Below the pieces are notes generated by a model. The model did no database searches. It saw nothing but the letters and a program-made list of their open reading frames with translations, and had not been told where the DNA came from. Shown piece after piece: positions 1-64,000 of a stretch of 64,000 nt of DNA. How positions within the stretch are numbered: position 1 is the stretch's first letter; every line of letters begins with the position of its first letter. The DNA is from Chitinophagales bacterium (GTDB taxonomy: Bacteria; Bacteroidota; Bacteroidia; Chitinophagales; JADJOU01). The stretch lies in assembly GCA_030832185.1 (NCBI GenBank), contig JAURJQ010000003.1, forward strand, positions 62,001 through 126,000, given 5' to 3'. The position numbers were made by a program, and so were the translations under genes.

Positions 1-2
1 CC

Positions 3-1394
3 CCTCTCAATGCTGTATTTATAGATATAGGTGAAGGAAAAGAAGCCTTTTTGCATTACACAGACTTGGGTGAAAAGTTTTCTTCATTTAGAGCCTATTT
101 TAATGGTATTCTGGCCAAGGAATCTCTGAAGATAGAAAAATTTATTATCAAATCTGAGTATCCAAAAGATGGTAAAATAGGAGAAATTCTTAAGGTAAAT
201 GATTATCTGGCTGTTCAGATTTTAAAAGAGCCAATGAGTAGCAAAGGAGCAAGACTTTCAGCGGATTTATCTATTGCTGGTAGATATCTTGTTTTGACGC
301 CTTTTATGCCACAATCTAATATCTCTAAGAAAATATCCAATCCAATAGAGCGCTCCAGACTGCGAGAAATCACCTCCAAGCTCACTATTAATAATATGGG
401 TGTCATCATTCGAACGGTGGCTGAGGGAAAAACAGTAAAAGAGCTTCATGAAGATTTCAATGAACTTCTAGAAAAATGGCAGGAGATTTGTAATCGAATA
501 AAGTCATCCAATGGCATTGTCAAATTATTTGAGGAGCAATCAAAATCGAATACCTTACTGAGAGACTTATTGAATGATAGTTTTACTAAAATTCATGTTC
601 ATGGTTCGGAATTATCTAGAAGTATTCAAACCTATGTTGACAAGATAGCGCCTGAAAAATCTGATATTATTAAAACCTATGAAAAAGAACCAGTCTTTGA
701 GGTACTAAATCTAGTGCCTAAGATTAAATCTTCTTTCAACAAGATTATTCCCCTCCCTTCTGGCGGCTACCTTATTATAGAGCAGACAGAAGCTATGTGC
801 GTCATCGACGTCAATAGCGGTGTGCATAAAGCTAAAAAAGATCTAGTTGAGAGCAATGATTCTATACTTAAAACCAATACAGAAGCAGCTAAAGAAATAG
901 CAAGACAACTGCGTTTGCGAGATATAGGTGGTATTATAGTCATCGACTTCATAGACACAAAGGTGCAAGAAACTAGGGAGGCTATTTATGAGTCTATGCT
1001 CGAGTTTATGCGAAAAGATAAGGCGAGTCATACGGTCCTTCCTTTATCTAAATTTTGTCTGATGCAAATCACCCGCAGCAGGACTAAGCCGCAGGAAAAA
1101 GTAAACACGAGAGAAGTATGTCCTAGCTGCAAAGGCTCTGGTAAAGTCTCTAATGTCATATTTATTACGGAGCATATTTTTAATAGACTCCAAGCCGCAC
1201 TTAAAATAGATAAGAACCTTACCTTGACTGTACATCCTTTCGTATACGCTTATTTGAAGCAAGGTTGGCTATCTGAATTTATGAAGTGGCAATGGCAATT
1301 AAAAACACGCATAAAACTTCGAAAAAACTCTAGTTTAGGGGTTGTTGATTTTAGCTTTACAGATAGAGCTGGCGAAGTCATTCTAAATAGCTAG
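3..1394 (+). CDS. rng: Ribonuclease E/G (5' end outside window)
   Basis: Endoribonuclease of the RNase E/G family, which acts in rRNA maturation and mRNA decay in the cytoplasm. The reading frame is open from base 3 without a start codon. The first residues (VFIDIGEGKEAFLHYTDLG) are the middle of an S1 RNA-binding domain, so the gene begins before the window; the TTG at 51 is internal. Two acidic catalytic motifs are visible, CVIDVNSG near base 800 and GGIIVIDFID near base 930. They correspond to the Mg-binding aspartates of E. coli RNase E. A zinc-link motif CPSCKGSG lies near base 1120. The protein stops soon after the RNase H-like and small domains, so it is RNase G-like and lacks the long RNase E scaffold tail. 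It converges with prfA across a 134-bp gap that holds an inverted repeat. Confidence 0.93.
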   Translation, partial: PLNAVFIDIGEGKEAFLHYTDLGEKFSSFRAYFNGILAKESLKIEKFIIKSEYPKDGKIGEILKVNDYLAVQILKEPMSSKGARLSADLSIAGRYLVLTPFMPQSNISKKISNPIERSRLREITSKLTINNMGVIIRTVAEGKTVKELHEDFNELLEKWQEICNRIKSSNGIVKLFEEQSKSNTLLRDLLNDSFTKIHVHGSELSRSIQTYVDKIAPEKSDIIKTYEKEPVFEVLNLVPKIKSSFNKIIPLPSGGYLIIEQTEAMCVIDVNSGVHKAKKDLVESNDSILKTNTEAAKEIARQLRLRDIGGIIVIDFIDTKVQETREAIYESMLEFMRKDKASHTVLPLSKFCLMQITRSRTKPQEKVNTREVCPSCKGSGKVSNVIFITEHIFNRLQAALKIDKNLTLTVHPFVYAYLKQGWLSEFMKWQWQLKTRIKLRKNSSLGVVDFSFTDRAGEVILNS

Positions 1395-1396
1395 AA

Positions 1397-1500
1397 TCTT
1401 AGTATTTTAACCGCAAAGTACACAGAGTTTTTCGCAAAGGAGTAAAGCCTTATATCAATATGACCATAAGGTCTAAAATATTACACCTGAAATACTAAGA
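1397..1500. repeat. Long-range inverted repeat between rng and prfA
   Basis: An 11-bp perfect inverted repeat, TCTTAGTATTT (1397-1407) and AAATACTAAGA (1490-1500), frames almost the whole intergenic region. Inside it are a short palindrome GACC-ATAA-GGTC (1462-1473) and two CGCAAAG words (1412-1418 and 1433-1439). The two flanking genes converge here. It could act as a bidirectional terminator or be a remnant of a dispersed repeat. No U-tract directly follows the arms, so the terminator reading is weak. Confidence 0.45.
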
Positions 1501-1528
1501 GTTTATTACTATAAACTCAATACTTTAA

Positions 1529-2599
1529 TTACATCGCATTTTCTTTCAACTTCTCAGCATTCTCTACAAATTTTAGAGAGTCGATCATCTCTTGAATATC
1601 TCCATTCATAAAGGCATCGAGAGAATAGATGGATTTATTGATACGGTGATCAGTGATTCTGCCTTGAGGATAATTATAGGTTCTGATTTTAGCACTTCGG
1701 TCACCCGTAGACACCAGTGATTTACGATGACTAGCTACATCACCCACTCTCTTTTCTAGCTCTAGGTCATAGAGTTTAGTTCGGAGCATATCCATGGCGC
1801 GGGCTCGGTTTCCATGCTGGGATCGCTCTACCTGGCACACGACCACGAGCCCAGAAGGCTTGTGCGTGAGTTGGACTTTAGTCTCTACCTTGTTTACATT
1901 CTGACCACCAGCGCCACCAGATCGCGAGGTAATCATTTCTATATCGGCAGGATTTATCTCGATATCAAACTCTTCTACTTCAAAAAGGACAGCTACTGTA
2001 GCTGCAGAGGTGTGAAGCCTTCCTTGAGATTCTGTCTTAGGCACTCGTTGTACGCGGTGTACGCCACTTTCATATTTCAAATCGCCATAGACGTTCTCGC
2101 CTTTGATGCTCAGCACCACTTCACGATACCCTTCTGTCGTCCCCTCACTTTCATCCATGATTTCGCACTTCCATTTTCGCAGGTCACAGAAGCGAGTATA
2201 CATGCGCATGAGATCTTCGGCAAAAATACAAGCCTCATCTCCACCTGTTCCGGCGCGAATTTCCATTATCACATCACGCTCGTCTTGCGGATCTTTGGGT
2301 ATAAGCATAAATCGGATAGCCTCTTCCATAGGTTCTACCAGGGGTGTTAGCTCATCCAATTCCATCTTAGCCATATCTTTCAGCTCGGCATCTGTTTCAT
2401 TTTTCAGAATATCTCTATTCGATTCTATATTGGATAGCAGGTTTTTATATTTCAAATAGCTCTCTGCTATGGGCTCTAAATTTCTATACTCCTTATTGAG
2501 GGCCTTAAATTTATCCATATCGGAAGTGGACTCAGGATCGCTCAATTTCTCCTCTAATTGTTTGAATTTAATAAAAAGACTCTCTAATTTATCTAACAT
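1529..2599 (-). CDS. prfA: Peptide chain release factor 1
   Basis: Class I release factor that reads UAA and UAG and triggers peptidyl-tRNA hydrolysis in the ribosome. The 356-aa length is standard. The hydrolysis motif GGQ is present ([11 protein letters not shown]). Just before it, [17 protein letters not shown] carries the stop-codon-reading tripeptide as PKT, where E. coli RF1 has PAT and RF2 has SPF; this places it in the RF1 group. The start is the ATG complement at 2597-2599. It is a single-gene unit on the minus strand, with 198 bp to the divergent fsa. Confidence 0.97.
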
Positions 2600-2797
2600 A
2601 TGGCTCTAAAAGTGGGCAAAAATAGCGAAATTTAGCTAGATAGGACGGTGAAGTTGTTATAGCTAATGATATAAGATTTTAGTGAGTTCTCAGGGTTATA
2701 TTCATGAACTAATATGTCCATAGTTTGTGGATTAAAATGCAAGTTTCGGCATTCAATTTACCTTACTTTTACCTTTTTATAATTTAAATCAATCAAA

Positions 2798-3451
2798 ATG
2801 AAATTTTATATAGACACCGCTGTATTGGCTGAGATAAAAGAGGCACATGAAATGGGAATTCTAGATGGTGTAACCACGAATCCTTCTCTCATGGCAAAAT
2901 TAGGCATTCAAGGCAAAGAGGCCATTCATAAGCACTATAAAGCTATCTGTGATATCACTTCGGGAGAAGTCAGTGCAGAGGTGCTTTCTACAGACGTTGA
3001 AGGTATGATCAGTGAAGGTGAAGAATTGGCCAAGATTGCCAAAAATATTGTGGTAAAAATACCAATGACGGCTGATGGTCTCAAGGCGATCAAACATTTC
3101 AAATCTAAAGGTATAAAGACGAACTGCACCTTAGTGTTCAGTGCAGGGCAAGCTCTGCTCGCTGCCAAAGCAGGCGCTACTATGATTTCACCTTTCATAG
3201 GTAGAATAGATGATAGCAACTGGGATGGGGTGCAATTGATTTATCAAATCCTAGAAGTATTTAGAAATTATGACTTCGAGACAGAGGTTTTAGCTGCCTC
3301 TATCCGCAATCCACTGCATATAGTCAAATGTGCAGAAGCTGGAGCAGATATAGCTACTTGCCCACTCGGTGCTATCAAAGGTCTTTTAAATCATCCACTG
3401 ACCAATATAGGTTTGGCTCAGTTTATCGAAGATTCTAAAAAATTCGCTTAG
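2798..3451 (+). CDS. fsa: Transaldolase-like fructose-6-phosphate aldolase
   Basis: Small transaldolase/FSA-family TIM barrel (217 aa), which transfers or cleaves dihydroxyacetone units of sugar phosphates in the cytoplasm. The Schiff-base lysine lies in the conserved VVKIPMTADGLKAIK segment. The N-terminal MKFYIDTAVLAEIKEA and the DGVTTNPSL motif are typical of the family. The short length fits FSA/TalC rather than full-length transaldolase B. Sequence alone does not decide between transaldolase and F6P aldolase activity. recN starts 8 bp after its stop, so the two genes are probably cotranscribed. Confidence 0.93.
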   Translation: MKFYIDTAVLAEIKEAHEMGILDGVTTNPSLMAKLGIQGKEAIHKHYKAICDITSGEVSAEVLSTDVEGMISEGEELAKIAKNIVVKIPMTADGLKAIKHFKSKGIKTNCTLVFSAGQALLAAKAGATMISPFIGRIDDSNWDGVQLIYQILEVFRNYDFETEVLAASIRNPLHIVKCAEAGADIATCPLGAIKGLLNHPLTNIGLAQFIEDSKKFA

Positions 3452-3459
3452 ATTAAACT

Positions 3460-5115
3460 ATGCTCAAAAGGCTACTAATAAAGAACTATGCTATAATAGA
3501 TGAGGTAGAAATTGATTTTTCTCCTCGACTGAATATCATCACAGGGGAGACCGGTGCTGGTAAATCTATATTATTAGGCGCTCTAGGTCTGATCAAAGGC
3601 GAACGAGCCCAGACACAAATGGTGCGCTCTTCTGATAAAAAATGTATCATAGAAGCGGTGTTTGATTTGAGTGAAACTCGATTGGAATTATGGTTTCAGC
3701 TGGTGAATATTCCCTATCAGAAATTGACTACGGTGAGACGAGAGCTCAGTGCCGATGGCAAGACCAAGGCGTTTATCAATGATATAGCGTGTAATGTTTC
3801 TTTATTACAAGACCTAGGGAATAGATTAGTAGAAATACATTCACAACACGATAGTTTGGAATTGAAGTCTTCAGAATTTCAATTGGAAGTGGTGGATGCT
3901 TTCGCGGATAATTCTTCTTTGAAATTGGAAATGGCCCAGTCCTTTTCCAGTCTGAAGACTATGCAAAAAGAGCATCAACTCCTAGTGCATTCTCAGTCGA
4001 AAAGCCAAGCAGAAAAAGATCTTCAGACTTATCAACTACAAGAGCTTAATCAATACGATTTCGAAGAATGGGATCAAACGAAAATAGAAGCTGATCATTT
4101 ATTGTCAGAGAATGCGTTGGAGATTAAGCAATTGATTTCCGGTTCTGTTCGAGCAATGACTCAGGATGAGATAAATCTTTTAGACTCATTGAAAGAAATT
4201 TTATCCAGATTGAGAAAGTTTGAAAAATTTTCGAAAGAACTGACAGACATCAATGAGCAGATGGATAACTCGCTGGAACAACTCAGTGAAGTCGCAAGAG
4301 ATTATGAAGCTCTAGCAGACAATACTGAATTTGATGAGGAGCAATTAATAGAGCTGCGAGAAAAGGTGGAGTTCATTCATAAAATGCTTCGCAAACATCA
4401 AGTGACCAATTTATCTGAGTTAATAGTTTTAAAACAAGATTTAGCTACAGCGCTGCAATACGGAGAAAATCTCAATGAAAAGATTTCGGAGTTAGAATTA
4501 GCGCTATCGAAACAAAAAACGAAATGTCTAGAATTAGCTTCTCAGTTATCTACACGTCGTCAAGATGTCTTATCGCTTATTGAGACCCAACTGTTAGATA
4601 ATTTGAAAGAGCTGCAAATGGAGAATAGTCAGTTTCAAATCGAACTGATTTCAGATGACAATAAATTGTCAGAAAAGGGATTTGATTCCGTTGAATTTTT
4701 ATTTACAGCGAATGCGGGTAGTCCTCTTCGTGAGTTAAAAAGAGCTGTATCAGGAGGAGAGATGTCGAGATTTATGTTAGCTATCAAGTCACTCATAGCT
4801 CAGAAAATAGATTTGGCTACTATGATATTTGATGAGATAGATACGGGAGTTTCTGGTCTAGTAGCCAATAAGGTGGCTACAGTTTTAGATAAATTGTCAA
4901 AAGCCCATCAGATAATTGCTATCACTCATTTACCGCAGATAGCGAGTAGAGGTTCCCATCATATTAGCGTATATAAATCGACCGAAAACAAAGTGACGAC
5001 GACCCATCTCAAACTACTGCATCAAGCCGATAGAGAGATAGAAATAGCCCGCATGATCAGCGGTGAAAGCATTACCCCTGCTTCATTGACGAGTGCAAGG
5101 GAGCTTTTGGGGTAA
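3460..5115 (+). CDS. recN: DNA repair protein RecN
   Basis: SMC-like ATPase that acts at DNA double-strand breaks. The Walker A motif GETGAGKS is at residues 29-36. The C-terminal half has the ABC signature (VSGGEMSRFMLAIK) and Walker B (MIFDEIDTGVSG), followed by an H-loop region (AITHLPQIASRG). The middle (about residues 150-380) is rich in Glu, Lys and Leu, as expected for the coiled coil. The 551-aa length is normal. It is probably translated from an fsa-recN transcript. I see no LexA-type operator in the 8-bp gap. Confidence 0.96.
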   Translation: MLKRLLIKNYAIIDEVEIDFSPRLNIITGETGAGKSILLGALGLIKGERAQTQMVRSSDKKCIIEAVFDLSETRLELWFQLVNIPYQKLTTVRRELSADGKTKAFINDIACNVSLLQDLGNRLVEIHSQHDSLELKSSEFQLEVVDAFADNSSLKLEMAQSFSSLKTMQKEHQLLVHSQSKSQAEKDLQTYQLQELNQYDFEEWDQTKIEADHLLSENALEIKQLISGSVRAMTQDEINLLDSLKEILSRLRKFEKFSKELTDINEQMDNSLEQLSEVARDYEALADNTEFDEEQLIELREKVEFIHKMLRKHQVTNLSELIVLKQDLATALQYGENLNEKISELELALSKQKTKCLELASQLSTRRQDVLSLIETQLLDNLKELQMENSQFQIELISDDNKLSEKGFDSVEFLFTANAGSPLRELKRAVSGGEMSRFMLAIKSLIAQKIDLATMIFDEIDTGVSGLVANKVATVLDKLSKAHQIIAITHLPQIASRGSHHISVYKSTENKVTTTHLKLLHQADREIEIARMISGESITPASLTSARELLG

Positions 5116-5174
5116 CTATATATTCAAATTGATTACTGCAACTTAAAAATTCTTTTAGACTGCTATATATTCAA
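5116..5174. repeat. 12-bp direct repeat pair in recN/oligopeptidase gap
   Basis: The word CTATATATTCAA occurs at 5116-5127 and again at 5163-5174, each followed shortly by a near match to ATTACT. Both lie in the AT-rich gap between convergent genes. No function can be assigned. Confidence 0.4.
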
Positions 5175-5253
5175 TAATTACTAGGTGCTTATATATTAGT
5201 TCTTAAGATCTGATTTCGGCAGTTATTTTATTCTCTTCTAAATGAACAGTAAC

Positions 5254-7383
5254 TTATTCGATTTCAGATAATTTTGGTTTGATCCCCATTTCATAAAAGA
5301 TATAGGAATAAATATCAGCAGTCAACTCAAGCATCTTTTTGGTATTGCTAGATCCATGGCCGCTTTTGGAGTCTATGCGTATAAGCATTGGATTTTTGCC
5401 CTTATATTTTTCTTGGAGAGTAGCCGCATATTTAAATGAATGTGCAGGAACTACCCGGTCATCATGGTCTGCGGTGGTTACTAGTATACTCGGATAATTT
5501 AATCCAGTTTTTATATTATGCAAGGGAGAATAACTTCTTAGATTTTCAAAGCTAAGGGAGTCAGACTCACTGGAACCATAATCCGTTATCCAGGCTTTAC
5601 CAATGGTGAATTTGTGAAAGCGCAACATATCCATGACGCCTACCTGCGGTATAGCTACGCGGAATAAATCTGGCCGCTGATTGGTAACGGCACCTACGAG
5701 TAGTCCTCCATTACTACCTCCTCGGATGGCTAGATATTTATTGGAGGTATACTTTTTCTGAATTAAAAATTCAGCCGCAGCTATAAAATCATTAAAAACA
5801 TTTTGCTTATTATACTTCATACCAGCTTCGTGCCATTTTTCTCCATACTCACCACCACCTCTCAAGCAGGCCTGTGCATAGACTCCACCGGCCTCTAGAA
5901 AAGGAATTAGGGTAGGGCTAAAGTTGGGCTGAAGAGATACATTAAATCCACCATAGCCATAGAGAAGGGTAGGATTTTTGCCATCTAGTTTGATTCCTTT
6001 TTTATAAATGATAAATAAAGGTATTTTCGTCCCATCCTTAGAAGGGTAAAAAATTCGTTCGGTTGTGAAATCAGTTTGGCCCTTAAATTCTGATTGTTTA
6101 AACACTATGCTTTCTCCAGTTTTTAGATTGTATTGGTAGATAGTAGGCGGCAAGCCTAAGGAGTTGAAACTATAATATAGAATACTATCGTCATGATTTT
6201 CATTCACATTGCTGGCTGTGCCCCATGTTGGGTAAGCTAGTTCCCCAATTCTCTCTCCAGTGTATTTATGAATAGTGCATTTGGATGCTACATCTTCTAG
6301 ATACTGCACAAATAGTCTTTTGCCAGACGAACGTATACTAGACATGACATTCTTAGATTCTGGAATGAGAACCTGACTTTCTGCTAGATTAAAATTAGCT
6401 CTTGGTATGGATATGACTTTATTATTCGGAGCTTTTTCATTGGTGCCTAGTATGATTTTATTTTCTAATACTTCAATAACCCAGTAGTTATAGTCCGTAA
6501 TACTATCCTTGATAGGAATAAATGAAAAGAAAGAATCAGTTAAATCTTTTACATATAGTGCATTTCCGCGTTTATTTGTACCTCTATCCCCAATCGATAG
6601 AAATAGCAAATCTTCATCATCTGAAGTGTAAGCGTAGAAAGACTTATTTGGGTGCAATTTATCCTCATAAATTAACTTATCTCTATCCTGTGCCGTCCCT
6701 ATTTTATGGAAATATACTTGATTGTTTATATTTTCAACAGAGAGTTTGCTTTCACTTTTATCCACTGCTGGAAATCGACTGTAATAAAATCCATCAGCTT
6801 TCCATCCTATTCCAGAAAATTTCACCCAGAGTATTTCATCAGATAGAAATTTTTTAGTGGTGAGATCCAATACTTTTATATTCTGCCAATCGCTACCATT
6901 TTCTGATAAAGATATAGCGGCTAGGGTTCCTTCTTTATTGATTTCAAATTGCTTGATAGCTGTAGTTCCATCTTCACTCAAGGTGTTGGGGTCAATAATG
7001 AGTTCTTCTATCCCTGTGAGTTTATTTTTTCTATAAATACTGGATTGATTCTGAAGCCCATTGTTGTAATACCAATAAATCCACTCCTTTTTTTGAAATG
7101 GGGTGGAATATTTCGGGTAATTATACATTTCTTCTATTCGTTTAAAAAAGGCATCTCTATGGGGTATTTTACCAAGATACTTCTGTGTAAGCATATTCTG
7201 CGCCTCGACCCATTTTTTCGTTTCTTCACTATGGTCGTCTTCTAGCCAGCGATATGGATCTTCTACTTTCTTAGTGCCATAGGTGTCTATTTGCTTCACT
7301 TTTCTCGTCACAGGATATTTTAACTGTGCACCAGAAATGCTCACAATGAATAATAAATGAAGAATCAGCAATAATCGCATCAT
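5254..7383 (-). CDS. Secreted prolyl oligopeptidase (S9A family)
   Basis: Serine peptidase that cleaves short peptides after proline. It has a seven-bladed N-terminal propeller, which opens with the family's DPYRWLED motif, and a C-terminal alpha/beta hydrolase domain. The catalytic serine is in GGSNGGLL, the aspartate region is TADHDDRVVPAHS, and the histidine region is SGHGSSN. The frame extends to a TTG at 7407, but the ATG at 7381-7383 gives a clean signal peptide (MMRLLLILHLLFIVSISGA, then Q), so I chose it. Export to the periplasm is inferred from that peptide. The length (709 aa) is typical. It appears to be monocistronic and converges with recN. Confidence 0.93.
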   Translation of the reverse strand: MMRLLLILHLLFIVSISGAQLKYPVTRKVKQIDTYGTKKVEDPYRWLEDDHSEETKKWVEAQNMLTQKYLGKIPHRDAFFKRIEEMYNYPKYSTPFQKKEWIYWYYNNGLQNQSSIYRKNKLTGIEELIIDPNTLSEDGTTAIKQFEINKEGTLAAISLSENGSDWQNIKVLDLTTKKFLSDEILWVKFSGIGWKADGFYYSRFPAVDKSESKLSVENINNQVYFHKIGTAQDRDKLIYEDKLHPNKSFYAYTSDDEDLLFLSIGDRGTNKRGNALYVKDLTDSFFSFIPIKDSITDYNYWVIEVLENKIILGTNEKAPNNKVISIPRANFNLAESQVLIPESKNVMSSIRSSGKRLFVQYLEDVASKCTIHKYTGERIGELAYPTWGTASNVNENHDDSILYYSFNSLGLPPTIYQYNLKTGESIVFKQSEFKGQTDFTTERIFYPSKDGTKIPLFIIYKKGIKLDGKNPTLLYGYGGFNVSLQPNFSPTLIPFLEAGGVYAQACLRGGGEYGEKWHEAGMKYNKQNVFNDFIAAAEFLIQKKYTSNKYLAIRGGSNGGLLVGAVTNQRPDLFRVAIPQVGVMDMLRFHKFTIGKAWITDYGSSESDSLSFENLRSYSPLHNIKTGLNYPSILVTTADHDDRVVPAHSFKYAATLQEKYKGKNPMLIRIDSKSGHGSSNTKKMLELTADIYSYIFYEMGIKPKLSEIE

Positions 7384-7492
7384 AAGTCTATAGTGTCTAA
7401 CTCTCAAATCTAATCATATGTTAAAAAATAGGATGAAAAATTCTAGTATTTAACCATAGTTTTTTTTTCGTTTAGATTAGTGCCATTATTTA

Positions 7493-8302
7493 CTAAAAAG
7501 CGACAAAATAAGGGTTTAAAATATTCTCTTTGTTATAGTCCAAAGGAGTAGAATCTTCATATTTCATTAAATTTCTCCCAGCTTCCTCCAATATGATTTG
7601 AGCGGCAGCCGTATCCCATTCTGAGGTAGGTTGCATACGTATATTTACATCGACTAGTCCATGTGCTATTCTGCAGAATTTCAGAGAACTTCCCATATCT
7701 ATTGCTTGAATAGTGAAGTCATCTTGCTCAATATAATCTTCTAATACAAACCCATCGCTATGTGATCTAGATAAAATTACCTTTAGATTTGAATTACCTA
7801 ATGATACGAATTTTTTATCTCTAAAATCTATACTAGATTTGGATTTTAGTTTTGTCCTCTTTGATCCATATTGAAAGAAACTTCCTTTACCTTTGATGGC
7901 AAAATACATTTCTTTGAAAACAGGGGCATAAATTATTCCTAAGACAGGTTTCCCATACTCTACCAAAGCTATATTGACTGTAAATTCCCTTCGTTTACTA
8001 ATAAATTCTTTGGTTCCATCTAGCGGATCTATAATCCAAAGTTGCTTCCAATCTTTTCTAGTGTTATAGTGAATATCATCGTTCTCTTCACTTAGGAGTG
8101 GGATGGTATATTTAGAAAAAAGATAATCCGTAATGATTTGATTCGCTTTCTTGTCAGCTAAGGTCAGAGGCGATCCGTCTATTTTTTTTATAACCTCAAA
8201 GGATTGATTATATACTTCCATAATAGCTTCTCCTGCTCGGATAGCTATCTGAAGGAGCTCTTCTAAATCAATAACCTCTATCGGTGTAATAGTTGAATGC
8301 AT
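7493..8302 (-). CDS. cysQ: 3'(2'),5'-bisphosphate nucleotidase CysQ
   Basis: Inositol-monophosphatase-superfamily enzyme that removes the 3' phosphate of adenosine 3',5'-bisphosphate, the by-product of PAPS use. Metal-binding motifs are present: LLSEEN, WIIDPLDGTKEF and EWDTAAAQIIL near the C-terminus. The frame can start at a TTG (8323) or at the ATG at 8300-8302; I chose the ATG. Either start overlaps the end of rfbD (8278), which implies translational coupling. As last gene of the cpsB-rfbC-rfbD-cysQ operon it may support sulfation-related or general nucleotide recycling. That link is inference. Confidence 0.9.
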   Translation of the reverse strand: MHSTITPIEVIDLEELLQIAIRAGEAIMEVYNQSFEVIKKIDGSPLTLADKKANQIITDYLFSKYTIPLLSEENDDIHYNTRKDWKQLWIIDPLDGTKEFISKRREFTVNIALVEYGKPVLGIIYAPVFKEMYFAIKGKGSFFQYGSKRTKLKSKSSIDFRDKKFVSLGNSNLKVILSRSHSDGFVLEDYIEQDDFTIQAIDMGSSLKFCRIAHGLVDVNIRMQPTSEWDTAAAQIILEEAGRNLMKYEDSTPLDYNKENILNPYFVAF

Positions 8303-9138
8303 TTGGCTAAACTTTCCTTCCAATGTGGTATGGATATATTATAGTGAGATTTAATTTTTGATTTATCCATGACGCTGTAGCTGGGTCTCAATGCTGGTGT
8401 GGGATAGCTTTCTGCGGGTATGGGGTGCACTTGGCAGGTTAGGTGATTCAGTTTCATGATTTCATAGGCAAAATCATACCAACTAGCTACTCCTTCGTTG
8501 GAGTAATGATAGATGTTGTTTTTGTGACTTGTTAGCTGCTCCAGATGTGATAGGATAAAAAAGGCTAAATCACCGCAGTAAGTTGGTGAGCCAATTTGAT
8601 CAACTACTACATTTATTGACTCTCGCTCATTTCCTAGCTTGATCATCGTCTTGACGAAATTATGACCAAAGCTACTATAGAGCCAAGAGGTACGAATAAT
8701 GGTGTAGTCGCAGCCTGAGACTTTTATAGCTTCTTCTCCTTTCCATTTACTCTTACCATAGATAGAAATAGGATGTGTTGAATCTTCTTCCTTATAAGGT
8801 TTAGAGTTATTACCATCAAATACGAAATCTGTAGAAATATGAATAAGATGGCATTTCATTTTAAGTGCTTGTTTCGCTATATTTTGAGCACCAAATTCAT
8901 TGATTTCTGTAGCGCGTTTTTGTTCAGTCTCCGCCTTGTCCACAGCAGTGTATGCAGCACAATTGATGACGAAGTTTGGCATTGTATTTTGAAAAGCAAT
9001 TTGAACTGCAATAGGATCTGAAACATCTGTATCTGCCTGAGAGGCAAAATAGAATTGATGAGAAAGGAAATCTCCTTGAAGTTTTTTCAATTCACTAGCC
9101 AACTGTCCGCTAGAACCAATGATCAGTATATTAGCCAT
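8278..9138 (-). CDS. rfbD: dTDP-4-dehydrorhamnose reductase
   Basis: Last step of dTDP-L-rhamnose synthesis, an NAD(P)H-dependent SDR enzyme. The N-terminal nucleotide-binding motif is ILIIGSSGQLASEL. The active-site YxxxK is in ISIYGKSKWKGEEA, and TSWLYSSFGHNFVKTM is the usual substrate region. Two ATGs are possible (9150 and 9138). The second starts directly at the beta strand of the Rossmann fold and gives an 8-nt overlap with the rfbC stop, so I prefer it. Partner genes rfbA and rfbB are not in the window. Confidence 0.93.
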   Translation of the reverse strand: MANILIIGSSGQLASELKKLQGDFLSHQFYFASQADTDVSDPIAVQIAFQNTMPNFVINCAAYTAVDKAETEQKRATEINEFGAQNIAKQALKMKCHLIHISTDFVFDGNNSKPYKEEDSTHPISIYGKSKWKGEEAIKVSGCDYTIIRTSWLYSSFGHNFVKTMIKLGNERESINVVVDQIGSPTYCGDLAFFILSHLEQLTSHKNNIYHYSNEGVASWYDFAYEIMKLNHLTCQVHPIPAESYPTPALRPSYSVMDKSKIKSHYNISIPHWKESLAKCIQLLHR

Positions 9139-9688
9139 AGACGAAATCATTGAGACAGTTCTCTAAATTTGGAAGGATTTCATCCTTTTCTGATAATAGT
9201 ATTTGACTAATATCCATAGGCCACTCTATATTTATTGACTTATCGTTCCACACCAATCCACCTTCGGATGGTTTGTGATAGAAATTGTCACATTTATAGG
9301 CAAAAATAGTATGATCTTCTAGTACAACAAAGCCATGAGCAAAGCCTCTTGGGATAAACATTTGCAGTTGATTTTCTTCTGATAAGATAGTTCCAAAATA
9401 CTGTCCAAATGTAGGTGAACCTTTGCGAATATCTACAGCTACATCATAGACGGATCCTTTGATTACTCGAACAAGTTTAGCCTGAGCATAATCTCCCATT
9501 TGATAGTGAAGACCACGCAGCACTCCTCTAGAGGACTCAGATTGATTATCCTGCACAAAGGTTGCTGTAATCCCGACTTCTTTTATTTTATTTAAATTAT
9601 AGGACTCAAAAAAAGAACCACGAGAATCTTTAAACACATTGTGTTTAAATAAAATGACCTCGGGTATACTTGTTGTGAACTGTTGCAT
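9131..9688 (-). CDS. rfbC: dTDP-4-dehydrorhamnose 3,5-epimerase
   Basis: Cupin-fold epimerase acting on dTDP-4-keto-6-deoxyglucose in rhamnose synthesis. Family motifs are complete: FKDSRGSFFESY, the active-site histidine region GVLRGLHYQ, the KLVRVIKGSVYDVAVDIRKGS strand and IPRGFAHGFVVL. The length of 185 aa is standard. It starts 2 nt after the stop of the phosphatase gene and overlaps rfbD, so it is part of a tight operon. Confidence 0.96.
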   Translation of the reverse strand: MQQFTTSIPEVILFKHNVFKDSRGSFFESYNLNKIKEVGITATFVQDNQSESSRGVLRGLHYQMGDYAQAKLVRVIKGSVYDVAVDIRKGSPTFGQYFGTILSEENQLQMFIPRGFAHGFVVLEDHTIFAYKCDNFYHKPSEGGLVWNDKSINIEWPMDISQILLSEKDEILPNLENCLNDFVYG

Positions 9689-9690
9689 AC

Positions 9691-10443
9691 TTATAAGAAA
9701 AGTTGATTACTTAATTTATTAGATAGAATTAAGGTATTCAAAAATACAGAATTCTGTAATTCTATGAAATATTTAATCTGCTGCGGATGATGAATATCGG
9801 AGGATACATAAGTGTAGGCTCCATGTTCTATTAGCCTTTCAGCCATTTTTTGAGATTCAGCTCCAAAAAGGCCTACCAGTGAAAAAAGATTTAGCTGTAG
9901 TTCCACCCCCATATCAATCAATCTTAGATATAAATCTATGCAATTCTTCTCTTGATATATGTATCGATAGCGCTCTGGATGAGCTAGTATCAGCTTATAC
10001 CCCAATTTTTGTAGTTCAAAGATATAGTCATTTACAAAAGGAAAATCATAATTCATCGAGGTCTCAATTAGTAAATGGTCGTTGCCTAGGGTCAGGAAAT
10101 TGTTCGACTTTATTTGATCTTCAAATTTTTCATCTAGCAAATATTCAGCGGTAAGACCTAATTCTAGGTTTAAATCTACTACCAATTGCGAATTTTTAAA
10201 ATCCTCGAATCTTGCCGTCAGCTCATGTTTAGTGTTGGTATATCGTTCTCCCATGATATGCGGACTCACATAGACCTTTTTGTATCCTCTATGCTTCAAT
10301 TCAGTGAGAATGGTTATAGATTCCTCTATGGTTTGACATCCATCGTCTACTGCTGGCAGCCAGTGCGCATGAAAATCCACTGCTATATTAGAGAAGTCAA
10401 TAGTAGGAAGCGCCTGAGATTTTTTTTTCAGTAGTGAAAACAT
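9691..10443 (-). CDS. CpsB/YwqE-like PHP-domain tyrosine-protein phosphatase
   Basis: Member of the metal-dependent PHP family that includes capsule regulators CpsB and YwqE, which dephosphorylate tyrosine kinases of polysaccharide synthesis. Metal-ligand motifs are visible: DFHAHWLPAVDDGC, HRGYKKVYVSPHI, LAHPERYRYI and SSDIHHPQQ. The frame reaches a TTG at 10455, but the ATG at 10441-10443 gives the more usual start. It heads the operon with rfbC, rfbD and cysQ. Its likely substrate, the Wzc-type kinase, is encoded 27 kb away (37841-40285). That pairing is inference from family knowledge. Confidence 0.88.
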   Translation of the reverse strand: MFSLLKKKSQALPTIDFSNIAVDFHAHWLPAVDDGCQTIEESITILTELKHRGYKKVYVSPHIMGERYTNTKHELTARFEDFKNSQLVVDLNLELGLTAEYLLDEKFEDQIKSNNFLTLGNDHLLIETSMNYDFPFVNDYIFELQKLGYKLILAHPERYRYIYQEKNCIDLYLRLIDMGVELQLNLFSLVGLFGAESQKMAERLIEHGAYTYVSSDIHHPQQIKYFIELQNSVFLNTLILSNKLSNQLFL

Positions 10444-10847
10444 ATTCAGATACAAAAGTATCGACTATTCGACATTGCTGAGTTACTATTTTTGATTTAA
10501 GGAGTATTTTCTCGAGCATAAAAAATTTAAAATGGAAACTGTAATATTAATTAAAGACACAATTTTCCATAATTTAGGAATTTTTCATTTTCGCAAGACT
10601 GCTATAAGAACAGGCATAAACTAACATTTATAAAAGTACAAATAAAAAAGTCTTCAATTTAGATTCCAAATTAACTGTCGTACAGGACAATTACGGCTCA
10701 TTCAACACATCCCAAAGCCTAAAAAACAATCTATTCCTCTGAAAGTTAAGAGTATATGTTTATTGATTTAAAATTAATACATTGAAATTCAATTTTTTTT
10801 ATATATTTGCACCCTCAAAATAAAAAAGTAACATAAAATAAATATAA
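10444..10847. other. Intergenic region upstream of rpsL
   Basis: About 400 bp of AT-rich sequence between the divergent phosphatase operon and rpsL. Apart from the rpsL promoter at its right end I see no ORF, tRNA or strong hairpin. It must also hold the promoter of the minus-strand polysaccharide operon, which I could not place. Confidence 0.6.
10782..10809 (+). promoter_or_regulatory. rpsL promoter (Bacteroidota type)
   Basis: A TTG (10782-10784), 17 bp of AT-rich spacer and TATATTTG (10802-10809) match the Bacteroidota sigma-A pattern TTG-N17-23-TAnnTTTG. Transcription would start near 10815, giving a leader of about 30 nt that is A-rich and has no Shine-Dalgarno sequence before the rpsL ATG at 10848. 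Confidence 0.72.
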
Positions 10848-11222
10848 ATGCCTACTATTCAACAATTAGTAAGAAAAGGGAGAGAAGTTCTAGAAGTAAA
10901 ATCTAAGTCAAGAGCCCTAGATTCCTGCCCACAGAAGCGAGGCGTATGTACAAGAGTATATACCACTACACCTAAGAAACCTAACTCTGCATTGAGAAAG
11001 GTAGCGAAAGTAAGACTGACAAATGGTATCGAAGTAATCGCGTATATACCAGGAGAAGGTCATAATCTTCAGGAGCACTCAATCGTACTAATCAGAGGTG
11101 GAAGGGTTAAAGACTTACCAGGTGTGAGATACCATATCGTAAGAGGCGCCTTAGATACTGCAGGTGTAAATAACAGAAAGCAGTCTAGATCTAAATACGG
11201 TACTAAGAGACCTAAAGCATAG
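10848..11222 (+). CDS. rpsL: 30S ribosomal protein S12
   Basis: Decoding-centre protein of the small ribosomal subunit, 124 aa. The two conserved loops are intact: [18 protein letters not shown] (site of common streptomycin-resistance changes) and [18 protein letters not shown], which holds the aspartate that is methylthiolated in many bacteria. Lysines at both classic resistance positions are present, so the protein looks streptomycin-sensitive. It is the first gene of rpsL-rpsG-fusA. Confidence 0.98.
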
Positions 11223-11365
11223 TAAATCAGTGAACAGTTATCAGTAGTCAAATAAAATTGGACTGCTTTATTCAATTTGTTCTACTAAATTTTTAAATTA
11301 ATCGTTAACTAAAGTAAGTCGCATCATATATTGTATGCGGTCAAACTGAAAAAAAAACTCAAGAA

Positions 11366-11836
11366 ATGAGAAAGAGTAAACCAAAAAAGAGGTATTTGCA
11401 ACCTGACCCTGTCTTTAATGACGAAATGGTATCGCTATTTGTAAACAATTTGATGTATGATGGTAAAAAATCTGTTTCGTACAAGATTTTTTATGATGCT
11501 GTAGAGCAAGTCAATGCTAAGGCAGAAGAAGGTACTACAGGTTATGATCTTTGGAAAAAAGCATTAGCCAATGTAAGTCCAAGTGTAGAGGTGAAAAGTA
11601 AGAGAATAGGTGGTTCGAATTTTCAAATTCCAATGGAAGTTAGACCTTCTAGAAAAATCTCTTTAGGTATGAAATGGTTGATTTTATTCTCTAGAAAGAG
11701 AAATGGAAAATCAATGGCAGATAAGTTAGCTCAAGAAATTCTGGCTGCCTCTAAAGGCGAAGGAGCTGCATATAAGAAAAGAGAAGATGTGCATAGAATG
11801 GCAGAAGCCAATAAAGCATTCGCTCACTTCCGTTAA
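11366..11836 (+). CDS. rpsG: 30S ribosomal protein S7
   Basis: 16S rRNA-binding assembly protein of the small-subunit head, 156 aa, full length. The N-terminal [17 protein letters not shown] and the [24 protein letters not shown] segment are typical. The 143-bp gap after rpsL is long for this operon but contains no ORF. The start is preceded by a run of nine A residues instead of a Shine-Dalgarno sequence. Confidence 0.98.
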
Positions 11837-11887
11837 TATTAATTTTTAATTCCAAATTAAAAATTCAAAACTAATAATTTAGAAAAA

Positions 11888-14047
11888 ATGTCTAGAGACT
11901 TAAAATACACAAGAAATATAGGTATCGCCGCTCACATCGATGCTGGCAAGACGACCACTACAGAGCGTATCTTGTTTTATACCGGTAAAACACACAAAAT
12001 AGGTGAGGTGCATGAAGGTGCAGCTACTATGGACTGGATGGAGCAGGAACAAGAAAGAGGTATTACCATTACTTCTGCTGCTACTACTTGTGAGTGGAAT
12101 TTCCCTACCAACCAAGGTCAGCCTCTCCCAGAAACGCTACCTTATCACTTTAATATTATTGATACTCCAGGTCACGTGGATTTCACTGTGGAGGTAAATC
12201 GTTCATTGAGAGTACTAGATGGTCTAGTGTTTCTTTTTTCAGCGGTAGATGGAGTAGAACCTCAGTCTGAAACTAACTGGAGACTAGCGGATAACTATAA
12301 AGTTCCTAGAATGGGCTTTGTAAACAAAATGGACAGACAAGGTGCCGATTTCCTAAATGTTTGTAAGCAAGTTAAGGAAATGTTAGGTTCAAAGGCCGTT
12401 CCATTGGTTTTACCTATTGGAGCAGAGGACAACTTTAAAGGTGTAGTAGATTTGATAAAAAATCAAGCCATTGTTTGGCATGATGATACGCAAGGAGCTA
12501 CCTTTGATGAAGTGCCTATCCCAGAAGATATGAAAGAGCAGGTAGCAGAGTACAGAGCATTCTTGATTGAAGCTGTCTCTGAATATGATGAAAATTTAAT
12601 GGAAAAATTCTTTGATAATCCTGATACTATCAGTGAAGATGAGATTCATAATGCGCTAAGAAGAGCAGCTATTGACATTTCTATCATACCCATGCTATGT
12701 GGATCTTCATTTAAGAATAAAGGTGTTCAATTCATGCTAGATGCCGTATGTAGATATATGCCATCTCCTATGGATAAAGAAGGTATCAAGGGTACTAATC
12801 CTAAAAATGATGAGGAGATTTTGAGAAAGCCATCTGTAACGGAGCCTTTTGCAGCTTTAGCATTTAAGATAGCTACAGATCCATTCGTAGGTAGATTGGC
12901 ATTCTTCAGAGCTTATTCTGGTAGATTGGATGCAGGTTCTTATGTATTGAATACCAGATCAGATTCTAAAGAACGTATTTCGAGAATTTATCAAATGCAT
13001 GCCAATAAGCAAAATGCTATCGATTATATTGAGGCGGGAGATATTGGAGCAGCAGTAGGATTTAAAGATATCAAAACAGGTGATACACTATGTGATGAGA
13101 AAAATCCAATTATATTAGAGTCAATGGTTTTCCCTGAGCCAGTTATTGGTCTAGCGATAGAGCCGAAATCTCAGAAAGATTTAGAGAAGATGGGTATGGC
13201 GCTGGCTAAATTGTCAGAAGAAGATCCTACCTTCAGAGCTAAATATGATGATGAGACCGGCCAGACAGTGATTTCTGGTATGGGTGAACTTCACCTTGAA
13301 ATCATTATTGATAGAATGAGACGTGAGTTTAAGGTAGAATTGAATCAAGGTGCTCCTCAGGTGAATTACAAAGAAGCTCTTAAGACTACAGTGACTCACA
13401 GAGAGAAATTGAAGAAACAAACGGGTGGTTCAGGTCTATTTGCCGATATGGAATTTGAATTAGGACCAGCAGATGAAGATTTCTTGAATAGCGATGACTT
13501 TAAATCTGGTAAGACTAAACTTCAATTCAAGTGGGATATCGTAGGAGGATCTATTGATAAAAATTATCAAAAGCCTATCATAGAAGGATTCACACAGATG
13601 ATGAATAATGGTATCCTTGCGGGGTACAATATTGATTCAATGAAAGTTCGAGTTTTTGACGGATCTATGCACGCAGTTGATAGTAAGCCTATCGCCTTTG
13701 AGCTTTGTGCTAAAGAAGGATTTAGAGAAGCTGCTCCTAAGTGTAATCCAATCATTCTAGAGCCTATCATGAAACTAGAAGTTATCACTCCAGAGGAATA
13801 TGTGGGTGGTGTAATAGGTGACCTTAACAGAAGAAGAGGTCTTCCTAAAGGACAAGAAACAAAACTTTCTGGTACGGTAATTAAAGCAGAAGTTCCACTT
13901 TCTGAAATGTTTGGCTATGTGACTCAACTCAGAACAATTACCTCTGGTAGAGCCAGCTCTACTATGGAGTTTGACCATTTTGCTCAAGTGCCAAATAACG
14001 TGGCTAAAGAGATTATGGAAACAGCCAAAGGTAAAAAAGGAAACTAA
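11888..14047 (+). CDS. fusA: Elongation factor G
   Basis: Ribosomal translocase GTPase, 719 aa. G1 ([15 protein letters not shown]), G3 ([12 protein letters not shown]) and G4 (NKMDRQGA) are intact, and domains II-V follow, ending in AKGKKGN. It is third in the str cluster. A terminator follows directly and the next gene is secA, so the S10 ribosomal genes that often follow fusA in related genomes are not linked here. Confidence 0.98.
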
Positions 14048-14068
14048 TTTAAACTAAAATTAAATTTC

Positions 14069-14100
14069 AATGCCTCTCAAATTTGGGAGGCATTTTTTTT
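14069..14100 (+). terminator. Rho-independent terminator of the str operon
   Basis: ATGCCTC (14070-14076) pairs with GAGGCAT (14086-14092) around a short loop, followed by eight further T residues. It lies 22 bp after the fusA stop. Confidence 0.85.
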
Positions 14101-14150
14101 AGTATTATGCTCATCAGAATATTTTGATTTAGCGTCTTCGTCTAGTAAAG

Positions 14151-14185
14151 TTTAAATATTCATTACTATTTTACGAATATTTAAA
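14151..14185. repeat. 11-bp inverted repeat in fusA-secA gap
   Basis: TTTAAATATTC (14151-14161) is perfectly repeated in inverse as GAATATTTAAA (14175-14185) with a 13-nt loop. It lies downstream of the fusA terminator and about 145 bp upstream of the secA start. A possible -7 box TAAATTTG is at 14208-14215, so the hairpin could be an operator for secA or simply a remnant. Confidence 0.5.
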
Positions 14186-14330
14186 GACTAAAAAGGCAGA
14201 GATTTGATAAATTTGTCTTTTTTGTATGAGACCTTATTTCTTTTAAGACAATCTGACCCACTATTTAGAGTAGAACGAGATTTGAGGGATTTAAACTAGA
14301 ATATATTTATAACAACAGATAATAAAGAGA

Positions 14331-17300
14331 ATGTTAAATCTACTGAGTAAATCTCTCACTAAAATCCTAGGTGGCAATAAGCAAGACAAGGACGTTAAGT
14401 CAGCTACACCTTTAGTTATTCGTATTAACGAACTATATGAAACTTTATCCTCACTTTCCAATGATCAGCTCCGAGGGAAAACAGCCGAGTTTAAAACTAG
14501 AATAGCTGATTATGTCGCTGACCTTGATAGGGCTATAGAAGACTTAAGAAGTCAAGCTAGTCAAGAGGAAAGTACGATACAGAAAGAGAAATTGCTCAAC
14601 AAAGTAGATGAACTGATAAAGGAAAAGGATAAGCATCTAGAAGAGGTGTTGTTGGAAATTCTTCCAGAGGCTTTTGCTGTAGTAAAGGAAACAGCTAGGC
14701 GGTTTTCTGAAAATCAAAATCTAAGTTTGACAGCAAATGACATAGACCGTGAACTAGCAATTAGCAAGGGTCATGTGACTATCCTAGGTGATCAAGCTAT
14801 TTATCAAAATCATTGGAAGGCTGCTGGTAATGACGTGGTGTGGAATATGATTCACTATGATGTGCAGTTGATAGGTGGTATAGCCCTTCATCAGGGTAAA
14901 ATCTCTGAAATGGCCACTGGAGAAGGAAAAACTTTAGTAGCTACACTCCCTGTTTATCTCAATGCACTGACAGGCCTTGGTGTGCATATAGTTACAGTCA
15001 ATGACTATCTAGCCCTACGAGATAGCGAGTGGAATGCTCCTATTTTTAATTTCCTGGGGTTAAAAGTGGACTGCATAGACCAGACTCCTCCGAATAGTGA
15101 TCGAAGAAAACAGGCCTATAACTCAGATATCACTTATGGCACCAACAATGAATTTGGCTTCGATTATCTAAGAGATAATATGGTGGAATTTACCGAAGAA
15201 TTGGTGCAGAAAAAGCATCATTATGCCATAGTGGATGAAACGGATTCTGTATTGATAGATGATGCCCGTACTCCACTGATTATTTCTGGTAGGGTAGATA
15301 TGACGGATAAGGATGAGGTATTATTTAATCAATTAAAACCTCGTATTGCTCGCATCATAGATCAGCAAAAGCAGATAGTCAATAAAATTTTTAATGAGGC
15401 GAAAACCCTAATCAGTGCAGGAGATTTATCAGATACTGGAGGAGGTATGGCTTTATTGAGAGCGCATAGAGGTTTACCACGTTATACGCCATTGATTCGC
15501 TTTCTGAGTGAAGAGGGAAGTAAGCAAATTTTGCTCAAAACAGAAGGGAGATATTTACAGGACAATCAGAGGGATATGCCAAAGGTAGATGAGCCACTTT
15601 TGTTCGTTATAGATGAGAAAAATAATTCAGTAAGTCTCACGGATAAAGGTATTGAGACTATAACCTCAGGCGGTGAAGAAAAAGATTTTTTTGTGATTCC
15701 AGATTTGGGTACAGAATTTGGTAAAATAGATAAGTCTGACCTCAGCCAACAAGATAAACTGAAAAAGAAAAATGAAATCATGCAAAATTTTCGCGAAAAG
15801 TCGGAGAGGCTGCATGTAGTGACTCAGCTCCTCAAGGCCTATACGCTCTTTGAAAAAGATATACAATACGTGGTCATGGATAATAAGGTGAAGATAGTAG
15901 ATGAGAATACAGGACGTATCATGGACGGGAGACGATACAGCGATGGTCTTCATCAAGCCATTGAAGCTAAGGAAAATGTAAAAGTAGAAGCTTCTTCACA
16001 GACAGTGGCTACCATTACATTGCAGAATTATTTCCGTATGTATCATAAACTGGCTGGGATGACTGGTACAGCAGAGACAGAAGCCAAAGAATTCTGGGAT
16101 ATCTATAAACTAGATGTCATGACAGTACCTACCAATAAGCCTATATCTAGAAAAGATAGAAATGATCTTATCTACAAAACCAAACGAGAGAAATACAATG
16201 CTATCATAGATCAAATAGTAGCCTATCAAGATGCTGGAAGACCAGTCTTAGTGGGAACTACCAATGTGGAGGTGTCGGAACTACTGAGTAGATTACTGAC
16301 CGTGCGAAAAATAAAGCACAATGTACTCAATGCGAAGCAACATAGCAGGGAGGCTGATATTGTGGCTGAGGCAGGAAAGCCAGGCGCTGTGACTATAGCC
16401 ACTAACATGGCTGGTAGAGGAACGGATATTAAAATCAGCGATGATATCAAGTCCATAGGAGGTCTAGCTATTATAGGCTCTGAAAGACATGAGTCTAGAA
16501 GGATAGACCGACAGCTCAGAGGTCGTGCAGGTCGTCAAGGAGACCCAGGAGAGTCTGTCTTTTATGTGTCACTCGAAGATGATTTGATGCGTATTTTCGG
16601 TTCAGATAGAATATCCAAGGTAATGGATACCCTAGGACTCAAAGAAGGAGAGGTGATAGAAAGTGGACTTATTACTAAGCAAATAGAAAAGGCACAAACC
16701 AAGGTGGAAGAAAATCACTTTGGTATGCGAAAAAGACTATTGGAGTATGACGATGTTATGAACTCGCAACGCGATGTAATTTACAAGCGTCGTCGCAATG
16801 CGCTTTTTGGAGATCGATTGCAGATAGATATTGAAAATATCATATACAATGTATTGGCCGATATCGTTCAGCACAATAAGCAATTAAAAGATTTTGAAAA
16901 TTTCAATATAGAGATTTTACAATATTTTGGCGTAGAGACTCCGCTGACACCAGAAACTTTTGAAGAGAAATCGAATCAAGAATTGACGGATAGTCTTATG
17001 ACCATCATTTTAGCTCATCGCAAGCAAAATGCTCAAGAACTTATCACTAATATTTATCCTGCATTTGAAAATATAGCGAAAAATCAGCCGCAGATTATTA
17101 ATGTGATTCTACCGATAGAGGTCAATGGTCAGGAAATTACCATATACTGTAAACTAAAGGATGCCATTGAATCTAAAGGTCAATCCATCCCTAGAGACGT
17201 AGAGAAATCTATCGTACTTTCGAATATAGACGACCTCTGGACCAAGCATCTAAGAGAAATGGACGAACTCAAGCAGTCTGTACAAAATGCTGTTTGGGAG

Positions 17301-17636
17301 CAGAAAGACCCTATTGTGATTTATAAAAAGGAAGCTTTTGATTTATTTCAGAAGATGATTATGAATTCCAACTTTATGCTAGCGCAGCTTCTGGTTAAAT
17401 ACAAACTGAAGGAAGAGCAAAAGGAATTTAAGGCTACTACACAGGTTCAGCATTCTAATAAAGTCAAGGATATTCAATCGAATAGTGGTGCTTTTGAGTC
17501 AGAGGACTATGGCGCCAATGAAAATGACCTTATGAATCCTCCCAAGCGTGAGCCTATACGAGTAGAAAATCGCGTCGGAAGAAACGACCCTTGCCCATGT
17601 GGTAGCGGGAAGAAGTATAAGAATTGTCATGGATAG
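14331..17636 (+). CDS. secA: Preprotein translocase ATPase SecA
   Basis: Motor ATPase that pushes unfolded precursors through SecYEG. Walker A is in EMATGEGKTLVATLPVYL, and DETDSVLIDDARTPLIISG is the DEAD-type Walker B region. The second helicase fold has NMAGRGTDI and the Q-rich RRIDRQLRGRAGRQGDPG. A zinc-binding SEC-C tail ends the protein (RNDPCPCGSGKKYKNCHG). The length (1101 aa) exceeds that of E. coli because of an insertion around residues 330-450, which is normal for Bacteroidota. Its stop codon abuts the stop of the convergent downstream gene with no spacer. Confidence 0.97.
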   Translation: MLNLLSKSLTKILGGNKQDKDVKSATPLVIRINELYETLSSLSNDQLRGKTAEFKTRIADYVADLDRAIEDLRSQASQEESTIQKEKLLNKVDELIKEKDKHLEEVLLEILPEAFAVVKETARRFSENQNLSLTANDIDRELAISKGHVTILGDQAIYQNHWKAAGNDVVWNMIHYDVQLIGGIALHQGKISEMATGEGKTLVATLPVYLNALTGLGVHIVTVNDYLALRDSEWNAPIFNFLGLKVDCIDQTPPNSDRRKQAYNSDITYGTNNEFGFDYLRDNMVEFTEELVQKKHHYAIVDETDSVLIDDARTPLIISGRVDMTDKDEVLFNQLKPRIARIIDQQKQIVNKIFNEAKTLISAGDLSDTGGGMALLRAHRGLPRYTPLIRFLSEEGSKQILLKTEGRYLQDNQRDMPKVDEPLLFVIDEKNNSVSLTDKGIETITSGGEEKDFFVIPDLGTEFGKIDKSDLSQQDKLKKKNEIMQNFREKSERLHVVTQLLKAYTLFEKDIQYVVMDNKVKIVDENTGRIMDGRRYSDGLHQAIEAKENVKVEASSQTVATITLQNYFRMYHKLAGMTGTAETEAKEFWDIYKLDVMTVPTNKPISRKDRNDLIYKTKREKYNAIIDQIVAYQDAGRPVLVGTTNVEVSELLSRLLTVRKIKHNVLNAKQHSREADIVAEAGKPGAVTIATNMAGRGTDIKISDDIKSIGGLAIIGSERHESRRIDRQLRGRAGRQGDPGESVFYVSLEDDLMRIFGSDRISKVMDTLGLKEGEVIESGLITKQIEKAQTKVEENHFGMRKRLLEYDDVMNSQRDVIYKRRRNALFGDRLQIDIENIIYNVLADIVQHNKQLKDFENFNIEILQYFGVETPLTPETFEEKSNQELTDSLMTIILAHRKQNAQELITNIYPAFENIAKNQPQIINVILPIEVNGQEITIYCKLKDAIESKGQSIPRDVEKSIVLSNIDDLWTKHLREMDELKQSVQNAVWEQKDPIVIYKKEAFDLFQKMIMNSNFMLAQLLVKYKLKEEQKEFKATTQVQHSNKVKDIQSNSGAFESEDYGANENDLMNPPKREPIRVENRVGRNDPCPCGSGKKYKNCHG

Positions 17637-18218
17637 TTATTCTACCATAAATATCCATCCTGCTTGAAACATCATAGTATTAATACCTCCATTAGGTGAA
17701 GTTAGTTTTGCATTGCTGATATGTCGTATACCCATGCCGAAATAGGCATAGCCGTCTTTTTTGTATCGAACCATTAAACCTGCTATGGCATTATCAGCAA
17801 ATATAAATCCATCTCGCTGCCTATCTGGCACACCACTCACGAAATGTGGCCCTGCTCCTAATTTACAGTAGAGATATAGGACATCATTGATTATATTTTT
17901 ATGTATTAGTATGCCCCCATTGATACCAATTTCTTGACCCATAACTGAATTTACGGAGTCTGCCATGGTGAAAAATTCTGAAGTACCAATCTGCGGCTGC
18001 AGCATGAGATCAATTCCCCAGCCTTTTTTAGCAACTAGTTTTCTGTAGTATTCAATGTAGATAAGGTGAGCCTGGTAATGATAATCTAGACTCAATAAGG
18101 CTTGACTGCCATAGTTGTAGGAAAAACCAATTTTATGCTTTGCCTTCCAGTCTCCTTGAGCGCTGATATATTTACCCATGAAAAAAAATAATACGAAAAT
18201 AATAATCCTTACACTCAC
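17637..18218 (-). CDS. PagL-like acyloxyacyl hydrolase (lipid A deacylase)
   Basis: Predicted outer-membrane beta-barrel related to lipid A 3-O-deacylase PagL. The family motif is present near the C-terminus as RHISNA...PNGG, with His166 and Ser168 in the spacing of the PagL catalytic pair. The position corresponding to the PagL glutamate reads Asn, so the third catalytic residue is uncertain. The N-terminus (VRIIIFVLFFFMGKYISA, then Q) is a signal peptide, which requires the GTG start at 18216-18218. It lies 40 bp downstream of rpoD on the same strand and could be cotranscribed. Confidence 0.72.
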   Translation of the reverse strand: MSVRIIIFVLFFFMGKYISAQGDWKAKHKIGFSYNYGSQALLSLDYHYQAHLIYIEYYRKLVAKKGWGIDLMLQPQIGTSEFFTMADSVNSVMGQEIGINGGILIHKNIINDVLYLYCKLGAGPHFVSGVPDRQRDGFIFADNAIAGLMVRYKKDGYAYFGMGIRHISNAKLTSPNGGINTMMFQAGWIFMVE

Positions 18219-18258
18219 AATAGCAAGTCGTAAAAATAGAATAAAAAAAAGAATAGAA

Positions 18259-19125
18259 TTAACCTAAATAGGTCTTCAATAATTTACTTCTAGAGGCGGC
18301 TCTTAGCTTTACGATGGCTTTGTCTTTGATTTGGCGCACACGCTCGCGGGTTATACCTAATTCTTCGCCAATATCTTCTAAACTCATAGGATGGTCTATA
18401 CCTATACCATAGTATAGCTTGACTATCTCACGCTGACGGAAAGTCAAGGTAGAGAGCGAGCGCTCGGTTTCCTTTCTCAATGAATCGATATATTCCATAT
18501 GACTATCAGCAAAGTCAGCATTGTCATTCTGCAATACATCGGAAAGCGAACTAGATTCTCCCTCTATCAATGGGGCATCGAGTGAAGTATGTCTCGAAGA
18601 AAGCTTAAGTGTTTGTTCGATTTCTCTCTGAGGAATACCTAAATAAATAGAAAGTTCCTCTACGCTAGGTTCACGGTCATATTCCTGTTCTAGGTGTATG
18701 AGGGCCTTTCTAATCTTGGAAAGCGAACCTACTTTATTTAATGGTAAACGCACGAGCCTAGACTGCTCAGCTAATGCCTGCATGATAGACTGACGAATCC
18801 ACCAGACGGCATAGGATATAAATTTAAAACCTCTAGTTTCATCAAATTTTTGTGCAGCCTTTACTAGACCTACATTCCCTTCATTGATCAAATCATTAAG
18901 GGTTAAACCTTGATTCTGATATTGCTTAGCTACTGATACCACGAAACGAAGATTAGCATTGACCAATTTCTCAAGAGCCATTTGGTCACCTTTCTTGATG
19001 CGCTTGGCTAGTTCTACTTCCTCTTCTGCGGTGATTAGTTCTACTCTACCTATTTCCTGCAGATACTTTTCTACCGACTGACTTTCTCGGTTGGTAATGG
19101 ATTTTGAAATCTTTAACTGGCGCAT
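18259..19125 (-). CDS. rpoD: Housekeeping RNA polymerase sigma factor
   Basis: Sigma-70 family, 288 aa, the short form lacking region 1.1 that serves as primary sigma in Bacteroidota. Region 1.2 begins at [21 protein letters not shown]. Region 2 contains [29 protein letters not shown] and [16 protein letters not shown]. Region 4 ends with the helix-turn-helix [27 protein letters not shown]. This factor is the one expected to read the TAnnTTTG promoters noted across the window. Confidence 0.96.
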
Positions 19126-19561
19126 GCTCTAGAAACTAGTTTTTGTTATAACAAAGGATAAACCCCTATTTAGTTGAAAAAGTTCCAAAAATAAGGAATT
19201 ATTAATTTCCATATGAATAAATCGTTTATTACTTAACCCATTTTGCAGCCGAATTGTCTAAATCCGAAGTATTTTAGGGAATAGTTTTTTGAAATTCCGA
19301 TTTGTATCGTACAGATTTAATTTTTTGAATGGAAAAGACTTGTATATCAATGCACTATATAGAGCCGCTAATTCTATACTAGGCTCAGAGTATCTTAAAA
19401 TTATGATTATTTCATCTTCTTGGTTCGGTACAGTGTCGTGATGGCTTTTTTAGTATTTCCAATTCGTACCAATTCCTTCGAGTAGTAGGTTAGTTCGTTT
19501 GATTATTCCCTAAGAACCTATTAGTTCTTTTTTAAACCACCACTGCTAAGAGTGTAGATGG
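19126..19561. other. Intergenic region upstream of rpoD
   Basis: About 435 bp, AT-rich, between the start of rpoD and the end of the large secreted-protein gene, both on the minus strand. I find no ORF with coding character and no convincing terminator or promoter. A weak partial match to a minus-strand -7 box is present near 19153. Confidence 0.5.
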
Positions 19562-22500
19562 TTACCAGAACAAATGCAGAGAACCTTGCTTCTCTATTTT
19601 GCGGCCATCGAGATAGGTAATGGATATGAAATATGTGTATACACCTTGTGGAGCTCTTTCTCCTTTATATAATCCATCCCATCCCAATATATCTGGACGA
19701 TCGCCATCAAAGACTTTCTCTCCCCATCGGTTAAATATTTTCATATTCCCTCGTAAAATATTTTTAGAGTAAAGTTTAAAAACTTTGTTTTCTGCATGAT
19801 CTGCCAGTGGCGAAAAACTATTGGGTATATAAAGCTCTGTGTTTGTCCGCACATATATCTTGGTGTTGTCACGGGTTACACAGCCATTCCAGTTTTTAAT
19901 TTCTAAATTATACTGCTGCGTGGCAAAAGGTGTAGTGATAGGATTAGGGCAATCTGAACAGCTCAAACCTGTGCTCGGTGTCCATAGCATATCTTTAATT
20001 CTAGAAGAGTCCCCACTTAAAACCTTAAAGGAAAGGCGTGCAGATTCTGCGAGATCTATAGTTTGCTCTTCAGGCAGAACCTTGAAAATAATTTTATCCT
20101 TGGCTTTCATGTAGATGCTATCATATACTAGGCAACCATTATCTCCCATCACAGCTATCAAGTATAATCCGGAATCCGTTACTATAAAGTTATTGTTTTT
20201 TCGAAAACTCTTGGCATTATCTATACTATAGCTTAAAGGTGAAACTCCAAGACTGGCTTTTATATCTATATGACCTATATCATCACAATCGAGATCAGAA
20301 CCAATAATGGTATCTATTTGTAAGTACGGCGGATTCTCTATCTTATACTCGCTATTGTTTTTACAATTGTTCTTATCTTCGACGGTGAGTTTGTATACTC
20401 CATCCAGAAGATTGGAAATATGATTCGATTGATTTCCATGACTCCAACTATAGAAGTAAGGAATTGTGCCCCCGAGGACACTTATCTTTATCTCACCTTT
20501 CGTATCATCTTTACAAACGTTATTTCGAAGGAGGTCTAAGCGAATCCGCAGCGAATCTGGCTGGTTCAGCGTGTATCGCTCACTAACCCTACACAGGCTA
20601 TCATCGGCAACCGTAACTGTATACTGACCTGCTTCTAAATTATCTATGAAAGGTGCAGTACTACTCAATCTATCCCAAACATAGTTATAGGGGGCTATGC
20701 CGCCTTCTGCGCTTACTTCTAGGAGACCTTTGTTATCTTTGAAACATTGTAAGTGCTGCTCTCTAATCGTTTTTATAATAAGCGGCATGGGTTGCATCAT
20801 ACTATAGGTATCGGAGACCAGACATCCTTTGCTATCTATTATAAAAAAAGAATCTACAGTGACTGCTTTTAACCCTTTAATCGTGGGAGCAGTCTGCCAT
20901 ATGCCTTTACTTTCTTTATACTGATATGGAGGGAAGCCATTGATAGCAGTGATAAGAAGCTCCCCCGAAGAGTCATTATAACACCGCAGGTGTTTAGACA
21001 GTTTTATAGCATTCAAGCTGCTATTGACGACATTAATCTCTACGGTATCTCTGTTTGTACACTTGGTGACCAAATCCAAAACATAAAGTGAGTATTTAGT
21101 GAATATAGAAGTCTTTGTCCAAGGTTGAGCCACTGTATGTGCATCTAATCCTAGACTAGGATTCCACGTGTAGGAACAATTGGATTGTGCACTCGTACCC
21201 AGACGTATACTATCTCCAGGACAGTGGATTCGAGTCTGGTCGGCTCCGGCTATGGCTATGGGCAGACTATTTACCTTTAGAGATAAAGTGACGAAACTAT
21301 CGCAACCTCCACTATTCGACAAGGTATCATAGTAAATGCCCGACAGTGTATGTTGTTTACCATTAAAACTATAGAAACTATCTGCACAAATATTTGCGCT
21401 ATAGCTAAATGAGGATGTTGATTTGACAGTTAAATACAAATGGATGATACTATCACAGCCCTTGGAATTGATCAATGTATCGAGATAATGTCCAGCTAGC
21501 GATAGAAGCTGATTATTGAAAAATAGGGTAGAATTGCTACAAATAGTATCATATCTATTACTCGCACTCGTATCGTTTACAGTTAGGCTGAGATATACAA
21601 ACGAATCACATCCCTTATGATTCATCAAGGTATCCTTATAAAGACCAGATGTCTTCAAGAGACTGCCATTGAACCATATGGGCAGATTCTTACAGGTCGT
21701 CTGAGTATAGAGGTAGGAAGAGGTATCCTTTACGGTTAGATACAAATTTACAAAACTATCGCAGCCTAGTCTATTTATTAGGGTGTCTCGGTATAGGCCA
21801 GAGATAGATGGATACTGGCCATTAAACAACTTTGGATGATTCGCACAGATCGTATCATTCTGTATGCTGGTACTCGTATCCGATACTGTCAGGTGAAGGT
21901 AAACAAAACTATCACAGCCTAGATTATTCACTAAAGTATCCGCATAAGTTCCCTGGGATATTCTGCTTTTACCATTGAAAAAATAGGACTGATTCGAGCA
22001 GATGGTATCAAAATAGTTATAAGTCGATGTCGATCTGACACTGAGGTGAAGATAAACGAAACTATCACAGCCTTGACTATTGACAAGGGTATCTCGGTAG
22101 ATACCCGCTAGGGTTTGAATCTGTCCATTGAATGATCGAAACTGATTCGAACATATTGTGTCATAGATGCTACTAGCGCTGGTATCGAGAATAGATAAAT
22201 TGAGATACAAAAAACTATCACAGCCCTGTCGATTGACCAAGGTATCTCTATAAAAGCCAGCGGTATTTAAGTAGACCCCATTGAAGAGGATGGGCTTATT
22301 CTTACATACACTCAGCTGGAGTGTCTGTGAAGAAGAATCGGCTACGAGTAAGTGTAAATTGATAAAACTATCGCATCCGAGAGTGGTCGTCAGGGTGTCT
22401 CGATAGTGTCCTGTGGTGCTGCGGACTATTCCATTAAAACTGATCGACTGTCCGCGACATATGGATAAGAAACTATCCTTAAAGCCAAACAATCTCAAAG

Positions 22501-24040
22501 TATCGCGCAGATTGAGGCTAAAATCGCAGTAGAGACCTTTGACTGCCGGTATGACGATATTTAAATTCGTGCTAGGTTTTATTACTGAATAAGTGGCTGT
22601 ATTTCCGGCACCGATAGTGACACTATCTGAAACCCCATTGATTAGAAAAAATATCTTGGTATTAAACCGACCTGTAAATAAAAAACGAGCGGTACTATCT
22701 ACGCAGTTATAGGGTAGCTTCATTACCTTAGGTGTATCGCAGTTTGTACCACAGATGCGCACGAGAGGCGGTAGTATAAAATTTGTAGGAACCACACTTG
22801 TATTAACCGCAGAACCGTCCCCCATAGATCCATTGACCTTATGACCCACATAGCCATAGCGGGCCGTATTCTTGCGGATATAGGCAGATGTATGTCCACC
22901 GACTTCACAGAAAAAAATAGAATCGGTACCAGATATACCAGCAGGTATTCCTAGAAAATTGACCCCAGCATTTACGGGACGACCTAACATCATACCTGAA
23001 TTATAACCTGCTGTAAAAACTTGGCAGAGAGAATTAATGATAGCCAATCCTGAACCAGAAACAGTGTGCTCATTAGCAGAAATCCATTTGGCATTATTGA
23101 CCAAGTTACCATTGGTATATCTAGCTTGAATCCAGGTGGTACGGGTGCCCAGTAATAGACTGTCCATGAGCTCTCCATAGGTGTTGTAGCCTAAACAATA
23201 GATTTGATTATGGGTATCCAATACATAATAATGATTAGCCGCACCTTGTATCATTCGTATTTGGGTGCAGCCTGCTGGAAGGGTCATCTGGGTAGCTAGA
23301 CTCCTATTGGCGGCGGCCGTGCCATTGCCAAGATGGGTCGCATCGCCCCAGGTCCATAGGGTATTGTCGCTGCGAAGGGCAAATGCAAAGCGACCACCTC
23401 CGCGCGCCGCCACGATACCTGTCAATGGTGAACCAGTGTTGGTCATAACCTGAGACCAGTTGGACGTATTGCCTAGTCCACTATCTCCTCGTATATTAGC
23501 ATTCCGTGATAAGACATAGACTCGTCCGCTACACGTAGTGATAATGATCGTCTGCCAAGAGGCGAATAGCATTTTCACACTATCCGGGGTGATACCCGCA
23601 GGCAGTCCATCTCCCTTTCCATTGATAGTCAGCTTTTGAAAACTCGGCGTGGACACCAGACTTCTGTGTACTACTGCCCCTGTATCTCCTCCGACAAAAA
23701 GCCCTGTAGAGGTGAGCACTATAAGCTGTAAATGCCCTGCACCGCCTAAACTGGCTGCATAAACTGTGCCTGTAAGTACCGAATAGTTAGATGCATCGAT
23801 GCGAGTAGGACTCAATGCCGGAGAACCATTCTGATCTACAGCCTCACCCCATACCATAAATCCTTGATCCTCTGATACAACTGTACTATGATAACCCGAA
23901 ACCATATTGTCATAGGCGATGGTGTTGGGGTCATTATTGGTAAATACTCCGGCATTTTGATTGCACGAGATGATGCACTGAGCGCTCAGCCACTGGGTAG
24001 CTAGACAAAAAATGAGCACTAAGCCTGAGTATCTCAGCAT
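19562..24040 (-). CDS. Giant secreted protein: RCC1-like propeller, GCDS repeats, SprB-like repeats, T9SS type B C-terminus
   Basis: Predicted cell-surface protein of about 1490 aa. It starts with a signal peptide (MLRYSGLVLIFCLATQWLSA, then Q). Residues about 60-430 look like an RCC1-type beta-propeller (SDNTLWTWGDATHLGNGT, QIYCLGYNTYGEL). About 525-920 hold eight repeats of roughly 50 residues with the core DTIC..., FNG, G.Y.DTL.N, GCDSF. About 960-1290 resemble SprB repeats. The last 90 residues (NSFSPLADHAENKVF, IFNRWGEKVFDGD, YTYFISITYLDGR) are the gliding-motility-associated C-terminal domain, which directs type IX secretion. The GTG at 24049 is possible, but the ATG at 24038-24040 begins a better signal peptide and lies 1 nt after the stop of the upstream gene. 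The function is unknown; adhesion is a guess. Confidence 0.85.
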   Translation of the reverse strand: MLRYSGLVLIFCLATQWLSAQCIISCNQNAGVFTNNDPNTIAYDNMVSGYHSTVVSEDQGFMVWGEAVDQNGSPALSPTRIDASNYSVLTGTVYAASLGGAGHLQLIVLTSTGLFVGGDTGAVVHRSLVSTPSFQKLTINGKGDGLPAGITPDSVKMLFASWQTIIITTCSGRVYVLSRNANIRGDSGLGNTSNWSQVMTNTGSPLTGIVAARGGGRFAFALRSDNTLWTWGDATHLGNGTAAANRSLATQMTLPAGCTQIRMIQGAANHYYVLDTHNQIYCLGYNTYGELMDSLLLGTRTTWIQARYTNGNLVNNAKWISANEHTVSGSGLAIINSLCQVFTAGYNSGMMLGRPVNAGVNFLGIPAGISGTDSIFFCEVGGHTSAYIRKNTARYGYVGHKVNGSMGDGSAVNTSVVPTNFILPPLVRICGTNCDTPKVMKLPYNCVDSTARFLFTGRFNTKIFFLINGVSDSVTIGAGNTATYSVIKPSTNLNIVIPAVKGLYCDFSLNLRDTLRLFGFKDSFLSICRGQSISFNGIVRSTTGHYRDTLTTTLGCDSFINLHLLVADSSSQTLQLSVCKNKPILFNGVYLNTAGFYRDTLVNRQGCDSFLYLNLSILDTSASSIYDTICSNQFRSFNGQIQTLAGIYRDTLVNSQGCDSFVYLHLSVRSTSTYNYFDTICSNQSYFFNGKSRISQGTYADTLVNNLGCDSFVYLHLTVSDTSTSIQNDTICANHPKLFNGQYPSISGLYRDTLINRLGCDSFVNLYLTVKDTSSYLYTQTTCKNLPIWFNGSLLKTSGLYKDTLMNHKGCDSFVYLSLTVNDTSASNRYDTICSNSTLFFNNQLLSLAGHYLDTLINSKGCDSIIHLYLTVKSTSSFSYSANICADSFYSFNGKQHTLSGIYYDTLSNSGGCDSFVTLSLKVNSLPIAIAGADQTRIHCPGDSIRLGTSAQSNCSYTWNPSLGLDAHTVAQPWTKTSIFTKYSLYVLDLVTKCTNRDTVEINVVNSSLNAIKLSKHLRCYNDSSGELLITAINGFPPYQYKESKGIWQTAPTIKGLKAVTVDSFFIIDSKGCLVSDTYSMMQPMPLIIKTIREQHLQCFKDNKGLLEVSAEGGIAPYNYVWDRLSSTAPFIDNLEAGQYTVTVADDSLCRVSERYTLNQPDSLRIRLDLLRNNVCKDDTKGEIKISVLGGTIPYFYSWSHGNQSNHISNLLDGVYKLTVEDKNNCKNNSEYKIENPPYLQIDTIIGSDLDCDDIGHIDIKASLGVSPLSYSIDNAKSFRKNNNFIVTDSGLYLIAVMGDNGCLVYDSIYMKAKDKIIFKVLPEEQTIDLAESARLSFKVLSGDSSRIKDMLWTPSTGLSCSDCPNPITTPFATQQYNLEIKNWNGCVTRDNTKIYVRTNTELYIPNSFSPLADHAENKVFKLYSKNILRGNMKIFNRWGEKVFDGDRPDILGWDGLYKGERAPQGVYTYFISITYLDGRKIEKQGSLHLFW
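21280..22480 (-). repeat. Eight tandem ~150-bp repeats encoding GCDS modules
   Basis: Eight coding repeats of about 49-51 codons each. Every unit has a Cys in a TIC(S/A)N-like context, FNG, an aromatic-DTL motif and GCDS followed by alternating hydrophobic residues (LxLxV). The two cysteines are conserved in each unit, suggesting either an intradomain disulfide or paired free thiols. The same unit occurs in the gene at 49103-50938. Confidence 0.85.
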
Positions 24041-24041
24041 A

Positions 24042-24689
24042 TTAATCACTCTTTATTAAATGGGGATAGCCTATAGCATGGATAACGCCAATGGGGTCTA
24101 GGAAGTCAAACTGAATATAGGTCTCATAGGAGCATAGACCGTGCAGATGATAGCGCAGTCTATTCTCTCCGGGGTAGAGATGGGTGATGTTCCTATCTAG
24201 CATACCCTGTATACTCGTACCGATGCCCGAGGTGGATACTTCTCTGTACCTAATAGCCAGACTATCTACATGATAGGCCTCTAAATAGACGCTAATCTCC
24301 ATAACTATATCATTAAGGTCCTGCATCGCCCGAAGGGGTTTGGAAAATGTGATGGTCTCTGCCCGATAAGTCAATATGTATGGCGCTATACGAAGCCTAT
24401 AAACCGAATCATGATGGTCATGATCACAGTAGCGATGACGAGGGTCAGGAATGAGTCGCATGCTATAGTTGCCCGGTATTGAAAATCTGAAATCCTCTAG
24501 ATGATCTATTTTCACAAGGCTATCTCTGCCAGTCTCGCTGGAAATTAATACGTGATGTCCTGCCATTTTAATCTGCATAGGTAGTGCGCTATGCATACTC
24601 TGGACTAAAGCATATTGTGCATAAACCGAATTCACATTTAGCCCTGTATAGAGTAGGATAAATAAAACTGGAATTCTGTGGCGTTTCAT
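24042..24689 (-). CDS. Secreted protein of unknown function, paired with the giant T9SS protein
   Basis: 215 aa with a clear signal peptide (MKRHRIPVLFILLYTGLNVNSVYA, then Q). I recognise no domain. The body is predicted mostly beta and contains a His/Asp-rich stretch (HRYCDHDHHDSVY, near residues 85-97) that could bind metal. Its TAA is followed by a single T and the ATG of the next gene, so the two are almost certainly one transcript with coupled translation. A role as partner or subunit of the large protein is an inference from that arrangement. Confidence 0.75.
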   Translation of the reverse strand: MKRHRIPVLFILLYTGLNVNSVYAQYALVQSMHSALPMQIKMAGHHVLISSETGRDSLVKIDHLEDFRFSIPGNYSMRLIPDPRHRYCDHDHHDSVYRLRIAPYILTYRAETITFSKPLRAMQDLNDIVMEISVYLEAYHVDSLAIRYREVSTSGIGTSIQGMLDRNITHLYPGENRLRYHLHGLCSYETYIQFDFLDPIGVIHAIGYPHLIKSD

Positions 24690-24865
24690 ATCTTGTTGGT
24701 TTTACATATAAGTATTTTATAGAGAATCCAAACTAGTGCAATACCATTTATTAATTTTAGTTAGTCTAATCTTCATTGGTATAATAGCTTTGTTAGGACC
24801 AGTTCCTCCACAAAGATAGACTGTTTTTATTTATTTTACACCTATTTTTTACTGTTTATAAATCC

Positions 24866-24904
24866 AAAAATGAGGCTGACCTCTCTGGAGCAGTCAGCCT
24901 CATT
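24866..24904 (-). terminator. Rho-independent terminator
   Basis: A 12-bp perfect stem, AATGAGGCTGAC (24869-24880) with GTCAGCCTCATT (24893-24904), encloses a 12-nt loop. Read on the minus strand it ends in a T-run (complement of the A-run at 24866-24870). It lies about 35 bp after the stop of the T9SS gene ending at 24940. Confidence 0.9.
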
Positions 24905-24939
24905 ATTAGCTAATTTATAAGCTAGGACAGAAGACCTGC

Positions 24940-26946
24940 CTATTCTTTTACCAATTTCAAATGACTAATTTTCCCTTCATTGGTCAATTTTACATTGTAA
25001 AGTCCTTTGCCTAGTTCTGCTATCTCAAATCCATTGGCACCTTTATGAATAAAATCTCTGTGGTAAACCACACGTCCCATCATATCTGTGATCTCTATCT
25101 GCATAGGGCTGCCAATAGTGGCAGTAGATTTCAGAATAAATCCTGAGGATACAGGATTGGGGAATATCGTAATATCTGTCTTAGCTTTCATACTCAGTTG
25201 CTTCAGTCTAGGTAGGAAGGGATTGGAATTGTCGAAATCCTTGGTTTTGATATAGATATTATCCGTAAAATCTTCCAATATGGCATGTGCAGAACCATCA
25301 ATATCGGCGAGATGGTTGTCTGACAAATTTAACAAAGCTGCTCCTTTAGGTATTATTGCCGTATTATGGAGAGCAAAATGGGTGTTGGGTACAAAGGCAT
25401 TGCATCCTATTGTTGGGTGCCAGAAAGGTCCACCAGGTCCACCAGGTCCTCCACTCATTGAAACCATAGAAGAAAAATCTGGTGCGCCATAATAGGATAA
25501 TGGTAATGCAAGGGGACCTAAAAACATAGGTTTTCTACCGCTATTTATAAAATTATTGGAAACAGTAACATCCGTAGGAAAATTCACAGTATTCGTCCAG
25601 ATAGACTGAGCTATATCCACTCCCACATAACGGAAACTATTGGTTTCTTGATCTTCATTAATTTGGTTGACTGGAATTTTTACTTGGCAGTCCATGTTAT
25701 TGATGATAGCAAAAATATGCGGGTCTATATCCCAGCAGTCAGGATCTTCTGGTGGGCAGCTATTTGTCAAAACAAAGGTATTTCTGTGGGCATGGAATAT
25801 GGATTCACTATAGGACTGTCTTCCGAAATGCTTTACATAATTAGCAGTAGGTGTCAATATTTCTTCATAGACCACAGCATATCTGTCTAAGCATAGATGA
25901 TATGGATTATTTACACCAGGACTAAAACTAGTAGAGCCAAAATCGTCTGTACGCGAATAGTTCGAAGAAATTTCAGGATATCGATACGCATTTGTGCTTG
26001 AACTTGGAGCATTGAAAAAACTCGATATATCATGATAGCTTATCTGTGAGTTGGGATATTGAGCGTTTACCGCAGCATTGGGGTCATTATTTCCCGGAAT
26101 AAGCTTAATCACATTCACATAATCTGTAGATGAATTTGAATTCTGCGCTACGTATGAAATATGATAATCATTGCTAATATCAGGATGACTAAAAGTCTCC
26201 ACATTGAGATATAGGGCAGGGTCACAGTAATAGTTCACATCAGCATGATCCTCCATGTCATGTCTTATGTGAGGATTCGTAGTATTATTAGCTATAGTAG
26301 ACTTGATGCTTTGCGTTATCCAGCTAAATGGTGCAGAAACGGATGGCTGTCGAAAAGTGGCATATATAATGTCACCACCTATTTCATAAACAATAGAGGG
26401 TACATGCTTGTAATTTTTTTCACAAACTCTTGGATTGATGCCATTAGCAGAGCCTGGAATAGACTGCGGAAATGCGACAGGATACGTTAAGGATATTGGA
26501 TTGATAGCTCCTGTTGTCGTATTATAATCGAATCTGTCTATCATTATATTTCCTGAGCCAGTAGACTCATATACAAGATAGAATGAATTGTCTCCAGAAT
26601 AGCATACATGTGGGTTTTTAGCACTTGTAATGATGTGGCTAGAAACAACGGCATAGGAGGCTGGAAACCCAGACCATAGCTGATTAATAGAACTGTATAG
26701 GTGTACTTCAAAAACTGCTGGTGACACCTCCTCCTCAGTGGCTATAATGGATACAAAACTATTAGAAGTGCTAGTAGACACATATTGTCCACACATTTCT
26801 ATTTTGTTCTTAATATTCGCACTCACACCAGTGAGCTGAATAGGGTTGGTGGTTGGTGTATTGACAACAAATTGTGCGGTCAATACCCCGCAAATTGCCA
26901 GACTGAGACAAAAAATGATGTGTTTTTTTAAGCTGATTTTTTTCAT
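24940..26946 (-). CDS. Secreted protein with T9SS type A sorting domain
   Basis: 668 aa. The N-terminal signal peptide is MKKISLKKHIIFCLSLAICGVLTA, then Q. The C-terminal 75 residues (TDITIFPNPVSSGFILKS, IEITDMMGRVVYHRDF, LGKGLYNVKLTNEGK) are a type A T9SS sorting domain, which predicts export and attachment to or release from the outer surface. The body has repeated phrases about reading dates and values that suggest a beta-propeller-like fold, but I recognise no catalytic motif. A short GGPGGPGGP tract lies near residue 500, encoded by the tandem word at 25434-25457. The gene is monocistronic, has its own terminator, and diverges from a small XRE regulator. Confidence 0.85.
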   Translation of the reverse strand: MKKISLKKHIIFCLSLAICGVLTAQFVVNTPTTNPIQLTGVSANIKNKIEMCGQYVSTSTSNSFVSIIATEEEVSPAVFEVHLYSSINQLWSGFPASYAVVSSHIITSAKNPHVCYSGDNSFYLVYESTGSGNIMIDRFDYNTTTGAINPISLTYPVAFPQSIPGSANGINPRVCEKNYKHVPSIVYEIGGDIIYATFRQPSVSAPFSWITQSIKSTIANNTTNPHIRHDMEDHADVNYYCDPALYLNVETFSHPDISNDYHISYVAQNSNSSTDYVNVIKLIPGNNDPNAAVNAQYPNSQISYHDISSFFNAPSSSTNAYRYPEISSNYSRTDDFGSTSFSPGVNNPYHLCLDRYAVVYEEILTPTANYVKHFGRQSYSESIFHAHRNTFVLTNSCPPEDPDCWDIDPHIFAIINNMDCQVKIPVNQINEDQETNSFRYVGVDIAQSIWTNTVNFPTDVTVSNNFINSGRKPMFLGPLALPLSYYGAPDFSSMVSMSGGPGGPGGPFWHPTIGCNAFVPNTHFALHNTAIIPKGAALLNLSDNHLADIDGSAHAILEDFTDNIYIKTKDFDNSNPFLPRLKQLSMKAKTDITIFPNPVSSGFILKSTATIGSPMQIEITDMMGRVVYHRDFIHKGANGFEIAELGKGLYNVKLTNEGKISHLKLVKE

Positions 26947-26973
26947 AATTGTTAGTTTTTAAATTATTTTATA

Positions 26974-26981
26974 CAAAAATA
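26974..26981 (-). promoter_or_regulatory. Candidate -7 box of the T9SS protein gene
   Basis: CAAAAATA on the plus strand is TATTTTTG on the minus strand, matching TAnnTTTG, 28 bp upstream of the ATG at 26946. The -33 element is poor: a CAA lies 15 bp further upstream. Confidence 0.45.
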
Positions 26982-27056
26982 AGGAATAGGAAATGTCAAT
27001 TTTGTCTAAATAGGGACTAATTTGGAAATTAAATAGACATATTTGTCAAATATTCT

Positions 27057-27064
27057 TAGTTTTG
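27057..27064 (+). promoter_or_regulatory. Candidate -7 box of the XRE regulator gene
   Basis: TAGTTTTG matches TAnnTTTG and ends 15 bp before the ATG at 27080. A TTTG at 27042-27045 is too close for a normal -33 element, so the core promoter is incomplete. This may mean it needs an activator or is weak. Confidence 0.45.
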
Positions 27065-27079
27065 CATTAAAATATATGT

Positions 27080-27424
27080 ATGGTAGAAAGTGAAATTTCA
27101 GAATTAATAGATAAAATAAAGGAAGAGCGTGAGCTACAGAAAATATTCTCTGCCGAGATGTCTGCTTATCTGGAAATCAGTGATAAAACCTACAGCAGAA
27201 TCGAGAAAAAAGAGTCCGACCTATCTATGAAGCATTTTTTTATGATTTGTAAAAAACTAAAACGGAAACCAGAATATTTTTTTGGCGGAGGCAATTCATT
27301 TTATTTTAGTGATTGTCACTACAGTGGTAATCATAATATTTACAATATTTCAGACATTCCAGATGAGAACAAGAAAACATTATTAGCCTTGGCACAGATT
27401 ATTGTTAATAATACAGGGCAGTAG
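27080..27424 (+). CDS. Small XRE-family helix-turn-helix regulator
   Basis: 114 aa. Residues about 8-65 form a Cro/CI-type helix-turn-helix (FSAEMSAYLEISDKTYSRIEKKESDLSMKHFFMICKKLKRKPEYFF). The C-terminal 45 residues are short and Asn/His/Tyr-rich, with no known ligand domain. It is divergent from the T9SS gene at 24940-26946 across 133 bp, so autoregulation and control of that gene are plausible but not shown. A nested inverted repeat lies about 90 bp downstream of its stop. Confidence 0.8.
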   Translation: MVESEISELIDKIKEERELQKIFSAEMSAYLEISDKTYSRIEKKESDLSMKHFFMICKKLKRKPEYFFGGGNSFYFSDCHYSGNHNIYNISDIPDENKKTLLALAQIIVNNTGQ

Positions 27425-27515
27425 TATCTATTATCTTGCCTTAGTTACCTATTATTAAATTTGAAATTAACTAATTTGTTTTAATTTCTAAAGTAGGATT
27501 ATTCTATATAGGTCT

Positions 27516-27578
27516 TATACCGAATGGATATCTTTAACAGACCAATTTTGTGGTCTAAAAATCTATAACATCGGTATA
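27516..27578. repeat. Nested inverted repeat, copy A
   Basis: Outer arms TATACCGA (27516-27523) and TCGGTATA (27571-27578) enclose inner arms AGACCA (27539-27544) and TGGTCT (27551-27556). The spacers are nearly symmetric (15 and 14 nt) and the central loop is 6 nt. The same architecture with TATACCG/CGGTATA arms recurs at 47383-47446. It has no T-run typical of a terminator. It may be a small non-autonomous mobile element with TA-flanked ends, or a protein-binding site. Confidence 0.6.
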
Positions 27579-27702
27579 TACTCCCGCACTTGCGGAATAG
27601 GCTTTGATTTATGACCATATCACAATGGCATAATTTGTATTTAGGTTATAGTTTTTTCTTTGACTAAAACCTGATGACTTATTTTTGGTAGCATCTTCTT
27701 TA

Positions 27703-29340
27703 ATGACTTCAATTATTAACACATATCGTTTCCAAATATTACTAGGAGCTATCCTAATAGTTCATATGCTGGGCATGACCAATGATATTTTCAACGGAGA
27801 TTCTGCCCTGTATGCTAGTATAGCGAAAAATATAGCTGAATCAGGAGATTGGCTTATATTAAACTCCGTGATGCAGGAGAACTGGATAGATAAGCCTCAT
27901 TTGGCTTTCTGGATATGGGCTGTATTTATAAAGGTTTTTGGGAATACCAGCTTGGGATTCAAACTACCAAGTCTATTAGCCTTATTGGTTCTTTTGCGTT
28001 ACGTTTTTCTCTTTTCTAAAAAGCATTACGATGAATCTACCGCTTGGACTAGTGTCATTGTTTTAAGTTCATCATTACATGTTTTCATATCTACGAATGA
28101 TGTGCGCATTGATATTTTTCTCCTCACATTTATGATGGGAGCTATTTATCACCTACAGCAGTACTTGAACTCTCATCAGATAATCCAGCTATTGATAGGA
28201 GCCTTTTTAGCAGCAATGGCGGTTATGACTAAGGGCATATTCGTTGTCATTCCTATTGGAGTTTCGGTTTTAGTGACCATTTGTCATCAAAAGAAATTTC
28301 GATGGCTGTTATCGTGGCATTGGCTGTTAGCGGCCTTCGTTTTTCTAGGAGGAATTCTCCCCGCCTTGTATGCGCTCATGGTTCAGTTTACTCATTTTAC
28401 AGATAGTCATATCTTGGGTCAGAAAGTTAGCAATTATCTCCAATTTTTCTTCTGGGATAGTCAGTTCGGGCGTTTTAACTCCAATTTAGGTCAGGTGCAG
28501 TCTAATGGAGATCCTTTTTTCTATCTGCATACTATTTTATGGTCTTTTGCTCCGTGGAGTTTGCTATTGTTGATGACGTTTTTCCTTAAAAAAAATCCTT
28601 TTAAAGAATACATCTCGACGGCTTGTTTTGCGGTCTTGTTTGTGATTATTTCTATTTCCAAGACGCAACTTTCTCATCACGTTCTAATTTTATTACCGTT
28701 TTTGAGCATAATTTTAGCAGTCATATTTAGAGTATCCTTATGGCGATTGCAACATCCATTGTTTCATTTCGCAGGCTATGTTTTTTTCTTTATGATTTTA
28801 ATAGCAGGTTTGTATTTGACTTATTTTGTTTTAGAGATTTCGATAGGCAATCACATTACCATACTTATTTTGATTATTTCCATTCTTTTCTTTATGAGTA
28901 AATTTCTTATAAAGCAGAGAATTTTTATTTTATTTACTTCCATATCTTTATTCTTGGGATTATACTTGAATACTATCCTGTATCCTGAAATATTAAAATA
29001 TCAAGCGGGAAAAGTAGCGAGCGATTTTTTGAAAAAAAATCCTAAGTATAGCGTTGTTGAAGAATTTTATGCAAATATTTCATTGCTAAATTTTTATAGT
29101 CCAATTCCTTTGAAGAATACAAAGTTGAAAAATATGGATGAGCTGTTAATGAAGCAAAAGCAAATTTTATACACCAATGATTATGGAGTTTCCTATCTTG
29201 AGGAGCATAATGTAAACTATAGAATCTTAGATAGTTTTTATGATTACAGAACCACGGTTCTCTCATTAAATTTTCTCAGAAAATCCTCCCGAGAAAATGA
29301 GTTAGAAAAACTTATGCTAGTAGAGATTAATCCGATTTAA
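27703..29340 (+). CDS. ArnT/PMT-like membrane glycosyltransferase (GT39 family)
   Basis: Integral membrane protein of about 545 aa with a dozen hydrophobic segments. The early periplasmic loop has the GT-C acidic motif in GDSALYASIAKNIAESGDW, followed by NWIDKPHLAFWIWAVFIKVFG, as in ArnT-type transferases that use a polyprenyl-phosphate sugar donor. The open frame reaches a TTG at 27685, but the ATG at 27703 is the better start. The acceptor (lipid A, protein or glycan) cannot be told. Its stop overlaps the stop of the convergent gene in a shared TTAA. Confidence 0.85.
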   Translation: MTSIINTYRFQILLGAILIVHMLGMTNDIFNGDSALYASIAKNIAESGDWLILNSVMQENWIDKPHLAFWIWAVFIKVFGNTSLGFKLPSLLALLVLLRYVFLFSKKHYDESTAWTSVIVLSSSLHVFISTNDVRIDIFLLTFMMGAIYHLQQYLNSHQIIQLLIGAFLAAMAVMTKGIFVVIPIGVSVLVTICHQKKFRWLLSWHWLLAAFVFLGGILPALYALMVQFTHFTDSHILGQKVSNYLQFFFWDSQFGRFNSNLGQVQSNGDPFFYLHTILWSFAPWSLLLLMTFFLKKNPFKEYISTACFAVLFVIISISKTQLSHHVLILLPFLSIILAVIFRVSLWRLQHPLFHFAGYVFFFMILIAGLYLTYFVLEISIGNHITILILIISILFFMSKFLIKQRIFILFTSISLFLGLYLNTILYPEILKYQAGKVASDFLKKNPKYSVVEEFYANISLLNFYSPIPLKNTKLKNMDELLMKQKQILYTNDYGVSYLEEHNVNYRILDSFYDYRTTVLSLNFLRKSSRENELEKLMLVEINPI

Positions 29341-30749
29341 AGCCCGAAAATTATATAGTTTTTATCTTCAAAAGCCATTTTTAAAATCGGCTTCTGATAT
29401 TTATAGTTCTTATCTATTATCAACCATTTATATTTTTTATTTCTATAAGAATTTAATTTGATTGTATCGGTCATTTCAGATTCATTTATGTAGCATCCGT
29501 TTCGATTAGCTAAATATAATTGTTGTGGATTTGAATTCGTATTGATTAAAATTTTAGGGATGTTTTTTGATTTATCTATACTATCCAATTTAGATTTAAG
29601 TGTCAGTTTGTATAATTCGCTAGCTTTGATTCTAAAGTCATGCTGCTGGTTAGCTATACTTTCTATTATACCTGCTAGGAATAAGAAGAGTATTAACTTG
29701 TTTTTTGAATGATTTAATCCGTAGGCGATGATAAAAGCCAATACAGGTATAAATGGTATCATATAATAATTATGATGATAAAAAAAGTAACCGGCTTTGA
29801 ATATGTATAAACTGAATATAGCAGAGATCATAACTATTGGCAACCAAACATGTTTTTCATTTTTGCGAATTAAGGTATAAATACCCCATAGCACTATGGT
29901 GAAAAGGATATAGGAACTGAATGAATGAAAAATAACATTAAACATGGTCTCCCTTGGATGGGAAATAACGTCTATAATTCCTTCAAGTAATGGTTTCCCG
30001 AGATTGGTCCAGTTACCATAGGTAAGTGAAACATATGGTCCCCACATAAAGTACCAAATAAAAACAATGGCCGAAGATATAGCAGTCAAAAGAGCCAATT
30101 TAATCGTTGTCGCATTTGTTTTGAATACAAGTAAATATAATGGTATTGTGTAATAAATTACAGCTGGGATCTTAGATAATCCTCCTAAAGTAAGTAAAAT
30201 AAAAAAGAGGACCAAGTGATACCAAATCTTAGTATTCCAATATTGATATGCGAAATAAAAACTAATCAAAACTAGGGAAATACAAAATGTATCAGGCATC
30301 ATTTTTCTAGAAAATATAAACCAGCAGGAAGCAAGTAGAGCTAAAACACTATTTCGAGCAATTTTTTTATTAAATAAATTTGTGATTAAGTACCCATAGG
30401 ATGCTATACCTATAGAGCTAAAGATTAAGTTTATCAATCTACCATACCAGTGTTCATATCCGAAAAGGAGCGATAATAGATAATGCAAATAACTAAGTAG
30501 TTGAAATTCACCAGCTATAATATTACTGATACCACAGGACTCATTCACTCTAGGATATAAAATATTAGCATCGGTAGTTAAAAAGTTTCTTGCTATCATT
30601 AACCCAGTGCATTGTCTCCAGCTATGCTGAATCTCAAGAGGCGGGTCGGTAATTCCATATAACCTTAATATAAAAAAAACTATGATGAACCACCAATAAT
30701 CTTCACCTAGATTTAGTATAAGTCGCTGGAATGATTTGATAAGTTTCAT
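29337..30749 (-). CDS. Membrane glycosyltransferase-like protein (GT39/PMT_2-like)
   Basis: About 470 aa, strongly hydrophobic, with around ten predicted membrane spans. The first extracytoplasmic loop holds IQHSWRQCTGLMIARNFL, the pattern of Bacteroidota GT-C family proteins. The C-terminal 90 residues form a soluble tail. The frame extends to a TTG at 30800 inside the upstream gene, but the ATG at 30747-30749 precedes the first membrane segment and is preferred. It is the last gene of the purB-to-glycosyltransferase operon. The substrate is unknown. Confidence 0.72.
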   Translation of the reverse strand: MKLIKSFQRLILNLGEDYWWFIIVFFILRLYGITDPPLEIQHSWRQCTGLMIARNFLTTDANILYPRVNESCGISNIIAGEFQLLSYLHYLLSLLFGYEHWYGRLINLIFSSIGIASYGYLITNLFNKKIARNSVLALLASCWFIFSRKMMPDTFCISLVLISFYFAYQYWNTKIWYHLVLFFILLTLGGLSKIPAVIYYTIPLYLLVFKTNATTIKLALLTAISSAIVFIWYFMWGPYVSLTYGNWTNLGKPLLEGIIDVISHPRETMFNVIFHSFSSYILFTIVLWGIYTLIRKNEKHVWLPIVMISAIFSLYIFKAGYFFYHHNYYMIPFIPVLAFIIAYGLNHSKNKLILFLFLAGIIESIANQQHDFRIKASELYKLTLKSKLDSIDKSKNIPKILINTNSNPQQLYLANRNGCYINESEMTDTIKLNSYRNKKYKWLIIDKNYKYQKPILKMAFEDKNYIIFGL

Positions 30750-30783
30750 CTCGTTATGTCTTATACTAGATGATAGACTTGAT

Positions 30784-31872
30784 TTAAAATAAAATAGCAA
30801 ATTTAGCTTCCGTCAATTCCGCTGCACCATAGTGTACTTTCAATTGAACTCCAACACTCATTCCTATTTTATCTGATTTTAAGGGTATCCTATAACTAAG
30901 CCCCCATCGCTGATAGAAAAATTTTCTAAACTGATAATAAGAGTAGAGATAGGCACCGATAGAGGCATGCAGACTCGTTCTCCCAAAAAACAATTCATTG
31001 CCAAAAGTTAAAGCTAGGTCTGCATTATCTTTGAATTCGGTCAGATTATAGTCCGGATCGTAGTCATTATTTTTATACTCTGCACTTATGCCTAATTTCA
31101 GTGCATTGATTCTGCTTGTATAGAATAGTCGATTGTAATGTATGGAGTAGGTAGGCAGCACTATATTTTTGATGCTTCCACCTATATAGCCCCCTCTATC
31201 AGATAGACCAGGGCAGAGAGAAATTTCATTTTTAAATTGTTTGACATAGTTTTTGTTATTGATAAAGGAATCCTTTTTAAATTTATCATCGATTCTATAG
31301 CTAATTCCTACAGTACTAAAAACAAAGTTAGTTCCAAGATTAGGCAATGTGGTTCGTCCATTTGAGTAATGCAGAATTCCAATTTGCGGCTTCAGATATA
31401 ACTTATCCATTAGTTCAAATTCTAATCCTGCGAGTAAAGTAGCAGTTAAATTCAGATGAGAGCCAATAGCTGTGTTAAGACCTTGAAAAGAGGTTTCAAA
31501 TTCTTTAGTTAAATAGCCTGCTCCCATGCCAGTGGTGATTTGAAAATTAAATTTATTTTTTTCAATAAGAAAAAATGTCAAAGTAGCATTAACGCCAAGA
31601 GAATTGCCAAATATTTCATTATCACCATAGCGCACTGCATTAGCAGCAATTCCTATTGCTGGATAATTAAATTTTTCAAAAAAAGGACTTGCTTTCCTAG
31701 GTCGTTTAGTATATGCAAATCTTAAACCATAAGTGGGCTCAGTAATAATAGCTGCTGCTGCAGGAGAGTGATTAAAGAGTGTGCCAAATAATGGATAGAC
31801 TTCCAGATTAGTCTGTTGACTATGGATTGAGTTGGAAATAAATAGAAAAATTAGAAAAGAATATCGTAACAT
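30784..31872 (-). CDS. PagL-like acyloxyacyl hydrolase, larger form
   Basis: Predicted outer-membrane beta-barrel of about 362 aa with signal peptide MLRYSFLIFLFISNSIHS, then Q. The PagL-type motif is GILHYSNGRTTLPNLGTN, with His and Ser in HYSNG near residue 168. Alternating aromatic and polar strands continue to the C-terminus. It is nearly twice the length of PagL, so a second barrel section or extra domain follows the motif. The ATG at 31870-31872 is 8 nt after the tsaD stop and gives the signal peptide; the upstream in-frame ATG at 31926 lies inside tsaD. Lipid A remodelling is inferred from the motif only. Confidence 0.7.
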   Translation of the reverse strand: MLRYSFLIFLFISNSIHSQQTNLEVYPLFGTLFNHSPAAAAIITEPTYGLRFAYTKRPRKASPFFEKFNYPAIGIAANAVRYGDNEIFGNSLGVNATLTFFLIEKNKFNFQITTGMGAGYLTKEFETSFQGLNTAIGSHLNLTATLLAGLEFELMDKLYLKPQIGILHYSNGRTTLPNLGTNFVFSTVGISYRIDDKFKKDSFINNKNYVKQFKNEISLCPGLSDRGGYIGGSIKNIVLPTYSIHYNRLFYTSRINALKLGISAEYKNNDYDPDYNLTEFKDNADLALTFGNELFFGRTSLHASIGAYLYSYYQFRKFFYQRWGLSYRIPLKSDKIGMSVGVQLKVHYGAAELTEAKFAILF

Positions 31873-31880
31873 AAATAGTA

Positions 31881-32900
31881 TTATAACTGATAACCTCTTA
31901 CCAAGGGTTCTACATCCAAAGTACAAAAATCTTTTTTCAAATACTTAAAATAACCTACAATGGCTATCATGCCTGCATTGTCAGTACAATATTCAAATGA
32001 AGGTATAACCACATCTATATTATGTCTATGACCATAATCGAGCACAGCACTTCTAAATTTAGAATTGGCAGATACACCGCCTGCTATAGATATAGCTTGC
32101 ACTGGATATTGAGTTGCCGCCTTGTCTAATTTATCTATCAAAATATCGACGATGGTTTTTTGCACAGAAGCACATAAATTATGTATGTTTTCTTTGATAA
32201 AATGAGGATTTTCCTTTTCCTTTTTTTGAAGAAAATAAAGGATAGATGTCTTTAATCCACTGAAGCTAAAGTTGAATTTTTCTATTTTAGGTTTTGCAAA
32301 GGTAAATGCATTCTCATTGCCCTTCTGGCTAAGTCTGTCAATCCATGGACCGCCAGGATAATCTAGCTTGAGCATTTTTGCAGCTTTGTCAAAAGCTTCT
32401 CCAGCAGCGTCATCAATAGTAGTACCAATCACTTCCATGTCTAAATAATCTCTTACGATTATGAGCTGGGTATGACCACCCGATACCACAAAACTTAAGA
32501 ATGGGAAAGAAGTGTTTTTATGTTCGATGAAATGAGATAAGACATGAGCTTGAATATGATGCACATCAATTAGTGGAATATCTAAAGCCATAGCCATAGC
32601 TTTGGCAAAGCATACCCCTACTAATAATGACCCTACTAATCCGGGACCTCTAGTAAATGCTATTGCCACTAATTCGTCTTTTGTGACTCCCGCATTTTCT
32701 AGTGCTGTCTCTACCACAGTCACTATTTTAACCTCATGGCTACGAGAGGCTAGTTCTGGGACCACTCCCCCAAATTCTTCGTGTATCCTTTGAGAATAGA
32801 CTATATTAGATATAATTTCTCCATCAATACATACGGATGCAGACGTGTCATCGCACGAGCTCTCAATAGCTAAAATTATTATTCTATTTTGTTCTGTCAC
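31881..32900 (-). CDS. tsaD: tRNA N6-adenosine threonylcarbamoyltransferase
   Basis: Catalytic subunit of the t6A37 tRNA modification complex with TsaB, TsaC and TsaE. It is an ASKHA-fold protein of 339 aa. The metal-binding histidines are in HHIQAH (HxxxH at residues 115-119). ILAIESSCDDTS at the N-terminus and the VSGGHTQL and SIAGGVSANSKFR glycine loops are complete. The start is a GTG at 32898-32900 overlapping the stop of the CDF gene by 4 nt (GTGA), a translational-coupling arrangement. Confidence 0.97.
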   Translation of the reverse strand: MTEQNRIIILAIESSCDDTSASVCIDGEIISNIVYSQRIHEEFGGVVPELASRSHEVKIVTVVETALENAGVTKDELVAIAFTRGPGLVGSLLVGVCFAKAMAMALDIPLIDVHHIQAHVLSHFIEHKNTSFPFLSFVVSGGHTQLIIVRDYLDMEVIGTTIDDAAGEAFDKAAKMLKLDYPGGPWIDRLSQKGNENAFTFAKPKIEKFNFSFSGLKTSILYFLQKKEKENPHFIKENIHNLCASVQKTIVDILIDKLDKAATQYPVQAISIAGGVSANSKFRSAVLDYGHRHNIDVVIPSFEYCTDNAGMIAIVGYFKYLKKDFCTLDVEPLVRGYQL

Positions 32901-33892
32901 TTTCCTAATGATTTATCTTCTGTAGGAGCATGCTTTTCATCTTTCAATACATTATCTAGTGTCCATTCAATAGTTTGTTTGAAGACCGAACTCCTTATGT
33001 CGCAATTTTCTAAATGACAATATTCACAGCAAAATGGCTCACAGGGATCTGGATGAATAAACAACTCTACATTAGAGTTAAAATGCTGATTGATAAATTG
33101 GTGCATTTCTTTCATCTCATTATGCACCTCCTGATTAGTATAATAGTAAGGTAACGTCACATGGGCATCTAGATGGTACTCCGCTCCAAATTTTAATATT
33201 CTAAGATTATGAATGTCGATCCAAGCATTTTTTCTACACTTTTGCAGGTGGCGTATGACCTTATCTAGGATAGCTTCATCTGCTGTGCCTAGTATATCTA
33301 GAATAGATGTTTTCATGACTTTTATACCTTGATAAATTATATACATACCAGCAGCTATACCAATTACAGTATCAATCCATTGCCATTTTGTAAAATACGC
33401 GATCACTAAACTGATTAATATCCCAAGCGTAGTATAGCCATCTCCTTTTAGGTGTTGGCCACTTGAAAGCAGGGCAGGGGATTGATTTTTTTTACCTTTT
33501 CGTTCTGAATAAATGCCGAGTGCATAGTTTGCAAAACCCAGCCCCAACAATGCTCCTAGGGTAATACTAGATAGCTTTAGTTCATTCTGATTCAGATAGT
33601 CTATTCCAGACTTTACCATGGTGATAACTCCTGCTGCGAATAGAAGACCACCTTCAATTCCAGCAGCTAAAAACTCTATTTTCCCATGTCCATAAGGATG
33701 TGTTTTGTCGCGCGGTTTGGCAGAGAGATAGAGACTGTATAAGGTAATGGTATTCGCTGAAACATTTACTAAACTCTCTAACGCATCTGAAAATATCGCA
33801 TTCGATTTCGTGGTGTAGTAAAGGTAAAATTTAAATGCAGCTACACCTAAACCAGCTATGAGAATGTAGAATTGAAATCTAAAATTAGACAT
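32897..33892 (-). CDS. Cation diffusion facilitator transporter
   Basis: CDF-family metal/proton antiporter with about six membrane spans. Zinc-site motifs are visible in helix II (SDALESLVNVSAN) and in HPYGHGKIEFLAAG. The matching helix V site is weak. A cytoplasmic C-terminal domain follows, then a cysteine-rich tail (DPCEPFCCEYCHLENC, five Cys). I chose the ATG at 33890-33892 because the one at 33922 would overlap purB and adds no homologous residues. Export of Zn, Fe, Mn or another divalent cation cannot be resolved from sequence. Confidence 0.9.
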   Translation of the reverse strand: MSNFRFQFYILIAGLGVAAFKFYLYYTTKSNAIFSDALESLVNVSANTITLYSLYLSAKPRDKTHPYGHGKIEFLAAGIEGGLLFAAGVITMVKSGIDYLNQNELKLSSITLGALLGLGFANYALGIYSERKGKKNQSPALLSSGQHLKGDGYTTLGILISLVIAYFTKWQWIDTVIGIAAGMYIIYQGIKVMKTSILDILGTADEAILDKVIRHLQKCRKNAWIDIHNLRILKFGAEYHLDAHVTLPYYYTNQEVHNEMKEMHQFINQHFNSNVELFIHPDPCEPFCCEYCHLENCDIRSSVFKQTIEWTLDNVLKDEKHAPTEDKSLGK

Positions 33893-33908
33893 AGTGTATG
33901 CAGGTAGA

Positions 33909-35255
33909 CTATGCGTAGCCAATATAATTCTGTGGACTGATAGCCTTTAATTCTATTTTAACATCATCCGATACGACTAAACTATCTATAAATAGATGAA
34001 AGTCTTCCTTGCTAGGCTTTTTATTGGTTCGGCTAAAATCTTTCAAAAGTTCATAAGGTTTAGCTATTCCTTCTCGTCTTAGTATGGTTTGAATCGCTTC
34101 TGCTATAACTATCCAGTTGTTTTCGAGTTCTTGATTAATCGCAGTTTCGTTAATAGTGAGTTTGCTAAATCCTTTGACTAAAGAGTGGTAGGCAACTTCA
34201 AAATGACCATATGGCACTCCAATATTTCTCAAAACCGTACTATCCGTCAAATCTCTTTGTAATCTAGAAATTGGAAGTTTTGATGATAAGAATTCCAAAA
34301 TAGCATTGGCAAACATTAGATTTCCTTCAGCATTTTCAAAATCTATAGGATTGACTTTATGAGGCATTGCACTACTGCCAGTCTCGTTCTTATTGATTTT
34401 CTGTGTAAATACTTCGTAAGAAACATAGGACCATATATCGCGAGCTAAATCTATCAGTATGGTATGAATACGCTTAGTGGTATCTAGTATATGAGCCATG
34501 CCGTCGTAGTGCTCTATCTGCGTAGTGTATTGCTGTCTAGTCAGACCGATTGAGGCTAGAAATTGATTGCCAAATTCTACCCAATCAACTTCTGGATAAG
34601 CTACTTTGTGTGCATTAAAATTTCCAGTAGCACCGCCGAATTTACCTCCATGCTCTACATTTTCTAATAACCTACATTGTTTTTCTAATCTATCAGCGAA
34701 TACCTTTATTTCCTTACCTAAGGTTGTGGGAGAGGCTGGTTGACCATGAGTCTTAGCTAGCAGAGTCACTTCCTTCCATTCATTAGATTTGGCGTTCAGT
34801 GTATGAATGATTTCCTTCATATGAGGCAGATAATTCTGCTCTAAATAGCGCTTCAGCATTAACGGAAATGCTGTATTATTAATATCCTGTGAGGTCAATC
34901 CGAAGTGGATAAACTCTGTATTGAAATTAACACCAATGGAATCAGCTCTTTGTTTTATAAAATACTCTACCGCTTTTACATCATGATTAGTCGTAGATTC
35001 AATATCCTTAACCTCTAAGGCATCAGATTCAGAAAAATGCTCTATAATACTGCGTAAACTGGCGGCCTCTGCATCTTGGAATTTTTTAAAACCTTTTAAA
35101 TTTAGTGAGGCTAACTGAATCAGATATTCTATTTCGACCTCTACCCTCGTTTGAATTAAAGCGAATTCAGAAAAAAATATTGATAGGCTCTCTGTTTTAC
35201 TGCTATACCTGCCATCTATTGGAGATATATGGTGAATGCTATTTTTAGTGCTCAT
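33909..35255 (-). CDS. purB: Adenylosuccinate lyase
   Basis: Purine-synthesis lyase that releases fumarate from SAICAR and from adenylosuccinate. Signature segments are ISPIDGRYSSK at the N-terminus, TSQDINNTAF, LAKTHGQPASPTTLG and the fumarase-superfamily loop GSSAMPHKVNPIDFENAEGN with the catalytic serine. The length is 448 aa from the ATG at 35253-35255. The frame runs upstream to 35339, but those residues do not resemble purB. It heads a five-gene operon with the CDF transporter, tsaD, a PagL-like gene and a glycosyltransferase. Confidence 0.96.
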   Translation of the reverse strand: MSTKNSIHHISPIDGRYSSKTESLSIFFSEFALIQTRVEVEIEYLIQLASLNLKGFKKFQDAEAASLRSIIEHFSESDALEVKDIESTTNHDVKAVEYFIKQRADSIGVNFNTEFIHFGLTSQDINNTAFPLMLKRYLEQNYLPHMKEIIHTLNAKSNEWKEVTLLAKTHGQPASPTTLGKEIKVFADRLEKQCRLLENVEHGGKFGGATGNFNAHKVAYPEVDWVEFGNQFLASIGLTRQQYTTQIEHYDGMAHILDTTKRIHTILIDLARDIWSYVSYEVFTQKINKNETGSSAMPHKVNPIDFENAEGNLMFANAILEFLSSKLPISRLQRDLTDSTVLRNIGVPYGHFEVAYHSLVKGFSKLTINETAINQELENNWIVIAEAIQTILRREGIAKPYELLKDFSRTNKKPSKEDFHLFIDSLVVSDDVKIELKAISPQNYIGYA

Positions 35256-35259
35256 ACTG

Positions 35260-35267
35260 CAAATATA
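35260..35267 (-). promoter_or_regulatory. purB -7 box, implying a near-leaderless mRNA
   Basis: CAAATATA on the plus strand is TATATTTG on the minus strand, a perfect TAnnTTTG. It ends only 4 nt before the purB ATG, so a start site at normal distance would leave a 5' leader of a few nucleotides at most. No good -33 TTG is seen at the usual spacing. Confidence 0.5.
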
Positions 35268-35298
35268 TTTAGAATGATGTAAAGAAAATTGGATAGTT

Positions 35299-36795
35299 TT
35301 GAAAAATATAGATGAATCAGACGTGTATAGTAGTCTCATAAATAGTTTTTTTATTTGGAAGCAAAAAAGGCTGACTCAAAACTATCATTTAAATATAGAG
35401 TCTCAAGGGCATCTTCTAGATGATATAATTAAAAAGAATAAGTCTTGTGAATATCTAAAATCAATAGGGATAGAGAATATGGAAGGTTTTCAAATTCATT
35501 GTCCTGCCGCCAACTATGACGATATTGAAAATTATATTCTAGAAATTAAGGAAGGAAGATCAAATAGACTAACAACTGAAAAAATTGTTGCTCTGGCTAT
35601 GTCCAGTGGTACAACGAGCCGCAGCAAGTTTATTCCTTTGTCTGCATCTGGTATAAGCGCTAATTATACAGCAGGTAAGACCATGCTCAGTCAATATATA
35701 GCGCACAACACAAAGTCTAAAATTCTGGAGGGAAAAAATTTTTCTTTGACGGGAAGCTATACTAAGGTCAATGAGCTCATAGTAGGAGACGTCTCTGCTC
35801 TTTTCACCTATTTCCTTCAGCCTCTATACAAGCCGTTTCGAGTTCCAAATAGAGATATAGCCACGATACCAGATTGGAAGGATAAAATGGATAAAATGAT
35901 TCCTATTCTCGCCAAGAGTGACGTTAGATGGATAGCGGGTATACCTTCATGGATGAGTATGGTCATAGATCGAGTAGAAGACTATACTCAGAAAGATATT
36001 TATAAGGTTTGGAAAAATATGGAGGTTTATTTCTATGGAGGAGTTAATGTGAAGCCATTTGAGTCTTATTATAGGGAGAAATTTGGAGATCATTTGGCTC
36101 TGTGGCAAACCTATAATGCAAGTGAGGGTTTTTTCGGATTACAAATGGACCCCAATTCAGATAGTCTTGGCTTTCTCCTAAATACAGATAATTATTATGA
36201 GTTTATACCTTATGCTGAGATAGAGAATAAAAATCCATCTATCCTTTCTATAAAGCAGCTAGAATTGGATAAATCTTATGAACTTCTTATTACCAATACA
36301 TCGGGTTTGTATCGATATCGCATGGGAGATATACTAAAAATAACAAATATAAATCCAATTCGTTTTGAGATTGCTGGACGGACCAGAAATAGTATCAATG
36401 TTTTCGGAGAGGAACTTATGGTAAATAATACAGAGAAAGCGATTACAGAGCTAAATAAGGAAATGAATTTTTTAATTAAAGATTATACGATAGCGCCTGT
36501 AATTACTGGAAATTCAGGACATCACCACTGGCAAATAGAATTTATAAAAGAACCGCAAAGTTTATTTCATTTTCAAACACGATTAGATGAAATCATCCGT
36601 CAACTAAATTCAGACTATGATGCCAAGCGATATGATGATTTAGTGTTAAAACCATTGACTATAGAGTTATTGGATAGAAATTCAATGGATAAATGGATAG
36701 AAGCCACCAAGCGGGTATCCGTGCAGGCTAAGGTTCCAAAATTATGGAAGGATACAAGTATTCAGAAACAAATTAGTGCCATTATGAATGCTTAG
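35299..36795 (+). CDS. GH3-family acyl-adenylating protein
   Basis: 498 aa, similar in plan to plant GH3 acyl-acid amido synthetases of the ANL superfamily, which activate a carboxylate with ATP and join it to an amino acid. The ATP-loop AMSSGTTSRSKFIPLS is the phosphate-binding motif, YNASEGFFGLQ the second adenylate motif, and YRYRMGDILKI the third. The start is a TTG at 35299: a stop lies 24 bp upstream in frame and no ATG occurs before the conserved region. It is divergent from purB by 43 bp. Its 3' end overlaps the convergent transferase gene by 14 nt. The bacterial substrate is unknown. Confidence 0.82.
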   Translation: MKNIDESDVYSSLINSFFIWKQKRLTQNYHLNIESQGHLLDDIIKKNKSCEYLKSIGIENMEGFQIHCPAANYDDIENYILEIKEGRSNRLTTEKIVALAMSSGTTSRSKFIPLSASGISANYTAGKTMLSQYIAHNTKSKILEGKNFSLTGSYTKVNELIVGDVSALFTYFLQPLYKPFRVPNRDIATIPDWKDKMDKMIPILAKSDVRWIAGIPSWMSMVIDRVEDYTQKDIYKVWKNMEVYFYGGVNVKPFESYYREKFGDHLALWQTYNASEGFFGLQMDPNSDSLGFLLNTDNYYEFIPYAEIENKNPSILSIKQLELDKSYELLITNTSGLYRYRMGDILKITNINPIRFEIAGRTRNSINVFGEELMVNNTEKAITELNKEMNFLIKDYTIAPVITGNSGHHHWQIEFIKEPQSLFHFQTRLDEIIRQLNSDYDAKRYDDLVLKPLTIELLDRNSMDKWIEATKRVSVQAKVPKLWKDTSIQKQISAIMNA

Positions 36796-37837
36796 GAATA
36801 AAAGCTTTTGCTTTTATATAAACATATTGAAATATTAAAAAACTAGCTATCCATAAAACAAGAATGCATCCATGAAATTGAGGTTCATTCCATTTAAGAC
36901 CTATAATAATAATTATCATATTTATTATTAATAATAAACTAACCGCCTGCCAGTCTTTCAAACCTAAGAAAACTAGGTGATGGGAGATGTGATCTTTCCC
37001 ACCTACAAAAGGTGATTGTTTTCTCAATAGTCTATGAATAATTACTGTAGTTGTATCAAAAATAGGTATGGTGAAGAAAAGAAGGGGTAAAAAAAACTGA
37101 TTTAATTGAAAATAACCACCGTCCGCAGTTCTATTCTGCCACAAAGTAAACATAGAGATATGAGCTAGCACTATACCTATAAACTGAGAACCAGAATCTC
37201 CCATATACATCCTAGATGGATACCAATTAAATATTAAAAAACCCAGTAAGGCTCCTATCATAGAGATAGTTATTATGTTACTTATCGTATAGTTTTTAAT
37301 AACAAAGATTATCGCAAAACCTATTAATATACTGATAGATATAGAAGCGGTTAGTCCATCCATATTATCGAGCAAGTTGATCGAGTTCATTAGAAATACT
37401 ACCCATAGAATGGTGAAAAAACTATTCCAGAATAAACTAGGCGAAATTGGAATGATTTGATTGAAGCAAACTAGAGTAACTCCGCAAATAATCTGTCCTA
37501 ATAACTTTAATAGTGGATTCGTATTTCTAGCATCGTCTATAAGCCCAATAAAAAACCCAATAGAGGCAGCTGACAAAAGTGAGACATCTCTATAAAAATC
37601 GAAACTATCATTTGGAAATACATTGGCCAGTATTAAACTCGAGAATATGGCATAGAAAATTAAAAATATAATATAAAAAGATAAGCCTCCACAGGAAGGT
37701 TTAAGCTTTTGCCATCGAATTTCCTCCTTTTCAGATATATCTCTATTACCTAAATTTATAGAGTAATTTAATAAAATCCAATTGACTGAAGTGGAAATAA
37801 GAAAACTGATAGAAATAACTAAAACGAAGGATAACAT
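36782..37837 (-). CDS. WecA/MraY-like glycosyltransferase family 4 protein
   Basis: Polytopic transferase (351 aa, about ten spans) that moves a sugar-1-phosphate from a UDP-sugar to undecaprenyl phosphate, the first step of polysaccharide assembly. The Mg-binding aspartate motif is NSINLLDNMDGLTA, the second is SRMYMGDSGSQF, and a His-containing loop DHISHHLVFLGL follows. It is the last gene of the exopolysaccharide operon, 3 bp after Wzc, so here it is more likely the initiating transferase than MraY of murein synthesis. Confidence 0.88.
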   Translation of the reverse strand: MLSFVLVISISFLISTSVNWILLNYSINLGNRDISEKEEIRWQKLKPSCGGLSFYIIFLIFYAIFSSLILANVFPNDSFDFYRDVSLLSAASIGFFIGLIDDARNTNPLLKLLGQIICGVTLVCFNQIIPISPSLFWNSFFTILWVVFLMNSINLLDNMDGLTASISISILIGFAIIFVIKNYTISNIITISMIGALLGFLIFNWYPSRMYMGDSGSQFIGIVLAHISMFTLWQNRTADGGYFQLNQFFLPLLFFTIPIFDTTTVIIHRLLRKQSPFVGGKDHISHHLVFLGLKDWQAVSLLLIINMIIIIIGLKWNEPQFHGCILVLWIASFLIFQYVYIKAKAFIPKHS

Positions 37838-37840
37838 GGT

Positions 37841-40285
37841 TTATAATTTCCAGTCTAAATAATTAAAGAACCGCTTAAATATACCAAGTTTTTTTCGCTC
37901 GTCTGTGTCAGTATAATAGCCGTTTTCGGATTCTTGGTATTTGCCATAGCCATAGCCATAGCCATAGCCATAGCCATAGCTTGAGTTGACATAACTAGAA
38001 GGTCCTTCTCCAAAATGATTTACAATAAGAAATAAATTTGAATTTTTCTTTAAATTATCAGTTTCATTAAGCACATTTACGAAACTCTTATGAGAATGAT
38101 TTAATTTAACCAAATAGAGTGGGATATCTACTTTATTGACTATTTCAATTGATTCATTCACTAGGCCTATAGGAGGCGTATCGATAAATATATAATCATA
38201 CTTCATTTTAAGCTCTGTCAATATATCATCGAACCTCTGGCTAATGATGAGCTCTGAAGGATTAGGTGGAATTGGCCCAGAGGTAATAATATCTAAGTTT
38301 TTTATATCCACACTTCGATGTATGCAGTCATCAATTTTTACAGATTTATCAGTCAATAAATTGCTCATCCCTAAAGAATTGGAGAGCTTGAACGATTTTG
38401 AAATTCTAGGTTTTCTTAAATCGAGGTCTATAATCAACACTTTTTTATCCAGCAGAGCATGAACAGCTGCTAGGTTTATAAGCACAAATGTCTTTCCTTC
38501 ACCTGGTATTGTACTAGTAGCACAAATGGTCTGATAGTCGTCTGCGGAAGTATACTTAAGGCTAGCTCTTATTTTCTTAAATACTTCTGAAATTCTAGAC
38601 TTAAAGTTTGAAAGCACTACTAGTCTTGATTCAGGTGAATTCTTGTTTTTTACATTTAAATCTTCAGCTTCAGGCACAAATGGAATATAACCCAATATTG
38701 GCACATGGGTCTTACGTTTTATTTCTTCTACCGAGACGATTTTGTCTAGGTAGATATAGCGCATGATAACTATGCCAAAAGAAATTATAATAAATAATAG
38801 GAGACTACCGAAATATACGAGGTTATTTCTTGGATAAATTTGTTTTTCTGTGGTTTTTGGGGGTTGAATTAAGATATAATCTGCTCCAATGGAAGACTTA
38901 AGTATTAGATATTGAATCTGTTTTTCAATAAGATCGAAAACATATTTTTCTTTGATATCTAATTCTTTTTGAATTTTAGAGAGGTACATGTCTTTCTCTG
39001 GTAGGCCAGCTAATCCAGATATAGTCAATTCCTTTTTCTGTCTATATCTTGCTATTCGACTTTGTGATGCAGTTATTTCATTTTTAAGACTTCTCTGTAT
39101 TGTTTTTATCTGTTCTTGAATTTGTCTATCTAGAATAGCTATAGTTGGATGGGATGGTCTTAAATCTACTAAAAGTTTACTTCGCTCTAATATTAACTTT
39201 CCTAATTCTTTATCGTCATTCAAATTTAGACTCTCCATACTATGGTTAGTATTGGCATCTATTTCTCTCTTAATTCGCTCTAAAGTGGATAATTCAAATT
39301 CCAATCCGTCCATTTCTTTTTTATAGAGCTCTATATCTGAAATACTAGACTCTAGTTGAGCACTTGGATTATAGGCAGAGTTTGAACGCACATAATCTAA
39401 TTTTTCATTCTCACTCGCCTTTACTTGTCTATTGATAGTATCTAAAAATCCTTTAATATAATGTATAGAATTTTCTATACGCTCAGCATTTTCCATTTCA
39501 TCTAGACGGAGAAATCCAGTTATGATATCTGAAAGAAGTTTTTCAGATTTACTAGGTGTGGAGCTCTTTAGAGAAAAGTATATGTTTGGACTGGCATTGG
39601 TTACATTCACTTGTGACAAAATGAAATTGAGAACCTGCTCATTTGAATTAAATACAACTGTATATTCTCCCTCTATATCATTTTCCGTAACATTTACCTT
39701 TATTTTTAAATCCTGGTTTCTATATGTCGTTTCGGTTTTTAAGTTTTTGATTTTTACGTTTTTGCCGTTTGCCAAATAAGTTAAATCAAACGAATTTTTA
39801 TCATGAAAGTCAAAAAGAACTTCTGTATTATATACAGACTTATTATAAATTTTGAAATCATTATCTAGGACGAAAACACTTCCTGGGTTTAGTTCGAACC
39901 TTTTATAAAACATTCTCCCTTTCTTAAAATATTGAACTTTTAGTTGTAGAGAATCCATCAGTTTATTGATGAGTAAGTCGGATTTTATTATTTGAATGTC
40001 TCTATTTAATTTATCCTCATCATTAGATTTAATAAAGTTAATATTGTCATTGCCTAGTATAGTATTATTATTTTCCTTTTTTTTGATTAAGGCAGCCTTT
40101 GTTTCAAATATGGGTGTCGTGTAGCGGAGGTACAAGAATGGTATCAGCAGACTTAGGAAAAATAGAGGGATTATGAAGAACAGGGATTTTTTTGTTATAT
40201 ACAGTAGGAGATTTAATTCAAAATTTTCAAAAAAATCTTGAATTAAATCTCTTTTTGGTATACGATCTCCTGTGGTTGTATTCAA
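37841..40285 (-). CDS. Wzc-type polysaccharide co-polymerase and tyrosine autokinase
   Basis: 814-aa inner-membrane protein controlling chain length and export of exopolysaccharide. The N-terminal span (about residues 35-53) and a second span near 485 flank a periplasmic region with coiled coils, the Wzz domain. The cytoplasmic BY-kinase has Walker A (STIPGEGKTFVL, Lys598), Walker A' (VLIIDLDLRKPR) and Walker B (YDYIFIDTPP). The tail has a six-fold Tyr-Gly run at residues 770-781 and three further tyrosines, the autophosphorylation cluster. The tail DNA is a perfect hexanucleotide tract. Wza starts about 9 bp upstream. Confidence 0.94.
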   Translation of the reverse strand: MNTTTGDRIPKRDLIQDFFENFELNLLLYITKKSLFFIIPLFFLSLLIPFLYLRYTTPIFETKAALIKKKENNNTILGNDNINFIKSNDEDKLNRDIQIIKSDLLINKLMDSLQLKVQYFKKGRMFYKRFELNPGSVFVLDNDFKIYNKSVYNTEVLFDFHDKNSFDLTYLANGKNVKIKNLKTETTYRNQDLKIKVNVTENDIEGEYTVVFNSNEQVLNFILSQVNVTNASPNIYFSLKSSTPSKSEKLLSDIITGFLRLDEMENAERIENSIHYIKGFLDTINRQVKASENEKLDYVRSNSAYNPSAQLESSISDIELYKKEMDGLEFELSTLERIKREIDANTNHSMESLNLNDDKELGKLILERSKLLVDLRPSHPTIAILDRQIQEQIKTIQRSLKNEITASQSRIARYRQKKELTISGLAGLPEKDMYLSKIQKELDIKEKYVFDLIEKQIQYLILKSSIGADYILIQPPKTTEKQIYPRNNLVYFGSLLLFIIISFGIVIMRYIYLDKIVSVEEIKRKTHVPILGYIPFVPEAEDLNVKNKNSPESRLVVLSNFKSRISEVFKKIRASLKYTSADDYQTICATSTIPGEGKTFVLINLAAVHALLDKKVLIIDLDLRKPRISKSFKLSNSLGMSNLLTDKSVKIDDCIHRSVDIKNLDIITSGPIPPNPSELIISQRFDDILTELKMKYDYIFIDTPPIGLVNESIEIVNKVDIPLYLVKLNHSHKSFVNVLNETDNLKKNSNLFLIVNHFGEGPSSYVNSSYGYGYGYGYGYGKYQESENGYYTDTDERKKLGIFKRFFNYLDWKL
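37943..37978. repeat. Six tandem copies of a hexanucleotide in wzc
   Basis: GCCATA is repeated six times without mismatch on the plus strand (TATGGC on the coding strand), encoding the Tyr-Gly run of the kinase tail. Because the unit is 6 bp, slippage changes tyrosine number without shifting the frame. Confidence 0.95.
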
Positions 40286-40294
40286 TGCGATATT

Positions 40295-41083
40295 TTATTT
40301 GGTAACAGTCACAAGTAAAACTATAGTGGATAAAATACCAGATAGTATTGCTAACGGTGTTGTGATTATAGGTGTTATATCTTGCATACTATTATATAAT
40401 TTTCTTTGTTTTTCTGGTATGTAGACTATATCTTTTGACTGTAAATAGATTTCAGAATTTTGTATTCCCTGAAAAGTTTGAAGGTTTGCTTTATAAATGG
40501 TAGGTTGTTTCAAATCACCTCGAATTATTAGTATTTCGGCACTACTATGATGTCTTTCGAGACCACCAGATTTTGCTATGACTTCAAAAATACTCGTTGG
40601 GGTCCTATTTAGTTGAACAACACTAGCTGTATTGCCTTTGAAAAGAAACACTCGTCTATTTTCAACTCTAAGTTGCACAAATGGTTGAATATAATTACTT
40701 TCAAACCTTTTTTCTAACAACTCTTTCAATCTACTTTCCGTATGATTATTAACGACTATGGCGCCTAGAATTGGCAGCTTAAGAATACCCTCATTAGAAA
40801 CTATATAGGTGGACTGTGATACTTGCTGTCCAGCTTCTTGTGAATTTGTTACATTCGTTCTAACGGCCTCTATTAATTGAGCTCCCTGACGTGTATATAG
40901 TTTTATGCTAATTTCATCTCCTGGCTGAATTAGATAATCATTATTAAGTTCATCTATAGCGCGACTCATTTTCTTAGTATTGATATCCTGAAACATTGAA
41001 TTTTGATAGGTTTTGCAAGAACCTAACAAAAAAAGCAAAGATAAAAGGGTGCAAAAAACGCGTTTTATGTTCAAAATTATCAT
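40295..41083 (-). CDS. Polysaccharide export lipoprotein (Wza-like)
   Basis: 262-aa outer-membrane export channel component. Signal peptide with lipobox LLGSC gives a lipidated N-terminus. The Poly_export domain begins YLIQPGDEISIKLYT, followed by an SLBB-like region (VFLFKGNTASVVQL...PTSIFEVIAKSGGL). Unlike E. coli Wza it ends in a hydrophobic segment (ITTPLAILSGILSTIVLLVTV). The frame begins at a TTG (41095), but the ATG at 41081-41083 is preferred. It sits between the regulator and Wzc in the same operon. Confidence 0.9.
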   Translation of the reverse strand: MIILNIKRVFCTLLSLLFLLGSCKTYQNSMFQDINTKKMSRAIDELNNDYLIQPGDEISIKLYTRQGAQLIEAVRTNVTNSQEAGQQVSQSTYIVSNEGILKLPILGAIVVNNHTESRLKELLEKRFESNYIQPFVQLRVENRRVFLFKGNTASVVQLNRTPTSIFEVIAKSGGLERHHSSAEILIIRGDLKQPTIYKANLQTFQGIQNSEIYLQSKDIVYIPEKQRKLYNSMQDITPIITTPLAILSGILSTIVLLVTVTK

Positions 41084-41100
41084 AATAAACCGCAAAAATA

Positions 41101-43773
41101 CTAGGATTTTTCTGATTGGTTGAAATATTCTTTAGGAGTGAATCCAAACTCCTTTTTAAAGCTGTAAGAAAAGTAGGTCGTGGAACTAAATCCTACTTTA
41201 AATGCTATTTCTGTTACATTGGCTACTTTATTCTTTATCAGTTCCTTTGCTTTTTCAAGTCTTATTTTCTGAATATAAAAATTAGGAGTTGAGTTATTGA
41301 TTTTTTTGAACCTTCTAATAAGAGTGAATCGACTTACATTTAGGTGTTTGGCTAGGTCATTGACCGATAGACTTTCATTTTCTAAATGGTTTAAAATGAA
41401 TTCTTTAGCTTGATGCAGAAAAGCATGATCAGACGATACTAAATCCTCATCCGAAAGTTTGAGTATATTCGATGAAAATTTATCTAAAATCTTTTTACGC
41501 TGCTCTAGCATATTGCCGATTGTCTTGGATAATTCTTCTATATTAAACGGTTTAGTGATATAGGCATCTGCTCCAGATTCTAGCCCTAGCAGTTTATCAT
41601 TGACCTGTGTTTTAGCAGTAAGAAGTATTACGGGTGTATGGTTTAGATTCTCATCTTGTTTGATAAAATTACAAAGCTCTATCCCATTCATAAGCGGCAT
41701 CATAATGTCACTCAAAACTATATCTGGTATATGTTTTTTTATTTTAGCTATGGCCTCTCGTCCATGATCGGCTGTATATACCTTGTATGTTTCTTGTAAT
41801 ACTTCTCGCAATAGTTTCTGAATCTCCAGATTGTCCTCTACTATTAGTATGGAATTTTTCTTAGTACTCGCAGTAGAATCGCTTTTTTGTGTAGTTTTTT
41901 CTCCTTTTTTTAATTTTTCAATACGCTCGATAGGTAGCGTAATCTTGAATTTCGATCCTTTGTTTTGTTCGCTTTCTAGTTTGATTTCTCCATGAAGCAG
42001 AGATACTAATTCTTTGACAAAACTAAGTCCCAACCCACTTCCTTTGACATCTTTGGTAGTCGGTATTCTATAAAACTTATCAAAAACATGTTCCTGATAC
42101 TCTGGAGCTATACCAAGACCATTGTCTTTGATGACCATGGTCAACACATCGTGATCTATATCTGCATTAAATTCTATATTTCCACCATTCTGTGTAAATT
42201 TAAGTGCATTGGAAAGTAAATTACTTATGATTTTTTCTATCTTATCCGTATCGAAATAGCCTTGAATCGTTTTTTTAGGTAGATGGTAGGTGAAATTGAT
42301 ACCTTTATCATACATCTCAGGTTCGAAAAGATGAATCATGTGCCATAAAAGCGGATTAATGGTCCCTGCTTTTTTCATGACGGGCATTTTTCCTTCTTCA
42401 ATTTTATTGATATCAAGGAGTTGATTGAGGAGGTGCTGCATATGCTGCACATGGGTGGACACATTGGTCATACGGGTGCGTATGACATCGATATTCGTCT
42501 CATTTCTGAGCATTTCTAGCGGTGTATTGATGAGGGTAAGTGGCGTGCGAAATTCATGGGTGAGGTAGGAAAATAAATTGTTTTTATACTCATTGATTTC
42601 GCGCTCTTTGGTGTATTCCAGTTCTTTTTTCTCTAATTCAAAATTTACCTGAACCTCATTGACCTTAGCTTGAAGAGAGAAATTGAATAAATTACTATTC
42701 AATTCTGTCAGCTCTTTCAGAATCTCATAAGCCTTGAGTTTCTCCTTATTGCTATCATAGGCTTTGTAGAGATTATCATAGATTTTTCTTAGCTCGAAAT
42801 TCTGTTTAATCTCCAATGCCATGGCCTTGGCCAATTCGAGATTCTCGATAGCCTGATTGGTATCGCCCATTTTCAGATAGGTTTCCCCCATCATATTGTG
42901 CAGTTTGAGAAGTTCTAGCTTGTACTGAATTTTCTCCAATATTTCCTTCGCTTTTTTATAATGAGCCATTGCCTCTTCGTACTTCTCAAAATCTCCATAA
43001 ATACTGCCTAGCGTGGATATAGCAGTAGCATAGCCCACTTGATCATCTGATTTTTCATAGCTATCTACAGACTGTTTTGCATACTTGAATGCGAGCTTAG
43101 TTCGTTTTTCTTCCTTGTATATTTGAGAAATACCTAGAAGTACCTTACCGTATCGATCAAATAATTCATTTGTCTTTAATCTATCAAGATCTTGAATGTA
43201 TAGTTCTTTTGCTTTTGAGAAATAGTTTAAGGATTGATATATATTTGCAAGATTACCTTTAATTTTAAAGTAAGCATCATGCTCGTTGAATACTTTAATG
43301 TTTTCATAGGCTTTATAATAGTTTTCCAAAGCATGATTTAACTCTCCTGTATCGAGGTAAAAGTTTCCTAATGAATTTAGTGCTGTTGAAATTCTAATTG
43401 GTTCTCCAAACTTTGTGAAGCATTCAACTGATTTTACGATGTAGTCAAAAGATAATTCATAATTACCTTGTAATCTTTTTATGATACTTAAGTCTTGATA
43501 GCAAATTCCTTGCCTATTGTAATCTTTCAATTCTTCATGAATAGGGAGAACTATTTCGATTAATTTTTCAAAAATTTCTTTGGTTTCTGTTTTCTGTCGG
43601 AAAATGTTGTAAAAAAGTGATGCAATTTGGATAATTAATTCCTTATCACCGCAGACTTCAAAACCTTGAAATTGCTTATAGACCTCAAGAACTTTTTTTA
43701 TATCTAAATTTTTGAAATTCAAAAACTTATATTCTTCATAGAATTGTTCAATTTTCTTGCTTTTTTCTCTCAC
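41101..43773 (-). CDS. Soluble TPR hybrid histidine kinase/response regulator with AraC output
   Basis: 890-aa one-protein phosphorelay. About residues 30-370 are TPR-like helical repeats (for example ALENYYKAYENIKVFNEHD, YEEAMAHYKKAKEILEKI). A coiled coil follows. The HisKA domain has the H-box LTHEFRTPLTLI with His406. The HATPase domain carries DNGLGI and GSGLGLSFVKEL. A receiver domain has Asp689 in VLSDIMMPLMNG. The C-terminal 100 residues are an AraC-type DNA-binding domain. No signal peptide or membrane span is visible, so sensing must be intracellular. It is the first gene of the wza-wzc-transferase operon, 17 bp from wza, so it probably controls polysaccharide synthesis (inference). 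Confidence 0.93.
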   Translation of the reverse strand: MREKSKKIEQFYEEYKFLNFKNLDIKKVLEVYKQFQGFEVCGDKELIIQIASLFYNIFRQKTETKEIFEKLIEIVLPIHEELKDYNRQGICYQDLSIIKRLQGNYELSFDYIVKSVECFTKFGEPIRISTALNSLGNFYLDTGELNHALENYYKAYENIKVFNEHDAYFKIKGNLANIYQSLNYFSKAKELYIQDLDRLKTNELFDRYGKVLLGISQIYKEEKRTKLAFKYAKQSVDSYEKSDDQVGYATAISTLGSIYGDFEKYEEAMAHYKKAKEILEKIQYKLELLKLHNMMGETYLKMGDTNQAIENLELAKAMALEIKQNFELRKIYDNLYKAYDSNKEKLKAYEILKELTELNSNLFNFSLQAKVNEVQVNFELEKKELEYTKEREINEYKNNLFSYLTHEFRTPLTLINTPLEMLRNETNIDVIRTRMTNVSTHVQHMQHLLNQLLDINKIEEGKMPVMKKAGTINPLLWHMIHLFEPEMYDKGINFTYHLPKKTIQGYFDTDKIEKIISNLLSNALKFTQNGGNIEFNADIDHDVLTMVIKDNGLGIAPEYQEHVFDKFYRIPTTKDVKGSGLGLSFVKELVSLLHGEIKLESEQNKGSKFKITLPIERIEKLKKGEKTTQKSDSTASTKKNSILIVEDNLEIQKLLREVLQETYKVYTADHGREAIAKIKKHIPDIVLSDIMMPLMNGIELCNFIKQDENLNHTPVILLTAKTQVNDKLLGLESGADAYITKPFNIEELSKTIGNMLEQRKKILDKFSSNILKLSDEDLVSSDHAFLHQAKEFILNHLENESLSVNDLAKHLNVSRFTLIRRFKKINNSTPNFYIQKIRLEKAKELIKNKVANVTEIAFKVGFSSTTYFSYSFKKEFGFTPKEYFNQSEKS

Positions 43774-43818
43774 TCTGCCTAATTTGTTAAGATTTATTAA
43801 ATAGTTTGATTTTATTCT

Positions 43819-43850
43819 TTTGTAAATATAATTTTTTTTTACTACCTTTG
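43819..43850 (+). promoter_or_regulatory. Promoter of the small secreted protein gene
   Basis: TTTG (43819-43822), 20 bp of spacer and TACCTTTG (43843-43850) match the Bacteroidota sigma-A consensus closely. The ATG of the downstream gene is 43 bp further on. It lies in the 119-bp divergent region shared with the hybrid-kinase gene. Confidence 0.7.
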
Positions 43851-43892
43851 TATAATTAATAATTGGTTTTTAGCTTATTAAACCAATGATAT

Positions 43893-44195
43893 ATGAAAAA
43901 GTTAGTTTTTTTATTTTTAGTTTGTGGCTGTGTGCAGTTTCTCAAGGCTGATGGAGGTCCGAGTGATTTGGTTTTCATCAATCCTTATGGGAATCCTGGA
44001 GATGATATAATAATAGATTATAGTATTGAATTCTACGATTTAACAGGTAAAAAACTAAGCCTTGAATTTACTTATGACCCTATTACTAACAAGATAACTA
44101 TAAAAGGCGGTACAGGTATAGTGATTGTTTCTGTTACCAATAAGAAAACTAGTGAAAAGAAGACATCTAAGCTCGTTTTCATTAACGCGGGTTAG
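43893..44195 (+). CDS. Small secreted beta-rich protein
   Basis: 100 aa with an N-terminal signal peptide (MKKLVFLFLVCGCVQFLKADGG). The mature part of about 80 residues has alternating hydrophobic strands and Gly/Thr turns (IDYSIEFYDLTGKKLSLEFTYDP, ITIKGGTGIVIVSVTNKK), like a small immunoglobulin-like fold. I recognise no family. It is transcribed away from the exopolysaccharide regulator, from a good promoter, and a shared regulation is possible but unproven. Confidence 0.72.
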   Translation: MKKLVFLFLVCGCVQFLKADGGPSDLVFINPYGNPGDDIIIDYSIEFYDLTGKKLSLEFTYDPITNKITIKGGTGIVIVSVTNKKTSEKKTSKLVFINAG

Positions 44196-44411
44196 TAAAT
44201 TTTTTCGCTGAAAAGTTAGTGAGTTTTTCATTTTTATTTTTTAATAATCAGAACGGCACTAAAATAGATATTAATTATTTATTTCTAAGCCTCTAATAGG
44301 AAGTAAATGTAAAAAGGTAACAAGAGCGTTCGATAGATTTTTATCTGCATGCTTTCTATTACGGGAGTAATTAAGAATATATTCCTAATTTTGTGCAACG
44401 AAGAATACGTC

Positions 44412-45311
44412 ATGCTCCGACCACCAGCCCTCTTACCAAGTGATCAAATAAGAATCATAACCACTGCCAGAAAAGTGAGTCTAGATGAATTAGAATTAGC
44501 TAAGAACTGGCTTATATCTTTGGGGTATGCAGTCAGTTTTGGTAAGACAATTGGTCTCGAAGATCATCAATATGGAGGAAATGATGGGGCAAGGATCGAA
44601 GATTTTCAAGTGGCTTTGGATGACGAAAAGGTTAAAGCGATTTGGTTTGCAAGAGGCGGCTATGGTTCTATACGGGTATCGGAGCATATCCTTTGGGATC
44701 AATTTATCCAGAACCCTAAATGGCTTATTGGTTTTAGTGATATCACAATTTGGCATAATCAAGTAAATCAGTTTTATGGCATTCAGACACTGCACGCAAT
44801 CATGCCTATGACCTTTCCTAAGGCTAATGAGGAGGCAAAACATTTACTAGCGCAGAATCTATCTGGTCATTTTCCTTCCATAAATTGGCAAATCCATCTA
44901 AGTAATAGATATAGTGGAGTAGCGGAGGGTGAAATCATTGGTGGAAATTTATCCATTCTGTATTCTTTGCTAGGCACCAAGTCTGGATTTAATACCAATG
45001 GAAAAATTTTATTTATCGAAGAGATAGATGAATATTTATACCACATAGATCGAATGATGATGTCTCTAAAACTAGCTGGTAAATTGGCTGGATTGAAAGC
45101 ATTGGTGATAGGTGGTTTTACAGAGATAAAAGACAATGAAATCCCTTTTGGGAAATCCTACGAAGAAATCATTCTAGAGCACACTAGAGGCTATCCTTAT
45201 CCTGTTATCTTTGGATTTCCGGCTGGACATATCGATGATAATATGCCGTTAGCTCTTAATTCTCGAGTAAGAATATCAGCGGGGGAAAAAGTGAAATTAG
45301 AATATATTTAG
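44412..45311 (+). CDS. LD-carboxypeptidase (S66 family)
   Basis: Cytoplasmic serine peptidase of the LdcA/MccF family, which removes D-alanine from murein tetrapeptides during recycling, or in MccF cleaves a toxin. The motifs WFARGGYGSIRV, GFSDITIWHN (nucleophile serine) and LFIEEIDEYLYHIDRMM (catalytic Glu) are present. The 44349 ATG adds a hydrophobic stretch that is probably untranslated leader. A TAATTTTG box at 44386-44393 lies between the two candidates and supports the ATG at 44412. Confidence 0.88.
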   Translation: MLRPPALLPSDQIRIITTARKVSLDELELAKNWLISLGYAVSFGKTIGLEDHQYGGNDGARIEDFQVALDDEKVKAIWFARGGYGSIRVSEHILWDQFIQNPKWLIGFSDITIWHNQVNQFYGIQTLHAIMPMTFPKANEEAKHLLAQNLSGHFPSINWQIHLSNRYSGVAEGEIIGGNLSILYSLLGTKSGFNTNGKILFIEEIDEYLYHIDRMMMSLKLAGKLAGLKALVIGGFTEIKDNEIPFGKSYEEIILEHTRGYPYPVIFGFPAGHIDDNMPLALNSRVRISAGEKVKLEYI

Positions 45312-45399
45312 TGTTTATAGTGTTGGTAAAAAGTATAAAGAAGAAAAGCATAGAGGAGATCGTTCTCTACGGAATAAAAAAACTGCGGAATAAACTACT

Positions 45400-46386
45400 A
45401 TGAATATAGCAATAAATGGACTTGGAAGGATTGGACGTAAGGTAGTCAAAAATATTTTTGATACATCTAGCCTCGAGCTCATTGCCATTAACGATATCAT
45501 GCCTATAGATAAGGCAGCTTATTTTCTTAAGTATGACTCTACCTATGGTTTATCTAACTTGGATATTTCATATCAGGATCATTTTTTAATTATAAGTGGA
45601 CGTAAAATAGTCTATACCACATATGCTAATATTCTAGACCTACCCTGGGAGAAACTTCTCATAGACGTAGCTATCAACTGCAGCGGTACGAATAAGACCA
45701 AACCTAAGCTCAATGAGTATTTGGCTCTCGGAGTCAAAAAGGTCATATTGTCCTCGCCACCAGATGCAGAGGATATCCCTATAGTCATTCGTGGATACAA
45801 TGATGATCTCTATGCCTCAAGCCCCATCATATCCAATGCGAGTTGCACTACCTATTGTGTAGCGCCCATTCTAGATATTTTTCAACGAAATTTCGGCATA
45901 GCCTATGCTAATTTCACCACAGTGCACTGTTATACAGCCGATCAGAATCTGCAGGATGCCTTTCATACAGACTTAAGGCGTTCGCGTGCAGCAGGGGTCA
46001 ATATCATACCAACGACTACTAGTGCTACCAATGTTATCAGACGTATTTTCCCTGCTCTGAAAGATAAAGTATCTGGTTCATCATTTAGAGTCCCTGTAAT
46101 CAATGGTTCAATTACAGAGTTTATTATAGAAATTGACAAAGAGTCTAGTAATGAAACTATTTTAGATAGATTATTCAAAGAGTCTCAGGCAAAATATAAG
46201 GGTATCATCGACCTGACCCATGATATGATTGTATCGACCGATGTGATTAATTCTCCTTTGGCAGCACTTATAGACCAGAGCAGTATAGAGTTATTGGGAA
46301 ATAAAGTGAAATTGACCGCTTTTTATGATAACGAGGCAGGATATTCGCATCAGTTAGTTCAGCTGATTCTAGATGGTCAATTCTAA
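45400..46386 (+). CDS. gapA: Glyceraldehyde-3-phosphate dehydrogenase
   Basis: Glycolytic NAD-dependent dehydrogenase, 328 aa. The NAD-binding N-terminus is INGLGRIGRKV. The catalytic cysteine is C149 in SNASCTTYC. The phosphate-binding region LRRSRAAGVNIIPTTTSA and the C-terminal NEAGYSHQLV are conserved. It is a single gene between the LD-carboxypeptidase and the convergent isochorismate synthase (7-bp gap). The window contains no neighbouring pgk. Confidence 0.96.
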   Translation: MNIAINGLGRIGRKVVKNIFDTSSLELIAINDIMPIDKAAYFLKYDSTYGLSNLDISYQDHFLIISGRKIVYTTYANILDLPWEKLLIDVAINCSGTNKTKPKLNEYLALGVKKVILSSPPDAEDIPIVIRGYNDDLYASSPIISNASCTTYCVAPILDIFQRNFGIAYANFTTVHCYTADQNLQDAFHTDLRRSRAAGVNIIPTTTSATNVIRRIFPALKDKVSGSSFRVPVINGSITEFIIEIDKESSNETILDRLFKESQAKYKGIIDLTHDMIVSTDVINSPLAALIDQSSIELLGNKVKLTAFYDNEAGYSHQLVQLILDGQF

Positions 46387-46393
46387 ATAGAAA

Positions 46394-47332
46394 TTAGAGT
46401 TTTATTGCTTTTTTTAAAACCGCTATTTTTTCTAGCGTTTCCTGCCATTCTGACTCTGCAATGCTATCCTTTGTGATACCAGCTCCAGCATAAAAAATGA
46501 TTTGATTTTCAGTTATTTTAGCGCATCGAATGGTCGCAAAACTGTAGGCACTATCCATAAAGTAAATTGAGACTAACCCTGTATAAAAGTTTCGCTGCAT
46601 AGATTCATTTTCGAGAATAAACTTTACGCTTTTTTCCTTTGGCATGCCGGCTAACGCTGGGCTGGGATGAATAGTCTGTACAGCAGTTTTAAATTCAGAT
46701 ATATGCACCATAGGCCAAGAGAATTCAGTCATCAAATGTTTGATTCCTCCGAAGCTTAACGTCTGCGTTTGCTGAATGGTTCTAGTGCTTACCTGCTTAA
46801 ATTGAGAGGTAATAAAGTCTGATACTATAGCTTGTTCTTCTATTTCTTTTATTGAAAAATCATCATCTTTCTGGGTTCCGGCTAAGGATATAGTGCTAAA
46901 TATATTTTGATTCCAAATCCCTACAATCTCCGGACTGGCGCCCACCCATAATTCGCTATCTAAGTAAAATAGATATACAAAGGTATTGGGCAGGGAGCTG
47001 ATGAGTTGTTTAAATATTTCTTGAACTTCAGATAGCTTTGCTGGTCTATCTATAGCCTGCTGATGCGCACATACAATTTTTGAAAATTTACCTTTTTGTA
47101 TCTCAATAATAGCTTTATTTACTAAGTTTTCATAAATAATCTTAGGAACTGATTCTTCATTGCTCGATGAAAGGTGGAAATTGTGAGGTGGAGTTTGAAC
47201 GCATTCTCGAAAATGAATTCGACGGGAGACTTCAAAGTTTTCAATGCACATAGTCGCCTTCTCAGCACTGACTTCTTCAAATGAAAAGGTCTTGTCTAGA
47301 TGCGGAATATAGATAGCTGCAAAAGAATTCAT
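46394..47332 (-). CDS. Isochorismate synthase (chorismate-binding family)
   Basis: 312 aa, the chorismate-binding fold. Motifs KIVCAHQQ, LWVGASPEIVG (active-site Glu), SLAGTQ and HPSPALAGMPK, plus YAGAGI near the C-terminus, match MenF/EntC-type isochorismate synthases. The N-terminal portion is shorter than in E. coli MenF. Menaquinone synthesis is the likely role, since Bacteroidota use menaquinone, but no other men gene is nearby. Confidence 0.85.
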   Translation of the reverse strand: MNSFAAIYIPHLDKTFSFEEVSAEKATMCIENFEVSRRIHFRECVQTPPHNFHLSSSNEESVPKIIYENLVNKAIIEIQKGKFSKIVCAHQQAIDRPAKLSEVQEIFKQLISSLPNTFVYLFYLDSELWVGASPEIVGIWNQNIFSTISLAGTQKDDDFSIKEIEEQAIVSDFITSQFKQVSTRTIQQTQTLSFGGIKHLMTEFSWPMVHISEFKTAVQTIHPSPALAGMPKEKSVKFILENESMQRNFYTGLVSIYFMDSAYSFATIRCAKITENQIIFYAGAGITKDSIAESEWQETLEKIAVLKKAIKL

Positions 47333-47382
47333 ACTCTAATACCATTTCTGTTTTAAAAAATACACCTATTCATTTTGGTTAT

Positions 47383-47446
47383 TATACCGTGTTTGAAGTA
47401 ATTTTGGTCATTTTTTTTGACCGATTACTAAATTATATGCGGTATA
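47383..47446. repeat. Nested inverted repeat, copy B
   Basis: Outer arms TATACCG (47383-47389) and CGGTATA (47440-47446), each extended by one more paired base outside. Inner arms GGTCA (47406-47410) and TGACC (47418-47422) enclose a seven-T loop. Spacers are 16 and 17 nt. The plan, total length and outer arms match copy A at 27516-27578. It lies in the divergent gap between isochorismate synthase and kbl. Confidence 0.6.
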
Positions 47447-47451
47447 AGCTG

Positions 47452-47459
47452 CAAAGTTA
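47452..47459 (-). promoter_or_regulatory. Candidate -7 box of the isochorismate synthase gene
   Basis: CAAAGTTA on the plus strand reads TAACTTTG on the minus strand, matching TAnnTTTG, but it is 120 bp from the start codon and copy B of the nested inverted repeat lies between them. The repeat would therefore sit in the 5' untranslated leader. Confidence 0.4.
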
Positions 47460-47471
47460 GCGCAATATGCT

Positions 47472-47479
47472 TATTTTTG
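47472..47479 (+). promoter_or_regulatory. Candidate -7 box of kbl
   Basis: TATTTTTG fits TAnnTTTG, 31 bp before the kbl ATG. The -33 region lacks a TTG at ideal spacing. Confidence 0.45.
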
Positions 47480-47510
47480 AACATCAAATCTTTTCAATAA
47501 AATTATAAAT

Positions 47511-48701
47511 ATGTATCCAGATACCTTTAAGCAGCAACTTAGTGCGGAATTAGAATCTATAAAAAATGAAGGACTATATAAAACTGAAAGAATTATTTCT
47601 ACCCCACAGGCATCTAAAATTATAGCTAACGGGAAAGAAGTATTGAATTTCTGCGCCAATAACTATCTAGGCTTATCCTCGCACCCGGAAGTAATAGCTG
47701 CCGCCAAAGAGGGCATAGATAAATATGGATTTGGATTGAGTTCTGTCCGGTTCATCTGTGGCACACAGGATATTCATAAAGAATTAGAGAAAAAGATATC
47801 TGAATTTTTAGGGACCGAAGATACGATTTTATATGCAGCAGCCTTTGATGCGAATGGGGGTGTATTTGAGCCGTTGTTAAACGAACAAGATGCCATCATT
47901 TCGGATAGCCTTAATCATGCCTCTATAATTGATGGTGTTCGACTATGCAAGGCTCAGAGATTTCGGTATGAGAATAATAATATGGATGATCTGGAAAAAC
48001 AGCTCATCGCTGCTAAAGATTGTCGAAATAAATTAATAGTAACCGATGGTGTATTCTCTATGGATGGCTATATAGCTCAACTAGATAAAATACATGAGTT
48101 GGCTGTGAAATATGAAGCTATGGTTATGGTAGATGAGTGCCATGCCTCAGGATTTATAGGCAAGACAGGTCGAGGCACTATTGAGCATTGTGGTGTGCTA
48201 GGAAAGATGGATATCATTACTGGCACATTGGGCAAGGCATTAGGTGGCGCTTCAGGCGGCTTTACTTCTGGTAAAAAAGAAATTATAGAGATTTTGCGTC
48301 AGCGCTCCAGACCTTATTTATTCTCCAATACCTTGATGCCTTCAATTGTATATGCATCTTTGAAAGTTTTAGAAATTCTTTCTAAAACTACGGAGTTAAG
48401 AGATAAATTAGAAACCAATACTCAGCATTTCCGAGCTAAAATGAAAGAAGTAGGATTTGATATTTTAGATGGAATACACCCTATAACTCCCGTTATGCTT
48501 TATGATGCAAAGTTAGCTCAAGACTTTGCTGCCAGACTAATGGATGAGGGCATCTATGTGATTGGATTCTTCTTTCCTGTGGTACCAAAAGGCAAAGCAC
48601 GTATTCGGGTGCAGATATCAGCTAGTCACTCTGCAGAAGAGATCGATAAATGTGTAGCTGCATTTACCAAAGTTGGTAAAGAGCTAAAGGTAATTAGCTA
48701 G
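47511..48701 (+). CDS. kbl: Glycine C-acetyltransferase (2-amino-3-ketobutyrate CoA ligase)
   Basis: PLP enzyme of threonine degradation that splits 2-amino-3-oxobutyrate with CoA into glycine and acetyl-CoA. The Schiff-base lysine is K242 in [28 protein letters not shown] and [16 protein letters not shown] are the conserved substrate and cofactor motifs. The length of 396 aa is standard for Kbl. It is alone in the forward direction; no tdh is seen in the window. Its stop is 3 bp from the stop of the convergent SdpI-like gene. Confidence 0.95.
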
Positions 48702-48704
48702 AAC

Positions 48705-49076
48705 TTAAAAGTTCTGTATATTGGTTTTCTCAAAATTCTCTAACTGTTTCTCACAGACTAGTAACATAATAACAGGCAGCAGAACAAGAATCGCACCCTG
48801 AATAGGTAATACTATACTTTGGTCTCGTGTATACCCTGTAATAAAATAACCAACTGTTATTTGAATTAGGAAAATAATAAAGCCAAATATAAGCATAAAT
48901 TTACCACCTAGCTTTTGAGCAAAATCCCAGTTAGATTGATTTTTCATGGATCTAGGGGTTCTATATCCATAGATGCTATTTATTTTTTTAGGAGGGAAAA
49001 AATATAAAATCAGACCCCCAGCAGAAAAAACAACAAGAATAATACTTGGCAAAATATACTTTACTAACTCTTCCAT
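48705..49076 (-). CDS. SdpI-family membrane protein
   Basis: 123 aa with about three membrane spans. The YGYRTPRSMKNQSNWDFAQKLGGK motif between spans is the hallmark of the SdpI/YhfL family. B. subtilis SdpI gives immunity to the SdpC toxin, but most family members have no known role. It lies 26 bp after the T9SS repeat-protein gene on the same strand, so it may be cotranscribed. Confidence 0.82.
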   Translation of the reverse strand: MEELVKYILPSIILVVFSAGGLILYFFPPKKINSIYGYRTPRSMKNQSNWDFAQKLGGKFMLIFGFIIFLIQITVGYFITGYTRDQSIVLPIQGAILVLLPVIMLLVCEKQLENFEKTNIQNF

Positions 49077-49102
49077 AATTGCTTAAAAGGAATCAATAAT
49101 GT

Positions 49103-50938
49103 TTAAAGTTTTTCTATTTTCCGCTCTATGACTTTATTTTCTGATTCTATTTTCAAAATATAAAGTCCATTGACTAGACTCGAGAGATCTATACTGAGTT
49201 TAGACGTCTTGTGCAATGCTGGTTGGGACAGGATCAATTTACCGTCCATACTGTAAATATAGATTTGAGTATTTTTCTCAAAACTAGATGTGACCTCTAT
49301 ATTCAATGTATTCTTAGAAGGTATAGGATAGATATATATTCCGTAGGATTCATTTACATTTATCCCTGCTGGATTATAGACATATACATTCGATTTGAAT
49401 CGACAACTGTTGGAATCCTCAGCTACGACATGATAAGCCCCTGTATTATTGGCAAAGATAGCAGGTCCGCTAGCATTCAACTGTGTCCAATCATTGAAAT
49501 ACCAATAATAGACTAAATACCCGGAATCAGTTTTGAGTTGATTTAATGTAGATTTCACTAAGGTGACTGTTCTAAAAGGATAGATACTGAGGGTTAAAGT
49601 GACGGTGCTATCGCACCCATCTTTGTTCTTTAATGTTGACGTATATGTACCTGCGGTTTTATAATACTGGCCATTAAAGTAGAAGCTATCATAACTACAG
49701 ATTGATTTATTTAATGTGATATTATGTGCCGTATCTTTTGCTAAAACCATAGTGAGAAAACTATCACAACCTACCGCATTGACTAAAGTATCTTTGTATG
49801 TACCCGGTGAATTTATATTCAAACCTTTAAATAACACGGTTTCATTAGAGCAGAATTTGCGATAATAAGTGTATCTCGATGTCTTTCTTGGGGTACGAAG
49901 AATGAGTGTGATAAAGCTATCACAGTTATTAATGGTTTTTTGAGTGTCTAAGTAAATACCTGGATTCTTTTCAAACTGACCTTTGAAAAAGTAAGTATGG
50001 TTTTCACACAAAGAAGTATCTATTATCGTAAACTTAATAGGGTGTACGGTCAAATTTAATGTCACAAAACTATCGCATTTGACGGTGCTAAAACCTGGAG
50101 CGTTAGCTTTCTGAGTCAAAGTATCAATTATAGTAATTAATGTATCTGTCGTGACTCCTGACCCCCAATTCTTACCTTTAAAAAAGAATGGCTGATTAGA
50201 ACAGGTTGTTCGATTTAAAGTCGTAAAGCTAGGTGGTCTTCGCTGTAAGGTAAACCAAATCGTACTATCACAGCCAAATCTATTTCTCAATACTACAACT
50301 TTAAAACCATTAGTGGTAAATGAAGAGTCTCCTATGATGAAGGGGGTATTAGCGCAACCATATTTCGTTGGTACGAAACTAGGACCATTGTTGTTTCTCA
50401 AAAAAACCACTCGTAAATTGATACTATCACAACCATTTGCAGCACCCCCGAATAGAGTGTCTCGCATGGTTTTTAGTCCACCAGTGGTATACTTAAAAGG
50501 TTTCCCTTCGAAGTAAATCGTATCTCTTATACAGAAGGTGTCTATAGTAGGAATGGGGAAGAAAGTTGGACTATTCTTAAAACTTAAAAATAGTTGTATG
50601 ACACTATCACATCCTTTCCTAGAATTGAGTGTATCAAAATGAAAACCAGCAGTGGTGAATACCTTAGAATTATAGGCATATCCATATCCTTGGCAGAAAC
50701 TGTCGACAATAAAAGTATTTGGAATAGTGGGGTGAACAGAAAGATTTAATGTTCTGAATGTATCACACCCTGCAGAAATATTAAAAGTATCATAATAAGT
50801 GCCTGCAGTTTTTAGATAAACACCATTAAACAAAAAACTATCCTCTGGACATATCGTTTGATTAATAGTGTCATAGATATTGCACGAGTAGGATTTTAAT
50901 CCTAAGACTAAAAAGGCAATAAGTATTATTTTCTTCAT
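49103..50938 (-). CDS. Secreted GCDS-repeat protein with T9SS type A sorting domain
   Basis: 611 aa. Signal peptide MKKIILIAFLVLGLKSYSC. Residues about 22-455 hold eight repeats with FNG/FFKG, G.Y.DT and (G/N/K)CDS motifs, of the same kind as those in the 1490-aa protein but more diverged. After a short spacer the C-terminal 75 residues (IYIYPIPSKNTLNIEV, IYIYSMDGKLILSQPALHK, LVNGLYILKIESENKV) are a type A sorting domain. No enzymatic motif is present. A structural or adhesive surface role is a guess. Confidence 0.85.
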   Translation of the reverse strand: MKKIILIAFLVLGLKSYSCNIYDTINQTICPEDSFLFNGVYLKTAGTYYDTFNISAGCDTFRTLNLSVHPTIPNTFIVDSFCQGYGYAYNSKVFTTAGFHFDTLNSRKGCDSVIQLFLSFKNSPTFFPIPTIDTFCIRDTIYFEGKPFKYTTGGLKTMRDTLFGGAANGCDSINLRVVFLRNNNGPSFVPTKYGCANTPFIIGDSSFTTNGFKVVVLRNRFGCDSTIWFTLQRRPPSFTTLNRTTCSNQPFFFKGKNWGSGVTTDTLITIIDTLTQKANAPGFSTVKCDSFVTLNLTVHPIKFTIIDTSLCENHTYFFKGQFEKNPGIYLDTQKTINNCDSFITLILRTPRKTSRYTYYRKFCSNETVLFKGLNINSPGTYKDTLVNAVGCDSFLTMVLAKDTAHNITLNKSICSYDSFYFNGQYYKTAGTYTSTLKNKDGCDSTVTLTLSIYPFRTVTLVKSTLNQLKTDSGYLVYYWYFNDWTQLNASGPAIFANNTGAYHVVAEDSNSCRFKSNVYVYNPAGINVNESYGIYIYPIPSKNTLNIEVTSSFEKNTQIYIYSMDGKLILSQPALHKTSKLSIDLSSLVNGLYILKIESENKVIERKIEKL

Positions 50939-50969
50939 ATGAGCATGTTAAGGCTTTGTATATAATCTA

Positions 50970-50977
50970 CAAATATA
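50970..50977 (-). promoter_or_regulatory. Candidate -7 box of the repeat-protein gene
   Basis: CAAATATA reads TATATTTG on the minus strand, 31 bp upstream of the ATG at 50938. The -33 element is not clear. Confidence 0.5.
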
Positions 50978-51061
50978 ACATGGTTTGTATAGAATTTTAA
51001 AATAAATTTCACCTATCTTATTTAAGGCTAAGTAGTTGCTATTCCTATACCTGATTTAAAC

Positions 51062-51616
51062 TTATGGAGGATAATGTCCTCTGAACTCTACGCAAGGGGC
51101 GCCAGACCAGTTACAATGCTTATGATAGTTGTGTATTTTTGTCAAGGGCTTAGAGGTGCGCTTTGAAACTATGATTGTAAAATCTGGTTCTGCCATGAAA
51201 ATATTGTAACAATTGATATCTATAGGCCCAGTGGACTCCGTTGCGTTTTGATACTTATATATGGTCGATCTGTAGACAGAGTCGTCTTTTTTATCTATAT
51301 TGACTATTGTATATTTACCTGGTGTCAGTCGAACACTAATTTTCCCATATTCATTGGTTGTTAGTGTGTGAAGTATAGGTTTATTCAGTATATTACTATC
51401 TTTTCGAATATAAATTGTACAATTAGGATAGGGTTTTGGTGTACTAAACTCTCGTTCCATTTCTTCTGTAGGTCTTGCACCCCCACACCATTGCTGCGTC
51501 TGGGTAATAGTTAGATTCACTAGAATAGGACCTGGTTTTCGAGAGATTTTCCTTCGTTGAGCGGATAAATCTACAAAAAAAAATAGGAGTAAAAAGAAGG
51601 ATAAAATAATTCGCAT
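51062..51616 (-). CDS. Secreted protein of unknown function
   Basis: 184 aa from the ATG at 51614-51616, with signal peptide MRIILSFFLLLFFFVDLSA, then Q. The frame extends upstream into fabH, but this ATG gives the signal peptide and lies 17 bp after the fabH stop. The middle (about residues 85-125, ILHTLTTNEYGKISVRLTPGKYTIV) looks like a transthyretin-like or carboxypeptidase-regulatory beta-sandwich. The TQQWCGGARPTEEM segment near the N-terminus is one I have the impression of seeing in other Bacteroidota proteins, but I cannot name the family. Confidence 0.7.
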   Translation of the reverse strand: MRIILSFFLLLFFFVDLSAQRRKISRKPGPILVNLTITQTQQWCGGARPTEEMEREFSTPKPYPNCTIYIRKDSNILNKPILHTLTTNEYGKISVRLTPGKYTIVNIDKKDDSVYRSTIYKYQNATESTGPIDINCYNIFMAEPDFTIIVSKRTSKPLTKIHNYHKHCNWSGAPCVEFRGHYPP

Positions 51617-51633
51617 TAAAATAAAATTTATTA

Positions 51634-52620
51634 CTAATAAGCCCACTTCACATAGGCGGCACCCCATGTATATCCCGCGCCAAAGGCACAAAGCATAAGA
51701 TTGTCTCCTTTTTTCAACTGTTTTTCATACTCCCAAAGACATAGTGGAATAGTAGCATTAGTCGTATTTCCATACTTTTGAATGTTGAGCATTACCTTAT
51801 CTTCTGTGAGTCCCGCTCTATCTCTTGCTGCATCTATGATTCGTTTGTTGGCTTGATGTGGCACTAGCCATGCCAAATTATCTTTACTCAGTTTATTTCT
51901 CAACATGACTTCTTCGACTACATCTGCCATTCCTTTTACTGCTTTGACAAATACTTTTTTCCCATCCTGATATACATAGTGTTCATCTAGTAGTTCAGTA
52001 ACAGCATTGAGTGGATAGGCACTTCCATGGCGCTTTACATTAAGATTTTCTATTGCTCCACCAAAACTGTTGCAGTAATTTTGTGTATCAATAATACCGT
52101 ATTCTGAATTTTCCTGAGGCTCTATCATTATGGCAGCAGCTGCGTCTCCGAATAGAATACACGTGTTTCTGTCTTTATAATTCGTTATACTTGACATCAT
52201 ATCGGCTCCTACCAGAATACATTTTTTGTATCTGCCAGATTCTACAAATCGCTGCACAATTTCTATACCAAAGAGAAAACCACTACACCCTGCTTGATAA
52301 TCAAATCCCCATGCATTGACTAGATTTAGTTTTTCTTGTATAATATTAGCAGTAGAAGGCACGCGCATATCTCCTGTAACTGTTGCGACAATGAGTAAAT
52401 CTACTTCCTCTGGTTTAGTATTTGTTTTGAGAAGCAATTCTTCTATAGCCTTGCTAGCCAGTGTGGATGTAGCTCCTTCTTTCAAGATACGTCTCTCCTT
52501 AATTCCTGTTCTGGTTACAATCCACTCGTCATTAGTATCTACTATGGTTGACAACTCTTCATTCGTCAATATATAATCGGGTACATAACCTCCTACGCCC
52601 GTAATAACTGCTTTATACAT
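51634..52620 (-). CDS. fabH: Beta-ketoacyl-ACP synthase III
   Basis: Initiates type II fatty acid synthesis by condensing acetyl- or branched acyl-CoA with malonyl-ACP. The catalytic triad is visible: C112 in YQAGCSGFLFGI, His in WLVPHQANKRIIDAA and Asn in YGNTTNATIPL. The length of 328 aa is normal. It is not clustered with plsX or rpmF here. A -7 box lies upstream at 52643-52650. Confidence 0.96.
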   Translation of the reverse strand: MYKAVITGVGGYVPDYILTNEELSTIVDTNDEWIVTRTGIKERRILKEGATSTLASKAIEELLLKTNTKPEEVDLLIVATVTGDMRVPSTANIIQEKLNLVNAWGFDYQAGCSGFLFGIEIVQRFVESGRYKKCILVGADMMSSITNYKDRNTCILFGDAAAAIMIEPQENSEYGIIDTQNYCNSFGGAIENLNVKRHGSAYPLNAVTELLDEHYVYQDGKKVFVKAVKGMADVVEEVMLRNKLSKDNLAWLVPHQANKRIIDAARDRAGLTEDKVMLNIQKYGNTTNATIPLCLWEYEKQLKKGDNLMLCAFGAGYTWGAAYVKWAY

Positions 52621-52642
52621 AATTAATATATTATTCTAAAAA

Positions 52643-52650
52643 CAAAGTTA
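52643..52650 (-). promoter_or_regulatory. Candidate -7 box of fabH
   Basis: CAAAGTTA on the plus strand is TAACTTTG on the minus strand, fitting TAnnTTTG, 23 bp before the fabH ATG. No clear -33 element. Confidence 0.45.
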
Positions 52651-52719
52651 AACAATTTCTAGACTCTGCTGTGTTTTTCGTTCCTTCTGAACAAAAAAAA
52701 CAAAAAGTATCATATTTAA

Positions 52720-53268
52720 CTATTCTATTTTACTTAAAATGTCAACTATTTTCTCACAGGGAAACTCCTTCGCATAGTTCAATAAATAAAAGTTGCAACG
52801 ATTTCGATCAAAGAGATAGGCAAAATAATAGTTGGACGGTGAAATAACATCAAGACGAGGAAGATCAAGATCTGGAGCATCACTATCTGTGGTGAGGGAT
52901 ACCCCTTTAGGAATTTCAAGAAAAACATTAAAATAGGCGGTGCTTCTATTCACTATGCTTATAGGAGCTTTCTCAATATCCTCAGATTTGAATAAATCGA
53001 TATTAGATCTTAAATGTGTTGCTAAGTAATTATTAATAACATTTACCATGTCGTCTTGCTGAATGTATGGACCATTAAATTGACCGCGTGTCGCCGCTAG
53101 TGCCAAATGAAATCGTTCTTTCTCTAAGATATCTTTTATCTTTATAAAATCGTTCGGAGACTCATATTTAATCAACTTGATTTGAATAGCGCCGAATCTA
53201 TAGATTTCGCCATCTTTTTCTAATTTGCTTATTAGAGTAATGTCATCTATAATGAGCAGTAATTTCAT
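52720..53268 (-). CDS. Conserved-looking soluble protein of unknown function
   Basis: 182 aa, no signal peptide or membrane span. It starts with a beta strand MKLLLIIDDITLISKLEKDGEIY and continues as a mixed alpha/beta domain. I recognise no motif. Its start is 18 bp after the stop of the FucP-like transporter gene, so it is probably cotranscribed with it. Codon use matches the neighbours. Confidence 0.6.
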   Translation of the reverse strand: MKLLLIIDDITLISKLEKDGEIYRFGAIQIKLIKYESPNDFIKIKDILEKERFHLALAATRGQFNGPYIQQDDMVNVINNYLATHLRSNIDLFKSEDIEKAPISIVNRSTAYFNVFLEIPKGVSLTTDSDAPDLDLPRLDVISPSNYYFAYLFDRNRCNFYLLNYAKEFPCEKIVDILSKIE

Positions 53269-53286
53269 ATTTACTTATATATATAA

Positions 53287-54708
53287 TTATTTAGTATCAT
53301 AATCAATACCCTGACTTTTTAGAATAGATTTTGCATGATACCCATACCAGGCAAGAAAAATAAAACAAATGAAGGCTAACCAATAAGATGATTGAATACC
53401 GATCGCTGGTAAATCACTTAAGTACCCTTGGATGGGAGGAATTAATGCGCCTCCGAGAATCATAGAGACTAAAAGGGAAGATCCTTGATTCGTATATTTA
53501 CCTAACCCTGCTATAGCTAGATTGAATATGCATGGCCACATCACTGAGCAGAATAATCCCCCACTGATAAATGAGTATAAGGCTAGATCTCCATAAGTCA
53601 GAATTCCTACTACCATCATTAATGCAGCCATACTTCCAAAAATCATCAATGTTTTAGCAGGTTTTTCTCTAGCGAAATAATTAGCTATGATAAATACGAC
53701 AATCCAAACTGAATAAATGAATAAATCACTGACACCGCCTTCTCGTATATTATTGAAAAAGAGCACAACGCCAAAGGCTATGAAAGGAACTAGGTACTGC
53801 AATAGTTTTTTGGTATTATCTGCAAAGCTAAAGGCATGAATAGCTCCTGTCCATCGACCTATCATGAGACTTCCCCAGTATAGTGACACATATTTGGCTA
53901 CCTGCGTATGGTCTACACCTTTTATATTCGGGTCTTCTAGCAATTCACCTAGGTTAGAACCTACTGATACTTCTACCCCTACATAAATAAATATGGCCAT
54001 CATGCCCCATACAAGTTGAGGAAATTTCAAAGCTCCTAAGCCACTTTCTTTTGCTTCGTCTAGCTTAGGCTCAGGCAATTTTGACAACCAAAGAAAAATA
54101 GCAACTAATAATAGAACCAAAGATAGAAGAATAAAAGGTAGTTTTAGTGATTCTAAACCAATGCTCTGGTTCACTGCATTCGCTTTGGCAGAGTCGAATA
54201 AAGCATATCCAAAAATGACAGGACCTAATGACGTACCTAATGAATTTATACTCCCCGCTAAATTCAATCTGAACGAGCCTTTAGCTGGATCACCTAAATT
54301 GATAACGTATGGATTAGCCACTATTTGTAATATGGAAAATCCAAATGCAATGACGAATAATCCTATCAGAAAATATAGATATTGATTTTGACTTACAGCA
54401 GGTATAAAGAGCATAGCGCCAATGGCAGAAACAATCATGCCTCCGACCAGACCTCTTTTCATTCCAAACTTATTAAATGGATCTCCAAAACGATAAGACC
54501 AAACAAAATAAATCATAGAACCTACAAAGTATGCAATGTAAAAAGCAGTATCAACTAATTGAGATTGAAACTGTGTAAGTTGAAAATGATGCTTAAGCAC
54601 AGGTATCAATACACCATTGCTAGCCGCTACGAATCCCCAGAAAAAAAATACAGAAATAATAGAGATCAAAGCACTTGAATAACTCTCATCTTGATTTGAT
54701 TTTGTCAT
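53287..54708 (-). CDS. Sugar:proton symporter of the FucP family (MFS)
   Basis: 473 aa with 12 predicted membrane spans. FFFWGFVAASNGVLIPVLKHHFQLTQFQSQLVDTAFYIAYF is the family's first-helix signature, and IVANPYVINLGDP is the helix IV-V motif. These point to the FucP/GluP branch that imports fucose, glucose, galactose or N-acetylglucosamine. The substrate is not resolvable here and no catabolic genes are adjacent. It is followed by a small unknown gene in the same direction. Confidence 0.88.
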   Translation of the reverse strand: MTKSNQDESYSSALISIISVFFFWGFVAASNGVLIPVLKHHFQLTQFQSQLVDTAFYIAYFVGSMIYFVWSYRFGDPFNKFGMKRGLVGGMIVSAIGAMLFIPAVSQNQYLYFLIGLFVIAFGFSILQIVANPYVINLGDPAKGSFRLNLAGSINSLGTSLGPVIFGYALFDSAKANAVNQSIGLESLKLPFILLSLVLLLVAIFLWLSKLPEPKLDEAKESGLGALKFPQLVWGMMAIFIYVGVEVSVGSNLGELLEDPNIKGVDHTQVAKYVSLYWGSLMIGRWTGAIHAFSFADNTKKLLQYLVPFIAFGVVLFFNNIREGGVSDLFIYSVWIVVFIIANYFAREKPAKTLMIFGSMAALMMVVGILTYGDLALYSFISGGLFCSVMWPCIFNLAIAGLGKYTNQGSSLLVSMILGGALIPPIQGYLSDLPAIGIQSSYWLAFICFIFLAWYGYHAKSILKSQGIDYDTK

Positions 54709-54798
54709 TTTAAACTTATTTTAAGATTTAAAAGTATCATTTTTTCATTAATCCAAAGCAGATCTTTCTGCCTTTATCTCTTTGTGTCAAAAAAACTA

Positions 54799-54806
54799 TA
54801 TATTTG
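54799..54806 (+). promoter_or_regulatory. glyS -7 box, implying a very short leader
   Basis: TATATTTG is a perfect TAnnTTTG and overlaps the first in-frame ATG (54804), which rules that ATG out as start. The next ATG (54816) is 9 nt after the box, so the leader would be roughly 3-6 nt. Confidence 0.55.
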
Positions 54807-54815
54807 TACTTAATT

Positions 54816-56342
54816 ATGAGTGAAGATTTGTTTAAAAATATTATTTCCCACAGCAAGGAATACGGATTCATTTTTCCATCGAGTGATATCTATGATGGAT
54901 TGAGTGCAGTCTACGATTATGGTCAGAATGGAGTACTGCTGAAAAATAATTTGAAAGAGTATTGGTGGAAATCAATGGTGCAAATGCATGAGAATATAGT
55001 AGGCATAGATACAGCTATTTTTATGCATCCTAAGATATGGAAAGCCAGTGGACACGTAGATGCCTTCAATGATCCATTGATAGACAATAAGGACAGTAAG
55101 AAGCGATATAGAGCTGATGTATTAATAGAAGACTACATGGCCAAACTAGATGAGAAAATAGAAAAAGAAGTCGAGAAATCTAGAAAACGATTTGGTGACA
55201 GTTTTGATGAGAAATTATTTAGAGAGACTAACCCGCGTATACTTGAAAATAAAGATAATCGAAATGTTGTAGAAGTAAGATTTAAAAAGGCTCTAGAAGC
55301 CTCGAATTTAGATGAAATCAAAAAAATAATTGAAGATTGTGAAATTGTCTGTCCTGTGAGTGGTAGTAAAAATTGGACAGATGTTCGTCAGTTCAATTTA
55401 ATGTTCTCTACACAGATGGGTTCGGTAGCAGAAGGAGCGGATACCATATACTTAAGACCAGAGACGGCACAGGGTATTTTTGTCAATTTTCTGAACGTAC
55501 TCAATACCTCTCGTCAGCGAATTCCGTTCGGTATAGCCCAGATAGGAAAGGCATTTAGAAATGAAATCGTGGCCCGTCAGTTTATCTTCCGTATGCGTGA
55601 ATTTGAGCAAATGGAAATGCAATATTTTGTTCGTCCAGGTACAGAAATGGTGGCGTATGAATATTGGAAAAACACACGAATCAGTTGGCATAAAAAGTTA
55701 GGATTAGGGGAAGATAAGTATAGATTTCATGACCATCTAAAGACTGCTCATTATGCCAATGCTGCAGTTGATATTGAGTTTGATTTCCCTTTTGGTATCA
55801 AAGAGTTAGAAGGCATTCATTCTAGAACGGATTTTGATTTGAAGCAGCATCAAGAATTATCCGGTAAGAAACTGCAGTATTTTGATCCTGAATTGAATGA
55901 AAATTATATTCCTTATGTAGTAGAAACATCCTTAGGATTAGATAGATTGTTTTTAGCTGTTCTTTCTGCAGCATATACCGAAGAAAAATTGGAAAACGAC
56001 ACCCGAATAGTATTGAAAATACCGCCCGTTTTAGCTCCAATAAAAATAGCCATTTTACCATTGGTTAAAAAAGATGGTCTTCCTGAAAAAGCACGGGAAA
56101 TATTTAACCAATTAAAACTCGATTATCATATAGTTTATGATGAAAAAGATGCTGTAGGTAGACGATATAGAAGACAAGATGCTATCGGTACGCCTTTTTG
56201 TATTACCATAGATTACGATACTTTCACCGACCATATGGTTACTATTCGAGAAAGAGACTCTATGGCACAAGAGCGTATAGCAATAACTGAACTTTCAACT
56301 TATTTTTCGGATAAATTATCTTGGAAAACTATATTAAATTAA
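54816..56342 (+). CDS. glyS: Glycine--tRNA ligase (homodimeric type)
   Basis: Class II aminoacyl-tRNA synthetase charging tRNA-Gly. The 508-aa single-chain form belongs to the alpha2 type, not the alpha2beta2 type of E. coli. Motif 2 is FGIAQIGKAFRNEIVARQFIFRMREFEQMEMQYF; motif 3 is YVVETSLGLDRLFLAVL. The C-terminal anticodon domain begins VLAPIKIAILPLVKKDG. The start was set by the promoter evidence just upstream. The enoyl-CoA hydratase gene begins 6 bp after the stop. Confidence 0.96.
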   Translation: MSEDLFKNIISHSKEYGFIFPSSDIYDGLSAVYDYGQNGVLLKNNLKEYWWKSMVQMHENIVGIDTAIFMHPKIWKASGHVDAFNDPLIDNKDSKKRYRADVLIEDYMAKLDEKIEKEVEKSRKRFGDSFDEKLFRETNPRILENKDNRNVVEVRFKKALEASNLDEIKKIIEDCEIVCPVSGSKNWTDVRQFNLMFSTQMGSVAEGADTIYLRPETAQGIFVNFLNVLNTSRQRIPFGIAQIGKAFRNEIVARQFIFRMREFEQMEMQYFVRPGTEMVAYEYWKNTRISWHKKLGLGEDKYRFHDHLKTAHYANAAVDIEFDFPFGIKELEGIHSRTDFDLKQHQELSGKKLQYFDPELNENYIPYVVETSLGLDRLFLAVLSAAYTEEKLENDTRIVLKIPPVLAPIKIAILPLVKKDGLPEKAREIFNQLKLDYHIVYDEKDAVGRRYRRQDAIGTPFCITIDYDTFTDHMVTIRERDSMAQERIAITELSTYFSDKLSWKTILN

Positions 56343-56348
56343 TAAAAA

Positions 56349-57128
56349 ATGAGTAACGCAATTTTAAAAGAGCTAAGACCAGATGGAATTCTTATATTAA
56401 CAATAAATCGTCCTGAGGCATATAATGCGCTTAACAAGGCATTTTTTGATACCATGGATTCTATTTTGGATGAAATCTATACGAACGATGCTATTAGGTC
56501 AATTATTTTGACAGGAAGTGGTGAAAAAGCCTTTGCTGCTGGGGCAGATATAAAAGAATTTTCAAGTTTTAACGAAAACCAAGCAAAAAAATTATCGCGA
56601 GATGGACAGAATGTAATGAATAGAATGGAAAATTGCCCTAAACCTATTCTAGCTGCCGTTAACGGATTCTCTCTAGGCGGTGGGTGCGAATTGGCTATGT
56701 GCTGTCATATGCGAATAGCGAGTGATAATGCCCTTTTCGGTCAGCCAGAAGTCAATCTAGGTCTGATTCCAGGCTACGGGGGCACGCAGCGATTAGTTCA
56801 ACTCATAGGCAAAGGTAAAGCCATGGAACTGCTTATGACGGCAGATAATATTAAAGCAGATGAAGCGTTAAAACTAGGATTAGTAAATTATGTGGTAGCC
56901 AGAGAAAATCTTCTAGATGCTTGTATTGAACTTTTGACCAAGATTAACTCGAAGGCACCATTGGCTATAGGCAAGATTGTAGAATGCGTCAATTCTTATT
57001 ATAAAGATGGCATTATAGGGTACCAGACGGAGATAAATAACTTCGCAGAGCTCTTTGAGACCGATGATTTCAAAGAAGGAGTAGGATCTTTTATAGAGAA
57101 GAGGAAAGCTATGTTTACTGGTAAATAA
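56349..57128 (+). CDS. Enoyl-CoA hydratase (crotonase family)
   Basis: 259 aa. Hydrates trans-2-enoyl-CoA in fatty-acid or amino-acid breakdown. Oxyanion-hole segments are AFAAGADIKEF and GFSLGGGCELAM. Both catalytic glutamates are present, E114 (GGCELAM) and E134 (GQPEVNLGLIPGYGGTQRL), which favours a true hydratase over other crotonase activities. It is in one transcript with glyS, an unusual pairing that may be fortuitous. Confidence 0.92.
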   Translation: MSNAILKELRPDGILILTINRPEAYNALNKAFFDTMDSILDEIYTNDAIRSIILTGSGEKAFAAGADIKEFSSFNENQAKKLSRDGQNVMNRMENCPKPILAAVNGFSLGGGCELAMCCHMRIASDNALFGQPEVNLGLIPGYGGTQRLVQLIGKGKAMELLMTADNIKADEALKLGLVNYVVARENLLDACIELLTKINSKAPLAIGKIVECVNSYYKDGIIGYQTEINNFAELFETDDFKEGVGSFIEKRKAMFTGK

Positions 57129-57202
57129 TTTTCAATTATGAATTCTTAATTTTGATTAGATTCTGAGCTATATTAATTTAAAAATTTTAAAACCCAAAAT
57201 TA

Positions 57203-58219
57203 ATGAATTTTAACCCCAATGATCTTGGACTAGATAATGGTAATTTATTCGGACTACCTTCTACTTTCAAAGATTCAGAAGTAGTTGTACTTCCTGTGCC
57301 TTGGGATGTGACGGTAAGCTATGGCGATGGCACCAGTGAAGCACCAGACTTAATTCGAGAAGAATCATTACAAGTAGATTTATATGATTTAGAATTTAAA
57401 AATTTCTGGCAGAAAGGAATTTTTTATCTTAAATCTTCACCTGTTTTGCTTGAGAAATGCAAGAAACATAGACAGTATGCAGTGGAAGCTATTAAACTGC
57501 AAGAAAAGGGGAGAACCATAGCCGACAGTTTCACCTTAAAAACCAATACAGAGCAAATCAATCTAGCCTGTGAAGAGATGGTTGATTGGGTTTATAAGGA
57601 ATGTATCAAGGTATTGAATGAAGGTAAAAAATTAGTTTTACTTGGCGGAGATCATTCTACACCGCTTGGTTATATTAAGGCGCTAGGCGAAAAACATAAG
57701 GATTTCGGTATTTTACAAATAGATGCTCACTGTGATCTGCGCCAAGCCTATGAGGGTTTTACTTATTCCCATGCTTCGGTTATGTATAATGCTTTGCAGC
57801 TAGACCATGTCAAAAGTTTGACTCAGGTGGGTATACGTGATTTCTGTGAAGATGAACTAGATTATGCAAAAAGTTCGAAGAAAAAGGTCAATATCTTTTT
57901 CGATAGAACTATGAGGTATGAAATGATAGAAGGAAAGACTTGGAAAATGATATGTGATGAGATAGTCAAGACCTTACCAAGGAATATTTATATTAGTTTT
58001 GATATAGATGGATTGCAGCAAAAATACTGTCCAAATACTGGAACTCCTGTGGCAGGAGGATTAGAGGTAGATCAAGTGTTTTATCTCTTCAATCAAGTAA
58101 AAAAAGCTGGGAAGAAAATAGTGGGTATGGATCTCAATGAAGTAGGTAAAGATGTATGGGATGCCAATGTGGGGGCTCGAATTCTATATCGTATGATTGG
58201 TGAATGGATAGTGGATTAA
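57203..58219 (+). CDS. Arginase/agmatinase-family hydrolase
   Basis: 338-aa ureohydrolase with a binuclear manganese site. Ligand motifs are GGDHSTPLG, DAHCDLRQAYEGFTYSHAS and SFDIDGLQQKYCPNTGTPVAGGL. The third motif lacks the usual Asp-Pro after DxD. Agmatinase is the more likely activity on general resemblance to Bacteroidota homologues; arginase or formimidoylglutamase cannot be excluded. The gene starts 74 bp after the enoyl-CoA hydratase and precedes the YwqK-like gene by 37 bp. Confidence 0.88.
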   Translation: MNFNPNDLGLDNGNLFGLPSTFKDSEVVVLPVPWDVTVSYGDGTSEAPDLIREESLQVDLYDLEFKNFWQKGIFYLKSSPVLLEKCKKHRQYAVEAIKLQEKGRTIADSFTLKTNTEQINLACEEMVDWVYKECIKVLNEGKKLVLLGGDHSTPLGYIKALGEKHKDFGILQIDAHCDLRQAYEGFTYSHASVMYNALQLDHVKSLTQVGIRDFCEDELDYAKSSKKKVNIFFDRTMRYEMIEGKTWKMICDEIVKTLPRNIYISFDIDGLQQKYCPNTGTPVAGGLEVDQVFYLFNQVKKAGKKIVGMDLNEVGKDVWDANVGARILYRMIGEWIVD

Positions 58220-58256
58220 ACCCAGTTAACAATCTAGTATCTAAAAAATAAACTAA

Positions 58257-59171
58257 ATGCGGAAAATTTTAATTATACCAACTATTATACTTAGCCTTAA
58301 CCTATGTGCTCAGAAAAAGACTAAGTTAATTAAAGAGGCTGAAGATACTATATTACGAATAGACAAGAAAATTACCCAGTTACCTAATGGAAATATTCAA
58401 ATTGTTTGGACAGATAAAAGGACAAAAGTTAAACTAAAAGAAGAACAATTTAAAGATAGCTTTAAGGATGGTATGTGCATCTATTATTATGTAAATGGTG
58501 CACCTAAAGAGATTATATACTATAGGCTAGGCAGGAGAGATGGTTTGTATAAATCATTTTTTGAAAGTGGGAAGCCATTAATCTCTGGCTATTATAAAGA
58601 TGACAAAGAGGATGGCATATTTACCTATTATTTCCCCAACGGAATTAAACAGGCTATGAAGGGATATACTATGGGACAAGACGAAGGGGCCATTGTTATG
58701 TTTGATTCCACTGGAGTTCGTTTAGTAGATGGTAGTTACAAAAATGGAAAGCGTCATGGTTACTGGCAAGATTTTTATAATAATGGTAAACCAAGACTAG
58801 CAGCTTATTTCAAGAATGGAGAGTACGAAGGTCCCTACACAGATTATTTTGAAAATGGTCAGGTTCATGTTAAAACTTTTTTTCTCAGTGGTAAGCAAGA
58901 AGGACAGCGAATGGAATTTGATTCTCTCGGTATTCCTTCAAAACGGCTTACATTCCGATATGGTAATGAAGCAGGTAGTTTTGAAAGCTATCACCCAAAT
59001 GGTAAGGTCATGGAAAATGGCTATTATGCCCAGTCTAAGTTGCATGGTAAGTATAAAAAGTTTTATGATGATGGCAAAATTATGGAGGAGGGTGAATACA
59101 GTGCGGGAACTAAAATCGGTAAGTGGTTTCATTATGATAAAGATGGAAATAGAACCAAGACAAAATATTGA
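58257..59171 (+). CDS. Secreted MORN-like (YwqK-type) repeat protein
   Basis: 304 aa with signal peptide MRKILIIPTIILSLNLCA, then Q. From about residue 80 it consists of roughly nine repeats of 22-24 residues with the pattern YY..G...G.Y..Y..NG (for example KDDKEDGIFTYYFPNG, KNGKRHGYWQDFYNNG, KNGEYEGPYTDYFENG). This is the MORN_2/YwqK family, annotated in databases as an antitoxin in some cases. No toxin gene is beside it and it is exported, so an antitoxin role is unlikely here. The function is unknown. Confidence 0.82.
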   Translation: MRKILIIPTIILSLNLCAQKKTKLIKEAEDTILRIDKKITQLPNGNIQIVWTDKRTKVKLKEEQFKDSFKDGMCIYYYVNGAPKEIIYYRLGRRDGLYKSFFESGKPLISGYYKDDKEDGIFTYYFPNGIKQAMKGYTMGQDEGAIVMFDSTGVRLVDGSYKNGKRHGYWQDFYNNGKPRLAAYFKNGEYEGPYTDYFENGQVHVKTFFLSGKQEGQRMEFDSLGIPSKRLTFRYGNEAGSFESYHPNGKVMENGYYAQSKLHGKYKKFYDDGKIMEEGEYSAGTKIGKWFHYDKDGNRTKTKY

Positions 59172-59241
59172 TAGTTTATAGAATCTTATTTCCAATTAAA
59201 ACTAGTATAATTCCTTACATTTACTTTTATATTCCGTCTTT

Positions 59242-59739
59242 ATGAATCAGCTCCAAACTAAATTAAAAAAAATTAAACTTATCCTGCTTGATATAGATGG
59301 CACTATGACAGATGGCGGTATCTATGTATATCCTGATGGTACGCAAATGAAGCGATTTTTTGCTCAAGATGGGGAAGGTATTCGCAGAGCTATTGAATCG
59401 GGCTTTGAAGTGGGTATAATCAGTGCTGCTGGTTTGGCCAAAGATATTATCTTGCAGCGAGCCAAAATTTTAAACATTACTAGAGTGCATGCTGACCGTA
59501 GCAGTAAACTAGATGTAGCTAAAAAATGGGCAATCGAATTGAACTTAGGCCCTGATGAAGTGGCTTATATGGGTGATGATATCATAGATGCGGAAGTAAT
59601 GAAATGGTCTGGAGTATCTTGCGCACCGAAGCTGGCGCATAAGTCCGCCTTGGCTGTAGCGGATTATATAACCGAAAAAGAAGCTGGCCATGGCGCTGTG
59701 CGAGAATTTATGGATATGATCATGGAGGCTGGGGTATAG
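59242..59739 (+). CDS. kdsC: 3-deoxy-D-manno-octulosonate 8-phosphate phosphatase
   Basis: HAD phosphatase that makes free Kdo for lipopolysaccharide. The nucleophile motif is LLDIDGTMTDGGIYV (D17 and D19). GIISAAGLAKD is motif II, a Lys in the VAKKWAI region is motif III, and MGDDIIDAEVM is motif IV. The 165-aa, cap-less length matches KdsC, which forms tetramers. The first gene of the Kdo pathway is not in the window. It completes the envelope theme of the segment. Confidence 0.9.
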   Translation: MNQLQTKLKKIKLILLDIDGTMTDGGIYVYPDGTQMKRFFAQDGEGIRRAIESGFEVGIISAAGLAKDIILQRAKILNITRVHADRSSKLDVAKKWAIELNLGPDEVAYMGDDIIDAEVMKWSGVSCAPKLAHKSALAVADYITEKEAGHGAVREFMDMIMEAGV

Positions 59740-59831
59740 TCGAAGTAATTTTGTTTCAATTTATTTTCAATAAATTTATATTTCCCAAATTATCTTTCTG
59801 TTATTTTAAAATAGATTGTAAAGTATATAAC

Positions 59832-60154
59832 ATGTCGACATCGAATTTGACTTTTTTTGGAATCGGCGATGGATATAATGTATGGAAGGAAGTTCGTTTT
59901 CGATTCACCCCAGACCTGAGGTTGGGTTAGGTTATTTTCGTGTTAATGAAATCTTTCAGTCACTAAACAATAGTTTTCTAATTAGAAAAAGTATAGAGCC
60001 AGGCCTTAACTTTTCTTATCTGCTTAATTATTCTTTGAACGGGGATTCAAATCAGCATGATCTAAGTTATGTTAGGACCAGAGTATTCTGTATTTTTTGT
60101 AAGAAGGTTATTAAAAAATATTTCTTCAAAGAAATGCCTTTTTTGTGTATATGA
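59832..60154 (+). pseudogene. Possible remnant of an outer-membrane beta-barrel gene
   Basis: A short frame from the ATG at 59832 gives NLTFFGIGDGYNVWKEVRFRF and TPDLRLG, then stops. The frame starting at 59882 takes over with RPEVGLGYFRVNE, IFQSLNNSFLIRKSIEPG and LNFSYLLNYSLNG. Together they read like one beta-barrel fragment split by a frameshift near 59930, with no start or stop in the expected places. I cannot name the family. It is weak evidence and could be chance. Confidence 0.3.
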
Positions 60155-60163
60155 TTTAACAGA

Positions 60164-60380
60164 CTATGCAGCAGTGATATTATTTCCACCTATCATAGGA
60201 TCAATAAACTTTTTCCAGATAAATATGACCAAATAAGTTACTATAGCGCCAGTGAAATGACCAAAATAGTACTTTCTCGGTATAATTCTACCACACCAAA
60301 GCTTAAACTACCTCAAATACCTTCAGGGTATAATCTCTCCAGCAATAAATCCTAATATTAATCCTAAAATGGTTGTTCTG
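60164..60380 (-). pseudogene. Possible remnant of a small membrane-protein gene
   Basis: On the minus strand two hydrophobic stretches appear in different frames: FRTTILGLILGFIAGEIIP ending in a stop near 60323, and KYYFGHFTGAIVTYLVIFIWKK with a tail FIDPMIGGNNITAA ending in a stop at 60164. Both look like membrane helices of one protein broken by a frameshift and internal stops. The first helix lies right beside the metK terminator. No family can be assigned. Confidence 0.3.
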
Positions 60381-60396
60381 AAAATGTAAAAACCAT

Positions 60397-60430
60397 AAAA
60401 AAACCGCTCTTATAAAGAGCGGTTTTTTTA
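60397..60430. terminator. Bidirectional terminator beside metK
   Basis: An 11-bp perfect stem, AAACCGCTCTT (60401-60411) with AAGAGCGGTTT (60415-60425), has a 3-nt loop, an A-run on the left and a T-run on the right. It lies 20 bp after the metK stop and can end transcription from both sides. Confidence 0.9.
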
Positions 60431-60450
60431 TGGGCTAATTTTGTCGTTGC

Positions 60451-61704
60451 TTAAAGGCTAAATGAAGATTTTATATCATCTACAAAATCTAATTTTTCCC
60501 AAGTAAATAGTTCTACATCAAGCGTCTTTTCGTTGTCTTTACCTTTGTTAAAGGTTTTCTTTACTACTTCATTTTTTCTACCCATATGGCCATAAGCCGC
60601 TGACTCTAAGTACATTGGATTTCTTAATTTCAATCTTTGTTCAATGGCATAAGGTCTTAAATCAAAGATTTCTCCAATCTTTCTAGAAATATCGCCATCA
60701 TTCATTTGAACTTTACTCGTACCATAGGTATTGATATATAAACCACAAGGTTTTGCAACTCCAATGGCATAGGATACTTGAACGAGTACCTCATCGCACA
60801 AGCCTGCCGCTACCATATTTTTAGCAATATGACGCGTAGCATAGGCAGCACTTCTATCAACTTTACTTGGGTCTTTTCCAGAGAATGCACCACCACCATG
60901 TGCGCCTTTACCACCATAGGTATCTACAATGATTTTTCTTCCTGTCAAACCTGTATCTCCATGTGGACCACCTATCACAAATTTTCCTGTAGGATTGATG
61001 TGGTAAGTAATTTTATCATTAAATAAAGACTGAATTTCTGGCTTCAATTGGCTCTTCACTCTTGGAATAAGAATATTGATCATATCCACTTTTATCTTCG
61101 CTAACATTTTTTCATCTGCATCGAAATCGTCGTGTTGAGTTGAAATAACAATGGTATCTATTCTCGTAGGTTTATGCTCATCAGAATACTCTATGGTTAC
61201 TTGAGATTTTGCATCAGGTCGCAAGTATTTAATTTCATTATTCTCTCTTCTCAATACAGCCAATTCTTCTAAAAGTTTATGAGCTATATCCAATGCTAAA
61301 GGCATATAGTTATCTGTTTCATTCGTAGCATATCCAAACATCATTCCTTGATCACCGGCACCTTGCTCCTCAGGATTCTTGCGCTCTACTCCCTGGTTGA
61401 TATCTGCTGACTGCTCATGAATTGCGGATAAAACACCACAAGAACTCGCATCGAACATATATTCACTTTTCGTATATCCTATTTTAGCTATAACCTCTCT
61501 AGCTATAGATTGCACATCTAGATAGGCCTTGGATTTTACTTCACCCGCTAAAACCACTTGTCCAGTTGTCACTAAGGTCTCACAAGCAACCTTTGAGTTC
61601 GCATCATAGGCTAAAAAATTGTCGATAAGTGCATCTGAGATTTGATCTGATACTTTGTCTGGATGTCCTTCTGATACAGATTCAGACGTAAATAGATATG
61701 GCAT
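60451..61704 (-). CDS. metK: S-adenosylmethionine synthase
   Basis: Makes S-adenosylmethionine from methionine and ATP. 417 aa, slightly longer than in E. coli. The N-terminal [21 protein letters not shown], the [12 protein letters not shown] signature and the [19 protein letters not shown] phosphate-binding motif are intact. It is preceded by a good -7 box at 61733-61740 and by the FAH-family gene 44 bp upstream on the same strand. Confidence 0.98.
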
Positions 61705-61732
61705 AATTTTTTTTTTGCTTAAAAATAGAAGG

Positions 61733-61740
61733 CAAATATA
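61733..61740 (-). promoter_or_regulatory. metK -7 box
   Basis: CAAATATA on the plus strand is TATATTTG on the minus strand, a perfect TAnnTTTG, 28 bp before the metK ATG. It lies in the 44-bp gap after the FAH-family gene, so metK probably has its own promoter. No SAM riboswitch fold was recognised in the short leader. Confidence 0.55.
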
Positions 61741-61748
61741 GATAATTT

Positions 61749-62357
61749 TTATTGTATTTTAAGGCTAAAAAGTTCTTTATTATCTAAAACACCCCGATAG
61801 TGGTCTCTTGAGCTTATTTTGCCTACACCAGCAGGAGTGCCTGAAAAGATTAAATCTCCTGATTCTATAGTAAAGAATTGTGAAATCTCAGAGATCATTT
61901 CTTTAAAACTATGAATCATACAATTACTATTGCCATTTTGCACAATAGTTTCATTTTGGTATAGCTGAAACTGAATGTTAGATAAGTCAACGGAAGATTT
62001 AGGAATGAATCTGCCTACAACAGCAGAATGGTCGAATGCTTTCGCAATTTCCCACGGCAGTCCTTTTTCTTTATGCTTTGTCTGAATATCTCTTGCGGTG
62101 AAGTCTATACCTAGACCTAACTCTTCGAAATAATTCTCCGCATCTTCTTTTCGTATATTCTTGCCATTCTTCGCTACTTTCAACACAATTTCACATTCAT
62201 AATGAATTTCATTCGAAAAATTCGGTAATTCCCATGGCTTGTCAGCTAAATGAACAGCTGTATTTGGTTTCATAAAAATTACCATATTCTCAGGCAATTG
62301 ATTGCCCAATTCATGAATATGTTCTACATAATTTCTGCCAACGCAAAATATTTTCAT
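61749..62357 (-). CDS. Fumarylacetoacetate hydrolase-family protein
   Basis: 202 aa. FAH-fold hydrolase or decarboxylase acting on a 2-oxo or acylpyruvate acid. The N-terminus [14 protein letters not shown] is the family's substrate loop. Metal ligands lie in [11 protein letters not shown] (Glu pair), [12 protein letters not shown] and the C-terminal [13 protein letters not shown]. The short single-domain form is like the YcgM/acylpyruvase group. The substrate is unknown. Confidence 0.9.
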
Positions 62358-62822
62358 AAGTTTTATTTTTATACCACAAATTAGTTAATTTAATGGTTTA
62401 ATATTAGTTGAAAACAACTCTATGTGCATTAAAAGTTTATTAATGTACATAATAGCTAAGATATATCATTTTAAATGAAACATCTTGAAAACTAAACTTA
62501 TTTTATGCTATGGCGAATCTTTGTTGTATTGAGATTCAAATAAATAGTTTGGACGCGATGTATAAATTAAAAAAGCCATATAGTTGGGCTATGATCAACC
62601 CGAGTATACAAGATTTAGGTCGCTTAGTTAGGTACGCTGTATATCTGACTGTAGTCTCTTATGAGAGTTCGGACAAGTCTCGAACCGTCAGCCCGCCATG
62701 GCACCTTTAAGCTATTGACCCGTTTTGTGATTAATTTATAGAGATCAAGCGCGAATAATCTATATGGCCAATGCAAAGATAAGTTAATCCTAGTTAATTT
62801 CAATATTAATTGATAAATTTGT
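62358..62822. ncRNA. Long non-coding gap with GC-raised core, possible structured RNA
   Basis: No ORF here has coding character. A core at about 62592-62711 is near 47% GC by manual count, against roughly 35% around it. It can form a hairpin from GTTCGGAC and GTCTCGAAC (62669-62687) and contains a tRNA-D-arm-like CGCTTAGTTAGGTACG. No complete tRNA, tmRNA, RNase P or SRP RNA signature was found. The strand is undecided. Confidence 0.25.
62814..62821 (+). promoter_or_regulatory. Candidate -7 box of the VOC protein gene
   Basis: TAAATTTG fits TAnnTTTG and ends 16 nt before the ATG at 62838. It lies over the alternative GTG at 62823 and so favours the ATG. The -33 element is unclear. Confidence 0.45.
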
Positions 62823-62837
62823 GTGTTAATTTTTTCT

Positions 62838-63227
62838 ATGTCAGGTAAAATAATAGGTTTAGGTGGTGTTTTCATAAAATCAAAAGATAAGGCTAAATTG
62901 AATCAATGGTATCAAGACATTTTTGACGTTACAATGGAAGATTGGGGAACTACGTTTCAAATTTCACAAATAAATAATGAAGACGCTCAGGTCTTTGCAG
63001 TCTTCCCTGATAGTTCCAAGTATTTTAACGAAGATCAAAGTTATATGATCAATTGGATGGTAGATGATTTAGAACCTCAGAAGGAAAAGCTGAAATCTAA
63101 AAATATTCAAATATTAGGGTCTCAATCTTCTGAGTTTGGAAAATTTTCATGGATTAATGATCTTGATGGCAATAAACTAGAACTTTGGGAACCTCCTAAA
63201 ATTAAAACTAATAATACTATAATGTGA
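62838..63227 (+). CDS. VOC (glyoxalase/bleomycin-resistance) family protein
   Basis: 129 aa, one vicinal-oxygen-chelate domain. LGGVFIKSKDKAKLNQWYQDIFDV at the N-terminus and FSWINDLDGNKLELWEPP at the C-terminus are the paired beta-alpha-beta halves, with Glu in LELWEP as a metal ligand. The usual first ligand is not obvious, so catalysis is uncertain. The next gene's GTG start overlaps its TGA by four bases. Confidence 0.85.
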   Translation: MSGKIIGLGGVFIKSKDKAKLNQWYQDIFDVTMEDWGTTFQISQINNEDAQVFAVFPDSSKYFNEDQSYMINWMVDDLEPQKEKLKSKNIQILGSQSSEFGKFSWINDLDGNKLELWEPPKIKTNNTIM

Positions 63228-64000
63228 AGCCATTTGCGATTGTTATACTTAACTGGAATGGCGTTTCATTTTTGAAACAATATTTACCGATCTTGATAAA
63301 TAAGACGCCTGACGAATTGGCTAATATTTACGTTATTGATAATGATTCTTACGATGATTCCGTACATTTTCTTAGGGAACATTATGCCAGTGTTGAACTC
63401 ATTCAAAATAAAAAAAATTTAGGATTTGCAGGTGGTTATAATGAAGGACTGAAAAATATTCAGGAGCCTATTTTATGTTTGATAAACTCAGATATCGAAG
63501 TCACAGATCATTGGTTAGAGCCCATTTTAAGCCACTTTAATAAACATGAAAATGTAGCGGCTATTCAACCTAAGATTTTAGATTTAAAAGATAAGAAAAA
63601 ATTTGAATATGCAGGTGGTAGTGGGGGGTTTTATGACCACTTCGGTTATGCTGTATGTCGAGGAAGGTACTTCGATAGTGTAGAACAAGACAAAGGTCAG
63701 TATGATGATATCGTAGATTTATTTTGGGCTAGCGGTTGTTGTATTTTTGTCAGAAATCAAATTTTTAAAGAGGTAGATGGCTTTGATTCAGATTATTTCG
63801 CGCATCAGGAGGAAATTGACCTCTGCTGGAGAATCAATAATTATGGATATGTTATTCGAGTCATACCAGAGTCTATTGTTTACCACTTTGGTGGCGGTAG
63901 TTTACCCTATGGCAGTTATTTTAAGTCTTACCTCAATTTTAGAAATAGTTTATTCAATCTATTCAAAAATTTGAAGAAGCGACATTTGGTCTATATTTTA
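63224..64000 (+). CDS. Family 2 glycosyltransferase (3' end outside window)
   Basis: Starts with a GTG at 63224 inside the GTGA overlap with the VOC gene and is open to the window end (259 codons). The reading frame gives KPFAIVILNWNGVSFLKQYLP and, after a VIDNDSYDDS donor-binding motif, NKKNLGFAGGYNEGL, LINSDIEVTDHWL (the DxD-type metal site), WASGCCIFVRNQIF and FAHQEEIDLCWRI. This is a GT-A fold, rhamnosyltransferase-like GT2. The acceptor is unknown, but a surface glycan is likely in this context. Confidence 0.92.
   Translation, partial: MKPFAIVILNWNGVSFLKQYLPILINKTPDELANIYVIDNDSYDDSVHFLREHYASVELIQNKKNLGFAGGYNEGLKNIQEPILCLINSDIEVTDHWLEPILSHFNKHENVAAIQPKILDLKDKKKFEYAGGSGGFYDHFGYAVCRGRYFDSVEQDKGQYDDIVDLFWASGCCIFVRNQIFKEVDGFDSDYFAHQEEIDLCWRINNYGYVIRVIPESIVYHFGGGSLPYGSYFKSYLNFRNSLFNLFKNLKKRHLVYIL

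Follow-up and report, generated by a model that had tools for sequence, protein, structure and literature searches.

A perfect hexanucleotide repeat coding for Tyr-Gly in the tyrosine tail of a Chitinophagales Wzc-type kinase

Six perfect copies of TATGGC, read in frame as (Tyr-Gly)6, lie in the C-terminal tail of a Wzc-type polysaccharide co-polymerase encoded in a 64,000-nucleotide stretch of a Chitinophagales genome (hereafter the window). We consider that the tract probably serves as the phosphorylatable ladder of an ordinary Wzc BY-kinase, in which the Tyr-Gly (YG) protein sequence is selected and the perfect DNA repeat is a young product of slippage or duplication. Across the sequences compared, the simplest reading is that the YG protein array is under selection while its DNA is scrambled by point mutation and sometimes re-homogenised or resized by duplication or slippage. 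Under such a combination of selection, scrambling and occasional re-homogenisation, the perfect tract of the window would be young.

The Tyr-Gly tract and its host gene

The open reading frame (ORF) that carries the tract (Table 1) scores 133.1 bits against TIGR01007 (cut-off 108.05) and matches AAA_31 above cut-off. The Wzz-type N-terminal domain PF02706 gives a weak match below cut-off (20.2 bits vs 25.5, E = 7e-4). Among known structures, the protein matches CapA1-CapB of S. aureus (3bfv, E = 5e-36) and Wzc of E. coli (7nhr, E = 1e-32), and further Etk, BceF and VpsO; the best phmmer stretch against 7nhr covers residues 43‒785. All 140 aligned homologues, the window Wzc among them, have the Walker A Lys. 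A pseudokinase that keeps its tail without catalysis had been considered when a first regular expression missed Walker A in 5 of 19 homologues, and this idea was dropped on the alignment. The segment EVFKKIR resembles ExxRxxR, which we take to be the oligomerisation motif of BY-kinases, with Lys in place of the first Arg.

The C-terminal tail is rich in Tyr, with 11 Tyr within the last 60 residues. Downstream of the YG array it contains a second tyrosine motif, GYYTD, and the pattern GYY[ST][DET] is present in 41 of 109 tails of the host order. The TIGR01007 score above cut-off, the Walker motifs and the C-terminal position of the array all bear out the first-pass annotation of this DNA, which had placed the tract on the tyrosine tail of a Wzc-type BY-kinase. 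By homology, the tail tyrosines of the window Wzc are presumably autophosphorylated.

The sequence, TRF and the translation agree on six in-frame copies on the minus strand, as the same annotation had read them; on the plus strand the array reads as (GCCATA)n over 37943‒37980. TRF ranks the tract as the top-scoring tandem array in the window (score 76, 6.3 copies, 100% matches; next best 51). Nowhere else in the genome assembly (2.2 Mb, 31 contigs) does the TATGGC unit occur in at least three copies, and in 421 kb, comprising the window and 20 other stretches of the genome, this is the sole perfect hexamer array of at least three copies whose unit is not itself a shorter repeat. Over 228 ORFs of the genome, TAT accounts for 79% of Tyr codons and GGC for only 20% of Gly codons. 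With this codon usage, the probability of six identical Tyr-Gly units of any kind is about 8e-4 and that of six TATGGC units is 1.6e-5; when codon usage is taken from the wzc locus alone, the probability of six identical units is 0.0025. The tract is therefore a perfect short tandem repeat beyond chance expectation, a property of contingency loci. A 9-bp repeat, AGGTCCACC (3.1 copies, 25426‒25453), lies elsewhere in the window within the ORF at 24940‒26946.

Table 1 Features of the wzc locus and its probable partners in the window
Feature	Position	Strand	Basis or remark
Wzc-type polysaccharide co-polymerase / BY-kinase, 814 aa, TTG start as listed (putative)	37841..40285	(-)	TIGR01007, AAA_31, structure matches
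Six perfect TATGGC copies, (Tyr-Gly)6, Wzc residues 770-781	37943..37978	(-)	sequence, TRF, translation
GYYTD, second tyrosine motif of Wzc tail	37907..37921	(-)	translation
Walker B IFIDTPP, residues 699-705	38171..38191	(-)	alignment, numbering
Walker A' IIDLDLR, residues 618-624	38414..38434	(-)	alignment, numbering
Walker A STIPGEGKT, residues 591-599	38489..38515	(-)	alignment of homologues
EVFKKIR, resembling ExxRxxR	38567..38587	(-)	alignment
Wza-type polysaccharide export protein, Poly_export + SLBB_2	40295..41095	(-)	domain match; adjoins wzc
Glycosyl transferase family 4 (GT4, WecA/MraY-like sugar-phosphate transferase)	36782..37837	(-)	domain match; next downstream of wzc
TPR-histidine kinase-receiver-AraC hybrid regulator	41101..43773	(-)	domains; directly upstream of wza-wzc, same strand
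CpsB/CapC PHP-type protein tyrosine phosphatase	9691..10455	(-)	PF19567, 121.9 bits vs cut-off 27

The hybrid regulator directly upstream is a candidate controller of wza-wzc. In the congener Sphingobacteriales bacterium CoA8_V48 (stretch L013), the order regulator-wza-wzc-GT4 on one strand is the same as in the window; there, an ORF whose end resembles the regulator is followed by a wza-like ORF, by wzc and by an ORF whose beginning resembles the transferase, and this wzc is identical in every letter to that of L006. The CpsB/CapC phosphatase shares the strand of wzc and is encoded about 27 kb away, outside the wzc gene cluster, and we infer that it is likely the cognate phosphatase of Wzc. 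A second phosphatase, of the low-molecular-weight (LMW) type, is encoded elsewhere in the genome. By gene presence, the genome thus provides both a Wza partner and a phosphatase for Wzc. The flippase-type family PF01943 has five matches, all on other contigs.

Two other genes of the window were noted. A GH3-family protein is encoded at 35299‒36795 on the plus strand, convergent with the wzc gene cluster; the GH3 family is known for plant auxin conjugation. A 1495-aa protein at 19562‒24049 on the minus strand contains an RCC1-like region, an SprB repeat and a CHU_C type IX secretion signal.

Conservation and turnover of the tail in relatives

An orthologue of wzc is present in two of the four other genomes of the genus, at 65‒66% identity, and searches at E 1e-30 gave no match in G003 (93% complete) or G004 (62% complete). 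Since no match was obtained in G003 despite its completeness, the genus may have a patchy distribution of the export system. The tail is retained in the two orthologues, with (YG)7 in one and (YG)6 followed by Y in the other, and in both the Tyr and Gly codons are mixed, so that a pure hexamer tract is found in neither of the two congeners. The expectation, implied by the first-pass annotation, that synonymous codons would leave the tract unbroken in relatives was thus contradicted in both congeners that carry (YG)6‒7.

At E 1e-30, wzc matches were found in 190 of 298 genomes of the host order. The order survey took one locus from each of 110 of these 190 genomes (30 returned as loci and 80 fetched) from the top of the ranking, and the sample is therefore weighted to better matches. 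Four partial matches and second copies were left out, and one locus (L015) was cut by its contig, giving 109 closed frames; some matches had a stop inside the alignment, and for these only the open stop-to-stop frame was used. Three or more consecutive YG units are present in 102 of the 109 closed tails and at least four in 94. The longest runs range from 1 to 12 units, and between 6 and 22 Tyr (median 12) fall within the last 60 residues; over all Wzc tails read, in the order and in stretches from the phylum, the longest run ranges from 1 to 15. A single hexamer is used throughout in only 2 of the 94 order tracts of at least four units, namely the window tract and that of L031 (six TATGGA). 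The perfect tract is ruled out as a conserved DNA element, as nearly all relatives read use mixed codons.

Across the phylum, a DNA pattern for (YG)5 matched in 50 of 296 genomes, as against 3 for a reversed control pattern. In 19 of 19 stretches opened from among the matches listed (12 genomes, some stretches chosen for pure-looking tracts), the array falls within the C-terminal 59 residues of a Wzc homologue. Since the array is found in Wzc tails across the order and in the phylum stretches, we consider it a protein-family trait, at least in this phylum.

The turnover of unit number was followed in pairs of tails. The pair analysis used 121 tails, 109 from the order and 12 from genus g120, including some second copies in one genome, and took the longest run as the YG number. 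The 28 pairs share no locus, and they are not all independent: genomes G299 and G300 together account for 2 of the 11 closest pairs. Among these non-overlapping pairs, the YG number is unchanged in 9 of 11 at 85% or more body identity; it differs in the other 2, in 5 of 10 at 75‒85% and in 6 of 7 at 65‒75%. In the nine close pairs of equal length, 30 of 47 units are synonymously changed. Since the number of units is kept while so many units change synonymously, selection seems to act on the protein.

The codons of the tails also carry traces of duplication. Blocks of at least six identical units occur in 4 of 93 distinct tracts (0.13 simulated from codon usage) and blocks of at least four in 11 of 93 (2.6 simulated), with the window tract included. 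When the window tract is removed and gene-body codon usage is applied, the counts are 3 of 92 for at least six units (0.29 simulated, P = 0.002) and 10 of 92 for at least four (3.4 simulated, P = 0.002). The long blocks differ by lineage (TATGGC, TATGGA, TATGGG and TATGGT), and in one tail (L116) four TATGGG are followed by six TATGGA. Since identical blocks exceed the codon expectation with or without the window tract, slippage or tandem duplication reshapes the tails. In this respect the first-pass annotation was right: the repeat changes in frame, and slippage or tandem duplication does act on evolutionary timescales.

The size of the duplicated unit is less simple. Relative to codon usage, unit identity is raised at lags 1‒3. 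Within the order tracts, identity at lag 1 is not above a within-tract permutation (0.228 vs 0.240); single-hexamer slippage is therefore not the dominant trace across the order and was set aside as a general explanation. At lag 2 (12 bp), identity within tracts is 0.320 vs 0.241 permuted (P = 0.0002), and the excess persists when each 60%-identity cluster is represented by a single tract (0.345 vs 0.260). In the latter set, Tyr codons tend to alternate (lag 1, 0.543 vs 0.597; median P ~0.01, one of nine uncorrected tests). The lag-2 excess could reflect 12-bp duplications, or codon alternation or selection against perfect repeats.

Genus g174, which lies outside the class of the window's organism, provides a counter-example. 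It was entered because its tracts are long and is thus a chosen case and not a rate. The DNA pattern gave (YG)4 or more in 11 of 65 g174 genomes, and ORFs were obtained for 9 of these 11; the other two, G355 and G488, gave no ORF of at least 80 aa in the stretch. The g174 tails (L211‒L218, L181, L183 and L189) include several near-pure hexamer arrays, and the hexamer varies by species. G399 has nine TATGGC followed by TATGGT, and G508 has five TATGGT followed by TATGGC. Three species that differ in the tract at 85‒88% body identity are G500 (one TACGGC then eight TATGGC, 9 units), G504 (eight TATGGG then TATGGC, plus two units after a Ser, 9+2) and G520 (mixed codons, 4+5+2 units). G343 and G395 have 15 and 13 units, respectively, at 83% body identity, and the tails of G454 and G512 are strongly different at 89%; in G454 (L217), several units read Asn-Gly where Tyr-Gly is expected. 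Since close g174 species differ in unit number, slippage can change the tyrosine number quickly in some lineages, and a steady length is not universal.

Origin and role of the tract

In the reading that we prefer, each tail would feed into the active site of the neighbouring subunit and be phosphorylated stepwise, by homology with E. coli Wzc. Polymerisation and export of the polysaccharide would then be controlled through cycling of the octamer by phosphorylation and by dephosphorylation, the latter probably performed by the CpsB/CapC-type phosphatase of the window. The (YG)n sequence of the protein would be kept by selection, as would, for the most part, its length between close species of the order. 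The perfect repeat would be a young state, generated in (YG)n DNA by tandem duplication or by slippage (expansion, or contraction and re-expansion); synonymous mutation would be expected to erode it, and its copy number may drift through in-frame slippage.

For E. coli Wzc, the available text of PMC11986026 describes a tail that enters the active site of the neighbour and is phosphorylated in steps from the C-terminal to the N-terminal side, in the manner of a YxY ratchet, and an octamer that becomes unstable after the fourth phosphate. Since the (YG)n array is an unbroken YxY ladder, a ladder role suggests itself naturally for the window Wzc. In the E. coli protein, no single Tyr is essential or sufficient (available text of PMC8285477), and thus the gain or loss of one repeat may have little effect in a tail with 11 Tyr in its last 60 residues. 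The direction of the effect is not transferable to the window Wzc, because the sign of the phosphorylation effect varies by system: according to excerpts of the respective papers, high polysaccharide comes from the unphosphorylated form of VpsO in Vibrio cholerae (PMC7485978), and non-phosphorylated CpsD hinders the capsule in pneumococcus (PMC4574921).

The first-pass annotation had gone further and proposed graded control of export or chain length through the gain and loss of tyrosines. Its reading amounts to a contingency locus, in which a perfect tract is kept unstable and slippage yields graded, heritable states. A perfect 36-bp tract whose unit forms no other tract in the genome assembly would suit such a locus, as would the independent near-pure tracts of different hexamers in the distant genus g174, where close species differ; however, g174 is a chosen example, and the pure repeat is found in 0 of 2 congeners and 2 of 94 order tracts of at least four units (window tract included). 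Six copies are, moreover, short for a hypermutable repeat tract. Other bacteria lend the proposal some plausibility. Pneumococcal 19A subtypes naturally carry 4 vs 3 [YGX] repeats, as the available part of PMC8519296 describes, so that within-species variation in the number of tail repeats does occur elsewhere, and in E. coli Wzc it is the extent of phosphorylation that counts and not any one site (PMC8285477 and PMC11986026, available text). With purity lost in both congeners and the YG number equal in 9 of 11 close pairs, the hypermutable switch is not supported; we regard a contingency locus as improbable, and graded phase-variable control of export or chain length is not favoured in this lineage.

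The identity of the six units might also have a trivial source. TAT is the common Tyr codon, and the pure tract was singled out after the fact, so chance or local codon preference might have made the units identical without slippage. This is very hard to reconcile with the low probability of six identical units under genome or local codon usage, with the excess of blocks of at least six that remains when the window tract is removed, and with the different codons of the long blocks in different lineages, some with block structure (L116). Chance is accordingly an unlikely origin of the tract, and an origin by slippage or duplication is supported. That the copy number is an assembly artefact seems scarcely credible: short repeats can be miscounted in a draft of 31 contigs, but common sequencing reads are longer than 36 bp, the reading frame is unbroken, and neighbour species carry 6‒7 units too.

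A speculative idea, to which we give a low probability, is that the (YG)n tails of Bacteroidota Wzc proteins are length-tunable. Duplications of 6 or 12 bp would alter the number of YxY rungs and thereby set the phosphorylations that precede octamer disassembly, and hence the polysaccharide length of each lineage. A bolder form of this speculation is suggested by GYGYGYG peptides, which self-assemble into amyloid-like fibrils (PMC10510724, available text): long tails might also serve as stickers, reversible by phosphorylation, that draw Wzc octamers together, and the repeat number would set how sticky they are. If tail length does set the number of phosphorylation steps, the tails read here, with 1 to 15 YG units, would offer a ready-made series on tyrosine counting by BY-kinases and on the resulting polysaccharide length. 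The preferred reading, a selected ladder with a young DNA repeat, has its own consequences. One low-complexity tail may be shaped both by selection on the protein and by slippage of the DNA, with its sequence kept and its codons scrambled and sometimes re-homogenised. Should the tract be a recent slip and nothing more, it would warn against inferring a switch from a single genome.

Comparison with known systems

The window Wzc resembles E. coli Wzc (PDB 7nhr, 9r62 and 3la6) in its kinase domain with Walker A, A' and B, in its probable fused periplasmic and transmembrane part, in its C-terminal Tyr tail with YxY steps, and in its probable pairing with Wza and a phosphatase. On the other hand, the tail of E. 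coli Wzc is short and mixed in sequence, and its phosphatase is the low-molecular-weight Wzb, whereas that of the window is of the PHP type. E675, the Tyr-pocket glutamate of E. coli Wzc, aligns with N737 in a loose stretch (counted on the alignment to chain 9r62), and Glu occupies this column in 12 of 140 homologues; position 701, a Lys in K30 Wzc, aligns with Gly. The transfer of the E. coli Tyr pocket by alignment is thus unsupported. Since the residues that support the ratchet in E. coli are not clearly conserved in the window Wzc, a simple transfer of the E. coli mechanism is disfavoured.

CpsD/Wze of Streptococcus pneumoniae, with its [YGX]3‒4 tail, shares with the window Wzc a Tyr-Gly tandem repeat at the end of a BY-kinase. 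It differs in its 9-bp YGX units and in the split into CpsC and CpsD proteins. A mutational study of the (YGX)4 domain reportedly appeared in J Bacteriol in 2003. Our literature search of open-access papers found no report of (YG)n tail variation in Wzc proteins of Bacteroidota.

Like simple-sequence contingency loci, the window presents a perfect short tandem repeat in a surface-polysaccharide gene. Unlike such loci, the TATGGC tract has not been preserved as a pure repeat by its relatives, and since the hexamer changes in frame, it would not produce on/off switching. The likeness within the phylum is to Ptk1 of Porphyromonas gingivalis, also a Bacteroidota protein, which is a Wzc-like BY-kinase with a Tyr-rich C-terminus and for which autophosphorylation is demonstrated in the available text of PMC4082711.
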